A stretch of DNA of 51,180 nucleotides from assembly GCA_027451445.1 (NCBI GenBank), contig DAIDJG010000205.1:1-51180 (forward strand), in the 5' to 3' direction. Position 1 is the stretch's first letter. Each line of letters begins with the position of its first letter. Below the pieces are notes generated by a model. The model was not told the DNA's origin and did no database searches. It saw nothing but the letters and a program-made list of their open reading frames with translations. The DNA is from Singulisphaera sp. (GTDB lineage: Bacteria > Planctomycetota > Planctomycetia > Isosphaerales > Isosphaeraceae). Both the position numbers and the translations under genes were made by a program. Below, piece by piece: positions 1 to 51,180 of this stretch.

Positions 1-1
1 C

Positions 2-1126
2 GTCAAGGAAAACGAGCTCGTCGAGGTGCCCATCACGTCCCCTTTGCCGAAGGGGCAGACCAATCCGCTGCTCGCGCACTGGACCTACGGTCTGGGCCGG
101 TCCGTCGCGTTCACCTCTGACGCCGGCCGGCGCTGGGCGAAGAGCTGGCCCGACTGGGAGAACTACGCAGCGTTCTGGTCGCAGGTGATCCGCTGGTCGA
201 TGCGGCCCGTCGATCGCGGGAACCTGACCCTGTCCGTACGTCGCGACGAAGGGCGAATCAAGGTCGTTGTCGATGCCCTCGACAAGGACAACAATTTCCT
301 GAATTTCCTCCAGGTTCAGGGCAACGTGGTCAGCCCTGACCTCAAGCGCTCGTCGATCGAGCTGGTGCAGACGGCACCAGGCAAGTACGAGGGAATTGTC
401 GAGGATGCCGAGGCCAGCGGCAACTATTTCGTGAACCTCGGCTACCGAGGGCCGGACAACGTCCAGGGTGTGATTTCGAGCGGCATTTCAATTCCCTACT
501 CCGACGAATACCGCGAGCTGCGCTCGAATCCGTCGCTCCTGGAGACCGTTGCAACCCTCACCGACGGCCAGGTGATCAACTTCAAGAACAGGCCCGATGG
601 CGGCGTCGACCTGGCCAAGACCCTCGCCGGTGTCGATCACTTCCGTCGCGAGGCGAACCTGGTGATCCCGAAGGCCTACACGAGCCTGTGGCCGACCTTG
701 CTTTGGCTCGCGTCGCTCATGTTCCTCAGCGACGTGGCCGTCAGGCGCATCTCGCCGGACTTCGACCGCATCCGCAAGACGCTCAACGACCAGTGGAAGA
801 AGCTCCGCGGTCAGGAGGTGGCGCCCGCGGTGGAATACATGGAGAAGCTCAAGTCCCGCAAGGCCGAGGTCGACGAGCAGCTCGACCGCTCCCGCGCTGC
901 GACTCGCTTCGAGGCGCCCCCGACTCCGGTCGCTCCGCTCAACGAGCCTCTGCTCGAAGGCGGCACGTCCCACTCCGAGCCCACTCGAGCCGCTCGCCCG
1001 GCCGCGCAGTCCGGCGGGTTGGCCCCCGAACCCCAGGGGCCGGCTCCCGAAAGCTACACCAACCGCCTCCTCAAGGCCAAGCAACGTGTTTGGGAGGAGC
1101 GGGAGAAGGACAAAGACAACAAATGA
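2..1126 (+). CDS. VWA/glutamine amidotransferase-like membrane protein, C-terminal part (5' end outside window)
   Basis: The frame is open from base 2, so only the last ~374 residues are present. The stretch with TNPLLAHWTYGLGRSVAFTS followed by W.KSWPDWENYAAFWSQVIRW is typical of the C-terminal side of large planctomycete VWA proteins with a glutamine-amidotransferase-like fold (COG5426-like). One membrane helix is visible (SLWPTLLWLASLMFLSDVAV). After it comes a charged, Pro/Glu-rich cytoplasmic tail with a probable coiled coil. The gene stops 270 bases before a MoxR ATPase, which fits a Bat/MoxR cell-envelope cluster. The exact role is not known. The family call is by recall of the conserved C-terminal pattern. 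Confidence 0.75.
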   Translation, partial: VKENELVEVPITSPLPKGQTNPLLAHWTYGLGRSVAFTSDAGRRWAKSWPDWENYAAFWSQVIRWSMRPVDRGNLTLSVRRDEGRIKVVVDALDKDNNFLNFLQVQGNVVSPDLKRSSIELVQTAPGKYEGIVEDAEASGNYFVNLGYRGPDNVQGVISSGISIPYSDEYRELRSNPSLLETVATLTDGQVINFKNRPDGGVDLAKTLAGVDHFRREANLVIPKAYTSLWPTLLWLASLMFLSDVAVRRISPDFDRIRKTLNDQWKKLRGQEVAPAVEYMEKLKSRKAEVDEQLDRSRAATRFEAPPTPVAPLNEPLLEGGTSHSEPTRAARPAAQSGGLAPEPQGPAPESYTNRLLKAKQRVWEEREKDKDNK

Positions 1127-1149
1127 TCCGACATTTATTCAAGGTTTTT

Positions 1150-1308
1150 GGGAGGGCGAGGCTCCGTCCGAGCCAGCTTTGATCCTGCGGCGAGTCTTCG
1201 AGCCGCGGGATCACCGCGAGCCGACTCTCGCTCATCGCACGCGATGTTCCAATGACTCGAAGACTCGTCATCGGCACAAGGCTGGCTCGGACGGAGCCTC
1301 GCCCTCCC
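1150..1308. repeat. Long inverted repeat, 30-bp arms
   Basis: The left arm at 1150-1179 (GGGAGGGCGAGGCTCCGTCC...) is the reverse complement of the right arm at 1278-1308, apart from one extra G. The ~98-nt spacer holds a second hairpin (GATCC.GCGGC...GCCGC.GGATC). It fills most of the gap between the VWA-type gene and the MoxR gene. No ORF, T-tract or transposase is linked to it. It looks like a dispersed palindromic element, but no second copy is in this window. Confidence 0.85.
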
Positions 1309-1396
1309 GATGTCCTCGCACCTGTAAAAAGTTGCTCGATTTGTTTTCGTCCGCGCTCGAAGCGTTTCTTCTCCTGACCCGAAAGGACAATTGTCG

Positions 1397-2422
1397 ATGG
1401 CCACAGCCGACACCGCCGCGATGGAATTGAGGGCTGCCGAGTTTCGCGGGGCGTACACGCGGGTGAAGTCCGAGATCGCCAAGGTGATCGTCGGCCACGA
1501 CGAGATCGTCCACGGTGTGTTGACGTGTCTCTTCGTCGGTGGCCACGCGCTGCTGGAGGGTGTGCCCGGACTGGGGAAGACGCTTCTGGTACGGACGTTG
1601 GCCGAGACGCTCTCGCTCGACTTCAACCGCATCCAGTTCACACCCGACCTGATGCCGGCCGACATCATCGGCACGAACGTGGTCATGGAATCGGGGGACG
1701 GCCGTCGCGTCATCGAATTCCAGCGCGGGCCGATCTTCTCGCAGATCATCCTGGCTGACGAGATCAACCGCGCGACGCCCAAAACGCAGTCGGCGCTGCT
1801 GGAGGCCATGCAGGAGCACACCGTGACGGTGGGCGGCCAGATCCACCGGCTCAAGGAACCGTTCTTTGTCATGGCCACCCAGAACCCGATCGAGCAGGAA
1901 GGGACCTACCCTCTCCCTGAAGCGCAGCTCGACCGGTTCTTGTTCAAGCTCGTTGTGGGCTATTCGACCCGAGAGGAACTGAGCACGATCCTCGACCGTA
2001 CGACGCGGGGTGAAAAACCGCAGGCCAATCGTGTGATCGATGGGAACACCCTGTTGCGGATGCAGGAACTCGTCCGCGAAGTGATCGTCGCCCCCCACGT
2101 CCAGGACTACGCAATTCGCCTCGCTCTGGCCACGCATCCGCAGGGGCCGTTCGCCGCGGACGTGACGAACCAGTACATCCGCTGGGGGAGCAGTCCGCGA
2201 GGCGCCCAGACGCTCGTGCTTGCCGCCAAGGTGCGTGCCTTGCTCGACGGACGTTATAATGTGAGCTTCGAAGACCTCCGTCGCGTCTATCTGCCAAGCC
2301 TTCGCCACCGCGTCCTTCTCAACTTCGAGGCGCAGGCCGAAGGTGTCGATGCGGATGACGTTCTGCTCAAGGTTCTCGACGCCGTACCCGAAAAGGCCGA
2401 AGAAAAGGCGGCCGTGGCCTGA
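1397..2422 (+). CDS. MoxR-family AAA+ ATPase
   Basis: The product (341 aa) is a MoxR-type AAA+ ATPase, a chaperone-like partner of VWA and DUF58 proteins. Walker A is GVPGLGKT (about residues 55-62) and Walker B is IILADEIN (about 117-124). The MoxR-typical stretches ATPKTQSALLEAMQE and ATQNPIEQEGTYPLPEAQLD follow. The ATG at 1397 is chosen because GAAAGGA lies 9 bases upstream; a TTG two codons earlier would sit too close. The gene leads a co-directional run with the DUF58 and BatA-type genes. That set is known in many bacteria as a cell-envelope or stress-related module with poorly defined substrates. Confidence 0.95.
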   Translation: MATADTAAMELRAAEFRGAYTRVKSEIAKVIVGHDEIVHGVLTCLFVGGHALLEGVPGLGKTLLVRTLAETLSLDFNRIQFTPDLMPADIIGTNVVMESGDGRRVIEFQRGPIFSQIILADEINRATPKTQSALLEAMQEHTVTVGGQIHRLKEPFFVMATQNPIEQEGTYPLPEAQLDRFLFKLVVGYSTREELSTILDRTTRGEKPQANRVIDGNTLLRMQELVREVIVAPHVQDYAIRLALATHPQGPFAADVTNQYIRWGSSPRGAQTLVLAAKVRALLDGRYNVSFEDLRRVYLPSLRHRVLLNFEAQAEGVDADDVLLKVLDAVPEKAEEKAAVA

Positions 2423-2478
2423 CGTTTTCTCTTCTTCGTCTTGCATCTGCCATCTTGCATCTGGCATCCGATATCACC

Positions 2479-2841
2479 ATGCACGACATCTACGATCCAC
2501 CACCGGCCCCTCTGCCCTGGAATCCGCCGAAGCCGGAGCCGCTTGTGTACACCACGGGCGACCTCGTCTGCCTGGCGCTTTTGTTCACGGTTCTCTTCGC
2601 CATCTCGGTGCTCGCGTGGCGGGGGGAGATCGTGATGTCGCTGTTCACGGCTATCGGGGGGGCGCTGGTCATCCTGGAGAGCTGGTTCACGGCGCTCGGG
2701 TTCCTTCACCGTCGACGAGCCTTGGGATTGCGAGCACGCTGGACCGTGTTCCTCGCGGCGCTGATTCCCTGGCTGATCGGGTTGGGAATCGCGGCGATGT
2801 TGATGCTTGGATTGTTTCTCGTTTCAGACTGGCTCGGGTGA
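2479..2841 (+). CDS. Small membrane protein, three helices
   Basis: The 120-aa product has a Pro-rich N-terminus (MHDIYDPPPAPLPWNPPKP). Three hydrophobic helices follow: about residues 32-50 (LVCLALLFTVLFAISVLA), 55-75, and 90-115 (FLAALIPWLIGLGIAAMLML). It lies 56 bases after moxR on the same strand, so it is probably co-transcribed. I do not recognise a family. The start is uncertain because no clear ribosome-binding site precedes it; a TTG at 2455 would add eight residues. Its position inside the MoxR/DUF58 cluster suggests an accessory membrane subunit (inference). Confidence 0.65.
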   Translation: MHDIYDPPPAPLPWNPPKPEPLVYTTGDLVCLALLFTVLFAISVLAWRGEIVMSLFTAIGGALVILESWFTALGFLHRRRALGLRARWTVFLAALIPWLIGLGIAAMLMLGLFLVSDWLG

Positions 2842-2903
2842 GCAATGGTGTAAACCGGTCTCTCGAAGCCGCCACGAAGTCGCCCGGAACGAAGCGTTGT
2901 CTC

Positions 2904-3440
2904 ATGAAGTCTGATCGCTTTACGATTTCAGCCCTGATGGCCTGCGTAGCGATCGTCGCAGTTGAGGTGACGTTTCTCGCTCGCCCTTCCGACCTTGCGG
3001 CCTCCTTCCAATTCAGCCTGACTCTGTTCCTACTGGTGTGCGCGGTACTGGCGGCACGATATCGCCAAGAACCGGAGCGGACGTTTTGGTGGGGATTTGC
3101 CTGGTTCGGCTGGGTCTATATGGCGTTGGCTCTGGCACCTCTCACCATGGGAGAAACACGTCCCTGGCTGATCACGACGGAGCTGTTTGATTTTTTTTGC
3201 ACGACTTTTTCACTCCGCGAGAGTGTCGAACAATTCATTCGCCCAGGTGCTGTGAAACCCGGATCGTTTTCGGCCTACTGGTCTTTGGAACGAATGTTCC
3301 ATTCGCAGTTCGCACTGATTGCGGGTTGGCTCGGCGGATTCCTGGCGCGAAGGATCTCCAAAGCGGCAGCTTCCGGAGTCGTTCGTCCTGAGGGCGAAAA
3401 CACGAGCCGCTCTGCGAGTTCAGACGTCGACGCCGGATGA
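2904..3440 (+). CDS. Hypothetical membrane protein (178 aa)
   Basis: The N-terminus reads MKSDRFTISALMACVAIVAVEV. It resembles the RFTI.ALM..VA.VA opening of many small planctomycete inner-membrane proteins, where a short positive segment precedes the first helix. Four helices are likely: about residues 9-27, 35-55, 65-82 and 135-152. The C-terminal ~25 residues are polar. The gene sits 62 bases after the previous small membrane protein and 65 bases before the DUF58 gene. I do not recognise a specific function. Confidence 0.6.
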   Translation: MKSDRFTISALMACVAIVAVEVTFLARPSDLAASFQFSLTLFLLVCAVLAARYRQEPERTFWWGFAWFGWVYMALALAPLTMGETRPWLITTELFDFFCTTFSLRESVEQFIRPGAVKPGSFSAYWSLERMFHSQFALIAGWLGGFLARRISKAAASGVVRPEGENTSRSASSDVDAG

Positions 3441-3505
3441 CTGCTTGAGTGCTGATCGTAGGAGACGCGGTTCAACGAAAACTTTTCGAGACGCGGACCA
3501 CTGAC

Positions 3506-4399
3506 ATGCCCGAGACCGCTCACGCCCCCCTGCTCGACCCCGAGTTCCTGAACAAGCTCGAACAGCTCGAGCTTGTCAGCCGCAAGATTTTCGTCGGCCG
3601 GATGAAGGGCGAGCGCAAGAGCAAGCGGCGCGGGTCGTCGGTCGAATTCGCCGACCACCGCAACTACGCGGTCGGCGACGACCTCCGTCACATCGACTGG
3701 AACGTCTACGCCCGGCTCGACAAGCTGTTCCTGAAACTCTTTCTCGAAGAGGAAGACCTCCACGTCTATTCCCTGCTCGACACTAGCCTCTCGATGGATT
3801 TTGGCGACCCGACCAAGTTGCACTATGGCAAACAGGTCGCCGCTGCGCTGGCATTCATCGGGCTCGTGAACCATGACCGCGTGGTGCTCGAAACGTTTAG
3901 CACGGGGCTCGACTCGGGCATGCCGAGCGTGCGCGGACGGTCGCAGATGTGGCGGGTGGTGCAGTACCTCGACAACCTCAAGGCATCAGGCGAGAGCAAC
4001 CTCACGAAGTCGGCCAAGGCGTTTGCGGTCAAACATTCCGGCAAGGGGGTGATCGTCGTCATCTCCGACTTCCTGGATAAACGCGGCTATGAAGAGGCCC
4101 TGCGCTACCTCCTGGCCCGGAACATGGACATTTACGTGGTCCACGTCCTCAGCCAGGAGGAAGTCGAGCCCGAACTCGCCGGGGACCTCCGACTGGTCGA
4201 TAGCGAGGATGAAGACGAGGCCGAGATCACCGTCAGCGCTCCGCTGCTCCGGCGCTACAAGCAAAACCTCAACCATTTCGTCGGCGGCCTGAAGGAGTGG
4301 TGCACGAAACGCGGGATTACGTACATCTTTACGACGAATCAGAACCCATTTGATAAGCTGATTCTGAATTATTTGCGCGAACGAGGGCTCGTGAAGTGA
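3506..4399 (+). CDS. DUF58 domain-containing protein
   Basis: The 297-aa protein carries the DUF58 core. The hallmark is FADHRNYAVGDDLRHIDWNVYARLDKLFLKLF, given here as key residues R..YA.GDD.R.IDWN..AR near residues 50-70. A VWA-like segment follows, with LLDTSLSMDFG as a degenerate MIDAS (D.S.S). DUF58 proteins are usually encoded beside MoxR ATPases and VWA membrane proteins and are thought to act with them. The ATG at 3506 is chosen because the core starts soon after; a GTG at 3449 is also in frame. Its stop codon overlaps the next small gene, indicating translational coupling. Confidence 0.93.
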   Translation: MPETAHAPLLDPEFLNKLEQLELVSRKIFVGRMKGERKSKRRGSSVEFADHRNYAVGDDLRHIDWNVYARLDKLFLKLFLEEEDLHVYSLLDTSLSMDFGDPTKLHYGKQVAAALAFIGLVNHDRVVLETFSTGLDSGMPSVRGRSQMWRVVQYLDNLKASGESNLTKSAKAFAVKHSGKGVIVVISDFLDKRGYEEALRYLLARNMDIYVVHVLSQEEVEPELAGDLRLVDSEDEDEAEITVSAPLLRRYKQNLNHFVGGLKEWCTKRGITYIFTTNQNPFDKLILNYLRERGLVK

Positions 4400-4539
4400 A
4401 GATCGAATGGTTTAGCGTGAACAACGCCTGGGTGTTTCTTGGCGTCTCGGGAGCCATCGTCGCGTATCTTCTTTACATGATGATCCGCAAACGCAAGGGC
4501 GAGCGGCCGGGCGAAGCCAACCGCGAGCCGGAGCTTTAG
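4396..4539 (+). CDS. 47-residue single-helix membrane protein coupled to DUF58
   Basis: A GTG start overlaps the DUF58 stop as GTGA, giving a 47-codon frame ending at TAG 4537-4539. The product starts MKIEWFSVNNAWVFLGVSG, continues through one strong hydrophobic helix (about residues 11-29) and ends in a positive/acidic tail (MMIRKRKGERPGEANREPEL). One helix followed by a positive cytoplasmic stretch is typical of a genuine small membrane protein. The stop-start overlap supports translation after DUF58. I infer a partner of the MoxR/DUF58/BatA machine. The frame is short, so homologue conservation would be the deciding evidence. Confidence 0.6.
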   Translation: MKIEWFSVNNAWVFLGVSGAIVAYLLYMMIRKRKGERPGEANREPEL

Positions 4540-4584
4540 ACGCTGCGCACAAACAACCTTTACAAATTGAGGTCGACACCTAAG

Positions 4585-4754
4585 GAGTCTGTCCCGGAAG
4601 CGGAGCCGAAAAAGGGGGAATGGCTCCGAGTCTTCGAGGTGCCTGTCCCCCTTTTCCGGCGGAGCGAGAAGCGTGGAAATGGGGACAGGCACCGACCGAA
4701 GACGTCCGGAGCCAGTCCCCATTTCCACGCTTCTCGCACTATTGGGACAGACTC
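4585..4754. repeat. Nested inverted repeat with GGGACAGGCACC motifs
   Basis: The outer arms are GAGTCTGTCCC (4585-4595) and GGGACAGACTC (4744-4754). Inside, a perfect 22-bp pair (4664-4685 with 4716-4737; GCGAGAAGCGTGGAAATGGG...) encloses GGACAGGCACC. That motif is itself inverted against GGTGCCTGTCCCC at 4639-4651. The nesting gives several alternative hairpins. It is non-coding as far as can be seen. Confidence 0.85.
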
Positions 4755-4805
4755 TAAGAGGAAATGAAGCCGGATCTCGCGACGGCGCTTTATTCTAGAA
4801 TCCGG

Positions 4806-4895
4806 ATCTTCGTTTCCTTCGTTTCCTTCTGTTCAGATTTGAGTTTCGCCGACCGGAACAAATCTTGAACAGAAGGAAACGAAGGAAACGAAGAT
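4806..4895. repeat. Long inverted repeat with internal CGTTTCCTT direct repeats
   Basis: The left arm 4806-4835 is an exact 30-nt reverse complement of 4866-4895. Pairing extends a further six bases with one bulge (CAGATTT against AAATCTTG). Each arm is built of repeated CGTTTCCTT units. The loop is about 20 nt. The hairpin lacks a following T-run, so it is not a typical intrinsic terminator. Confidence 0.88.
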
Positions 4896-5040
4896 AATAC
4901 AGAGATTCCTTATATTGGTTATTATTGGTTTTGAACGGATGATTTACCGTAAGCCTTTAGCGTCTACCGGATTGCGCTACCTGCGCCGTAAGGCCGGTGT
5001 TGACCTGTGGACGGACTAGCCCCATGCGAGGACTGGCGGC

Positions 5041-7155
5041 ATGAACTTCGGCAAGCTGGCGTTCTCAAACTTCCCGGTGCATTTCTCCACGCCCCTCGGT
5101 GCGGCGGCGTGGGCGGTGCTCGCGGGGATTCCCGTCGGGATTGTCGCGCTTTACTTCCTGAAGTTGCGCCGGCGGCCGGTACAGGTGCCGAGTACCTTGC
5201 TCTGGCGGCGGAGCCTGGAAGACCTGCATGTCAACAGCCTCTTTCAGAGGCTGCGGCGGAACTTGCTGCTGTTTTTGCAACTCCTCGCTGTGCTGCTCGC
5301 GATGATCGCACTGGCCGGCCCTCGGTTCACAGGGACGTCGGGCCAGGGGCAGCGATTTGTCCTGGCGATCGACAACTCGGGGAGCATGTCCGCAACCGAC
5401 GTGAAGCCGACGAGACTCGGTGCCGCGAAGGAGGCCGCCAAGAAGATCGTTTCGTCGATGGAGGCGAACGACCTCGCCATGGTGATCACCTATTCCGATC
5501 GTGCGAAGGTCGTCTCGAATTACACCGGCGACCGTCGTTTGCTCCTGAGCCGGATCGACGCGATCGTGCCGTCGCAGGCCACAACCTCGCTCCGCGAAGC
5601 GCTCCAGGTGGCGGCGGGACTGGCGAACCCTTCGCGGCAGATCGGCGAAGGGGTCGTGGCCACCGAGGTCAATCCGCCCAAGCTGTTCATCTACACCGAC
5701 GGCGGATTTCCCGACGTTGAGGGCTTCAGTCTGGGGAATCTCGAGCCGGAGGTCGTGGTGTTCGGTCCCGCTCCGCCGCCTTACGAGGACCCGGCAGCGG
5801 CGAAGAACCCATCCGCACAGGGCAAGCCGAGAAACCCATCCGACAACCTGGCGATCCTGGCCCTCCAGACTCGTCGGAACGACGAGAAGGTCGATACGTT
5901 TCAGGTCTTCGGCCGCGTCCATAACTTCCGCGCTGAGGCCGTCGAGACTGAGGCCCAGCTTTACCGTCACGATCCCGAGAAGCCCGGCTCGGAACCCAAA
6001 CTTGTGGACGCGATCGCACTCAAGGTGCCCGCACAAAGCGATCAGTCGTTCAAGTTCGACCTCCCGGACACCGGGCTCGCCGAGCTGGAAGTGCGCATCA
6101 CGGAGAAGGATTCGCAGCCCTTGGACAACCGTGCGTTCACCCTCGTCGGCAGCGCCCGCAAGGCGCAGGTGCTCGTCGTGACGGCGGGAAATCGCTACCT
6201 CGTCGACACCTTGCGCACGCCGACTGCCGAGGAGCGTGCCGACGTCACCGTGGCTACGCCCGATGAGGCAAAGACCGACCCCTACGCTCGGGACACTCGC
6301 GCGGGCAAATACGACCTCGTCATCTATGATCGCGTGCGGCCCGAGAACCCTCCCGAAGGGAATGCGCTCTACTTCGGCATCCTTCCCCCGGGCAAGGCCT
6401 ATGAAAAGTCGAAGGAACTGGTCGCCCCGGTGATCCTCGACTGGGACGTCGCCCACCCACTCATGCAATTCGTGCGCGACCTCCCCACAGTGATCATCGC
6501 CAAGGCCATCGGCGTCGAGCTGCCCCCCGGGGCGACCAGCCTGATCGATAGCAATCAAGGTTCGCTGGCGTTTATCGCCCCTCGTGAAGGGTATTCCGAC
6601 ACGGTGGTCACCTTTTCCCTGACGGATGGCGATAAATTCAATACAAACTGGTTCAAGAATATCAGTTTCCCGCTCTTCCTGTTCAACAGCCTGCAAGTGC
6701 TCGGGAATGCACGCGAGTCTGTCGGCGACGAGGTCCACCTGCCGGACCAGCCCGTCACGATCCGCACCGACACGCCCAAGGACCAGGTGATCGTCACCTT
6801 GCCCGATGGCCGGACAACGGAAACCTTGACGCGCACGCCGCAGGGTGCGTTCGTCGCGAGTAAGACAGACTCCACAGGCATTTATCATGCTCGCTGGGAA
6901 CCGAGCGGACTGCTCCCGTTCGTCGTCAACCAGTTTGACTTCCGCGAGAGCGACCTTGCCCCCCGCGGTCTGGTTCCCGACGGCACGCCGCCCGCCCAGG
7001 CCGACAGCTACAAGATCAAGATCGGCTACAATCCCGTCACCGGGACGCAGAAGACGCGGACGAGTCAGAAAGACGCGTGGTGGTATCTGGCGCTTATTGT
7101 GCTAGGGGTGCTGTTGCTGGAGTGGTATATCTACAACAAGCGAGTGTACGTTTGA
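5041..7155 (+). CDS. BatA-type VWA domain membrane protein
   Basis: The 704-aa protein has an aerotolerance-regulator (BatA) N-terminus: a helix at about 22-40, then YFLKLRRRPVQVPSTLLWRR, then a second helix at about 74-92. A VWA domain follows with an intact MIDAS start (DNSGSMS, residues 111-117) and a later YTDGG. The middle is a long extracytoplasmic region of beta-rich character. A last helix (YLALIVLGVLLLEWYIY) lies at the C-terminus. A GCGAGGA ribosome-binding site seven bases upstream supports the start. It closes the MoxR/DUF58 cluster, whose VWA proteins are presumed metal-dependent interaction partners of the ATPase. Confidence 0.93.
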   Translation: MNFGKLAFSNFPVHFSTPLGAAAWAVLAGIPVGIVALYFLKLRRRPVQVPSTLLWRRSLEDLHVNSLFQRLRRNLLLFLQLLAVLLAMIALAGPRFTGTSGQGQRFVLAIDNSGSMSATDVKPTRLGAAKEAAKKIVSSMEANDLAMVITYSDRAKVVSNYTGDRRLLLSRIDAIVPSQATTSLREALQVAAGLANPSRQIGEGVVATEVNPPKLFIYTDGGFPDVEGFSLGNLEPEVVVFGPAPPPYEDPAAAKNPSAQGKPRNPSDNLAILALQTRRNDEKVDTFQVFGRVHNFRAEAVETEAQLYRHDPEKPGSEPKLVDAIALKVPAQSDQSFKFDLPDTGLAELEVRITEKDSQPLDNRAFTLVGSARKAQVLVVTAGNRYLVDTLRTPTAEERADVTVATPDEAKTDPYARDTRAGKYDLVIYDRVRPENPPEGNALYFGILPPGKAYEKSKELVAPVILDWDVAHPLMQFVRDLPTVIIAKAIGVELPPGATSLIDSNQGSLAFIAPREGYSDTVVTFSLTDGDKFNTNWFKNISFPLFLFNSLQVLGNARESVGDEVHLPDQPVTIRTDTPKDQVIVTLPDGRTTETLTRTPQGAFVASKTDSTGIYHARWEPSGLLPFVVNQFDFRESDLAPRGLVPDGTPPAQADSYKIKIGYNPVTGTQKTRTSQKDAWWYLALIVLGVLLLEWYIYNKRVYV

Positions 7156-7270
7156 TTGATATTGGATGCTCGCCGTTAACTTAAGGCGGTTCACAATTGG
7201 ATTTCGCACACCGGACCGCGATTCTCACTCCCGTCGCAAGGACGGAACATATAACTCCCCCCCCTTGGGA

Positions 7271-8457
7271 CTGGTGACCCGACACTTTTGCGGGTAGGGA
7301 AAGGCGGACGTTCATGAGCGTGCGTAGAAGGGATAGAAACACTCCCTTCGGAGCCAACCCATGAACGCCCTCTCTCTGGTACGCAAGTGGCGGAAGGATG
7401 TTCAAAACGACCTCCTGCCCGAACTTCATGGCCATCAATCTAAAGCCATGGCCGATCTGAGCTTCGGCATGACGCTCGCCCAACACAGTCAGAGCGGTAA
7501 GATCGCCGACGCTGTCCCGGGTGAGGCCACACCGGCCAGCGTGCAGCGACGAGTCGAACGATTTCTGGACAATAGCCGGATCGACCCGGACAAGATTTGG
7601 CCCCAGCTCGCCAAGTCGTCTCTCGCGGGCTGGACCGGCGGACCGATTGTGCTGATCCTCGACGAGACTCCGAATCACAACGATCTGCGGTGCATGAAGG
7701 TGACCTTGGCCTTTCGCAAGCGCGCCTTGCCACTCGCATGTGTCTGCTACAGCCTGGGAGAGCAGCCTGAGCCGATGCCCGAACTGGTCGTGGGTTTGCT
7801 CCGACAGGTAGCGGCCTGCCTGCCCGATGGTGCTGATGTCACACTCTTGGCGGATCGCGGCCTGGCTTGGCCGCAAGTCGTCGATACCTGCGAAGAGTTG
7901 GGTTGGCATTACGTGCTGCGGTTGCTGAGTCAAACCCGAGTTCGTACGCCGGATGGTCGAGAGTGCTCGGCGGCGGACTTGGCCCCACACCCGGGGGCTT
8001 GTTGGAGAGGTGAGGCTCTCGTCTTCAAGAAATCGGGGTGGCGCAACGCGGCAGTCGCCGCGTGTTGGTTGCCGGACAGTGACGGACCGTGGTTGCTGGT
8101 CAGCGATCGCGACGACGGCCCGCGGTTGTTCCGTCGGTACTCCAAGCGGGTGTGGACGGAGGAGTTGTTCAAAGATGAGAAGTCGTCGGGCTTTCACTGG
8201 AACGAGAGCCATGTCACTGACCCAGTCCATGCGGCTCGCCTGGTGCTGTTGATCGCCCTCGCCACGTACCTGACGATGGCAGTGGGTGTAAAGGTGATCC
8301 GAGCCGGGATGCGGCGGTTCCTTGAAACAAACCGCCAGCGGAAGCTGAGTTACTTCACCATTGGGATCAGGTGGGTAAGGTTCTGTCTGAACCACGATCG
8401 CAGCCTTCCCGATAACTTGACCCCGGTCCCGATCTAGCAAAAGTGTCGGGTGGCCAG
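7271..8457 (+). mobile_element. IS4-family insertion sequence, 1187 bp, intact
   Basis: The terminal inverted repeats are 21 bp: CTGGTGACCCGACACTTTTGC at 7271-7291 and, inverted at 8437-8457, CTGGCCACCCGACACTTTTGC (two mismatches). They bracket one transposase gene whose stop codon overlaps the right repeat by one base. Directly outside is an 8-bp direct repeat, CCTTGGGA, at 7263-7270 and 8458-8465, which I read as the target-site duplication. The undisturbed sequence of the host repeat, seen elsewhere in the window, contains CCTTGGGA once. This confirms insertion into that repeat. Confidence 0.93.
7361..8437 (+). CDS. IS4-family transposase
   Basis: The 358-aa DDE transposase fills the IS. 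The first catalytic Asp is in LILDETPN (about residue 105) and the second in LLADRGLAW (about 167). The third acidic residue is in the IS4 signature Y-(2)-R-(3)-E-(6)-K, seen exactly as YSKRVWTEELFKDEKS near residues 262-277. The frame is uninterrupted, the catalytic residues are intact and the flanking repeats are well preserved, so the copy may still be active. The start ATG follows a purine-rich stretch (GGGATAGAAAC... then CGGAG). Confidence 0.95.
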   Translation: MNALSLVRKWRKDVQNDLLPELHGHQSKAMADLSFGMTLAQHSQSGKIADAVPGEATPASVQRRVERFLDNSRIDPDKIWPQLAKSSLAGWTGGPIVLILDETPNHNDLRCMKVTLAFRKRALPLACVCYSLGEQPEPMPELVVGLLRQVAACLPDGADVTLLADRGLAWPQVVDTCEELGWHYVLRLLSQTRVRTPDGRECSAADLAPHPGACWRGEALVFKKSGWRNAAVAACWLPDSDGPWLLVSDRDDGPRLFRRYSKRVWTEELFKDEKSSGFHWNESHVTDPVHAARLVLLIALATYLTMAVGVKVIRAGMRRFLETNRQRKLSYFTIGIRWVRFCLNHDRSLPDNLTPVPI

Positions 8458-8828
8458 CCTTGGGAAGGGGGGGTTGGGGGGGGGTGGGCAGCGACCTCGG
8501 CTACCGGCTTAGCGCCCGAACCATGTTGAGGATGCCCTCGATGTCATCGGAAATGAAGCGATGGCGATGGTTATGGGCCAACGCCCGTGGATGGCGCTCA
8601 ATGCCCACCCCCCCAGCCCCCCCTTCCCAAGGGGGGGAGTTAATATGTTCTTCGCTTGTGGAGGGGTTCGGCGCACCGCTTCGACCCGCTACCAAACGAA
8701 TTGTGAATGAAAGGCGCGCCTCGATCCGGCAACTCCGGTCGCGGCTCTTCAGTTGAGTGGCTATACTGGTACGATACTCACCACCCCACGCTCGCCTTCG
8801 CGACACCAAACCCTCGGGAATCCCAAGG
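8458..8828. other. 371-bp gap before the helicase gene
   Basis: The first ~250 bases are the right half of the interrupted family B repeat. A possible promoter for the helicase gene lies near the end: TATACT at 8762-8767, with TTGAGT just upstream at 8753 but badly spaced. It is weak evidence and not called as a separate site. No gene was seen. Confidence 0.5.
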
Positions 8829-11057
8829 ATGGCTGACGATCACGACCTGTTCGCCGACCTGACCCCGGCTCAGCAAGAGGCGGTGGCCCATATCGACGGA
8901 CCGCTCCTGGTGCTCGCCGCCGCGGGCTCGGGAAAGACACGCGTGATCACGCGCAGGGTCGCCAACTTGCTGCGGCACGGGATCAGCGGAAAGAACGTCC
9001 TCGCGCTGACGTTCACCAACAAGGCCGCCGGCGAAATGCGCAAGCGCCTCGAGATCCTCGCACCGGACGCCGGCGTCTGGGTCGGCACCTTTCACGCGCT
9101 TTGTGCGCGCTTGCTCCGTACGTACGCGCCCCTCGTGGGACTCGATCGCGGGTTCACAATCTACGACCAGGCCGACCGTCTCCGGGCCGTCAAACTGGCC
9201 ATGGAGCGGCTCGACCTCGACGGCGTGACCGTGACCGCCGAACGCATCAACTCCATCATCAGCAAGGCCAAGAACGACCTCGTCACGCCCGAGGCCCTCA
9301 AACGGCGGCACGGGGATCACGAGTCGAGCGTCGCTGCGGTCGTTTACGAGATCTATCAGGAACGCCTGCGTGCCTCGTCGGCTGTCGATTTCGACGACCT
9401 GCTGAACCACCTCGTCACGATCCTCAAAGAACACGCCGACGTCCGCGCTGAGCTGGACCGAAGGTTTCGCTACATCCTCGTCGACGAATATCAGGACACC
9501 AACCTGGCTCAGTACGCGATCGTCCGCGCACTCTCCACCGACGTCCGCAACCTGGGCGTCACCGGCGACCCGGACCAGTCGATCTACGGCTGGCGCGGGG
9601 CAAACCTGAGCAACATCCTGGAGTTCGAGCGCGACTTCCCGGGTTGCAAGGTCGTGAAGCTGGAACGGAACTACCGCAGCACCAAAAACATTCTCCGAGT
9701 CGCCGATCACCTGATCCGCCACAACCGGAAGCGCAAGCCGAAAGCGCTCACGACCGAGAATCCCCATGGTGCTCCCGTGGCACTCACGATCTTCAACAAC
9801 GAGACCGACGAAGCGCACGCCGTCGCCTCGAAGATCGTCGAGCTCGTCCGCGAAGGCGACGTCTCATACGGCGAGATCGCCGTGTTCTGCCGGATCACCG
9901 CTCTCACGCGCGGCTTCGAGGCCGCCCTGCGCGCGGCGAAGGTCCCCTACCAGGTGGTCGGCGGCGTCTCGTACTACGAGCGGCAGGAAGTGAAGGATGT
10001 GCTCGCCTACCTGAACCTGCTCGGCAACCCCAAGGACGACATCGCGTTCGCCCGCGTTGTGAACGTACCGCCGCGCGGGATCGGCAAGACCTCGCTCGAT
10101 CACCTGGTGGAACGGGCGCGTACGTTGGGTTTGCCCCTGCTCGCCATGGCGCGCGAGGCCGCCAATGTTCCGAACCTGACCGACAAGGCCGCGCGGGCGT
10201 TCCGCGACTTCTGCTTCTTGATGGACGAGCTTGCCGCCCTCCGTGAGCATTCGGCCGAAGAGGTGACGCGCAAGCTCCTTGACCTCTCCGGCTACTACAC
10301 GTTCCTCCAGGACGAAGCCGCGAGCGGCAACGAAGAGCGCCTCGCGAATATCGACGAACTGGTCTCCGCCGCGCGCGAGTTCGACCGCGAACATCCCGGC
10401 GGCACGATCCTCGACTTCATGGAGGAGATCAGCCTCGCCTCGGCCGTCGATCGCTGGAACGAGGAGGGCGGGGCGGTCACGCTGATGACCCTGCACGCCG
10501 CCAAGGGGCTCGAGTTCCCCGTCGTGTTCATCGTGGGAGTCGAGCAGGGGATCCTGCCGCATTCCCGTTCGGAAGAAGACGACCGCGACCTCGAGGAAGA
10601 ACGTCGCCTGTTCTTTGTCGGGATCACGCGGGCGGAGCGCGAGTTGTATCTGAGCCATTGCCGCATTCGCGAGTTTCGAGGCCGGAAGCAACTGACGATC
10701 CCGTCGTCGTTCCTGGGCGAGCTGCCGTCGGACGCGCTGAGCGTCAACGACCTGACCGGATCAGACTCGGCCCCGTTGTCTTCCTTCCGATCGATCGAGC
10801 CGCGCCCGGCCCCAGCGCGCACGTTTCGGCTAACAACCGCGGCGGAGCTCGGCGGCGCGACGCCGACAGCAGGCCCGGCAAACCTTAACGCATTTCGACC
10901 CGGGGTCACCGTGATCCACCCTGAGTACGGCCTGGGGCGGGTTGTCGCGATCGATGGGGCAGGGCCCGACCGCAAAGGGAAGGTGTCGTTCACATTGGCC
11001 GGCGAGAAAACCTTTGTGCTGGCGAAAGCACCGTTGCGAGTCGTTTCCGGGGGTTGA
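8829..11057 (+). CDS. pcrA: PcrA/UvrD-type DNA helicase
   Basis: This 742-aa superfamily 1A 3'-5' helicase acts in nucleotide excision repair and removal of proteins from DNA. All motifs are visible: Q-motif LTPAQQEAV, Walker A AAAGSGKT, Ia LTFTNKAAGEMRKR, II DEYQDTN, III GDPDQSIYGWRGA, IV NYRST, V TLHAAKGLEFPVVF, and VI RRLFFVGITRAERELY. The C-terminus has the Tudor-like VIHPEYGLGRVVAIDG element seen in PcrA. The ATG at 8829 is chosen because homologues begin just before the Q-motif; the in-frame extension to 8757 lacks helicase character. Length and motif order are normal. Some homologues are named uvrD, and the choice of name is conventional. Confidence 0.96.
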   Translation: MADDHDLFADLTPAQQEAVAHIDGPLLVLAAAGSGKTRVITRRVANLLRHGISGKNVLALTFTNKAAGEMRKRLEILAPDAGVWVGTFHALCARLLRTYAPLVGLDRGFTIYDQADRLRAVKLAMERLDLDGVTVTAERINSIISKAKNDLVTPEALKRRHGDHESSVAAVVYEIYQERLRASSAVDFDDLLNHLVTILKEHADVRAELDRRFRYILVDEYQDTNLAQYAIVRALSTDVRNLGVTGDPDQSIYGWRGANLSNILEFERDFPGCKVVKLERNYRSTKNILRVADHLIRHNRKRKPKALTTENPHGAPVALTIFNNETDEAHAVASKIVELVREGDVSYGEIAVFCRITALTRGFEAALRAAKVPYQVVGGVSYYERQEVKDVLAYLNLLGNPKDDIAFARVVNVPPRGIGKTSLDHLVERARTLGLPLLAMAREAANVPNLTDKAARAFRDFCFLMDELAALREHSAEEVTRKLLDLSGYYTFLQDEAASGNEERLANIDELVSAAREFDREHPGGTILDFMEEISLASAVDRWNEEGGAVTLMTLHAAKGLEFPVVFIVGVEQGILPHSRSEEDDRDLEEERRLFFVGITRAERELYLSHCRIREFRGRKQLTIPSSFLGELPSDALSVNDLTGSDSAPLSSFRSIEPRPAPARTFRLTTAAELGGATPTAGPANLNAFRPGVTVIHPEYGLGRVVAIDGAGPDRKGKVSFTLAGEKTFVLAKAPLRVVSGG

Positions 11058-11108
11058 GACTGATACCGTTCGAATAGTGATAACTTATAAAAACGGAGCA
11101 ACGTAATT

Positions 11109-11210
11109 ACTCCCTCCCCCCTTGTGGGGGAGGGTTGGGGTGGGGGGTTCCGGCGGCCACGGGTGGTGCGTCCCCCCACCCCAGCCCTCCCCCACAAGGG
11201 GGGAGGGAGT
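11109..11210. repeat. Family A palindrome, copy 1 (102 bp)
   Basis: The left arm 11109-11147 (ACTCCCTCCCCCCTTGTGGG...) is the near-perfect inverse of the right arm 11172-11210. The 24-nt centre reads TTCCGGCGGCCACGGGTGGT.... Copy 2 at 17004-17103 keeps the same arms and the same centre with a few changes. It lies between the helicase gene and pdxJ. The arms carry G and C runs of up to six, so hairpin or G-quadruplex formation is possible. Confidence 0.92.
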
Positions 11211-11262
11211 TAAATCTCTTGGGCCGAGGGTTACTGGCCATCGCGTGCAAAGGACAGTGGAT

Positions 11263-12000
11263 ATGCCACGTTTGGGAGTGAACATCGACCATATCGCCAC
11301 CTTGCGGCAAGTCCGTGGTGGTCGGGAACCCGACCCGGTCTGGGCAGCGGCCCTGGCGGAGCTCGCCGGTGCGGACGGGATCACCATCCATCTGCGCGAG
11401 GATCGCCGGCACATTCAGGACCGCGACCTGCGGCTCCTGCGCGAAACCGTGCGAACGCGCCTCAACCTCGAAATGTCGGTCGAGCCGGCGATCGTCACGC
11501 TGGCGATCCAGGCGAGGCCCGACCAGGTCACGCTCGTTCCGGAGCGCAGGGCGGAGTTGACGACCGAGGGAGGCCTCGACGTCATTGGACAACACGCCCG
11601 CGTCGCCGAGGCAATGGCGAGGCTGCGGGACGCCGGCCTGGAGGTGAGCCTTTTCATTGATCCTGACCCGAAGCAGGTCGAAGCGTCCTGCGCGTTGGGA
11701 GCCCAGGCTGTCGAGCTGCACACGGGGCGATACGCCGACGCCTCGCACGCCGCCGACCAGGCGCGCGAGCTGGAAGCCCTGGTGCTCGCGGGCCAGACGG
11801 CGGTCGCCGGAGGCGTGGCCCTCCACGCGGGCCACGGCCTCAACTACACCAACGTCGGCGCCGTGGCGCGCATTCCGCGGATGGCGGAGCTCAACATCGG
11901 ACACAGCATCGTTTCCCGCGCTGTGCTGATGGGACTCGAATGCGCGGTTCGAGACATGAAGGCATGCATCCAGAATGCAACAATCGGTCTCGCGCGATGA
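11263..12000 (+). CDS. pdxJ: Pyridoxine 5'-phosphate synthase
   Basis: PdxJ condenses 1-deoxy-D-xylulose 5-phosphate with 3-amino-2-oxopropyl phosphate in de novo vitamin B6 synthesis. The 245-aa length is standard. Diagnostic stretches are [15 protein letters not shown] at the N-terminus, [30 protein letters not shown] and [12 protein letters not shown] good AAAGGA site eight bases upstream fixes the ATG at 11263. The family A palindrome ends 52 bases before this start, within the probable leader. Confidence 0.97.
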
Positions 12001-12014
12001 GCGCCGGCGAGATA

Positions 12015-12042
12015 TGGACTTTCCAGTCATGATCTCTATGAT
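12015..12042 (+). promoter_or_regulatory. Candidate sigma70-type promoter upstream of dapA
   Basis: TGGACT (12015-12020) and TATGAT (12037-12042) are separated by 16 bases, matching the consensus at 4/6 and 5/6. It lies just after the pdxJ stop and ~190 bases before dapA. Seen in sequence only. Confidence 0.35.
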
Positions 12043-12232
12043 TTACAGTCTCTGACTCAACCGATGATCCGCAGCGCACTGCGCGCTGGTCGCCACACCC
12101 GATTTTCCATCGCGTTCCGATCCTGATTCCTCGATCCCCAGCGCTGAGTGGGAGCGAGAGAATCGAACGTGTTCTCGCGGGAGAATGATTGTGACACGAC
12201 CAGCATGCAGTGATTGACGATGGGGAAGCCGC

Positions 12233-13132
12233 ATGGCCACGAAGGGTACGATGTTCGCGGGTTGCACGGTGGCGCTGGTTACACCGTTCCGCGATGGTGA
12301 GGTCGACTATCCCGCGCTCCAGGCGGCAGTCGACTGGCAGATTGAGCAAGGGACCCCCGTCATCAGTCCCGTCGGCACGACGGGTGAATCGCCAACGCTC
12401 TCACACGACGAGCACGAGCGCGTGATTGCCGCCGTCGTCGAGCGTGCCCGAGGCCGCGCGAAGGTTCTGCCGGGAACCGGTTCGAACGCGACGAGCGAGG
12501 CTATCCGCCTGACCAAGTTCGCGGCCCGCGCGGGGGCGGATGGTGCGCTGCTGGTTTCGCCCTACTACAATCGGCCCACACAAGAGGGCCTCTACGCACA
12601 CTTTGCCCGGGTCGCGGAAAGCGTCGACTTCCCCCAGGTGCTCTACAACGTTCCCGCACGCACCGGCCGGAACGTCGAGCCGGAGACGGTGGAGCGCTTG
12701 TCCAAGATCGGACCAATCGTGGCGGTCAAGGAAGCGAGCGGGTCGCTTGATCAGGTGAGCGACATTTTGGTTCGCACAAACCTTACCGTGCTTTCCGGAG
12801 ACGACAGTCTGACTTTGCCGATGCTTTCCGTGGGCGCCGAGGGGGTGATCTCCGTGGTGGCCAACCTCGTCCCGCGCGACGTTTCGGCAATGCTGTCGGC
12901 GTTTGAGCGTGGCGAGATCGACGAAGCCCGACGGCTGCACCTGCGGCTTTTCCCCCTCTGCCGCGACCTTTTGGGACTCGCCCCCAACCCCATCCCGGTC
13001 AAAACGGCCCTCTCACTCCTGGGCCGAGGCAACGGTGAGATGCGGCTCCCCCTGTTGCCTCCCGACGAGCGTTCGCGTGACGTGCTTCGTCGCACACTTG
13101 TGCGATATGGGTTGATGACCGAGCGCGTATAA
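12233..13132 (+). CDS. dapA: 4-hydroxy-tetrahydrodipicolinate synthase
   Basis: DapA condenses pyruvate with aspartate semialdehyde in the lysine/diaminopimelate pathway. The 299-aa protein has the Thr pair in SPVGTTGESPTLSH, the catalytic Tyr and the substrate Arg in LYNVPARTGRN, and the Schiff-base Lys in VAVKEASG. The phosphate/glycine-rich stretch SGDDSLTLPMLSVGAEGVIS is also typical. GGGGAAG just upstream supports the ATG. Related N-acetylneuraminate lyase-type enzymes share the fold, but the Thr-Thr and YNVPARTG pattern favours DapA. Confidence 0.95.
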   Translation: MATKGTMFAGCTVALVTPFRDGEVDYPALQAAVDWQIEQGTPVISPVGTTGESPTLSHDEHERVIAAVVERARGRAKVLPGTGSNATSEAIRLTKFAARAGADGALLVSPYYNRPTQEGLYAHFARVAESVDFPQVLYNVPARTGRNVEPETVERLSKIGPIVAVKEASGSLDQVSDILVRTNLTVLSGDDSLTLPMLSVGAEGVISVVANLVPRDVSAMLSAFERGEIDEARRLHLRLFPLCRDLLGLAPNPIPVKTALSLLGRGNGEMRLPLLPPDERSRDVLRRTLVRYGLMTERV

Positions 13133-13484
13133 TTTGTTTCCGAAAATTTCTCTTGTATTCAATGCCGTTGAATGGCATGTTCTATGCCAGACTCCATCGT
13201 TCGTGTGCGTTTCGCGCACCTGAACTTTAGGTTCGTTTGGTGTGTAATCCGATCGATGGATGTCGACTCTGATAGTGTGTGAGCCCCTCCTCCCCCAGGG
13301 ATCGCGGCCTCAACCCTCTTCGCGTCAATCGCCACAATCCAACCCCCCCGTTCCGGCAGGAATCGACCCCTGCCCGGAGCGCATGACCGTTCCCTCGGTT
13401 GGTTTCGAGATTGCCGGCGGATCCGGTTTGCTTCGTGTTTCCATCAATCTCGATGCATGCCTCGGTACTCTGGAGAGATTCCCC
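13133..13484. other. 352-bp gap between dapA and the ArsR gene
   Basis: The gap holds small hairpins near 13160-13190 (ATGCCGTTGAATGGCAT) and 13203-13220 (GTGCG...CGCAC). No convincing promoter pair or gene was found. An open frame continuing upstream of the ArsR start to 13260 has no recognisable protein character. The ArsR regulator probably has its own promoter here, but I cannot place it. Confidence 0.4.
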
Positions 13485-13886
13485 ATGTCACGCAAACTTA
13501 CGAAACGCCCCGGCGAAACGAACGGCCAGGCGACGTCCGTGTTGCCCGAGGTCTCGGAACAAGCGGTGCGCGAGTTGGCACAGGTCTTCAAGCTTCTGAG
13601 CGATGAGACTCGCCTGCGCATCCTGTTCTACCTGGGCCAGAACAGCGAGTTGCACGTCACCGACCTCTGCAGCCGCCTGGGACAGAGCCAGCCTGCCGTC
13701 AGCCATCACCTGGCGTTGCTTCGCGTCTCCGGCCTGATCGAGTCGCGCCGCGAGGGCAAGCACAACTTCTACAGCGTCCGCACCGACCACTTCGGCGAGC
13801 TGCTGGTCAACCTTTTCTCGGCCACCGGCGAAATGCCCAAGAAGGTCAAGTTCCATGATTTCGTGTTGAACTACTCCGGCGAGTGA
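13485..13886 (+). CDS. ArsR-family winged-helix transcriptional regulator
   Basis: The 133-aa protein has a typical ArsR/SmtB core. It includes VFKLLSDETRLRILFYL near residues 34-50 and the recognition helix LGQSQPAVSHHLALLRVSGLIESRREGK, quoted here by its ends. The wing is HNFYSVR. The metal-site motif ELCVCDL of ArsR/CadC is replaced by ELHVTDLC, so a classical helix-3 metal site is absent and the inducer is unknown. GGAGAG seven bases upstream supports the ATG at 13485. No obvious target gene is adjacent, since dapA lies upstream and ompH is far downstream. Confidence 0.92.
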   Translation: MSRKLTKRPGETNGQATSVLPEVSEQAVRELAQVFKLLSDETRLRILFYLGQNSELHVTDLCSRLGQSQPAVSHHLALLRVSGLIESRREGKHNFYSVRTDHFGELLVNLFSATGEMPKKVKFHDFVLNYSGE

Positions 13887-14114
13887 GAAGTTGAATCAGG
13901 ATGAATGACGGCGCTTCGCCGGGCAAGGGATTGCATCGATTTGCCCTCCCCCCCTCTCCTCAGTAGCGGATTCTTGAACGACCAACCTGTAGTGGTGCAC
14001 TTCCCTCAAGGGCCGGCGAAGCCGGAGCTTGACGGGCTAAGGGCTCCTTTGTCCCCCGCGTTCCGCCCCGGAATGAGGTCCGGTCGTTTTTGGGATACTC
14101 CTCAGGGTGCTCAG

Positions 14115-14153
14115 CGTCGGCACGACCCGTAATGGGTCCGGCCGGCGTTTTTT
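14115..14153 (+). terminator. Intrinsic (rho-independent) terminator
   Basis: The stem CGTCGG...CCGGCG (14115-14120 with 14142-14147) continues through a small internal loop. Next comes GACCC-GTAAT-GGGTC (14124-14138), and six Ts follow at 14148-14153. It terminates plus-strand transcription from the ArsR gene or from an unannotated RNA in the gap. Confidence 0.75.
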
Positions 14154-14171
14154 CTTGGTAGGGGGCTAACG

Positions 14172-14234
14172 GTTGGTGCGCCAGACTGAAAACCGGGGGT
14201 GAACACCCCGGACTTCCAATCCCGGTACGCCGAC
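14172..14234 (+). ncRNA. Candidate structured RNA element, unidentified
   Basis: An 11-bp outer stem with one mismatch (GTTGGTGCGCC 14172-14182 with GGTACGCCGAC 14224-14234) encloses the hairpin CCGGGG-GTGAACA-CCCCGG (14193-14211). Two asymmetric internal loops (AGACTGAAAA and ACTTCCAATCCC) lie between them. It does not form a tRNA cloverleaf and matches no riboswitch I recognise. The strand is arbitrary. Confidence 0.3.
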
Positions 14235-14281
14235 TCTCGAACCTGTCCGTGTTCTACTCAGTTTCGACTCGTCGGTTCGCC

Positions 14282-14310
14282 TTGACCACTTGTCAGCTTC
14301 GGGGCAGAAT
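14282..14310 (+). promoter_or_regulatory. Candidate promoter for ompH
   Basis: TTGACC (14282-14287) and CAGAAT (14305-14310) are 17 bases apart, matching the consensus at 5/6 and 4/6. It lies about 200 bases before the ompH start and downstream of the terminator, which fits a fresh transcription start for the envelope block. Confidence 0.4.
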
Positions 14311-14512
14311 GCCGCGCGTCAACGTCGCGTGTCGCGGCGCATTCGTGTTTCGCGTCGGATTGGTGCGGCTCGACTTCGGAGTTGCCGGATACGACCACCC
14401 CCGCCGAGCGTGGGAACAGCGTGCTCTCTGTGAGCCTTGTCGAGGGACTCGGCGAGGCGATTGCGACGATCGTGGGCCTTTGAGTTTCGGTCCTAATCAA
14501 GGAGGAGTGACA

Positions 14513-15193
14513 ATGATCGTCTCGTCTCGCAAGCTGATCGCGATGGGCCTGGGAATCCTCGGCGTGGGCCTGGTCGTCGGGACCTCGGTGGGTCAACAGG
14601 ACAAGGGCACGGCTCCTGCGAGGCCGGCCGTGGTCCCACCCGTCGTAGGAACGGTCGATATCTCTGCGGTGTTCAAGGAATACCAGAAGGTCAAGGTCCT
14701 CGGCGAAGAGTTCAAGGCCGCTGCCACCGCCAAGCAGAATGAGTTGATGAAACTCATGAACGAAGGCCAGCAAGAGGCCGAGATGCTGGCGAAAATGACC
14801 CCCGGCAGCCAGGACTACAAGAAGCGAGAAGACCGCATCAGCACCCTCAAGGCGCAAGTCGACGCCGGCCGCGAACAAGCTCAGCGCGATTTCCAGCTCC
14901 GCGAATCCGACATGCTGGCGACCCTCTACAAGGAAGTGCAGGACATGGTCGCCGCGATCGCGAAGTACCAGGGGATGACCTACATCATGCGGGTCTCCAA
15001 CGAGCCGGTCTCGGGGAATAACCCGAGCTCGGTCATGATGGCGATGGACAAGACGGTCGTCTACTCCGATCCGCGCAACGATATCACCCGCGCTGTGATC
15101 CACAACCTCAACCTGAACTACGAGAAGATGAGCCGGAGTGCTTCGCCCAAGGCGACGGCCCCCGCGGGCCCGGCAACCCCAAAGGCAAACTGA
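14513..15193 (+). CDS. OmpH/Skp-family periplasmic chaperone
   Basis: The 226-aa protein has a positive N-terminus followed by a hydrophobic signal segment (LIAMGLGILGVGLVVGTSVG). The OmpH core then starts with VGTVDISAVFKEYQKV. A long helical coiled-coil arm rich in K, E and Q covers about residues 65-145, and a short beta/helix end closes the core. Skp proteins are trimeric periplasmic holdases for outer-membrane proteins. The Ala/Pro-rich tail is low complexity. A near-perfect AAGGAGG ribosome-binding site supports the ATG. Its position before lpxC-fabZ and lpxA matches the envelope block seen in Bacteroidota and Planctomycetota. Confidence 0.9.
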   Translation: MIVSSRKLIAMGLGILGVGLVVGTSVGQQDKGTAPARPAVVPPVVGTVDISAVFKEYQKVKVLGEEFKAAATAKQNELMKLMNEGQQEAEMLAKMTPGSQDYKKREDRISTLKAQVDAGREQAQRDFQLRESDMLATLYKEVQDMVAAIAKYQGMTYIMRVSNEPVSGNNPSSVMMAMDKTVVYSDPRNDITRAVIHNLNLNYEKMSRSASPKATAPAGPATPKAN

Positions 15194-15630
15194 GCGTTCG
15201 CAGTCTTTTGTAGCGTGGGCGCAGCCCACCTCCGTTTGCGTGACGGAGATCAAAGACTCCCCCACTTGGGAAGGGGGGATAGGGGGGGGTGGGGATTCAA
15301 CGCTCGTATACGGCTAGACCCGTGCCCCTCAACCGTAAAACGCCGGAGATCGCGGTTCGTGGCGATGCTGCACACATCGAACCGCCAATCCCCACCCCCC
15401 CTAACCCCCCCTTCCCAAGGGGGGGAGTTATGAGCTTTTGAACTGGGTGGTGAGATACCGTGTACAACTCAATCGCAAACCGTCCTCGATCACGGATGAC
15501 CGAAGGCGAACGCGAAACGGCGATGCGAGATCGCCACGCAGAACTCGGATTGATCGGCGCGCCGGCACGGCTAGCCTAATTGGCGCGTCCTTGGTTTCGT
15601 CGGATCAGGGATGAGGGAGCAGCGACGGCC
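15194..15630. other. 437-bp gap carrying a family B inverted pair
   Basis: Most of the gap is the repeat pair at 15256-15428. After it comes unremarkable sequence with a GAGGGAG stretch (15613-15619) that may serve the lpxC-fabZ start. No gene was seen. Confidence 0.6.
15256..15428. repeat. Family B inverted pair, upstream of lpxC-fabZ
   Basis: The left unit 15256-15295 (ACTCCCCCACTTGGGAAGGG...) is inverted relative to the right unit 15389-15428 (TCCCCACCCCCCCTAACCCC...GAGTT). The spacer is about 93 nt. Each unit also contains a short internal palindrome around CTTCCCAAGG. The same unit is seen at 7253-8641 and 48215-48312. Confidence 0.9.
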
Positions 15631-16953
15631 ATGCTTACGGCGAGGCGTCTGCAACGTACCATTGCCCGGGAAACGGAAGTCCGGGGCGTGGGGTTCTTTC
15701 ATGGTTCCGATGTCACGTTGCGGTTTCGGCCAGCCGAAGCCGACACGGGCGTCGTGTTTGTCCGGACCGACCTGCCCGAAAAGCCGGCGGTCCCCGCGCA
15801 CATTCGGCACGTCGTGCCAAGGCAGCGCCGGACGACGATTCAGAACGGCGAAGCCTCGGTCGAAATGGTCGAGCACGTCATGGCCGCGCTCGCCGGCTTG
15901 CAGCTCGACAACTGCGTGATCGAGATCGATGCCCCCGAAACCCCCGGCCTCGACGGCTCGAGCCAGGCCTTCGTCGAGGCGCTCCATGACGCCGGCTCGG
16001 TGGAGCTCGACCGCGAGCGCGAGACGCTCGTGATCGACCGCCCAATCACGGTGCGCGAAGGACAGGCGACCCTCACGGCGCACCCGGGCAACGGTGAGAA
16101 CCTCGTTCTCGCCTACCATCTCGATTACGGCCGCCACACGCCGATCGGCTCGCAAAGCCTCTGTCTCGAGGTCTCACCCGACTCGTTCCGAACCGAGCTC
16201 GCGTCCAGCCGGACGTTCTTGCTCGAGAACGAGGCCGTCGCCCTGCGTCAGGCCGGCATCGGCTCGCGAGCGTCGGAGGCGGACGTCCTGATCTTCGGTT
16301 CCGACGGTGTGATCGGCAATCAGCTTCGGTTTCCTGATGAATGCGTCCGCCACAAGATCCTCGACATGGTCGGCGACCTTGCGCTGCTGGCGACGGACAT
16401 CAGCGGGCACGTGGTCGCCCATCGGTCGGGCCACCAGCTCAACGCGACGCTCGTGCGGAAGTTGTTCGATGCCGTCGCACGCCGCGGCCTGCGCGTCGAA
16501 ACGGGCGACACCCGGGTCGAAATCGACGACATCATGAAGATCCTGCCGCATCGCTACCCGTTCCTGCTGATTGACCGCGTGGTCGAGCACGAGCGGTGCC
16601 GCCGCGTGCGAGCAATCAAGAATGTGTCGGTCAACGAGCCCTTCTTCCAGGGTCACTGGCCAGGGCGACCGGTCATGCCGGGAGTCCTGATTCTCGAAGC
16701 CATGGCACAGGCCGCCGGTCTCCTGATCGCGGACCGAATCGATCCGGCCGAACACGTCGTCGTGATCGCCGCAATCGACGACGTGAAAATCCGCAAACCC
16801 GTTGTGCCGGGCGACCAGCTCAATCTCGAAATCATCGGCGTCCGAATCAAAGATCGCACGGCGCACGTGCGAGGCACCGCCAAGGTCGATGACCAGATCG
16901 CGGCCGAAGCGACGTTCAAGTTCGTGGCGCTCGACGCGGAACGCTTAGTGTAA
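15631..16953 (+). CDS. lpxC/fabZ: Fused UDP-3-O-acyl-N-acetylglucosamine deacetylase / 3-hydroxyacyl-ACP dehydratase (LpxC-FabZ)
   Basis: The 440-aa bifunctional protein has LpxC first (about residues 1-285). This half has zinc and catalytic features VEHVMAALAGLQLDN (Glu-His), SSRTFLL, HKILDMVGDLAL (His and Asp) and GHVVAHRSGHQLN (His). FabZ follows (about 295-440) with ILPHRYPFLLIDRV, the catalytic His in FFQGHWPGRPVMPG and the Glu in LILEAMAQAAG. LpxC commits UDP-acyl-GlcNAc to lipid A, and FabZ dehydrates hydroxyacyl-ACP in fatty-acid synthesis. Both compete for the hydroxyacyl pool. The fusion is known in Bacteroidota and Planctomycetota. The ATG at 15631 is chosen because LpxC homologues start at RRLQRTIA; a longer frame opens at 15580. 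Confidence 0.96.
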   Translation: MLTARRLQRTIARETEVRGVGFFHGSDVTLRFRPAEADTGVVFVRTDLPEKPAVPAHIRHVVPRQRRTTIQNGEASVEMVEHVMAALAGLQLDNCVIEIDAPETPGLDGSSQAFVEALHDAGSVELDRERETLVIDRPITVREGQATLTAHPGNGENLVLAYHLDYGRHTPIGSQSLCLEVSPDSFRTELASSRTFLLENEAVALRQAGIGSRASEADVLIFGSDGVIGNQLRFPDECVRHKILDMVGDLALLATDISGHVVAHRSGHQLNATLVRKLFDAVARRGLRVETGDTRVEIDDIMKILPHRYPFLLIDRVVEHERCRRVRAIKNVSVNEPFFQGHWPGRPVMPGVLILEAMAQAAGLLIADRIDPAEHVVVIAAIDDVKIRKPVVPGDQLNLEIIGVRIKDRTAHVRGTAKVDDQIAAEATFKFVALDAERLV

Positions 16954-17003
16954 ATGTATACCGCTCAAAAAGTATCAAACCACCTGAACACGACAACGTT
17001 AAT

Positions 17004-17103
17004 ACCCCCTCCCCCCTTGTGGGGGAGGGCTGGGGTGGGGGGTTCCGGTGGCCACGGGTGGTACGCCCCCCACCCCAACCCTCCCCCACAAGGGGGGAGG
17101 GAG
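17004..17103. repeat. Family A palindrome, copy 2 (100 bp)
   Basis: The left arm is 17004-17042 and the right arm 17066-17103, with the centre TTCCGGTGGCCACGGGTGGT.... It is almost identical to the copy at 11109-11210, including the centre. It lies between lpxC-fabZ and lpxA. Weaker inverted sequence continues outside the arms (CCGCTCAA near 16961 and TTGAGCGG near 17136). Confidence 0.92.
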
Positions 17104-17211
17104 ATAGAACGTTCATTCGCTCTTGTTTAGGGCTCATTGAGCGGCATTCCAGGTTCGACGCCAGGGACGGTGTCGAAGCCAGATCTCTCAAGGACGGGAG
17201 AATCTTCAGCC

Positions 17212-18015
17212 ATGGCCACCCTGATCGCGGACACCGCGTGCGTCGATCCTCGAGCCGAGATCGCCGACGAGGTCGAGATCGGCCCCTATTGCGTGATCGG
17301 TCCCGATGTCAAAATCGGCCGGGGCACGCGCCTGCTCGCCCACGTTTGCGTGATGGGAATCACAACGCTCGGCGAACACAACGTCGTGAGCCCGTTCGCG
17401 GTAATTGGCGGCGAACCCCAGGATCTGTCGTTCAAGGGGGGCGGCACGTGCGTGGAGATCGGCGATCACAACATCATCCGCGAAAACGTGACGATCAACC
17501 GGGGCACGCACAAGGAAGATGGAATCACGCGCCTGGGGAGCCACAATTTCCTGATGGCGACTTCGCACGTCGCCCATGACTGCAAGCTGGCCGACCACAT
17601 CACGATCGCCAATGGTTCGATGCTCGGGGGACACTGCCACGTCGCGTCGCATGCCAGCATTTCGGGCGGGGTGGCGATCCATCAATTCACGACGCTCGGT
17701 TCCTACAGCTTTATCGGCGGGCAGTCGCGGATCACGCATGACGTGCCTCCGTACATGCTCGTCGATGGTAATCCTTCTCGCGTGCGCTGTATCAACGTGG
17801 TGGGCCTGAAGCGGAACGGGATCAGCCCCGAAGGGATCACCTCGCTGCACGAGGCGCATCGGTTGGTCTACCGCGCCAAGATGAGCGCGCGGCACGCCGC
17901 GGAGATCCTGGAGTCACATGGACATCTCACGCCCGAGGTGCGGAGTCTGCTGGAGTTCATTCTGACCCAGCAGGAAGGGAAGCACGGACGGGCTCGGGAA
18001 CGCTTGAGGAAGTAA
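17212..18015 (+). CDS. lpxA: Acyl-ACP--UDP-N-acetylglucosamine O-acyltransferase
   Basis: The 267-aa protein consists of a left-handed beta-helix of hexapeptide repeats (about residues 1-190) and a C-terminal helical part. LpxA-specific signs are GGEPQDLSFKG, IIRENVTINRGT, the catalytic His in SHVAHDCK, HQFTTLGSYSFIGG and DVPPYMLVDGNP followed by VNVVGLKRNG-like sequence. It transfers the first hydroxyacyl chain to UDP-GlcNAc in lipid A synthesis. The helical tail LHEAHRLVYR is also typical. The downstream oxidoreductase starts four bases after the stop, so the two are co-translated. Confidence 0.96.
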   Translation: MATLIADTACVDPRAEIADEVEIGPYCVIGPDVKIGRGTRLLAHVCVMGITTLGEHNVVSPFAVIGGEPQDLSFKGGGTCVEIGDHNIIRENVTINRGTHKEDGITRLGSHNFLMATSHVAHDCKLADHITIANGSMLGGHCHVASHASISGGVAIHQFTTLGSYSFIGGQSRITHDVPPYMLVDGNPSRVRCINVVGLKRNGISPEGITSLHEAHRLVYRAKMSARHAAEILESHGHLTPEVRSLLEFILTQQEGKHGRARERLRK

Positions 18016-18019
18016 CGCT

Positions 18020-19153
18020 ATGCCGCCAATGCGAGTCGCAGTCGTCGGGGTCGGTCACCTCGGTCAGCACCACGCGCGGATCCTGGCCTCGAAGCCGGGA
18101 GTCGAGCTGGTGGGCGTGGCCGACTCGCGCCCGGAGCAGGCCCGCAAGATCGCCGCTCAGCAAAACACGCGCCCCTTCGACGACTATCGCGCGTTGCTCG
18201 ACGAGGTCGACGCCGTCTCCATCGCCGTCCCGACAGCCTTGCACCGAGAGGTCGCCGGCGCGTTCCTGGAACGCGGGATCGCGACGATGGTCGAAAAGCC
18301 GCTGGCGACGTCGCTGGCGGAGGCTGAGGAACTGGTCGCCCTCGCGCGATTCGGCGGCACGCTCTTGCAGGTCGGGCACATCGAGCGCTTCAATCCCGCG
18401 CTCGCTGCGCTCGACGGGCTGGGGCTGCGTCCCAAGTACATTGCCGCTGAGCGGCTCTCGACGTACACGTTCCGTTCGACGGACATTGGCGCGGTGCTCG
18501 ATATCATGATCCACGACATCGACCTGGTGCTATCGCGCGTCGATGCGGCCGTGCGGTCGGTGGCCGCGGTCGGTGTAAGCATTTTCGGCGGTCATGAAGA
18601 CATCGCCAACGCCCGCATCGAGTTCGAGGACGGCTGCGTCGCCAATCTCACGGCCAGCCGGGCGAGCTTCCAATCCTTGCGCAAGATGCGGCTCTGGGGC
18701 GAGGAAGGTTACGCCAGCCTCGACTTCACGGCCAAGACCGGGACGATCGTCCGCCCTTCGGACAACCTGCTCCGTGGTGAGTTGGATCTCGAAGGGCTCG
18801 ACATGACGCAGCCGGCGGCGATCAAGGAACGGCTCTTTGGCACGATCCTCCGCATGGATCAGGTGCAAACGGAAGGGCGCGATCAGCTCGATATGGAGTT
18901 GGACGACTTCGTGCGTGCGGTGCGCGGGGAGGCCGTTCCAAGGGTCAGTGGCGACGATGCGTTACGAGCGATGCGGCTCGCGGATCTTGTTTTGCAGTCG
19001 CTCAACGCGCACCAGTGGGAAGGGACACCGGCGGGTCCGGTGGGTCCGCACCTTCAGACCTTGCCCACTGCGGAGCCGGGCCACGCGTTGCGGGGACCGA
19101 TCTCCTGGCGCCGGCAAAATGCGCGATCGGGCGCGGTCGAGAACTCGCGCTGA
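18020..19153 (+). CDS. Gfo/Idh/MocA-family oxidoreductase, lpxA-linked
   Basis: The 377-aa protein has an N-terminal Rossmann fold with VVGVGHLGQHHA (about residues 8-19) and the family EKP motif at about 92-94. The C-terminal dehydrogenase domain has GHIERFNPAL and the His in IMIHDIDLVLS. A low-complexity tail of ~40 residues extends past the usual end. The start is supported by AGGA nine bases upstream, within the end of lpxA. In some bacteria a relative (GnnA) next to lpxA oxidises UDP-GlcNAc to make a 3-amino sugar for lipid A. No GnnB-type aminotransferase is in this window, so that role is only a possibility. Confidence 0.9.
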   Translation: MPPMRVAVVGVGHLGQHHARILASKPGVELVGVADSRPEQARKIAAQQNTRPFDDYRALLDEVDAVSIAVPTALHREVAGAFLERGIATMVEKPLATSLAEAEELVALARFGGTLLQVGHIERFNPALAALDGLGLRPKYIAAERLSTYTFRSTDIGAVLDIMIHDIDLVLSRVDAAVRSVAAVGVSIFGGHEDIANARIEFEDGCVANLTASRASFQSLRKMRLWGEEGYASLDFTAKTGTIVRPSDNLLRGELDLEGLDMTQPAAIKERLFGTILRMDQVQTEGRDQLDMELDDFVRAVRGEAVPRVSGDDALRAMRLADLVLQSLNAHQWEGTPAGPVGPHLQTLPTAEPGHALRGPISWRRQNARSGAVENSR

Positions 19154-19160
19154 GCCGTTC

Positions 19161-19190
19161 TTGTCAGCGGGCACGGCCTTTGAGTACACT
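19161..19190 (+). promoter_or_regulatory. Candidate promoter for the Lys/Ala/Pro-rich protein gene
   Basis: TTGTCA (19161-19166) and TACACT (19185-19190) are separated by 18 bases, matching the consensus at 5/6 and 4/6. The site lies 90 bases before the start at 19282, just after the oxidoreductase stop. Confidence 0.4.
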
Positions 19191-19281
19191 GTTCCGTCTT
19201 GTGTGGTGCGCCACGACGCACCCGGGCAGTTGATTGCGCGAACGAAAACATCCGCCTTGCGAGGAAGGTCAGGTAAGTCTC

Positions 19282-19641
19282 ATGTCAAAAGAAGGGGCCG
19301 CTCCCAAGGCCAAGGACCCGAAGGATCAGAAAGCGCCGAAGGCCGAGAAAGCGCCGAAAGCCGACAAGCCGGCCAAGGGCGACAAGGCGGAAGCGGCCGC
19401 CGCCAAGCCCGAAAAACCCGCTGCTCCGCCCCGGCCGCCGGCCGACCCTCGGCTCAAGGTCCTCAAGAAGTTTCACGGCAAGTTCCTCCCCCGCGGCCCG
19501 CTGCGCGACCGTCACAAGGCGCTCATGACCCGCTGGGATTCGGGCGAAGACCATGGCGGCGTGACGGTGGATGAGTTGAAGTCCCTCCTGAACGACTGGC
19601 GCGCGACCAAGGAAAAGCCGGCTCGGGCGGCCAAGAGCTGA
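19282..19641 (+). CDS. Lys/Ala/Pro-rich protein with histone H1-like N-terminal half
   Basis: The first ~55 of 119 residues are low complexity, built of KAPKAEKAPKADKPAKGDK-type repeats. This resembles the basic tails of eukaryotic linker histones and some bacterial H1-like proteins. The second half (from about residue 57: PADPRLKVLKKFHGKFLPRG) is of normal composition with probable helices. I do not recognise that domain. DNA or RNA binding by the basic part is an inference from composition only. Upstream is a candidate promoter, so the gene may be expressed on its own. Confidence 0.7.
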   Translation: MSKEGAAPKAKDPKDQKAPKAEKAPKADKPAKGDKAEAAAAKPEKPAAPPRPPADPRLKVLKKFHGKFLPRGPLRDRHKALMTRWDSGEDHGGVTVDELKSLLNDWRATKEKPARAAKS

Positions 19642-19706
19642 GCGGCGAGTAGCTCGTGGCGAGGCCGCGCGATCGCGGCGCGCTAGCTAGCCAGAGACCT
19701 CCTTCA

Positions 19707-19791
19707 CCAGCCGGGCAAGCCGGCTGGGGTCGAGGGAGCGCATTCGCGGGCTCACGCGCGGCGGTTATCACCAGCCGGACAAGCCGGCTGG
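19707..19791. repeat. Two copies of the palindrome CCAGCCGG(G/A)CAAGCCGGCTGG
   Basis: The copies lie at 19707-19727 and 19771-19791, 64 bases apart in the same orientation. They differ at one base. Each can fold into an 8-9 bp hairpin with a short loop. Neither is followed by a T-run. Confidence 0.85.
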
Positions 19792-19852
19792 GATCGGGAA
19801 AACCGAGCCGTTCCTACGCACGGCCCGGCCGCGTGAACGAAAGTCCAGAATT

Positions 19853-19927
19853 CTCGAAAAAGCGCTTTTACTTACTGCGCCATCGCTACTCTATTAGTGG
19901 ACAGACAATCATAGGCGCTTTTTCGAG
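19853..19927. repeat. Inverted repeat CTCGAAAAAGCGC ... GCGCTTTTTCGAG
   Basis: Perfect 13-nt arms at 19853-19865 and 19915-19927 enclose a 49-nt spacer that is A/T-richer than its surroundings. Either a transcript hairpin or a very short mobile remnant would fit. Confidence 0.75.
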
Positions 19928-20324
19928 GCATTCCCCGTGATCCGGCACCTTTCCAATCGTTCGTTCACCACCAACGCCTGCGGTGCGCACTTCGCTCCCG
20001 AATGTACGAAGCCCATCGGCCACTCGCATCCCGGCCTCAACAACACTCCCCTCAAGTCCGCTCACGTGAGCGATGGAACAAACTGTTACCCCGGCAATGC
20101 ATCCGCGCAGTCAGGCGCGTTTGTCTCGTGCGATGTCGTTGGCAAGTCCGCCGTGATTCGCCCTCCCTTCATCCGGGAACTCGGCAACTCGCATGCTACG
20201 CAAGAAGTTGCGCCATTTCCGAATACGGTTCCGAGTCGTATTCCAAGCCTCGGAACTCGGAAGAGGAGAGCCCCCAACGGAGTCGCATCTCGTACGGCTG
20301 AAGTCAGCATGATCGACGATGGTC

Positions 20325-21368
20325 TTACAGCGTCACCGGCGTGAGTTCCTTGGTCTTGAGGCCTCGGAAGCCCGTGGGTTTGTCGTCGGGGCCTTCAAGG
20401 GCCAATCCGCTGATCCCTTTGTAGCGGTCGTAAGCCTTGTTCATGTCGTCGATGTCGTCGAACCAGCCGATCAGGTAGGCAGCGCCAAAGGTGTCGCCGG
20501 GTTTGGTGGGGCGGCCGCCCAGTTCCTCGATCAAGCAGACGTACCCGCGCTCGTGGCACCAGGCTTCATACACGTCCTTCGAGTTCAGCGTCATCCCTGC
20601 GAGCCAGGGACCTTCGTCCTTTCCGGGGCCAAGGTCCACCTGGTAGGCGCGAATGAAACGCTCGGGGAGGGGCTGTTTTCCTCGTTGATAAAGGAAGTGG
20701 CCGTCGGGAGGGAAGTCGGCCATGAAGTCGGTCGAAGGGAGGATCGAGGGGTTGTTGTAGCTGAGGTAGATGTGGTCGAAGGACATGCTGTCCTTGTGCT
20801 TGATGTGCCCGGGCATGTCCACGCGAAAGAACAGAGCGGGCGACTCCGACACCGTCGTGACCCGGTCGGCGCTCAGGAAGAAGCGTTCGCCCTTGGGGAA
20901 GATCAGAGTTTGCTCCCAGACCGAGCCCGCCTTGTCGCGGGGCGGGTAGGCGACGTTCCATTGGTACTTGAGACGGACCGCGGCGAAGTCATCGTTCGCG
21001 CTCACCCTCGCGGGCAGCTTCCTGGCCTGGGTACAGATTTGCGGCCCCTCGACGTACCGCTTGGGAATGTTGCCGTGAACGAGGCTGCCGAATTCGTACT
21101 GGCCCTTGGGCACCGGCGCGTCCTGGGGAACGGGCTCCAGCAGGAAGTCGACGATGCTCAGGCCGTAGCCGAGGTCGTGGGCCCCCGTCTTCTTGTCGAC
21201 GAACGTGCCGGCCGCGACGCCGGAGACATAGCCCTCCGTGGGAATGGCCGCCGTGTAGCGATCGGTCTCGATCTTAATGCGAGTGCCGGGGGGGTATGTC
21301 CGTCCGGACGGGAGCTTCGGCGCTTCGCCCTTGTCGGTGGACACGCGGACGAACGGATCGGCAGGCAT
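20325..21368 (-). CDS. Unrecognised 347-aa protein
   Basis: The start at 21368 is supported by CGAGGAG nine bases upstream; a longer in-frame extension is Arg/Pro-rich and unlike protein. The product (MPADPFVRVSTDKGEAPKLP...) shows no signal peptide or membrane helix. Alternating hydrophobic patterns suggest a mostly beta fold. Stretches such as SFDHIYLSYNNPSILPSTDFMADFPPDGHFLYQRG and AYQVDLGPGKDEGPWLAGMT, identified by their ends, look globular and conserved in style. An aromatic-rich C-terminal half mentions no catalytic motif I know. It is divergent from the alanine dehydrogenase gene. I cannot assign a family. Confidence 0.75.
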   Translation of the reverse strand: MPADPFVRVSTDKGEAPKLPSGRTYPPGTRIKIETDRYTAAIPTEGYVSGVAAGTFVDKKTGAHDLGYGLSIVDFLLEPVPQDAPVPKGQYEFGSLVHGNIPKRYVEGPQICTQARKLPARVSANDDFAAVRLKYQWNVAYPPRDKAGSVWEQTLIFPKGERFFLSADRVTTVSESPALFFRVDMPGHIKHKDSMSFDHIYLSYNNPSILPSTDFMADFPPDGHFLYQRGKQPLPERFIRAYQVDLGPGKDEGPWLAGMTLNSKDVYEAWCHERGYVCLIEELGGRPTKPGDTFGAAYLIGWFDDIDDMNKAYDRYKGISGLALEGPDDKPTGFRGLKTKELTPVTL

Positions 21369-21544
21369 GGGTGGGGCTCCTCGAGGCGGGGGTCGGGGCT
21401 GGGGCCTTTGCGGCGCCCCGATCTTGGCAAGACGGCCGGCGCCTCGCAAGCGGTTGCCTTGCTTCGCGGTCCGACGTTTGCTCGAATGGGCGCGCGGTGG
21501 AGCAGTTCCCGATGCGCGGATCACAAGGCCGGAGGGCTCGCGTC

Positions 21545-22675
21545 ATGATCGTCGGCGTACCCAGAGAGATCAAGGCGGACGAATATCGCGTCGCGATGCT
21601 GCCGGTTGGGGCCGAAGAGCTCACGGGCGCGGGGCATACCGTGCTCGTCGAGACCGGGGCGGGGCAGGGGAGCGGCATCGTCGACAACCAGTATAGCGCT
21701 GCGGGGGCGAAGCTCGTCACCGACGCGGCCGAGATCTGGGCGAAGGCCGACCTGGTGGTCAAGGTCAAGGAGCCGCAACCCTCCGAGTGGCCATGCCTGC
21801 GACCGGGTCAGGTCCTGTTCACGTACTTTCATTTCGCGGCCGACAAGCGGCTGACCGAGGCGGTGCTCGCGAGCGAGATCACGGCCATCGCCTACGAAAC
21901 GTTGCGCGACGCGCGCGGGAACTTGCCGCTTCTGACGCCGATGAGTGAAGTTGCCGGTCGGATGAGCATCCAGGAAGGGGCGAAATACCTCGAACGCCCG
22001 CAGGAGGGGCGGGGGATCTTGCTCGCCGGCGTACCGGGCGTGGCTCCAGCCGAGGTGGCGATTCTGGGAGGTGGGATCGTCGGCTCGAACGCGGCAAAGG
22101 TGGCCGCGGGGTTGGGGGCGAATGTCCGAATCCTCGATGTGAACCTCGACCGCTTGCGGTACCTCGACGATATCATGCCGCCCAATGTCACCACGTTGTA
22201 CTCGGACCGTCACACGATCCTCGAAACGATCGAGCGGGCCGATCTGGTCATCGGCGCGGTCCTGATCACGGGGGCTCGCGCCCCTCGCCTGGTGCGCCGC
22301 GATGATCTCACGCGCATGAAGCCCGGCGCGGTAATCGTCGACGTCGCCATCGATCAAGGCGGGTGCGTCGAGACGAGCCGTCCAACCACGCATCGCCAGC
22401 CGACTTACGTCGTCGACGGCGTGGTCCACTATTGCGTCACGAATATGCCCGGCGCCGTCGGGCGGACGAGCACGTACGCCCTTTGCAACGTGACACTGCC
22501 GTATGTTCTCCAGCTTGCGAAGCACGGTTGGCGGAAGGTCGCCGCGGAGAATCACGGCGTGGCGGAAGGGGTCAACATCGACCGGGGCCGCGTGACGAAC
22601 CAGGCGGTCGCGGCCACCTTCGGGCTTAATTACTCGCCCTGGAATGCCCTGGCTGAATCCGCTCGCAACGGGTAG
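21545..22675 (+). CDS. ald: Alanine dehydrogenase
   Basis: The 376-aa enzyme interconverts L-alanine with pyruvate and ammonia using NAD. Key features are GVPREIKADEYRVAMLP at the N-terminus, VVKVKEP (substrate Lys), TYFHFAADK (catalytic His) and the Rossmann stretch VAILGGGIVGSNAAKVAAGLG near residues 170-190. The Asp in IVDVAIDQGGC and NMPGAVGRTST towards the end complete the set. Length matches the family. GGAGGG eight bases upstream fixes the ATG. The 175-bp region shared with the divergent gene probably holds promoters for both. Confidence 0.96.
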   Translation: MIVGVPREIKADEYRVAMLPVGAEELTGAGHTVLVETGAGQGSGIVDNQYSAAGAKLVTDAAEIWAKADLVVKVKEPQPSEWPCLRPGQVLFTYFHFAADKRLTEAVLASEITAIAYETLRDARGNLPLLTPMSEVAGRMSIQEGAKYLERPQEGRGILLAGVPGVAPAEVAILGGGIVGSNAAKVAAGLGANVRILDVNLDRLRYLDDIMPPNVTTLYSDRHTILETIERADLVIGAVLITGARAPRLVRRDDLTRMKPGAVIVDVAIDQGGCVETSRPTTHRQPTYVVDGVVHYCVTNMPGAVGRTSTYALCNVTLPYVLQLAKHGWRKVAAENHGVAEGVNIDRGRVTNQAVAATFGLNYSPWNALAESARNG

Positions 22676-22748
22676 CTTGGGGCCTTCCGTCCCTCTCTTT
22701 GACAAGAGGAACGACGCTTTTTTGCATCGACCCGGGAGATCCACGACG

Positions 22749-23066
22749 ATGAGCGAACACGAACACGATCACGACCACGACCACGACCATAATCACGAGG
22801 ACGAGGTGGAAGAAGCCCTCGAAGAGGCTCTGGAGCTCGATACCCAGAGCCAGATCTTCCTTGAAATGCGCAGGCAGAACCTCGACTTGCTGCGGCTCGC
22901 CGCCGAAGTCGCGGGTTACACCGGCGCCCATCCGCCGCTCCGGCCGGGCGACCAGCGCAACGCGCTCAAAGGGATCTGGGATGTCTACTCGGAGTTCTAC
23001 GCCTGGATCGACCCCGAAGAGTCGGACGAAGAAGACGACGAAGACGAGGATGAGGACGACGAATAA
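22749..23066 (+). CDS. His-rich, acidic small protein
   Basis: The 105-aa product begins MSEHEHDHDHDHDHNHEDE, a metal-binding-type His/Asp run. An acidic helix follows, then a normal middle with LDTQSQIFLEMRRQNLDLLRLAAEVAGYTG and GIWDVYSEFYAWIDPEE, given by their ends. It finishes in a run of Asp and Glu. Binding of Ni, Zn or Cu by the His run is inferred. GGGAGAT upstream supports the start. The stop TAA directly abuts the ATG of mtnA, so the two are surely co-translated. I do not recognise a family for the middle part. Confidence 0.8.
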   Translation: MSEHEHDHDHDHDHNHEDEVEEALEEALELDTQSQIFLEMRRQNLDLLRLAAEVAGYTGAHPPLRPGDQRNALKGIWDVYSEFYAWIDPEESDEEDDEDEDEDDE

Positions 23067-24152
23067 ATGAGCGCGGGTCCGGTCGGTGAAACGTGGGAAA
23101 CCGTGAGCTGGGTCGGCGACTCGGCGAGCGGGTTCGTGCGCTTGATCGACCAGACGCGGCTCCCCACCGAGTTTGTGCGGATCGACTGCCGGGACGTGGC
23201 CACGGTCTGGGAGGCGATCCGCAGCTTGCGCGTTCGAGGAGCCCCGGCGATTGGGATCGCGGCGGCCTTCGGCGCCGTGCTCGGCGGGCAGGGTATGGTC
23301 GGGGGTGATTCCGACGCGTTACGCAAGGGCTTGCGTGACGCCTCCGAGCAGCTCCGCACGAGTCGTCCCACCGCCGTCAATCTCTTCTGGGCCCTCGATC
23401 GGATCGACCGAGTGGCGGATTCGGTGGAACTGCCCGCAGATCAGTTGCTCGACCGTGTGCTGGAAGAGGCGCAGGCGATCGCCGACGAGGACAAGGCGAT
23501 GTGCCGCGCGATCGGCCGATTCGGCGCGGAGCTCTTGCCGAGCGGGCACAACGTCCTGACTCATTGCAACGCCGGCGGCCTGGCGACCGCGGATTACGGC
23601 ACGGCGCTGGCCGTGATCTTCGCGGCTCACGAACAAGGGAAGTCCGTCCACGTGTTCGCCGACGAAACGCGGCCGTTGCTTCAAGGGTCCCGCCTCACGG
23701 CGTGGGAACTGCAGCGGCGAGGCGTGCCCGTCACTCTCATCTGCGACAACATGGCCGCCCAGGTCATGAAGGAAGGGAAGGTGCAGATGGTCGTCGTCGG
23801 TGCCGATCGGATCGCCGCCAATGGCGATACCGCCAACAAGATCGGCACTTATGGCGTCGCCGTGCTCGCCAAAGCACATGGCATCCCCTTCTACGTCGCC
23901 GCACCCTCAAGCACATTCGACCTCTCGCTTCCGGACGGCTCCGCCATTCCGATCGAACAGCGCGACCCCGCGGAGATCACCGCCGGCTTTGGCCGCGTCA
24001 CCGCGCCCGAGGGGATCGCCGTCTACAATCCGGCATTCGATGTGACACCAGCCGCCCTGATCGCCGGAATCATGACGGAGCGAGGTGTGATTCAACCGGT
24101 CAATGCAGCCTCGATCGCCGCCACCTTGGGAACGGCCGGCGTTCCGCATTAA
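23067..24152 (+). CDS. mtnA: S-methyl-5-thioribose-1-phosphate isomerase
   Basis: MtnA converts methylthioribose 1-phosphate to methylthioribulose 1-phosphate in methionine salvage. The 361-aa protein has the family stretches SLRVRGAPAIGIAAAFG, RPTAVNLFWALDR, the catalytic Cys in VLTHCNAGGLAT, ADETRPLLQGSRLTAWEL and the catalytic Asp in VVGADRIAANGDTANKIGTY. Length is usual. The related eIF-2B alpha-type ribose-1,5-bisphosphate isomerases share the fold, but the motif set is that of MtnA. No other methionine-salvage genes are nearby. Confidence 0.95.
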   Translation: MSAGPVGETWETVSWVGDSASGFVRLIDQTRLPTEFVRIDCRDVATVWEAIRSLRVRGAPAIGIAAAFGAVLGGQGMVGGDSDALRKGLRDASEQLRTSRPTAVNLFWALDRIDRVADSVELPADQLLDRVLEEAQAIADEDKAMCRAIGRFGAELLPSGHNVLTHCNAGGLATADYGTALAVIFAAHEQGKSVHVFADETRPLLQGSRLTAWELQRRGVPVTLICDNMAAQVMKEGKVQMVVVGADRIAANGDTANKIGTYGVAVLAKAHGIPFYVAAPSSTFDLSLPDGSAIPIEQRDPAEITAGFGRVTAPEGIAVYNPAFDVTPAALIAGIMTERGVIQPVNAASIAATLGTAGVPH

Positions 24153-24189
24153 GTGTGCGAGGAGAGCGCGATCCCCCCGCGGACTTGCC

Positions 24190-24218
24190 TTGTCGAATGA
24201 CGCGAGTTCGGCTAGATT
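24190..24218 (+). promoter_or_regulatory. Candidate promoter of the glycan operon
   Basis: TTGTCG (24190-24195) and TAGATT (24213-24218) are 17 bases apart, matching the consensus at 4/6 each. It lies in the 202-bp gap, 137 bases before the GT39-type gene. Two partial copies of GTCGAATGA(N)ACGCGAG flank it (24192-24205, 24227-24256). Confidence 0.4.
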
Positions 24219-24354
24219 CTTGCTGAGTCGAATGAACCATGAGTGACTGACGCGAGGAATATCTACCTACCTGATTATATCGGCAACAGGGATGTTCGCC
24301 GATGGGTAAGTCCCCCCTGAGTTTGCACCAAGGCTCCAGGAGTCGCAGCTAAGG

Positions 24355-26148
24355 ATGGCTACCGCAACCTTCCCGCCTTACATCGCTCTCGACCCTCACA
24401 CCGAGCGGCTTGAATCGGCCAACGACGCGGAATCGCGCGCAACGGTTCGACATCTTCAGCTTGCTCTCCTCGTGAGTGTTGCGGTGCTCATTCCTCGCTC
24501 GCTGCTGATCGCTCGGGCGCACAGCGAATCATTGGATGACACGTATCACCTGACTCGCGGACTGGCTTACTGGACCCGGAGTATCGGCACGCGCGACCTG
24601 TCGATGAACGACCCTCCGCTGGCCGAGGGGTTGATCGCGTTGCCGATGCTCGCGACGAACCTGTTGGAAGGGCGAGCTGCGGACGACGACCGCCTGTACG
24701 ACGTGCCCGGCCGGGCCGAGACGATTACCGAGCGGGTCGCGCTGGGGAACGTCATTCTGGCGTTGCCCCTGTTCGGCCTGGTGTTCCTCTGGGTTCGGCG
24801 TGTGTATGGACTGAGGTCGGCGTGGTTTGCGCTTGCGTTGACGCTGGTCGATCCGACGATTACCGCGTTGATCCCCATCCCCTCGCTCGACATCCTTGGA
24901 GTGGAAGGGATCATCCTCGGCTGCTTCCTGGCGTGGCGTTACTTCGAGCAACCGACTTCGGGCAGGCTGCTGGCGTGTGCTGTGGGCACCGGCTTCGCGC
25001 TCATGCTCAAGCATACGGCGGTCGCGCTGCCGCCGGTCGTTCTGGCGTTCGCAGGGTTGCACTGGGGAGTGAGGCCGTGGCTCGATCGCCAGGATTGGCG
25101 CGCGTGGCGTGCTGCGCTGTCCGGGCGCGTGCGGGCCCTGGCGGCGATCGGACTGGTCGCCATGGCGACAATCTGGGCGTTGACGCTCTTTGATATGAGT
25201 CCGCCGATCTCGAAGGTGGGCACGCTCCACTCCAAAGAGGGAGCGGCTCAGGCGAACTTGACGCAAGCACGTGCATTTCGAGTCGCTGCCGAGCGTGCCC
25301 TGGGGCTTACGGAGCCCTGGCCGGCCGGGAGTTACCTGCGGGCTTTCCGCTCCGGCCTGGGACATGGGATGGCGGGACACAACTGCTTTCTCTTCGGCGA
25401 GCGGCGGCAGACCGGCTGGTGGTACTACTTCCCGGTAGTCGCAAGTTACAAGGTACCCCTGGGCATCGCGGCGGTCCTACTTCTGGGACTGATCTCTGTG
25501 GCGTGGGAACGCCCGCGCTGGGCGGAGTGGGGGCTGCTCATCCCTTGCCTCGCCTGGGCCGCGTTCATGATGAATTCGAAGGTCAACATCGGATTCCGCC
25601 ACTTCCTGCCGGCGTATCTCTTCATGCTGTTGCTGGCGAGCCGAGTGGTGGCAGGAAACCGTCTCGGCTGGTCCGTCGCCGCCTGGGCGGGGGTGCTGCT
25701 CGCGGGCGTTCACGTGGCGAGTTTCCATCCCGATTACCTGGCCTATATCAACTATCCGCGCCATAAACCCCACCTGGCGATCAGCGACAGTAACGTCGAT
25801 TGGGGGCAGTCGCTCAAACAGGTGCGCACCTGGATCGAGAGTCGCCCCGACGAACGCCGGCCGATCGCCATGTACTATTTTGGCAAGGAAGACCAGCCGA
25901 ACGTAGAATACTACCTGGGATCCCGAGTGACGCGATTGACCCCCAACGATCCCCCTCCGGCGCGAGGGCTCCTGATGATCAGCCCCGTCCAGGAGGTTGG
26001 GGTCTATGACGATCGCGATGCCTACCGGGCGCTGCGCTCGAAGGAGCCGATGGACATCATCGGCCGGAGCATGCTTGTCTACGACCTTGACGCACTCGGC
26101 GGCGGCCGGCCCTTTGACTGGACGGCTCGGGCCCAGGTAACCGAGTGA
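24355..26148 (+). CDS. GT39-like polytopic glycosyltransferase
   Basis: The 597-aa membrane protein belongs to the GT-C superfamily (protein-mannosyltransferase/ArnT-like). After a cytoplasmic N-terminus comes a first helix (about 40-56). The first extracytoplasmic loop carries the acidic site SLDDTYHLTRGLAYW and MNDPPLAEGLIALP, the usual place of the catalytic acid. About ten further helices follow, then a soluble C-terminal domain from about residue 470 (SNVDWGQSLKQVRTWIESRP). Such enzymes use polyprenyl-phosphate sugars. It is first in a four-gene operon, 10 bases before the methyltransferase. Confidence 0.85.
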   Translation: MATATFPPYIALDPHTERLESANDAESRATVRHLQLALLVSVAVLIPRSLLIARAHSESLDDTYHLTRGLAYWTRSIGTRDLSMNDPPLAEGLIALPMLATNLLEGRAADDDRLYDVPGRAETITERVALGNVILALPLFGLVFLWVRRVYGLRSAWFALALTLVDPTITALIPIPSLDILGVEGIILGCFLAWRYFEQPTSGRLLACAVGTGFALMLKHTAVALPPVVLAFAGLHWGVRPWLDRQDWRAWRAALSGRVRALAAIGLVAMATIWALTLFDMSPPISKVGTLHSKEGAAQANLTQARAFRVAAERALGLTEPWPAGSYLRAFRSGLGHGMAGHNCFLFGERRQTGWWYYFPVVASYKVPLGIAAVLLLGLISVAWERPRWAEWGLLIPCLAWAAFMMNSKVNIGFRHFLPAYLFMLLLASRVVAGNRLGWSVAAWAGVLLAGVHVASFHPDYLAYINYPRHKPHLAISDSNVDWGQSLKQVRTWIESRPDERRPIAMYYFGKEDQPNVEYYLGSRVTRLTPNDPPPARGLLMISPVQEVGVYDDRDAYRALRSKEPMDIIGRSMLVYDLDALGGGRPFDWTARAQVTE

Positions 26149-26158
26149 AGGTGAGCTG

Positions 26159-26884
26159 ATGGACCAAAAACATCTTGAAGCCCTGATCGCGGTCGAGCGA
26201 ACCTACTGGTGGCACGTCGCCAAGCGAGAGCTGGTGACGGACCTCCTGAAGCGCCATTGTCCGCCTCCCGGCCGGCTGGTTGAGGGGGGGATTGGCGGCG
26301 GGGCGAACCTGCTCGCCTACCGCGAGCTCGGCTACGACGTTTCGGGGTTTGACCTCATGCCCGAGGCCATCGAGCACTGCCGGACCCTGGGCATCGAGGA
26401 TGTGCGCCTGCATAATCTCCAGGAGCCCTGGCCGGTCGAACGAGGGCCCGCGAATATCGTCGTGATGCTCGACGTGATCGAGCACGTCCCCGACCCCGTC
26501 AAGGTGCTACGCAACGCCGCAGATACCCTTGCTCCCGACGGCGAGATCGTCGTCACGGTCCCGGCGATTCCCGCGCTCATGGGACCGTGGGACCGGATGT
26601 TGGGGCACCACCGCCGCTACTCGGCTCGTATGCTGCGCGAGCATGCGCGGGAGGCGGGCTTGAAGGTCGTGTGGCTCTCGCACTGGAATGCGTTCACGCT
26701 GCCGGCGGCGCTCGTCGTCAGGACGCTCGAAAAGCTCGGGAGGCGCAGTCGTTCGGCGGAATTTCCCCCCGTCTCGCCCGCGGTCAATTCGCTCTTGATC
26801 GGACTGGCCCGCACGGAGCGCAAGGTGATCGAAGCGGTCCGGTTGATGCTAGGCCTTTCCCTCGTCGGAGTCCTCAAACGATGA
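26159..26884 (+). CDS. Class I SAM-dependent methyltransferase
   Basis: The 241-aa protein has a Methyltransf_23-like fold. Motif I is LVEGGIGGGANLLAY, unusual in having Glu-Gly-Gly instead of D.GCG. SGFDLMPEAIEHCR follows, then NIVVMLDVIEHVPDPVKVLR (motif IV region) and APDGEIVVTVPA. GPWDRMLGHHRRYSARMLR near residues 145-165 is typical of methyltransferases encoded with glycan genes. The C-terminal ~60 residues are hydrophobic and may lie against the membrane. It starts 10 bases after the GT39 gene and its stop overlaps the next start as ATGA. The substrate is unknown, perhaps a lipid-linked sugar. Confidence 0.88.
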   Translation: MDQKHLEALIAVERTYWWHVAKRELVTDLLKRHCPPPGRLVEGGIGGGANLLAYRELGYDVSGFDLMPEAIEHCRTLGIEDVRLHNLQEPWPVERGPANIVVMLDVIEHVPDPVKVLRNAADTLAPDGEIVVTVPAIPALMGPWDRMLGHHRRYSARMLREHAREAGLKVVWLSHWNAFTLPAALVVRTLEKLGRRSRSAEFPPVSPAVNSLLIGLARTERKVIEAVRLMLGLSLVGVLKR

Positions 26885-27912
26885 CCAGGCAACCTGAGTT
26901 CGTCCGCCCGGCGCGTGAGGCGCTGCTGATCTCGGTGGTGCTGCCGGTCTACAACGAATCCAAGGTGCTGGAGACCTTGACGCGTGCCGTGACCGAGGCC
27001 ATCCGCGAGACCGGCTGCGACGGCGAGTTAATTTACATCAACGATGGCTCGCGCGACGGTAGCGGCGAGCTTCTCGACCGTCTGGCGCTGGCCGATCCCC
27101 AGGTGAAGGTGTTGCATCTTTCGCGCAACTTCGGCCATCAAGCCGCCGTGCAGGCAGGCCTGGCCCACGCGCGAGGGGATGTCGCGGTGATCATGGACTC
27201 CGACATGCAAGACGACCCGCGCAGCATCGGCCGCTTCCTCGAGAAGTGGCGCGAGGGCTACGACGTCGTCTATGCGATCCGCACGGGGCGCAAGGAAAAC
27301 GCGGTCAAGAAATTCCTCTTCTACTCGTTCTATCGTGTCCTGAACGCCATCTCACGCACGCCGATGCCACCGGATGCGGGCAACTTCGGCCTGGTCGATC
27401 GGCGCGTCGCCGAGGAAATCGCTCGGCTACGTGACCGCGACCGCTACTACGCCGGCCTCCGCTCGTGGGTCGGGTTCCGGCAGACGGGCGTCGAGGTCGA
27501 GCGCGGGCCGCGTTACGATGGCCGGCCTCGGGTCTCGATGCTTGGACTTTGGCGGCTGGCGAAGAGTGCGATCTTTTCGTTCTCGTCGTTCCCCTTGAGC
27601 CTGTTTTACGCGATCGGCGTGACGTCGATGGCCGTCTTCTTCTTGCTGGGTATCTTCGTCCTCTACCACAAGCTGTTCACCGGGCTGGCGATCCCCGGTT
27701 GGGCGTCGAACACGATGGTCTCCAGCTTCTTCGGCGCGATGAATGCGCTGGGGATCGCGGTGCTGGGCGAGTACGTCACGCGTATCTACGACCAGGTTCG
27801 CGACCGTCCCTTGTATCTCGTCGACCGCTGGGTCAATTTCCCGGAAGACCGGCGCGTCGGCCAGCACGTCGAGTTGAACAACGGCTGCGTCGAGAAGGTC
27901 CTCGAGTCATGA
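26881..27912 (+). CDS. GT2 family glycosyltransferase, GtrB/DPM1-like
   Basis: The 343-aa protein has a cytoplasmic GT-A domain: SVVLPVYNES (about residues 18-27), ELIYINDGSRDGS, LSRNFGHQAAVQAGLAHARGD and the metal-binding MDSDMQDDP. Two C-terminal helices follow (about 240-262 and 275-300). GtrB/DPM1-type enzymes load a sugar from a nucleotide donor onto polyprenyl phosphate. This would supply the donor for the GT-C proteins encoded on either side. Start and stop both overlap neighbours as ATGA, so the trio is translationally coupled. Confidence 0.92.
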   Translation: MTRQPEFVRPAREALLISVVLPVYNESKVLETLTRAVTEAIRETGCDGELIYINDGSRDGSGELLDRLALADPQVKVLHLSRNFGHQAAVQAGLAHARGDVAVIMDSDMQDDPRSIGRFLEKWREGYDVVYAIRTGRKENAVKKFLFYSFYRVLNAISRTPMPPDAGNFGLVDRRVAEEIARLRDRDRYYAGLRSWVGFRQTGVEVERGPRYDGRPRVSMLGLWRLAKSAIFSFSSFPLSLFYAIGVTSMAVFFLLGIFVLYHKLFTGLAIPGWASNTMVSSFFGAMNALGIAVLGEYVTRIYDQVRDRPLYLVDRWVNFPEDRRVGQHVELNNGCVEKVLES

Positions 27913-29450
27913 ACGATGAGCCGCAAGCCCCCGTGCCCTGGCTGCGTGGGCTTGCGCTCGGACTCTTGATCGTGCTCGCTCTTGGCACGAGGCTCCCCGC
28001 CCCCTGGCGAACCGAGGTGCTGGGCGACGAGATGCTCCATCTCGAATCGTGGCGCAATCACTATCGGACCTCCGATGTGATGCCCCTCTTTCGCACGCGG
28101 TTAGAGCGTCATCCCTCGATCCCCGCCGCTTGGAAAAGCACGCTTCTGCATCTCTACCACACCAACCCGCTCTTTCGTCGCGTGCCCTTCCTGGTCGGTG
28201 ATCCGCCGTCTCCCGCCTTCAACGTGGTCTCGGAAACAAGCGAGATCCTCAGTCACTCGAGTTTGTTGGCCCTGCGACTCCCTTCGGTCGTTTGCTCGCT
28301 CCTCGCGTTGCTCGTGGCCTACGCCATCGGCCGCGAATTGTGGGACGATGCGCTTGGCCTCTGGGTCGCCGCTCTCCTGGCGTTGGGGCCCGTGGCACAG
28401 ATCTTCGCCGGGATCGGGCGCCCTCATACACTGTCGCAGGTCGCGCTCTTCGGCGTGATCCTGATGTTTGTGCGCGAGCAACGTCGAGGATACGAATCGC
28501 CCTGGCGATTCCTGCTGGTTTGTCTGCTTGCACAGACGACGCACTGGGCCGGGTGGGCGGTGATCGGACCGTTGGTCGTCAGCGAACTGGTCAGACGGTG
28601 GATCTCCGAAGTGAGCCTCGGCCGGCTCTTCCGTCAAAGCTGGTGGTACGCGCTGGGGAGTGTCGTGCTCCTCGGCATTCTCAAGCTATTTGTGCTGGTC
28701 ACCTCCGCGACCGCCGCGAACGTGGGTTATCCGGGAGCACGCACGCTCTGGGGCTACCTTTGCATCACCTCACCGTTCGGCCACCTCGCAGGATTCGGGA
28801 CCGTCGGTTTAACGCTGAGCGGCGTCATGTTCATCGCTCTGGTTGCGCTCGGTGTGCACACGACATTCGAGCGTGACAGTCGCCTTCGCGAATTTCGCTG
28901 GCCGTTCCTCGCCACATTGGTCTCATCAGCGATTTCGGCGTGTGCCATGTGCGCAGGCACAAGGCATATGCTGCTCTACGTCCCGATTCCGATCGTGCTC
29001 GCAGGCATCGGAGCACGCCGCCTCTTCGGGCGACCGAGCGCATCGTATGCCGCTCTCGTCGCTGTTCTTGCTATCGGAACACTGCTCTCACTTTTCTACA
29101 CCGAGGACCCCTATCGGTATGTCCTGACGAACGACGCGCGTTATTCGGCAGTCGCCCGCGACCTCCGCGCACGAATGGCACCGGGCGACACGTGGGTCAG
29201 CCTGCCGTACTTCCTGGCAATGCCACTCTATCGGGAGCACGCGTTTCCAGAGCCGGCGATGCCCTTGAACGAGACGGAATTCCACGAGTTTCTCCAGGCA
29301 CGTCCCAAAGACCATGCTTGCTTCGCGTTTGTCCCGATTCATATCGCCGACGGCGACCCGATGCTGGGTGGAGCGGTCTGGAGGAGGACCTATCTGAGTG
29401 GCATGACGCTCGTCGAATTGCCGAAGGAAGATCCCGCGGACATGCGCTAA
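27909..29450 (+). CDS. Polytopic GT-C-like glycosyltransferase
   Basis: The 513-aa protein begins with a helix (GLALGLLIVLALGTRLP) and an acidic first loop LGDEMLHLESWRNHY. This corresponds to the D/E site of ArnT/PMT-like enzymes. About nine more helices follow and a short soluble C-terminal region. I infer a second polyprenyl-phosphate-sugar-dependent transferase. It starts within the stop of the GT2 gene (ATGA) and ends the operon. Identity is weaker than for the first GT-C gene because no other family motif is clear. Confidence 0.78.
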   Translation: MNDEPQAPVPWLRGLALGLLIVLALGTRLPAPWRTEVLGDEMLHLESWRNHYRTSDVMPLFRTRLERHPSIPAAWKSTLLHLYHTNPLFRRVPFLVGDPPSPAFNVVSETSEILSHSSLLALRLPSVVCSLLALLVAYAIGRELWDDALGLWVAALLALGPVAQIFAGIGRPHTLSQVALFGVILMFVREQRRGYESPWRFLLVCLLAQTTHWAGWAVIGPLVVSELVRRWISEVSLGRLFRQSWWYALGSVVLLGILKLFVLVTSATAANVGYPGARTLWGYLCITSPFGHLAGFGTVGLTLSGVMFIALVALGVHTTFERDSRLREFRWPFLATLVSSAISACAMCAGTRHMLLYVPIPIVLAGIGARRLFGRPSASYAALVAVLAIGTLLSLFYTEDPYRYVLTNDARYSAVARDLRARMAPGDTWVSLPYFLAMPLYREHAFPEPAMPLNETEFHEFLQARPKDHACFAFVPIHIADGDPMLGGAVWRRTYLSGMTLVELPKEDPADMR

Positions 29451-29536
29451 TCAGCGGCCCCTGGAAGGATTGACTCACCATCTGATAGCATCGTGGTCCG
29501 TTTGTTTGCCTTTCGTTTTCTCTCTGAGATGGACCC

Positions 29537-29848
29537 ATGCTCGCCCATAACGTCTATTTTGCTCTGCACGATGATTCCCCGGCCGCCAAGCAGAAGATGG
29601 TCGCCGCGTGCAAGAAGTATCTCGCCGATCATCCGGGCACCGTGTTCTTCGCTTGCGGCACGCTAGAACCCGAACTTTCGCGGCCCGTGAACGTCCGCGA
29701 CTTCGACATCGCGCTGCACGTGATCTTCGAATCGCGCGCGGCTCACGATGCCTATCAAGATGCGCCGGCACACCACGAGTTCATCGCCGAGAACAAGCCG
29801 AACTGGAAGGAGGTGCGGGTGTTTGATTCAGTGGTTGAGTCGGCGTGA
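29537..29848 (+). CDS. Dabb-domain (stress-responsive A/B barrel) protein
   Basis: The 103-aa protein matches the dimeric alpha-beta barrel Dabb pattern. It has MLAHNVYFALHDDSPAAKQK as the first strand and helix, then HPGTVFFACGTL, DFDIALHVIFESRAAHDAYQ and PAHHEFIAENKPNWKEVRVFD. Small proteins of this kind are common in planctomycetes, and most have no known substrate. It is 86 bases after the glycan operon and faces the minus-strand cassette, with 18 bases between the stops. Confidence 0.88.
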   Translation: MLAHNVYFALHDDSPAAKQKMVAACKKYLADHPGTVFFACGTLEPELSRPVNVRDFDIALHVIFESRAAHDAYQDAPAHHEFIAENKPNWKEVRVFDSVVESA

Positions 29849-29866
29849 GCTGTGCGGGCCAACAAC

Positions 29867-30232
29867 TCATTGTGCTGAGACTTCGAGCGCCTGCCAGTTT
29901 CTGGCCTGGAGCAATACGGCATAGTCACTCGGAACACTCCAGATCGGCTTCTCCAGTCCCAGGTAAAAAAAATGGGACCTCGTGCCGTCCTCGTTTCTCT
30001 TGATCTTGGGGTTGCCTGCTTTGGTGTAGAGGACAACGAGGTCGCCCTCGCCTACGGGTTTGTCCGGAAACCAGTAGGCTCGCTTCAGCCGGTTCGAGAC
30101 ACCTCCGTCCTCCGCACAGTCGGTGACAAAAACGACATACCTTCCGATGTCGTCGTCAGCATGTACTTCGAGAACGAGGCGCTCGCGATCGATGTCGCCT
30201 CGATCCCGGATTTTCTTGATGTCAACGTTCAT
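29867..30232 (-). CDS. Hypothetical beta-rich protein, second gene of a low-G+C cassette
   Basis: The 121-aa protein has alternating strands: LVLEVHADDDIGRYVVFVTDC, then the striking AYWFPDKPVGEGDLVVLYTKAG, then SHFFYLGLEKPIW and YAVLLQARNWQALEV, quoted by their key stretches. The pattern suggests a small beta-sandwich, loosely like a lamin-tail domain, but I am not sure. It starts one base after the upstream gene's stop, so it is co-translated. Base composition is visibly lower in G+C than its neighbours, suggesting transfer. Confidence 0.75.
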   Translation of the reverse strand: MNVDIKKIRDRGDIDRERLVLEVHADDDIGRYVVFVTDCAEDGGVSNRLKRAYWFPDKPVGEGDLVVLYTKAGNPKIKRNEDGTRSHFFYLGLEKPIWSVPSDYAVLLQARNWQALEVSAQ

Positions 30233-30233
30233 G

Positions 30234-30662
30234 CTATGCCGCCTTGCACTTCGCGACGACTCCGGAAATCACTAGCACCAGGGCAAAGCCAAAACCAACC
30301 AGGTTCTGTACTGTGGTGAGAACGCTCCAGACCGACGGTAAGATGCCAAACAGGGCCAGGCCAATTGCGACGTTTACGGTGAATACGATATCCTTCGCGA
30401 TCGAAACCTGGAGACGCTGATCCAGGACGAGCTTAGCCTTGTCGGCCTCATGAAAACGCTCACGGTATTCTTCCAATCGGACGACCTCGTTTTCAAGCCT
30501 CTCGATTTCCTTAAGGAGAAATTGAACGGATTCAGGCCGGGCGAGTTCTTTCTCCGTGAGTTCTCTCGTCGTGGAAAAGCGATTGCTCTTGGAGGAAGTC
30601 AGCGGCGTTCTTTCTTCCGCTGCTTCAATCTCCTGGTCGTTCGTCTGGACATCATCCGACAT
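30234..30662 (-). CDS. Coiled-coil protein with two membrane helices, first gene of the cassette
   Basis: The 142-aa product has a polar N-terminus, a long amphipathic coiled coil (about residues 44-86) and two C-terminal helices (about 93-113 and 118-137). The ATG at 30662 is preferred over the adjacent GTG at 30665; GGGAG lies ten bases upstream. The layout of a soluble coiled coil followed by a helical hairpin resembles small membrane-targeted effector or anchor proteins. No family was recognised. Codon and base use differ from the flanking 65%-type G+C genes. Confidence 0.75.
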   Translation of the reverse strand: MSDDVQTNDQEIEAAEERTPLTSSKSNRFSTTRELTEKELARPESVQFLLKEIERLENEVVRLEEYRERFHEADKAKLVLDQRLQVSIAKDIVFTVNVAIGLALFGILPSVWSVLTTVQNLVGFGFALVLVISGVVAKCKAA

Positions 30663-30799
30663 CACGCCGACTCCCGATCGATCCTGTCAGACGCTAAATA
30701 ATCGCGTCCGGGGCTGTCCAAATGCCACGTGTCGTTCCGACCCCGGACGAAGGTTTCGGTCACTCTTCAGTAGAGCCTCCTGACACATCCGCGACGACG

Positions 30800-32488
30800 T
30801 CACACCACGATGTGGCCGTGTGGCAGGATGTAGCCGAGTTCGATGAGCTTCTCGATGATCTTGTTCGCACAGGCCTCGACGCTGAGCGTGCTTGTGTCGA
30901 CCGAGACCTCGGGGTTAAGCGGGGCTTCGTACGGGTCGTCGACCCCGGTGAAACCCATCGGCCTTCCTTCGACCACGGCGTTGCGGGCCTTCGCATACAG
31001 GCCCTTTACGTCGCGTTGCTCGCAGACGTTCATCGGCGTATCGCAAAAGACCTCGACGAAGTTGCCCTTCGACATCTTGCGGGCGTCGTCGCGGACGGCT
31101 CGATAAGGACTGATGACCGAGCACAGCGTTGTACCGCCGTGCTGGGCCACGAGTCCAGCGACGAACCCGACGCGGCGAATGTTCGTGTCTCGGTCCTCTT
31201 TGCTGAAACTCAAGCCCTTCGAGAGGTGAGTGCGGATCTCGTCACCGTCAAGCAGCGAAACGTTGCGGCCAAACTCGGCAAGCCGTTCCACAAGGGCGTG
31301 GGCCACGGTACTCTTACCCGAGCCCGAAAGGCCCGTAAACCAGATCGTAAGTCCCTGGCGGAACCTCGGCGGATTGGACTCGTTCAGGATCTCGGCCACC
31401 GCCGGGCGGCTAAACCACTCAGGAAGCTGCAGACCCTTGGCGAGATAGTGATCACGTACCTGCGTATCGGAAATGTTCGCCGTCTTCACGCCAGCGGGAA
31501 CCTCTTCGACGGGACTGTAGCGGTCCTCTTCCGGCAGATAGACCATCGGTTTGTATTCGACGATCTCGATGCCGATCTCGTTCCGATACTGACTCGGGTT
31601 TCCTAGGGCCGCGCCCAACCCCCATTGATCGCGGCCGACGAGGAAGTGCGTGCAGCCGTAGTTGCGCCGGATAATCGCATGCAGCAAGACCTCGCGCGAC
31701 CCGGCCATACGGAGGACGTACGGGAGCAGGCTCAGCACGACCGAACCCGGTTCGTAGTAGTTGTCGACAAGGGCGCGGTAGCAGCGCACTCTGGTAAAGT
31801 GATCGACGTCTCCCGGCTTCGTCGTCCCGACGACAGGATGGATCAACAGCCTGCCGCCAACCTGCTGAGCGGCCCGTTTGGTCAACTCTTCATCGGCGCG
31901 ATGCAAGGGATTCTGAGTCTGGAAGGCGACGATCTTCGTCCAACCGAGCGACTCGAAGTGGGCGCGCAATTCTTTCGGCGTGCGACGCAGGTCGACGAAA
32001 TCGTAGTGCGGAGGAGTCCGAAGCACTTCGAGCCGGCCGGCCGCGTAGTGCCCGGCTTGGCGGTTGAGATGTGCAACCGCGGGATGCTGCGCGTCGGTGA
32101 TACCGTAGGCACCGCGACCTTCGGCCTCCTTGTCGTAGGCGTAGATCTCCTCGATATGCAAGAACGCGAGCAAATTCCCATACACATCGCGCAGTGCCAG
32201 CGGCTTTCCTTCCTCGACCCCGTTCCCGGGCGTCACCGGCAGCGTGATCGGCAGAGGCCAGAGCGTGCCGTCGGCCAGCCTCATTTCGGCAACGACCCGT
32301 TCGTAATCGGCCTTGCCCAGGAAGCCTTTGAGCGGAGAAAAGCCGCCAACAGCCAGCAGTTCGAGATCGCACAGCCCGCGCTCGTCAAGCGTCAGACTCG
32401 CAAAATCCTTGGCGGTCGCCTTCATCTCGGCAGCGCGGGCGACGTCGACCGTGAGATCGATCAGCGTGCCGCCGTACGGAGTCTTCAA
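30800..32488 (-). CDS. sat/cysC: Bifunctional sulfate adenylyltransferase / adenylylsulfate kinase
   Basis: The 562-aa protein has an N-terminal ATP sulfurylase (about residues 1-385) and a C-terminal APS kinase (about 390-562). The kinase has the P-loop FTGLSGSGKST, LDGDEIRTHLSKGLSFSKEDR and a normal lid region. In the sulfurylase the nucleotide motif reads QTQNPLHRADEEL. The family norm is QTRNP.HRAHEEL, so Arg is Gln and the second His is Asp. Downstream motifs (LLIHPVVG, VGRDQWGLG with ISDTQVRDHY) are intact. Together the domains make APS and PAPS. It is the last gene of an operon with APS reductase and an Rrf2 regulator. Confidence 0.93.
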   Translation of the reverse strand: MKTPYGGTLIDLTVDVARAAEMKATAKDFASLTLDERGLCDLELLAVGGFSPLKGFLGKADYERVVAEMRLADGTLWPLPITLPVTPGNGVEEGKPLALRDVYGNLLAFLHIEEIYAYDKEAEGRGAYGITDAQHPAVAHLNRQAGHYAAGRLEVLRTPPHYDFVDLRRTPKELRAHFESLGWTKIVAFQTQNPLHRADEELTKRAAQQVGGRLLIHPVVGTTKPGDVDHFTRVRCYRALVDNYYEPGSVVLSLLPYVLRMAGSREVLLHAIIRRNYGCTHFLVGRDQWGLGAALGNPSQYRNEIGIEIVEYKPMVYLPEEDRYSPVEEVPAGVKTANISDTQVRDHYLAKGLQLPEWFSRPAVAEILNESNPPRFRQGLTIWFTGLSGSGKSTVAHALVERLAEFGRNVSLLDGDEIRTHLSKGLSFSKEDRDTNIRRVGFVAGLVAQHGGTTLCSVISPYRAVRDDARKMSKGNFVEVFCDTPMNVCEQRDVKGLYAKARNAVVEGRPMGFTGVDDPYEAPLNPEVSVDTSTLSVEACANKIIEKLIELGYILPHGHIVV

Positions 32489-32518
32489 GGCAGAAATCGT
32501 CCGACTCCTTTTCGATGA

Positions 32519-32929
32519 CTAGATAACCCACTCGCGCGGATTCGTTTGCTCCGCGAGTTGAGCGATCGACGTCTTATCGAGCACGGCCCGTTCGGCGGCG
32601 CGGACGTGCGCCCAGACATTGGCGAGTACCCGAGCGGCAGGCCTTAGAGCTTCACGCTGAGGGGCTTCCGGGCCATCGACAGCCGTGAGCACTTCGCTGA
32701 GCGAGATCGTCGCAGCCGGCCGCGCCAGGCGGTAACCGCCCGACGCTCCGCGCGTGCTGTGCACGAGACCAGCCCCTTTGAGCTGTAACAGGATCTGCAC
32801 CAGGTAGCGCTCGGGGATCGCGTGCGCCTCGGAGATTTCCTTGATGCGGACCGGTACATCGTCCGAGCGCTGGCGGGCCAGTGCAAGCATCGCCAGGCAC
32901 GCGTACTCGGCCTTTGCGGAAATCTTCAT
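32519..32929 (-). CDS. Rrf2-family regulator, CymR/IscR-like
   Basis: The 136-aa winged-helix protein starts MKISAKAEYACLAMLALARQ. It has IKEISEAHAIPERYLVQILLQLKGAGLVHSTRGASGGYRLAR (given by ends), the family's helix-turn-helix and wing. The cluster of three Cys that binds Fe-S in IscR and NsrR is missing; only Cys11 is present. It is therefore more like CymR-type regulators of sulfur metabolism. Its position between cysH and sat/cysC, with 30-40 base gaps, strongly suggests control of this operon (inference). Confidence 0.9.
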   Translation of the reverse strand: MKISAKAEYACLAMLALARQRSDDVPVRIKEISEAHAIPERYLVQILLQLKGAGLVHSTRGASGGYRLARPAATISLSEVLTAVDGPEAPQREALRPAARVLANVWAHVRAAERAVLDKTSIAQLAEQTNPREWVI

Positions 32930-32969
32930 GGCAGTTCGACGCGGGAGGGGCCCGCTGTTGTCTCCGGGT

Positions 32970-33686
32970 TCAAAGCTGGCTGCTATCGAGCGAGTGCAGA
33001 CCACACTCCGTCTTCGCCTGGCCGGCCCACCGTCCCGCCCGCTCGTCCTCCTCAGCACCCACCGCTCGAGTGCAAGGCCAGCACCCGATCGACGGATAGC
33101 CCTGATCATGCAGCGGATTGTACGGCACCTTGTTCGCCACCACGTACGCCCAAACATCGCGGTGTGACCAGGTCAGCAACGGGTTGATTTTTACCAGATT
33201 GAACTTCGCGTCCCAACCCACGAGGCTCGCTTTTGCCCGATGCGCCGACTGATCCGCCCGGATTGATGAGATCCAAGCATCATATCCTACCACGGCCCGC
33301 CGCAATTGCACGATCTTGCGGTCGTGGCAACACTGGTCGGAATTAACCCGGTAAAGCGGCCCGCCATTCATCGCCTCATACTCGGCGACCGTGGTGTCGG
33401 GTCGCAGCAACTCGACCTCGATCCCATACCGCTCCGCAATCCGGTCCCGCAGTTCGAGCGTTTCGGGAAACTGGTAACCGGTGTCCAGGTTGAAGACCCG
33501 CACCCCCGGCTCGATCTCCGAGAGCATCTGGATGATCGCGCACCCTTCCGGACCAAACGCCGTTGCCATCGTTAGTCGAGGATAAAACGTCTCGACCGCC
33601 CAGCGCAAGACCTCCCGAGGATGGCTGCCGGATAAACGTGCATTGACTTCCGCCCAGTCGGTTCGGGCCATCGTGTCCGCGGTCAT
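32970..33686 (-). CDS. cysH: Adenylylsulfate (APS) reductase, thioredoxin-dependent, [4Fe-4S] type
   Basis: The 238-aa PAPS-reductase-family enzyme reduces activated sulfate to sulfite. It shows TMATAFGPEGCAIIQML (PP-loop region), VFNLDTGYQFPETLELRDR and WISSIRADQSAHR. The catalytic tail is R.......KTECGLH. The pair CC in SDQCCHDRK and the CxxC in IGCWPCTRAV are the Fe-S ligands that mark APS rather than PAPS reductases. The start MTADTMART at 33686 is chosen for GAGGGGG about 12 bases upstream; a second ATG lies five codons in. It leads the operon, 40 bases before the Rrf2 gene. Confidence 0.94.
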   Translation of the reverse strand: MTADTMARTDWAEVNARLSGSHPREVLRWAVETFYPRLTMATAFGPEGCAIIQMLSEIEPGVRVFNLDTGYQFPETLELRDRIAERYGIEVELLRPDTTVAEYEAMNGGPLYRVNSDQCCHDRKIVQLRRAVVGYDAWISSIRADQSAHRAKASLVGWDAKFNLVKINPLLTWSHRDVWAYVVANKVPYNPLHDQGYPSIGCWPCTRAVGAEEDERAGRWAGQAKTECGLHSLDSSQL

Positions 33687-33726
33687 GTCGCGTCTGCACC
33701 CCCTCACAAGACCTGGTTTTAACAGA

Positions 33727-33755
33727 ATCTTACACATCCAACCGATCAAAGTCAA
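33727..33755 (-). promoter_or_regulatory. Sigma70-type promoter of the sulfate operon
   Basis: On the minus strand, TTGACT (33755-33750) and TAAGAT (33732-33727) are separated by exactly 17 bases, both strong consensus matches. It lies 41 bases upstream of cysH and after the ribBA stop, so cysH, the Rrf2 gene and sat/cysC likely form one transcript. No clear operator palindrome was found around it. Confidence 0.65.
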
Positions 33756-33822
33756 CATTCGGCGACGGACGTGGCTCTCCGATCGCGAACGGTCCAGCCG
33801 ACCGTCCGAATCGAGCTGGTTC

Positions 33823-35067
33823 TTAGTGCGAACCACCTGCGCCGTTGGAATTTGCGTCAAGGACGGGCAGCAGGTGGCCCATCTTATCGCGCTTGGCGGC
33901 GAGATAGCCTCGGCGGTCCGCCTCTTCGGGGGCGATGATCGGGATCTGGCCGACCACTTCAAGTCCGTGGCCGTGGATCACGAAGGCATTGGCTTTCTTG
34001 GGATTGTTGGTCAGCAGCCGGACCTTCGTCAGCCCGAGGTCCTGGAGGATCTGCAGGCCGATTCCGTAGTCCCGAGGGTCCGCGGGATAGCCAAGAGCGA
34101 GATTCGCCTCGACGGTGTCGAGTCCCTGGTCCTGTAACTCATAGGCCCGCAGCTTTTCGATCAGGCCGATCCCCCGGCCCTCCTGGGGCAGGTAAACGAG
34201 GGCACCGACGCCTTCGCGGCCAATCGCCTCCAGGGCGAGGTGAAGCTGATCGCCACAATCGCAACGCAGCGATTCCAGCAAGTCGCCCGTAAAGCAGGAG
34301 GAATGCATTCTGACGAGCGGGGCGTCCGTCGACGCGAGGTCCCCCATTACGATCGCGATCGGTTCATTCCCGGGCTCGTGCTTGACGCTGTATCCGATGA
34401 TCCGCCCGACACCGTACCGAGTCGGTAACCTGGCTTCCGCGAGCCGGGTGATCAAGACCTCCTGACGGCGTCGGTAGCTAATAAGCATTTCGATCGAAAC
34501 AATCGGCAGCTTGAATTCCGCGGCGATCGCGTGCAGTCGCTCTCGACTTGCGACATGAATCCCGTCGAGGATCTCGCAGAGCACACCCGCCGGCGCAAGG
34601 CCCGCGAGCCGGGCCAGATCCACCGTGGCCTCGGTATGTCCCGCCCGGCGCAGTACGCCCCCCTCCTTCGCCACCAGACACGACACGTGACCCGGACGCG
34701 CCAGGTCCGACGGCACCGTCTGCGGATCAACGATCGCGCGCACCGTTCGCGCACGCTCCTCCGCGCTGATGCCGGTGCGGCACGAGATGTGGTCGACGGG
34801 CACCGTGAAGGGCGTGCGATGGGGAGCCGTGTTCTCGGCGACGATCGGGTGCAAATCGAGCCGCTGCGCCAGTTCGGGTACGATCGGCATGCAGAACTGC
34901 CCGCGTCCGTGCGTGATCATGAACTCGACCACTTCGGGCGTCAGGCGCTCCGCCGCGGCAATGAAGTCGCCTTCGTTCTCCCGATCCTCATCGTCGACGA
35001 CGATCACGACACGGCCTTCGGCCATCGCCTGGAGGGCATCTTCGATCTTGGAGAACACGTAAGGCAT
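33823..35067 (-). CDS. ribBA: Bifunctional 3,4-dihydroxy-2-butanone 4-phosphate synthase / GTP cyclohydrolase II
   Basis: The 414-aa protein provides both entry reactions of riboflavin synthesis. The RibB half (about 1-205) has VVIVVDDEDRENEGDF, the catalytic HISCRTGIS with TVRAIVDP, and RRAGHTEATVDL. The RibA half (about 210-410) has the zinc site SSCFTGDLLESLRCDCGDQL and the GTP-site stretches LPQEGRGIGL and DYGIGLQILQDLGL, then NNPKK. All key residues look intact. The start at 35067 is followed directly by the RibB fold; GAGG lies about eight bases upstream. No FMN riboswitch was found in the 144-bp gap ahead of it. Confidence 0.96.
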   Translation of the reverse strand: MPYVFSKIEDALQAMAEGRVVIVVDDEDRENEGDFIAAAERLTPEVVEFMITHGRGQFCMPIVPELAQRLDLHPIVAENTAPHRTPFTVPVDHISCRTGISAEERARTVRAIVDPQTVPSDLARPGHVSCLVAKEGGVLRRAGHTEATVDLARLAGLAPAGVLCEILDGIHVASRERLHAIAAEFKLPIVSIEMLISYRRRQEVLITRLAEARLPTRYGVGRIIGYSVKHEPGNEPIAIVMGDLASTDAPLVRMHSSCFTGDLLESLRCDCGDQLHLALEAIGREGVGALVYLPQEGRGIGLIEKLRAYELQDQGLDTVEANLALGYPADPRDYGIGLQILQDLGLTKVRLLTNNPKKANAFVIHGHGLEVVGQIPIIAPEEADRRGYLAAKRDKMGHLLPVLDANSNGAGGSH

Positions 35068-35211
35068 CGTCGAACCTCGGTTCCGAAACACCGGAACGGG
35101 CACACGGGCGTTCTGCCCGCATGCCCGCCCCCAGTCTCCTCCATTATAGGCAGAGCCTTGCTGAAGACTCGATATCGGGAGCAGCCTCCCGATTTTCAAT
35201 CGAGCCGAAGC

Positions 35212-37959
35212 TTACTGTGGCGGGATATTGAGGATGTATCCCTTGTTGTCCGACGCCGCAATGGCGAGTTGTTTCCCGTCGGGGCTCCAGCTAATCCCGT
35301 AGGTCATCGTGTTGGCCGCAACCCGCTGGTGGAACAAGGGTTTGGCCCCGTCTACATCCCAGACGTAAAGGTTGCCGCCATAGCCAACCGACGCCAGCCG
35401 CTTGCCGTCGGGGCTGAAGGCGAGCGAATACACGTCGTCGGGGTGACCGTCGAGTTTGGCGATCTCCTTGCCATCGGCGACGTTCCAGATCCGGATCGTC
35501 TTATCGACCGAGCCCGACGCCAGTTTGACGCCGTCCGGCCGGAAGGCCACGCAATAGATCGCGGCGCCATGGCCGACGCTCTTGCGCAGCTCCTTGCCGT
35601 CCGCGGGGTTCCAGAACTTCACGAGCTTGTCGTCACCACCGGTGACCAGCAGGTCGCCCTTCGGACTGTAGGCCACGCAATACACGACGTTCTCATGCGC
35701 CTTTTCCAAGGCGCGTTCCTGGGCCCCTTTCTCGACGTCCCAGATGCGGGCCGTCTTGTCGGCCCCGCCAGTGGCGGCTTTCTTGCCATCCGGCGACCAT
35801 GCGACGCTGTAGACCTGCGCGCCATGTCCGGCGAAATTCTTGAGCGCCCCGGGGGGATAGAGCGGCCAGAGCTTGACCGTCTTATCCTCCGACGCCGTGA
35901 CCACCGTCACATTGTCGGGGAGGATCGACACGGCGAGCACCGGGCCCGCATGCGGTCCCACGACCTGCGTCTCCGCCTTGGCGGGATCGGCCTGGGTCAG
36001 GTCGAAGATCTTCGTCGTATTGTCCGCAAGTCCCGCGGCGAGCACCTTGTTGTCGGCCGAGGTCGCCACACAATTCACGGCGTTCGGCTGCGGCGGATAC
36101 GTGGCGAGGAGCTTGCCGTCCCCGACGTTCCAGGTCTTGATCGTCTTGTCGGCCGAGCCGGAGACGATCTTGTTGCCGTCCTTTGTGGTCGTGACGGCCT
36201 TGACGGCGTCCGCGTGACCATCGAGCGAACGGATCACGTTGCCGCCGTTGGTATCGAAGACCTTGACCGTCTTGTCGGCCGACGCCGTGTAGATCTGCGA
36301 CCCGTTGGGATGGACCGCAACGCTGAAGATCGGCCCCTGGTGTCCCGCGTAGACACGAACCGCGACCGGTAACCAGACGCGCACCTTGTTATCAGCGCCC
36401 GCCGAGATGACCGACTTGTTGTCGGGAGCGATCGCCACACCTACGACCGCCGCCGCATGCGCGGTCAGATCTTGCAGCTCCCGGTTTGTCGTCAAGTCCC
36501 AGAACCGCACGGTGTTATCCGCGCCCCCCGTGGCGAGGCGCTGATTGTCGTTCGACACGAAAACCGACTGCACCGGTCCGGCAGGACCCGCGAGGCTCGC
36601 GACGTTCTTGCCGTCGCCGACCGTCCAGACCTTGACCGTTTTGTCGGCCGAGCCGGTGTAGAGTTTCTGACCGTCGCGACTCAGGTTGAGCGCGAGCACC
36701 GCGTCCGCGTGGCCGGGGAAGTCACGAATCAATTTGCCTTCGTTGATGTTCCAGAGCTTGGCAAGCTTGTCAGCGGAAGCTGAGTAGAGCTGGTTCCCAT
36801 CGTTGGGCGCGAAGCTCAAGGCGTTGATGCGCCCGGCGTGCCCAACCAGTTCCTTGACCACCTTACCGTCTGCCGCGTTGAGGATCAGGATCTTGTTACC
36901 CGCACACGCCGCGGCAACCTGCGCCCCATCAGGCCGGAACGCGAGGGCCGTCACCGCCGCAGGCAGTGCGGGATCGCTCTTCTTCACCTCGGCGCCGCTG
37001 TTGGCGTCGTTGATGCTGACGATGTTGTTGGCCAACGCAAACACGACCTGGTTGCCATCGCCCTTGAACGCGAGGGCGACCACCGGCTGATCGAGCGCGG
37101 GGATCTCCTTGATGATCGCGCCGTTGCCCGTGTTCCAGATCCGCACGATCTTGTCCGCGCCGGCCGTGGCGAGCTTGTTGCCATCGGGGCTCATTGCGAA
37201 CGTCGCGATCGGCCCCTTGGCATCGATCAAGCGGGGCTCTGCGACCGGGAGTTGCCAGAGCCTCGCCAGGCCGTCGGAGCCGGCCGAGACGAGTTGTTGA
37301 TTGTTGGGCAAAAAGGAGAGACCGAGCACCGTATCCGCTGGCGTTTCGATCACGCCCTGAGGCGCCCCGTCGGCCGCGTTCCAGAGCCGGATGGTGCGTG
37401 CCTTGTCGCCGGTCGCGATCTGGGCTGAATCCGCGCGCCACGAGGCGCTCTCAACAGGTGCGGCGTGTCCCGCAAGATCCTTCACCGGCGTCCCCGCGGC
37501 GAGATCCCAGAGCTTGACCCCGTTGCCCGCTCCAGCGACAGCCTGCTTGCCGTCGGGCTTGACCGCCAACGCATGCACGCCCGCCGCATGACCCGCCAGG
37601 TCCTTCGCCGGACCGCCACCAGGGAGCTGCCAGACCTTGGCCGTCTTGTCGAGGCTCCCTGACATCACACGCTTCCCATCCGGAGAGTACGCCACGGACA
37701 GGACAAGGTTCGAGTGCCCCTCAAATTTCTTGATTTCTTTGCGCGTCGCAGCGTCCCAAAGCCGCAGGGTGTTATCAAATCCGCCGGTCACGAGCGTCTT
37801 GCCGTCAGGTGCCCAGGCGATGGTATAGACCGGGTCCGTATGGCCGTCGAGCGTCCCGACGGGTGCCGCGGCCTGCTGAGCGATCGCCAGGCCGGTGATC
37901 GCCAGGAATGAAAAGAGCGCAGCGACCAGCTTCGGGCGCCGTTTCAGGGTGTTGAGCAT
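35212..37959 (-). CDS. Secreted WD40-repeat protein, 21 repeats
   Basis: The 915-aa protein opens with a signal peptide (MLNTLKRRPKLVAALFSFLA, then AQQA). It then consists almost only of WD40 repeats of about 42 residues, each ending like K.V.IWD or K.A.LWN. I count 21 repeats, from GTLDGHTDPVYTIAWAPDGK to the last at the C-terminus. That fits exactly three seven-bladed propellers. No enzymatic or anchor domain is present. Such proteins act as interaction platforms; here it would be extracytoplasmic. The start at 37959 is preferred over an in-frame ATG at 37995 because of the signal peptide. Confidence 0.93.
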   Translation of the reverse strand: MLNTLKRRPKLVAALFSFLAITGLAIAQQAAAPVGTLDGHTDPVYTIAWAPDGKTLVTGGFDNTLRLWDAATRKEIKKFEGHSNLVLSVAYSPDGKRVMSGSLDKTAKVWQLPGGGPAKDLAGHAAGVHALAVKPDGKQAVAGAGNGVKLWDLAAGTPVKDLAGHAAPVESASWRADSAQIATGDKARTIRLWNAADGAPQGVIETPADTVLGLSFLPNNQQLVSAGSDGLARLWQLPVAEPRLIDAKGPIATFAMSPDGNKLATAGADKIVRIWNTGNGAIIKEIPALDQPVVALAFKGDGNQVVFALANNIVSINDANSGAEVKKSDPALPAAVTALAFRPDGAQVAAACAGNKILILNAADGKVVKELVGHAGRINALSFAPNDGNQLYSASADKLAKLWNINEGKLIRDFPGHADAVLALNLSRDGQKLYTGSADKTVKVWTVGDGKNVASLAGPAGPVQSVFVSNDNQRLATGGADNTVRFWDLTTNRELQDLTAHAAAVVGVAIAPDNKSVISAGADNKVRVWLPVAVRVYAGHQGPIFSVAVHPNGSQIYTASADKTVKVFDTNGGNVIRSLDGHADAVKAVTTTKDGNKIVSGSADKTIKTWNVGDGKLLATYPPQPNAVNCVATSADNKVLAAGLADNTTKIFDLTQADPAKAETQVVGPHAGPVLAVSILPDNVTVVTASEDKTVKLWPLYPPGALKNFAGHGAQVYSVAWSPDGKKAATGGADKTARIWDVEKGAQERALEKAHENVVYCVAYSPKGDLLVTGGDDKLVKFWNPADGKELRKSVGHGAAIYCVAFRPDGVKLASGSVDKTIRIWNVADGKEIAKLDGHPDDVYSLAFSPDGKRLASVGYGGNLYVWDVDGAKPLFHQRVAANTMTYGISWSPDGKQLAIAASDNKGYILNIPPQ

Positions 37960-38378
37960 GGGGTGTCTCGCGTGTGGGAGGATTCCGATGCGCACGGTCG
38001 AGACCCTTGGCGAAGTGTCGTAACTCCACCCCAGGCCCCACCATGCGGAAGGTGGGAACGCCCGCGTTCAGCTTGCCAACGGACGGTTGCGCCGAAGCGC
38101 ATAACGCCGAACATAGACGTACCGAGCGTCGGTTGCAACCGTTTTCCGGGGAGCGCCGCGCCGGGGCTTCGTCGGTTCCCCAGGACCCGCTCCCCGACAT
38201 GACTACGGTTGGAACACGCCTGCGCGTTGGTGCGCTTTCCTTCCGCCTTGGAAGGTTTATGCCAAAATGTGACCCCGAATCTGAACGTCCGAACAGATTT
38301 ATGAAGCGACGCGCCCTCGACGGAAATGAAAACGCACGGCGAAAATATCACCGTGCGCTCTCGATTCCTGTGTTCAGC
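37960..38378. other. 419-bp gap upstream of the WD40 gene
   Basis: The gap separates two minus-strand genes, so it should hold the WD40 promoter. I see only weak candidates, such as GGCATAAAC on the minus strand near 38259. Short GC-rich inverted stretches occur around 38130-38200. No gene was seen; open frames across it have no protein character. Confidence 0.4.
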
Positions 38379-39965
38379 TCACGCCGTAAAACCGGTGCCT
38401 GCCGCGGTCGGGTAGTTGGCGAACGCCGCGCCGTAGGGACCGTTGAAGAACCCGTTGGCCGAAGCGTAGTACCCGAAGTTGAAGTTGTGGTTCAGGTTGA
38501 ACAGGTTTGCCGACGCCACGGTGTTGAGGTAGCTCTGATCGATCAGGTTGTTCGACGCGGTCATGAACGTCGAGTTCGACGTCCCGTTCAGGTCGGTCGG
38601 CAGAAACAGGCCCGCGAGCTGCGATTGGAGTCCGTACGATCCCGTCAGCGACTGCTGAATCGCCGGCAGAAACGACGTCCCGGCTCCGGCCGTGGTTCCG
38701 TAGATACCGGCCACGGTGGTATTCAACGCATTGAGTGCCGTGGAGACCTGTGCGTTGAACGCCGCCTGGTTGGCCGAGAGATTCACTGTTCCGTTGGCCC
38801 CGGCCTGGGCGTTCGCATCGAGGGTATTCTGCACCGCTGCTGAGTACGCCGAGGCAAACGCCTGGTAGGCGGCCTTGACGCCCGCGACATTTTGGGTGTC
38901 GATCGCCAGTTGAGTCGAGCTGAGTGCGTTGCTCAAATTGCTCTGGTCAATGACGTTGCCGTTACCGCCGACGACGAAATTACCGGCAAAGGCGTAGCCT
39001 TGATTCAGTCCCCAGTTGTAGACGGACAGAGAGTCGTTGGCAGCCAGTTGGAAACTGTTCAGGACGTCGTTGGCCGCCAGGCCATAGAGCGAGTCGACCG
39101 TGCCGCCGGGCCCGCTGTTCGTGGGGAGATTGTTCAGCGTAACGACCAGGCCACCGCCCACGGTGCTGTTGACAAGGTTGAGGATGAAGGGCGTCAACCC
39201 ATTGGCGGCCTGGACATACGACGACAGTCCCGTCTGCAACTGCTGTCCAAGAACGCTGGCCTGCTGTGTCGTGTTGGCCTGGAGCTGAGCGGCGGTGATC
39301 GAGCCCCCGGTCCCTGGGTTGAGGAAGCCGTTCAACTCAGTGTTGAAATTGGCGCGGAAGGCGTCGAACGCCTGATTGAGCTGAGAGGCCAGGGAGGCGT
39401 AGTTGAGCTGTGCGGGGATCGAGCCCGAGCCGTAGACGTTTTCGCCCTGCGCGAAGCCCCAGGCGTAGACCGAGAGCAGGTCGTTCGCAGCGAGTTGCGT
39501 CGTGTTGGTAATGTTGTCCACGATCGTCGAGAAGAGCGTGCTCGGTGTGCCGCCGCTCCCCGAGGCACCCGGAATGCCGTTGATCTGCGACAGCAGGTCG
39601 CCGCCGAATTGACTCTTGACCTGATTGAGAATGAACGGTTCCAGCCCGTTCAACGCACCCGGCACCTGAATCAAGGCGCTCTGAAGCTGCTGCTCGAGCG
39701 TGCCGACTCGTTGCGTGGTGAACGCCTGCAGGTCGCTGAGTGTGACTGGCGACGAGCTCGTTCCCGGATTCAGGAACTGATTCACTTCGGAATTGATGTC
39801 GGTCCGAAACGAATTGAACGCGTCGTTGACCGCAGTCGCGACGACACCATAGTTGAACGTCTGAACTTGATATTGAACGGTGGTACTCGCCAGCGCGGCA
39901 CTCAGGACAACGCGGTCCTCGAGGTGATCGAGCGCAGTGGGCCGGTATGCATGACGCTTGCTCAT
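38379..39965 (-). CDS. LEDRVVLS-motif protein with an internal duplication
   Basis: The 528-aa protein starts MSKRHAYRPTALDHLEDRVVLSAA. The R..L..LE.R.vLSA motif is found at the N-terminus of many planctomycete exported or surface proteins and may be an export signal. No ordinary signal peptide is seen. The body is Asn/Ser/Thr/Ala/Gln-rich and poor in Lys and Cys. Two related segments follow each other: about residues 45-175 and 185-315, each containing F..FR...N.E.N.FLNPGT, then QL......NGL.PFILN.V. The last third is helical and low complexity. A cell-surface or extracellular role is likely (inference). AGAGGA lies eleven bases upstream of the start. Confidence 0.85.
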   Translation of the reverse strand: MSKRHAYRPTALDHLEDRVVLSAALASTTVQYQVQTFNYGVVATAVNDAFNSFRTDINSEVNQFLNPGTSSSPVTLSDLQAFTTQRVGTLEQQLQSALIQVPGALNGLEPFILNQVKSQFGGDLLSQINGIPGASGSGGTPSTLFSTIVDNITNTTQLAANDLLSVYAWGFAQGENVYGSGSIPAQLNYASLASQLNQAFDAFRANFNTELNGFLNPGTGGSITAAQLQANTTQQASVLGQQLQTGLSSYVQAANGLTPFILNLVNSTVGGGLVVTLNNLPTNSGPGGTVDSLYGLAANDVLNSFQLAANDSLSVYNWGLNQGYAFAGNFVVGGNGNVIDQSNLSNALSSTQLAIDTQNVAGVKAAYQAFASAYSAAVQNTLDANAQAGANGTVNLSANQAAFNAQVSTALNALNTTVAGIYGTTAGAGTSFLPAIQQSLTGSYGLQSQLAGLFLPTDLNGTSNSTFMTASNNLIDQSYLNTVASANLFNLNHNFNFGYYASANGFFNGPYGAAFANYPTAAGTGFTA

Positions 39966-40498
39966 CGGTGAAATTTTCCTCTGTAAAGAATCGATGGGTG
40001 AGTCGGAAAAGCCAGGATCGAGGCGCATACCGCCAGCGCGGCGCCGGTTGGCGGCTACGGAATCCGCGCGGAACCGACGAACCTCGCACTCGCCGGCTGC
40101 ACGCTGGAGCGATCTCGTGGTCTGGGGAAGGAAGCGAACCCCTTCCGCCTGAGCAGATTCAGCAACTCTCGGTCCACTTCGCACCAAAAATGAAAGTTCG
40201 CTATTACAGTCAAGCTTTCGTCTGAAATTGCGTTACTGTGTTGATTTCGTTGAGTGTCGGAGAGTTTGTACCTACAAGGATTTGGGCGTCCGAAAACTAG
40301 CGTGGGAACTCGCACGGCATTCCGAGGGAAATCGCATTCCTCAATGCATTGGGCGACTCGGGGTGTTATCACGCCCGATCATGAACTGCTGGACGCCATC
40401 GCAACCCGCTCACGAATCTCGGAATAGACTTCTTGACACAAATTACTTTACGCAGCAAAGTGGACCCACACGGCAATGACCCAGAGCGGAGGGCGAGC
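39966..40498. other. 533-bp divergent gap
   Basis: The gap lies between the minus-strand LEDRVVLS gene and the plus-strand membrane gene at 40499. On the minus strand, TGTAAT near 40205 could be a -10 for the LEDRVVLS gene, but its -35 is poor. On the plus strand, TTGACA occurs at 40433-40438 without a good -10. The AT content is raised around 40185-40260. No gene or repeat was seen. Confidence 0.4.
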
Positions 40499-41338
40499 AT
40501 GGAAACGGGCGACGTGCGGGAAAAGCGTGGGGGAGGATATGGTCCGGGAGCGTGGCTGAAACAGCTCGACCGGATCCTCCGGGGCGAAGCGACCCGGATC
40601 TCCGAATTGCGACGCGGGACCATCGACGTGCCCGCAGGTGGTTTGACCACGCTGCTGGTCATCCTGGGGATGGTCTACGGCGCCTGCATGGGCTGTTTCG
40701 CCCTGTTCAAAATGGGCGGGCCAAACGCGCTCCAGCTCCTGAGCGCGATGCTCAAGGTCCCAGCCCTCTTCGGCCTGACACTCCTGGTCACGTTGCCGTC
40801 ACTCTACGTCTTCAACGCTCTCGTCGGATCACGTTTGACGCCCGCGACCGTCGTGCGGCTGCTGCTCGCGGCGCTCGCCGTGATGATCGCCGTTCTGGCG
40901 TCGCTCGGGCCGATCGTTGCATTCTTCTCGGTAAGCACGACGAGCTATTCCTTCATGGTGCTCTTGAACGTCCTCATCTTCGCGGCTTCGGGACTGCTTG
41001 GGCTCATGTTTTTGCTTCAGACCCTGCATCGGTTGAGCGTCGCGGAGTCCACTCCGCCGAGGGAGCCCGTGACGCAGCCGTCGGAGACCAACGAGGTCAT
41101 CCTGGAGCCGTTCGAGGAACCCGGGGCCCTCGATCGTCTGGACGGTCAAGTGCTCGGAAAGCACGTGAAGACCGTCTTTCGGATCTGGGTGGTCGTCTTC
41201 GGCCTGGTCGGAGCGCAGATGAGCTGGGTTCTTCGGCCGTTCATCGGCGACCCGTCGACGCCGTTCGTCTGGTTCCGGGCGCGCGAGTCGAACTTCTTCC
41301 AGGCCGTGTTTCATGCGTTCTTGAGTCTCTTCGGTTGA
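40499..41338 (+). CDS. Polytopic membrane protein, paralogue A
   Basis: The 279-aa protein has five or six helices: about residues 50-70, 80-105, 115-140, 145-170, 225-245 and a weak last one. It shares TLPSLYVFNALVGSRL and RIWVVVFGLVGAQMSWVLRPFIG (ends given) with the next gene, so the two are tandem paralogues. An acidic insert near 185-215 is unique to this copy. GGAGGG five bases upstream supports the ATG. No functional family was recognised. Confidence 0.85.
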   Translation: METGDVREKRGGGYGPGAWLKQLDRILRGEATRISELRRGTIDVPAGGLTTLLVILGMVYGACMGCFALFKMGGPNALQLLSAMLKVPALFGLTLLVTLPSLYVFNALVGSRLTPATVVRLLLAALAVMIAVLASLGPIVAFFSVSTTSYSFMVLLNVLIFAASGLLGLMFLLQTLHRLSVAESTPPREPVTQPSETNEVILEPFEEPGALDRLDGQVLGKHVKTVFRIWVVVFGLVGAQMSWVLRPFIGDPSTPFVWFRARESNFFQAVFHAFLSLFG

Positions 41339-41352
41339 TCGACGGAGGCCTC

Positions 41353-42015
41353 ATGCTTCGCCTCCTCGCGCGAACCGACGCCCTGTTGCGCGGAACGTCC
41401 ACGGGTGGGTTCCGTTCGTTGCCAGCCCTTGTGGGCACGGCCATCGTCTTCGGCCTGTTTTATGGCGCGCTGATGGGGACATTCGGCGGACTGGCGGGAC
41501 CGCGAATCTGGCAAGTCGTCTACTCGGCGACAAAGGTTCCCTTGCTCCTGTTGGCCACGTTCGGCCTGAGCTTACCGAGCTTCTTCGTCTTGAACACGCT
41601 CCTCGGCGTGCGCTCGGACTTCGGCCCCGCCGTTCGAGCGCTCTCGTCGGCACAGGCGGGACTCACGGTGATTCTCGCGTCGTTCGCACCGTTCACATTG
41701 CTCTGGTACGCCTCTTCGGCCGACTATCCGAGCGCGATCCTCTTCAATGCGGCGATGTTCGGCACCGCGAGCTTCAGTGCCCAGGTCTTGCTGCGCCGGG
41801 GGTATCGACCGCTCATTGATCGCAATGCGAAACATCGCTGGCTGCTGCGAATCTGGCTGGTGATCTACGCCTTCGTCGGCATTCAGATGGGTTGGCTGCT
41901 CCGGCCGTTCATCGGGGCGCCGGAGCAGCCGGTTCAGTTCTTTCGAGTCGGGTCGTGGGATAACGCCTACGTGATCGTGGTCAAAATGATCTGGAACGTC
42001 CTGTCACGAGGATAG
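41353..42015 (+). CDS. Polytopic membrane protein, paralogue B
   Basis: The 220-aa protein is a shorter relative of the preceding gene, 14 bases downstream. It keeps SLPSFFVLNTLLGVRSDFGPAV in the middle and LRIWLVIYAFVGIQMGWLLRPFIGAP near the C-terminus, quoted by ends. The helix pattern (about five) is the same but the acidic insert is missing. GGAGG five bases upstream supports the ATG. The pair probably forms a heteromeric membrane complex (inference). It is convergent with the RNA methyltransferase gene. Confidence 0.85.
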   Translation: MLRLLARTDALLRGTSTGGFRSLPALVGTAIVFGLFYGALMGTFGGLAGPRIWQVVYSATKVPLLLLATFGLSLPSFFVLNTLLGVRSDFGPAVRALSSAQAGLTVILASFAPFTLLWYASSADYPSAILFNAAMFGTASFSAQVLLRRGYRPLIDRNAKHRWLLRIWLVIYAFVGIQMGWLLRPFIGAPEQPVQFFRVGSWDNAYVIVVKMIWNVLSRG

Positions 42016-42050
42016 GGCTTCGTCGCCCGACCACTGCAAGCAATGGTTTC

Positions 42051-42914
42051 TCAATGGCGTTTCCCATCCATGGGCTGGCCCGCACGAGTGCGGGCCAAGC
42101 GCGCTCGGTAAACTTCGTAAAGAAGCACACTCCCCGCGACGGCAAGGTTGAGCGAATCGGACTCGCCCGCCATGGGTATGCGCACGAGGTAATGACACAG
42201 GTCACGCTGAACGGGTGAAAGTCCACGCCGCTCTTCGCCTAGAAACACCACGGTAGGGCGGGGAAAGTGGAATCGCTCGAGCGCAAAGACTCCGTCTGGC
42301 GATGCCCCAACGGCCTGACAACGATGTCGACGAAGCCAGTTGCGCAGACCCACATCATTCGTACGAACGAACGTTTGCCGAAACAACGAACCCATCGAGG
42401 CGCGAACGACCGCCGGATCGAACGGATCGACGTGAGGACTCGCCAGAATGAACCCCGCGCCGCCAAACGCTTCGGACGTACGTACCAGACTGCCAAGGTT
42501 CCCCGCCGAGCGAATGGCGTCGACGACAATCCAACACAACCCTGCGCGAGGTGAGACGCCATGCAGCGACGACCAGCGCTGCGTGATGATCGCACCGACG
42601 CCGGATGCGTGCTCCGTTCGCGACACGCGCCGAAATGCCTCGGGCGAGACCAGGAAGGTGGGTGTACCCAATCGGCGCTGTTCGCGCACGAGCCTGCGAG
42701 CGATGGGAACTTTGAGGAGGGGTTCGCTGTGAAGCACGGCGTTGATGTGCCAGCCGTTTTCGACGGCCGCAACGATGTTTCTCACACCTTCCGCGAAGAA
42801 TGTGCGGGAGCGGTCGCGGTGGGGGCGATCGGATTGGAGACGGTGGATCTCGTCGAGGACGGCGTCGGAGACAGCAGGATCATGAACGGCGGGAGTGTTT
42901 GAGTCATCAAGCAT
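42051..42914 (-). CDS. SpoU/TrmH-family RNA 2'-O-methyltransferase
   Basis: The 287-aa protein has an N-terminal substrate-binding part (FFAEGVRNIVAAVENGWHINAVL) and a C-terminal SPOUT fold. Its knot motifs are DAIRSAGNLGSLVRTSEAFG, VVFLGEERRGLSPVQ and IPMAGESDSLNLAVAGSVLLYEVYR, quoted by their key residues. It methylates rRNA or tRNA ribose; the exact target is unknown. The ATG at 42914 sits unusually close to AAGGAG, and an in-frame TTG at 42947 is an alternative. A GGCCCGCAC/GTGCGGGCC hairpin (42078-42097) lies inside the 3' end of the gene. Confidence 0.92.
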   Translation of the reverse strand: MLDDSNTPAVHDPAVSDAVLDEIHRLQSDRPHRDRSRTFFAEGVRNIVAAVENGWHINAVLHSEPLLKVPIARRLVREQRRLGTPTFLVSPEAFRRVSRTEHASGVGAIITQRWSSLHGVSPRAGLCWIVVDAIRSAGNLGSLVRTSEAFGGAGFILASPHVDPFDPAVVRASMGSLFRQTFVRTNDVGLRNWLRRHRCQAVGASPDGVFALERFHFPRPTVVFLGEERRGLSPVQRDLCHYLVRIPMAGESDSLNLAVAGSVLLYEVYRARLARTRAGQPMDGKRH

Positions 42915-43051
42915 TCTCCTTCTTGGTGAGCCTACTGGCTCGGTCAAGGAATGATGGAGCGGTCAACGGATCGGTTTCGCTCACGGCAGACATTTTGAGG
43001 TGTGAAGACGCGATTCCGCGCAATGTAATCGGTCAGCGCCGTGCTCGACAA

Positions 43052-43165
43052 GAGCCGCCGGGGCCGGTTCCAGGGCCGTTTCATTCTTGGTATCGGATCG
43101 TCTACGGAGGCCGCAGGCTTTGGACGAACGGCTTCCGATGCGAGAACGAAACGGCCCTGGCGGCT
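43052..43165. repeat. Long imperfect hairpin between the methyltransferase and GluQ-RS genes
   Basis: GAGCCGCC (43052-43059) and CCAGGGCCGTTTCATT (43070-43085) pair with AACGAAACGGCCCTGG (43144-43159) and GGCGGCTC (43158-43165). There is a ten-base insert on the left side and one mismatch. Inner sequences (TATCGGA and TCCGATG) continue the inverted symmetry. It occupies the centre of the 299-bp gap, which has no gene. Confidence 0.75.
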
Positions 43166-43213
43166 CGTTCACTTTTGAGCCAGACCGGGCTCCCTGGATG
43201 TCGGAGACACTTT

Positions 43214-44185
43214 CTATCCTGCGAGACTCGCCAGCGTTCCCGGTTCTACGACCCACGGCCCCTTCGGCACCGTCGACAGATCAAATCGCCCGATCCAGTC
43301 ACGCGGCGTGCTCGCCACAATCGCGTCCGTCCAGCCGCACGAATGCGCCAGCCATCCCACGAGCTTGCGCGGGTCGAGGCCGGATTCTCGCAGCGTCGCG
43401 AGCTTGATTGACCCATCTCGCTTCGCCAGCCGGCGGCCGTCGGGGCCGATCGCCAGGGGCACATGCGCGAAACGGGGGACCACCCAGCCCAAGGCACGAT
43501 ACAAGAGAATCTGGCGGGGCGTGCTCGGGACAAGGTCGTCCCCGCGGATCACCTGGTTCACGCCCATGGCCGCATCGTCCGCAACGACCGCAAGCTGATA
43601 GGCCGGCCCTGCCTGGGGCCGCCCCACGAGGAAATCGCCCCCGAGTCGCGACGGGTCGAGCACCGTCGGACCCATAAACCAATCGTCCCATTCCACCTCG
43701 CCCGTCGGCACGCGAAACCGCCACGCAAACGGCCGGTCCAGCCCCAATGCATCGGCGGCGGTGCGATGGGCACAGGTGCCAGGGTAAACGGGGCCTTCGT
43801 CCTCGGCATGAGGCGCGGCAGCGGCACGTTCGATCTCCGCCCGAGTGCACGTGCAGGGGTAGACCAGCTCGGTGCGTTTCAGCCGCTCCAGGGCGGCTTC
43901 ATACACTCCCAATCGCTCCGATTGAATGTAAGGCCCGGAAGGACCAACCACGTCCGGCCCTTCGTCCCAGTCGAGGCCCAGCCAGCGCAGGTCGGTCAGG
44001 GCACCCGCCTTGGCCTCAGCGCGAACCCGAGAGGTGTCGAGATCCTCAATCCGGAGGAGGATCCGTCCGCCGGCATGCCGGGCGGCCAACCACGCCAGGA
44101 GAAACGTCCGCGCGTGCCCAAGATGCAGTCCTCCCGTGGGCGAGGGGGCGAGGCGGCCGACGACGGGCGGTGAAGCGTGGCTCAA
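43214..44185 (-). CDS. gluQ: Glutamyl-Q tRNA(Asp) synthetase
   Basis: The 323-aa protein is a truncated glutamyl-tRNA synthetase paralogue without an anticodon-binding domain. It has GRLAPSPTGGLHLGHARTFL (HIGH-type motif) and the zinc site CTCTRAEI...YPGTCAH (Cys, Cys, Tyr and Cys pattern). YQLAVVADDAAMGVNQVIRGDDL and the KMSKS-type LAKRDGS follow. It attaches glutamate to queuosine in tRNA(Asp). Length is slightly above the usual ~300. The gene diverges from prfB with 139 bases between starts. Confidence 0.93.
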   Translation of the reverse strand: MSHASPPVVGRLAPSPTGGLHLGHARTFLLAWLAARHAGGRILLRIEDLDTSRVRAEAKAGALTDLRWLGLDWDEGPDVVGPSGPYIQSERLGVYEAALERLKRTELVYPCTCTRAEIERAAAAPHAEDEGPVYPGTCAHRTAADALGLDRPFAWRFRVPTGEVEWDDWFMGPTVLDPSRLGGDFLVGRPQAGPAYQLAVVADDAAMGVNQVIRGDDLVPSTPRQILLYRALGWVVPRFAHVPLAIGPDGRRLAKRDGSIKLATLRESGLDPRKLVGWLAHSCGWTDAIVASTPRDWIGRFDLSTVPKGPWVVEPGTLASLAG

Positions 44186-44324
44186 AGGGCGAGACCCTCA
44201 CAAGGGCGTCTGGACTGGTCGCCGAACAGGGAATCGTGTTTAATCGTAATTCAGGTACCGGGCCGCGCCTTTGCGCTGGCCCGTTCCATTCTACAAGGTC
44301 GGCATTCGTCGAGGAGCGTGCGTC

Positions 44325-45453
44325 GTGGACAGCGAGCTGAAGCGGCAGGCGAAGAGCGTGATCGATCGGATCGTTCAACTCCGAGACTCTCTTTGACTTG
44401 GGCGACAAAGAAGCGCGCCGCGCCGAGCTCGATCAGGAAATGAACAGCCCCACCTTCTGGAACGACCAGGAGAAGGCAAAAGCGATCATCCAGGAACTCA
44501 AGACGCTCAACGCCGTCCTCAAACCGTTCGAGGAGCTCGGCCGCCAGGGCGACGACCTCGAGGCCTCCATCGAGCTGGCGGAGGAAGACGGCAGCAACGA
44601 CTTCGACGACGACATCCGCCTGGCTGCTGACAAGGCGCTCAAGGACTTCGAGTCGTTCGAGCTAAGGTCGATGCTCAGCGGGCCGAACGACCACTGCAAC
44701 GCGTACATCACGATCCACGCCGGGGCAGGGGGGACCGAAGCCTGCGACTGGGCCGAGATGCTCCTCCGCATGTATCTGATGTGGGCCGAGTCGAAGGGAT
44801 ACGGCACCCAGATCACCGACCGTGAAGACGGCGGTGCAGCCGGCATCCAGGAAGCCACGATCCACATCAAGGGCGAGAACGTCTACGGGTACCTCAAGGG
44901 CGAAACCGGCGTCCACCGACTCGTCCGAATCAGTCCGTACGACGCCAACGCGCGCCGGCAGACGTCGTTCGCTTCCGTGGACGTGCTCCCCGAGATTGAT
45001 GATACGATCGACATCGTCCTGCGCGACGATGAACTGAAACGCGACGTCTTCCGTTGCGGCGGGCCGGGCGGCCAGCACCAGAACAAAACGGAGTCGGGCG
45101 TACGGTTCACGCACATTCCGACAGGCGTCGCCGCTGAGTCGCGTAGCGAACGCTCGCAGCACAAGAACAGCGCCAACGCGTTGGCCCTGCTCAAGTCGAA
45201 GCTGATCCGATTGGAAGAAGAAAAGCGCGAGGCCGACTTCGCCAAGAAGTACGACGACAAGGGCGAAATCTCCTTCGGCAGCCAGATCCGTTCGTACGTC
45301 CTCCAGCCGTACCAGCTTGTCAAGGACACGCGGACGAGCTTCGAGTCGACCAACCCCCGCAACGTCCTCGACGGCCAGATCGACGGGTTCATCGAGTCGT
45401 GGCTGCGCATGAGGTTGTCGAAGGGTGAGAGCGATGGGTCCGCTCGAAATTAA
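44325..45453 (+). CDS. prfB: Peptide chain release factor 2, programmed +1 frameshift
   Basis: Translation starts at GTG 44325, with GAGGAG eight bases upstream, and reads 23 codons (MDSELKRQAKSVIDRIVQL...). It meets CTT TGA C at 44391-44397, where a +1 shift continues to DLGDKEARRAEL in the main frame. RF2 reads UGA and UAA. The main frame has the catalytic GGPGGQHQNKTESGVR and a codon-recognition region around ISPYDANARRQTSFASV. SPF-type selectivity is not clearly seen by eye. The usual SD-like AGGGGG before the slip site is absent. Total product is about 375 residues. The last bases overlap the next gene. Confidence 0.95.
44391..44397 (+). promoter_or_regulatory. prfB frameshift site CTTTGAC
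   Basis: The in-frame TGA (44394-44396) after CTT, followed by C, is the classical slippery site that lets low RF2 levels raise RF2 synthesis. Upstream is CTCCGAGACTCT, with no strong anti-SD complement. The site itself fits the known mechanism. Confidence 0.93.
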
Positions 45454-46147
45454 CTACGAGGAGGCCGACGACCGCATCGGGCTGCGCGGTCCCGGCCTCC
45501 GCGTCACCTTTCGGCGCCAGGGCGTGCGTTGGGATCATGCACTGACGATCGGGCCTTCCGACTCCCGACAGTTCCAGCCTGCGGCGCACTCGATCGAGAC
45601 GGACCCGAACGATTTCAGTCCACAACGAATCCTCAGCCCCGCGTACCAGGAGCTTCAGCGCCACACCGATTCCAAAGCGCGCTGTCTTCTCTTAACGGGA
45701 CAGGCGACTCCGCACCACTTCTCCGCGGTTGTGACCGTTCGGTCGATCCCGGGTTGTGTTGTAGCCGTCTGGGACGTCGCCGACCGCTGCCGTGCTCCCT
45801 TGGAGGTACTCGCAGCGACCTACCTCGTACCGTTCGGCGGCAGTGACCTCGTCGACGCCAGCTCCGATCGCGTGGTCTGGGGAGGCGACGGTCTCGGCCA
45901 AGGGCGGCTCGAATTCGTGGCTGATGTTGAGGGATCCGTCGTCCTGGCCGAAGCGGGACGATGTGCCTCGCGCGTGCAGGTCCTGGCCCGGGTCGACCCT
46001 GCAACGCACACCCAGCGCCTGGCGTACCGATGGCTCTGGACGCCGGAGGCGCCGAGCCGATCAAGCTCCAGAGTGGCAACCGCCTTCGATCAAAGCGGGG
46101 CTCAAGTAGGCTACAAAAAACTTCCCGAATCCGAATTCGACGCGTAA
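45434..46147 (+). CDS. Unrecognised protein overlapping prfB
   Basis: The 237-aa product ([21 protein letters not shown]...) overlaps the prfB end by 20 bases and precedes glyA, so it is probably co-translated with prfB. It looks soluble with many strands, including [40 protein letters not shown] and [19 protein letters not shown] (ends given). No motif was recognised. A GTG start at 45425 is also possible, with AAGGG nearby. I consider it real because the codon use and length look coding and the packing is tight. Confidence 0.75.
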
Positions 46148-46170
46148 ACCTCACACAAGGAAACATGCTG

Positions 46171-47442
46171 ATGGACCTTCTTCGCGATCATGACCCCGAA
46201 GTTTTCGCAGCCATTACCGCCGAGGAGCACCGTCAGCGAGACGACCTGGAGCTGATCGCTTCGGAGAACTACACGAGCGCAGCGGTCATGGAAGCCGTCG
46301 GCTCCGTGCTGACGAACAAGTACGCCGAAGGGCTCCCCGGTAAGCGTTATTACGGCGGCTGCCAGTTCGTCGACAAGGCCGAGCAACTCGCGATCGATCG
46401 CGCCAAGGCACTGTTCGGAGCCGAGCACGCGAACGTCCAGCCGCATTCGGGTGCGTCGGCGAACCAGGCCGTCTATTTCGCCGCGTTGGAAGTCGGCGAT
46501 CCCGTCCTGGCGATGGACCTGGCCCAGGGCGGCCACCTGACGCACGGCATGAAGCTCAACTATTCGGGCCGCTGGTTCCCGACCATCGGCTACGGCGTCG
46601 ACCCGAAGACCGAGCGCATCGATTACGACCGGCTCGTCGCGCTGGCGAGGGAGCACAAACCCAAGCTCATCCTTGCGGGAGCGAGTGCTTACGCGCGGAT
46701 CATCGATTTCGGGCGTATCGCCGAGGTCGCGCGCGAGATCGGCGCCGTCTTCTTCGTCGATATGGCGCATATCGCAGGCCTGGTAGCGGCGGGCGAGCAT
46801 CCCAGCCCACTCCCACTCGCCGACTTCGTCTCGACCACCACCCATAAGACCCTGCGCGGGCCTCGCGGCGGTATCGTGCTCTGCAAGAAGGACTGGGGCA
46901 AGAAGCTCGACTCTGCGGTCTTCCCCGGCCTGCAAGGCGGCCCGCTCATGCACGTGATCGCCGGCAAGGCGGTCTGCCTCGGCGAGGCGCTGCGGCCTGA
47001 GTTCAAGGACTACGGCCGCCAGGTCGTCGCCAACGCGAAAACGCTCGCCGAAGAGCTGATTCGGGCGGGCTTCCGCCTGATCTCCGGCGGAACCGACAAT
47101 CACCTCGTATTGATCGACATGACGTCGAAGGGACTCACGGGCAAGATCGCCGAGGCCGCGCTGGGGCGGGCGGGGATCACCGTGAACAAGAACCTGATCC
47201 CGTTCGATACGCGCAAGCCGATGGATCCGAGCGGCATCCGTATGGGAACGCCGGCCCTGACCACGCGCGGAATGAAGGAAGACGCCATTCGCCAGGTCGT
47301 GGCGTGGATCGTCGAAGTGCTCGCTGCGCCGGATGATGCGAGTGTGGCCGACCGGGTCCGTGAGGCCATTCGCGAGTTCGCGCGCGATTACCCCGTTCCG
47401 GCCGACGCCGCGAGCGTCGCCGCGCCGGGCCGCACCCGGTAA
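46171..47442 (+). CDS. glyA: Serine hydroxymethyltransferase
   Basis: The 423-aa enzyme interconverts serine and glycine with tetrahydrofolate. Features are [64 protein letters not shown] and the PLP Lys in [43 protein letters not shown] (ends) follows near the C-terminus. The ATG at 46171 is preferred because AAGGA is nine bases upstream; an ATG two codons earlier (46165) is only three bases from it. Its last 55 bases overlap, tail to tail, the convergent membrane-protein gene. Confidence 0.96.
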
Positions 47443-49535
47443 ACTCCGTACCGGCCCTCGACGTGCAACAGTTCGAGAGGCCCTGTTGGGCTGGCTTGTT
47501 TGGGGGGCGCGGCAATGACGTAGTCCGCGCCCTGGCGCCGCGCGAGGGCCGCGCGCTCGGTGTCGCTGAGGGCCTGGTAGCGCTGCTCCAGGCCGTGTCG
47601 GTCGTTTTGATAGGACCGCACAAAGGCGGCCGGGGTGGAGTGGTCGCCGACGTGGTCCTGAAACCGTCGGAACCAGTCGCCGAGTCCCGCCGCCGTGTAG
47701 GGGCTCGCCGCTCGGTTGAAGGCGACGCTCCGCAGCGACCAGAGCCGAAACGTCTTGGGCCCCGGCGGTCCGACAAAACGGGCGTCGCGCGGGGTATGCT
47801 CCCGGCACCACACGGCGAGGCGCTCGATGTCGTCGACGGGCGTCGCGGTAAACCGGCAGCGCTCGACGAGGGCGACCTGCCAAGGCGAAGCGTGGCCGCG
47901 TTCAACGCGTGCAGTAAGTGCAAGCGACAAGGCCGGAAGCGCCCACGCCGCCAGCAGGGCGGCGACCACGCGCCGCCGATTCCAATTCGGTCGGGTGGGC
48001 ACGGCCCACCGGATTTGATCTGAAGTAGCGGGCCGTAACCGCGTTAGGACGTGCTGCAACGCTCGGCTCGCGATGACTGCGGCTGTCGCGACGAACAACG
48101 GTATGTGGCCCGATTCGGTATCGTGTCGGGAAAGGAACCACAACCCGGCGCCGAGGGTTGCGACTACGACGATAAGCCGGCCCCATGCTGGGAGAGCGTC
48201 GGCGACCGTCTGCTCCCCACCCCCCCTAACCCCCCCTTCCCAAGGGGGGGAGTTTTTTGATGACGGAGCGCTTCTTAATTCCCCCCCTTGGAAAGGGGGG
48301 GTTAGGGGGGGTAAGCAGAGGGCTACGCCAACGGAGAACGCCCAGTCCGCAACGCGATCGACGACAGCAACCGCCGCATCAAAAAGCGTCGCCACCACAA
48401 ACGCCCAATCTCCCGCGAGTCCCACACCCAGCAGCGCCACGCGCACCCGGTCGATCAGCCGGCCGCTTCGCCACAGCGACACCAAACGGCCGCTCGCCAG
48501 GACGAGCGCGACTCCACGCGCCACCGTCGCGAGCCGGAACGGCTGAAACAACGTGAATCGCAAGTCGCGCACAACTTCGACCGCCACCCAGGACACACCC
48601 AAGGCGGCGAGAATCACGACCAGCACCGCCGCAAGCCGCACCTGTGCTCCCCCCGAGGGATCATCGCGGCTCCGTTCCATCCACCCGAGCCCCGCCAGCA
48701 CTAGGTAACACCCCCACGCAAGCCATTGTGGCAGTCGCCAGAGATGCGGAACCATGTGCTGCGGCCCCTGAAGCTCGACGCTCAGGAGACGAAAATCCTC
48801 CGCAGGCAACCCGTCCAGCAGATTCCCGCCCTGACCCATGTTCAGCACGAGCCCCGGCAGAAGCGCAACCCCAAGCCAGACAAGCCCCCCGATCAATCCG
48901 CGAACCCCGAACGTCCCGCCGCGTGCGTTCGCGAACCACACAACCCAGCTCGCCCCCAACACCGTCGCGAGTTGAAGCCCCAACGAAGGATGAATCAGCG
49001 TCGCGAGCCCTAGACATACCGGGCCAACCACTGCCCCACGCCAGGGCCGCTCCACCGCGACTGCGAGCGCAACCCAAGCCAGCGCAAACGCCATCAACCG
49101 ATCGAGGAGCATAGCCTCGAACAGGTGATTCGTTCCCACATTCCCCGCCTTGGCGATCAACACACACCCAATCGCGGCGAGCCCCGCGAGCGAACCGCCC
49201 TCAGGCCAAACCGCGCGTGCCAGCCGATCCACGCCCCAGACCGTACCCAGAAACGTCAACGCGAACAGTGCAAACAGCCCCGCCGACAGTCCTGCGGGCC
49301 GTGAGACCCAGTCCAGTAGCGTCAAGGAACCGACGTGCGGGTTGAAACGATCGAAGGCCCGGACGAACGGGTCATTCTCGAAGATCGTCGGGTCCTGTTG
49401 ATGGATCAGCAGCGGCAGACGGTAGGCGTGGTCGCCATCGCGGCTGTGATATCCGCGCAAGGTGAGATATAGACCGAAGATCAGGATATAGAGCAAGACA
49501 CGTGGGAGCGGGCGGGCAGGCGTCGACTCGTCCAT
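47388..49535 (-). CDS. Polytopic membrane protein with a repeat-derived insert
   Basis: The 715-aa protein has about ten helices, then a soluble C-terminal domain from about residue 540 ([26 protein letters not shown]). The overall plan resembles GT-C-type or DUF6798-like membrane proteins of planctomycetes. I am not sure of the family. Near residues 408-440 the chain reads [12 protein letters not shown]...[13 protein letters not shown]. This is the translation of the palindromic repeat pair at 48215-48312, sitting in a loop between two helices. The start at 49535 is followed by a helix at about 12-28. Its 3' end overlaps glyA by 55 bases. Confidence 0.8.
48215..48312. repeat. Family B inverted pair inside a coding sequence
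   Basis: The first unit 48215-48254 (CCCCACCCCCCCTAACCCCC...GAGTT) and the second unit 48278-48312 (AATTCCCCCCCTTGGAAAGG...) are inverted with a 23-nt spacer. The order of units is the reverse of that at 15256-15428: here the CCCCACC ends point outward. The minus-strand frame stays open through both units. Confidence 0.92.
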
Positions 49536-49625
49536 GGGCGCAGTTCCCTTGGGTGCCCTCAGCCGGCATGAAGTGCCTTGTGCTGAGGGTCAACGCGGGG
49601 AGTTTGCCGCGATTGGTACAAGCGG

Positions 49626-50351
49626 TCAACGCCGGTTCGCGGTCGCAGTCGACTGCTCCAGCTTGCGCAGGTCGTCCTGAATCGATTCCACCAGGTGAGC
49701 CATGTTGGGATCGACCAATTCGGCGGTAGCGGCGGGGAGGGAAAGCTGAGGCGGACGGTCGGCGCTCGCCACAGGTGCGGACTCCGATTTGGCGTCATCA
49801 GCCGGTTGAATGCCCATCTTCTGGATGTGATTGACGAAATGCTGGACCGGCCGCGATTCCCACACCTTCGTCGCCGGTTGATACTTCTCGTTCCACTCCA
49901 GGGCCTTGGATGCCGTGACTTGCTGCTCGGCCCAGGGGATCGACTTCAGGTGCGCGAGCGCATATTTCTGAACGGCTGCGACCAGGAACGCCGCAACGAG
50001 CGTCCCCTTGATGAGGCCGAGCAAAAAGCCCGCGAAATGGTCGTTGTAGTTCGGCTCAGGTTCGCCTAACGTCTTGCGGCGAGAAAGGTTAACCAGCAAA
50101 CTCGCAACGCCGACCATCAGGAAGTAGCATACGAACCCGCAGACCCACCAAAGGATGCGGTCAGCAAGGTCGGGTTTGATCGCAGAAAAGTGTGCGATGA
50201 CGCGTGGCCGGATCGCATCGCGCATGGGTGCGGCGGCATAGACACAGCCGACTACCCCCGCGAGGCGGATCGCCTGCATGATAAAGCCTTTGAACCAACC
50301 TCGGATGCCGCTCAGGAGCAAGATCCCGCCCAGAGCCAGGTCCAGTCCCAT
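49626..50351 (-). CDS. CvpA-family membrane protein
   Basis: The 241-aa protein has four helices in its first ~125 residues. It starts with MGLDLALGGILLLSGIRGWFKGFIMQAIRLAGVV (ends given), the CvpA pattern of a helix followed by GW.KGF. A last helix with HFAGFLLGLIKGTLVAAFLV has the family's G..LGL.KG. The C-terminal ~100 residues are soluble and polar. CvpA is linked to colicin V production and envelope stress in other bacteria; its role here is unknown. GAGGAC about seven bases upstream supports the start at 50351. It lies 90 bases upstream of the membrane-protein gene on the same strand. Confidence 0.88.
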   Translation of the reverse strand: MGLDLALGGILLLSGIRGWFKGFIMQAIRLAGVVGCVYAAAPMRDAIRPRVIAHFSAIKPDLADRILWWVCGFVCYFLMVGVASLLVNLSRRKTLGEPEPNYNDHFAGFLLGLIKGTLVAAFLVAAVQKYALAHLKSIPWAEQQVTASKALEWNEKYQPATKVWESRPVQHFVNHIQKMGIQPADDAKSESAPVASADRPPQLSLPAATAELVDPNMAHLVESIQDDLRKLEQSTATANRR

Positions 50352-50565
50352 GTCAGGTCCTCGTCGCGGTGCGTCTCGGGGAGTCGCCCAAAGGGGAATT
50401 CGTTGCAGGCGAGCCGTTCTTGGCAGGAAACAATGCGAGATATTCGGGATATCGGTCGATCGGCTGCGCTGGCTTGAGAATTTCCCCAAGACCCACTTTA
50501 TCCATTCTAGCACTCGCCGCATCGAGGGCGAGCGCAAATGCGAGGTCAAACGACTTCCCCAGCGA

Positions 50566-51180
50566 TCAAGGCGCTCCGCTCGGCTTCTCTCCCTGCATGT
50601 AGCGCTCCAAAACGACGAGAGGAACGGATCCCACGGCGAGAAGCTTATCGTGGAACGCGCGGACATCAAAATCGCGCCCCAGCCCGCGCTCCTCGCTGAC
50701 ACGCAGCTCGCGGATCTTCAACTCGCCGATCTTGTACGATAAAGCCTGACCCGGCCAGGCAATATAACGATCGACCTCGCTCTCGATCTCCAACCGGGGC
50801 ACCGCCGTGTTCTCTTCCAGATACGAGATCGCCTCGTCCCGCGTCCAGCGCTTATGGTGCAGACCCGTGTCCACGACCAGCCGCCCACAACGCCAGGCGT
50901 TGTACTCAAGTTGCCCGAGCTCGGCGTACGGGTCGGTGTACAGGCCCACCTCTTTCGGCAGGCTCTCACTATAAAGCGCCCAGCCTTCCGTATATGCAGA
51001 AAAATACCCAAATTTACGAAACGCCGGTCGCCCGGATACTTCCATGGCGAGCGCGCATTGGAGGTGGTGGCCAGGAACAGCCTCGTGGTAGGCGAGGGCC
51101 TGCATCGTGTATTTCGAACGGCTTTCGGGCTCGTAAGTGTTCACGTAGAAGAGGCCAGGCCGTGAACCGTCCTCGGGAGC
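50566..51180 (-). CDS. DUF885 protein, C-terminal part (5' end outside window)
   Basis: The frame is open to the window end, so only the last ~204 residues are visible. YHEAVPGHHLQ (about 30 residues in) is the HE..PGHH zinc-site pattern of the DUF885 family, thought to be metallopeptidase-like. RKFGYFSAYTEGWALYSESL and GQLEYNAWRCGRLVVDTGLHHKRW follow, with typical later helices including WPGQALSYKIGELKI. The end is normal for the family. The substrate is unknown. The gene is 214 bases upstream of the CvpA-like gene, and that gap has no clear feature. Confidence 0.92.
   Translation of the reverse strand, partial: APEDGSRPGLFYVNTYEPESRSKYTMQALAYHEAVPGHHLQCALAMEVSGRPAFRKFGYFSAYTEGWALYSESLPKEVGLYTDPYAELGQLEYNAWRCGRLVVDTGLHHKRWTRDEAISYLEENTAVPRLEIESEVDRYIAWPGQALSYKIGELKIRELRVSEERGLGRDFDVRAFHDKLLAVGSVPLVVLERYMQGEKPSGAP

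Follow-up and report, generated by a model that had tools for sequence, protein, structure and literature searches.

The window, a 51,180-nucleotide stretch of Singulisphaera sp. DNA, carries a cut-and-paste IS4-type insertion sequence (IS) that, with a probability that we put at about 85%, inserts into GC-rich palindromic repeats at their dyad axis, with duplication of roughly 10 bp of the target. The hairpin formed by such a repeat is supported as the preferred target of the element in this genome and is probably its exclusive one. Nine IS ends could be read, and all nine lie within units of two hairpin families, six in family B and three in family A, in agreement with the suggestion of the preliminary description that the hairpin is a preferred target.

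The element and its transposase

The IS is 1187 bp long (7271–8457, forward strand) and starts with 5'-CTGG. It is bounded by matching terminal inverted repeats, located at 7271–7291 on the forward strand and at 8437–8457 on the reverse strand, so that its ends read CTGGTGACCCGACACTTTTGC and GCAAAAGTGTCGGGTGGCCAG, respectively. A single open reading frame without a frameshift (7361–8437, forward strand) encodes a DDE transposase of 358 amino acid residues, as judged from Pfam, NCBIfam and motif positions. Its score against the Pfam family DDE_Tnp_1 (34.7 bits) is above the cut-off of 23, and its score against the NCBIfam family IS4_2 (117.5 bits) is below the cut-off of 152. The catalytic residues D101, D165 and E267 are separated by 63 and 101 residues, which falls within the D(60-110)D(100-150)E spacing of the IS4 family, and the Y-(2)-R-(3)-E-(6)-K (YREK) signature of that family (PMC2266710) is complete (YSKRVWTEELFKDEK, residues 260–274). 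The other IS4 family features are also present, namely one uninterrupted ORF, terminal inverted repeats and a target duplication close to one turn of the helix in length (10 bp both at acpS-uvrD and in a 73%-identical relative). Assignment of the element to the IS4-family type is thus supported. A PDB sequence search gave no relevant match.

The genome surveyed is a 10.88 Mb draft in 622 contigs. It contains one full copy of the IS, the one in the window, and seven further ends that are 100% identical to it. All seven are found at contig ends, as expected, because identical repeats break draft assemblies. These seven and both ends of the full copy make up the nine readable ends.

Junctions in the window and the target duplication

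The element directly abuts an exact copy of CCTTGGGA on both sides (7263–7270 and 8458–8465). On the left, this copy ends the outer half of a family-B hairpin unit (7253–7270) and is not followed by the AG seen at other junctions. On the right is the inner part of a family-B unit that belongs to the acpS-uvrD locus (8458–8488), and the other family-B unit of this paired-hairpin element, in inverted orientation, is found at 8604–8641. The preliminary description of an IS4-type element exactly flanked by CCTTGGGA within a family-B hairpin was correct, including its coordinates. The 8-bp sequence occurs nine times in the window, against 1.6 occurrences expected, since the family-B hairpins have it as their core. 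Further family-B units are located at 15256–15297 and 48219–48254, with inverted units at 15387–15428 and 48277–48312. Units of family A, the second hairpin family used by the IS elsewhere in the genome, are located at 11109–11147 and 17004–17042, with inverted units at 11172–11210 and 17066–17113. The window also contains long inverted repeats of other types, with 72-nt arms at 81% identity (1150–1308), a perfect 30-nt pair (4806–4895) and a 31-nt pair (4664–4737), whose AAATGGGGAC motif is also found at the end of contig C98 (L081).

The preliminary description took the 8-bp repeat for the target duplication of a single insertion and the locus for a clean before-and-after view of that event. 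Removal of the IS and one copy of CCTTGGGA indeed yields AACTCCCCCCCCTTGGGAAGGGGGGG, a family-B variant seen elsewhere, but one with eight C residues instead of the usual seven, so the unit is restored in a known form and not in its common one. At four other family-B outer junctions, which read ...CCTTGGGAAG|IS, the element sits 2 bp further in than at the left junction in the window, and the direct repeat in the window looks like 8 bp because this left junction lacks the final AG of a 10-bp core. When the right flank in the window is combined with the end of contig C122, its partner by synteny, a perfect 10-bp repeat CCTTGGGAAG is obtained (the right copy is at 8458–8467, the partner copy is the end of C122) and the paired-hairpin element is restored. 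The three family-A ends, which synteny suggests to represent three different loci, fit a 10-bp duplication CCCACAAGGG in the same register. In both families, the centre of the 10-bp duplication lies no more than 0.5 bp from the dyad axis. Ten base pairs is the best-supported duplication length, the sole full pair having been assembled through synteny only, and the 8-bp CCTTGGGA is probably not a true target duplication. Comparison with every other junction, with synteny and with the relatives led us to reject it as the likely insertion scar. Differing duplication lengths had been named beforehand as grounds for doubting the repeat; such lengths were found, and they speak against the 8-bp claim while leaving the target preference untouched.

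Synteny of the flanking regions

The gene to the right of the IS in the window, uvrD, comes after ilvD-acpS in the same-genus genome G001. In the genome studied here, ilvD-acpS is located on contig C122, which ends in a family-B sequence followed by the left end of the IS. The BatA-like gene to the left of the IS in the window has its counterpart, in G001 and G013, just beyond the metallophosphoesterase gene that is carried here by contig C315, and this contig ends in family B and the right end of the IS. In G001, BatA and uvrD do not lie side by side. The synteny of the flanks, together with the complementary IS ends on C315 and C122, indicates that the window contig most probably consists of halves of two different IS-occupied loci, metallophosphoesterase-BatA on the left and acpS-uvrD on the right. 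Their junction would have arisen either through misassembly across identical IS copies or through recombination between two such copies, two events that look the same in a draft genome, and what seemed a clean insertion would then combine the flanks of two.

It is accordingly unlikely that one IS entered, at 7263–8465, an intact family-B hairpin lying between uvrD and the BatA-like gene and truly duplicated the 8-bp CCTTGGGA. Such a single insertion would account for the exact 8-bp repeat and for the family-B variant left on IS removal, and it could draw on an 8-bp duplication in one distant relative with different ends and on the range of 8–10 bp in the subgroup IS4Sa (PMC2266710). Against it stand the four outer junctions located 2 bp further in, the perfect 10-bp repeat obtained with the synteny partner, and the separation of BatA and uvrD in the same-genus genome, their ancestral neighbours here bearing complementary IS ends.

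A third locus, addB-addA, is split by the IS in this genome (addB on C106, addA on C123), and the two genes are adjacent in G001, G002 and G013. At this locus and at metallophosphoesterase-BatA, outer hairpin halves are found on both sides of the IS and there is no direct repeat (contig ends L084 and L082 for addB-addA; the L080 end and window positions 7253–7270 for metallophosphoesterase-BatA). Either each unit of the pair carries its own IS, with a short middle piece missing from the draft, or recombined copies have lost the middle. A solo palindrome as the target at these two loci was considered and rejected, as all 43 distinct family-B units examined read outward-in, with the same orientation of the GGG loop.

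The comparison with an IS-free genome that had been proposed did not yield an empty hairpin site. The orthologous gaps of G001 (L045, L112 and L115), which correspond to acpS-uvrD, addB-addA and metallophosphoesterase-BatA, lack the IS and also any family-B hairpin, and a genome that has the hairpin yet lacks the IS was not encountered. The hairpin elements have therefore been gained or lost since these two genomes parted.

Target preference in the genome

Read outward-in, the sequence of the hairpin units is AACTCCCCCCCTTGGGAAGGGGGGGTAGGGGGGGTGGG in family B and ACTCCCTCCCCCCTTGTGGGGGAGGGTTGGGGTGGGGGG in family A. Units with exact cores number 239 for family B and 143 for family A genome-wide, and the reversed control patterns had no matches. 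At about 38 bp each, the exact-core units account for some 0.13% of the genome, a figure that leaves variants out. The nine ends represent about six loci, as judged from gene content and synteny, so that the chance of finding all six in hairpins under random insertion is about (0.0013)^6. Within each hairpin family the IS uses one position, except for one end that is displaced by 2 bp. Nine other DDE_Tnp_1 loci of the same genome have no family-A or family-B unit in the flanks examined (up to 1.5 kb on each side); several distant transposase loci without automatically found IS ends were left out as target evidence.

The expectation that targets would be enriched for the CCTTGGGA core holds for the six ends in family B but not for the three in family A, where the sequence is CCCTTGTGGG. 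The CCTTGGGA core is thus no general target rule, and the feature common to the targets is their position at the dyad axis of a palindrome.

It is very unlikely that the IS inserts at random and merely persists in expendable intergenic hairpins. Judging by the genes of the window and by the contig ends, the hairpins here do seem to lie between genes, but such survivorship would need all six loci to lie in some 0.13% of the genome and, one end apart, to share a single base position per repeat family, and the nine other DDE_Tnp_1 loci show no association with hairpins. That the IS spreads when hairpin copies recombine or undergo gene conversion, instead of by targeted transposition, is the least probable of these explanations: the repeats are numerous and alike, and footprints of recombination exist (the two loci with outer halves on both sides, and two of five copies without a duplication in the genome G031), but the IS occurs in two different repeat families and in both orientations, and the paired locus shows a 10-bp duplication.

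Related elements in other genomes

The closest relative measured (73% identity, in G017) has a 10-bp duplication, GGTCCGGAGG, with TCCGGA at its centre, and its site lies outside hairpin repeats. Distant relatives with about 26–31% identity have duplications of 10 bp (three Deinococcus elements), 9 bp (one Deinococcus and two cyanobacterial elements) or 8 bp (one Chloroflexota element, with different ends), and the Deinococcus and cyanobacterial relatives, at about 30% identity, have no strong axis at the insertion site. A copy with 75% identity (L039), whose contig bears the label of a Streptosporangiaceae MAG but may be misbinned, has no target duplication and adjoins another inverted repeat (GGGTCCGGCTTCAGTCGGACAG ... 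CTGTCCGACTGAAGTCGGACCC).

Genome G031, from the same family but another genus, contains five copies of a 32%-identical IS of 1306 bp. All five adjoin halves of the palindrome GTCTTCCCCCCTCGCGGGGGAAGAC or of its loop variants, which constitute a third palindrome family; the 21-bp core of this palindrome, with up to two mismatches allowed, occurs 141 times in the genome. An 11-bp duplication, CCCCTCGCGGG, whose centre coincides exactly with the axis, accompanies three of the copies. The remaining two (L052 and L059) have none; one is flanked by half of one loop variant of the palindrome on one side and half of another variant on the other, and the second has lost bases beside the IS. The listing of copies in this genome and its relatives thus reveals palindrome targeting here and in G031, but not in the 73%-identical relative. 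Because that relative occupies a non-hairpin site and the relatives with about 30% identity show no strong axis, hairpin targeting is a strong preference in these two lineages and not a rule of the whole group.

Comparison with known systems

In 2006, Tobes and Pareja surveyed how IS elements insert into palindromic repeats of bacteria (PMC1525189), and palindrome targeting by an IS4-family element has been known since then from ISRm22 of Sinorhizobium meliloti (subgroup IS4Sa), with ten of ten copies in REP elements, at the palindrome axis (PMC1525189, PMC2266710). The present case is a well-documented further example. De Palmenaer et al. also noted, in 2008, that the targets of ISRm22 and of some elements of the IS4 subgroup are strongly conserved (PMC2266710). 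Like ISRm22, the element described here has an IS4-family DDE transposase, has all of its copies within repeated palindromes and inserts at the axis. Both elements also have some copies with unmatched direct repeats, for which Tobes and Pareja proposed recombination between ISRm22 copies (PMC1525189). In contrast to ISRm22, it has CTG ends (CA in IS4Sa) and a duplication of 10 bp (6 bp reported for ISRm22), and it uses two unrelated palindrome families. The IS10 subgroup shares its 5'-CT ends, small size and complete YREK motif, but differs in reported length (1200–1350 bp against 1187 bp) and duplication (9 bp against 10 bp), and the cited literature gives no REP targeting for it. Since the element ends in 5'-CTGG and not in 5'-CA, and owing to its duplication length and size, it fits neither IS4Sa nor IS10 exactly. 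Reuse of one position in repeated extragenic palindromes is likewise known for IS1397, IS621, ISPpu9 and ISPpu10 (PMC1525189), but those belong to the IS3 or IS110 families and employ other chemistry; several IS110-type elements select their targets via bridge or seek RNA (PMC11208160, PMC11187229). With all copies in repeated palindromes at the same position, save one end that is 2 bp off, the element shows the type 1 REP association of Tobes and Pareja. For Gemmata, our literature search yielded no account of such repeats being targeted by IS elements.

Mechanism and significance

The transposase itself may recognise the symmetric target, as has been proposed for other REP-specific insertion sequences. 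Going by the mechanism of the IS4 family, a transposase dimer would most likely capture the dyad-symmetric GC-rich target, and the two IS ends would be joined to opposite strands at points that lie 10 bp from each other, on either side of the axis. We consider it possible, though on balance doubtful, that this group of transposases responds to a structure and not to a fixed sequence, namely to the dyad axis of a GC-rich palindrome or to the hairpin extruded from it. The axis-centred targets CCTTGGGAAG and CCCTTGTGGG in this genome and CCCCTCGCGGG in another genus can be cited for such a reading.

The window also serves as a caution that IS-in-repeat junctions of draft genomes can mimic clean insertion scars. 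The results extend hairpin-targeted transposition by IS4-family elements to this host and provide a test system in which a single IS exploits two palindrome families within the same genome and a third is used by a distant relative, which lets one ask whether the transposase reads the sequence or the shape of a palindrome. If structure is what is read, different lineages of these elements may colonise whichever hairpin family their host has.
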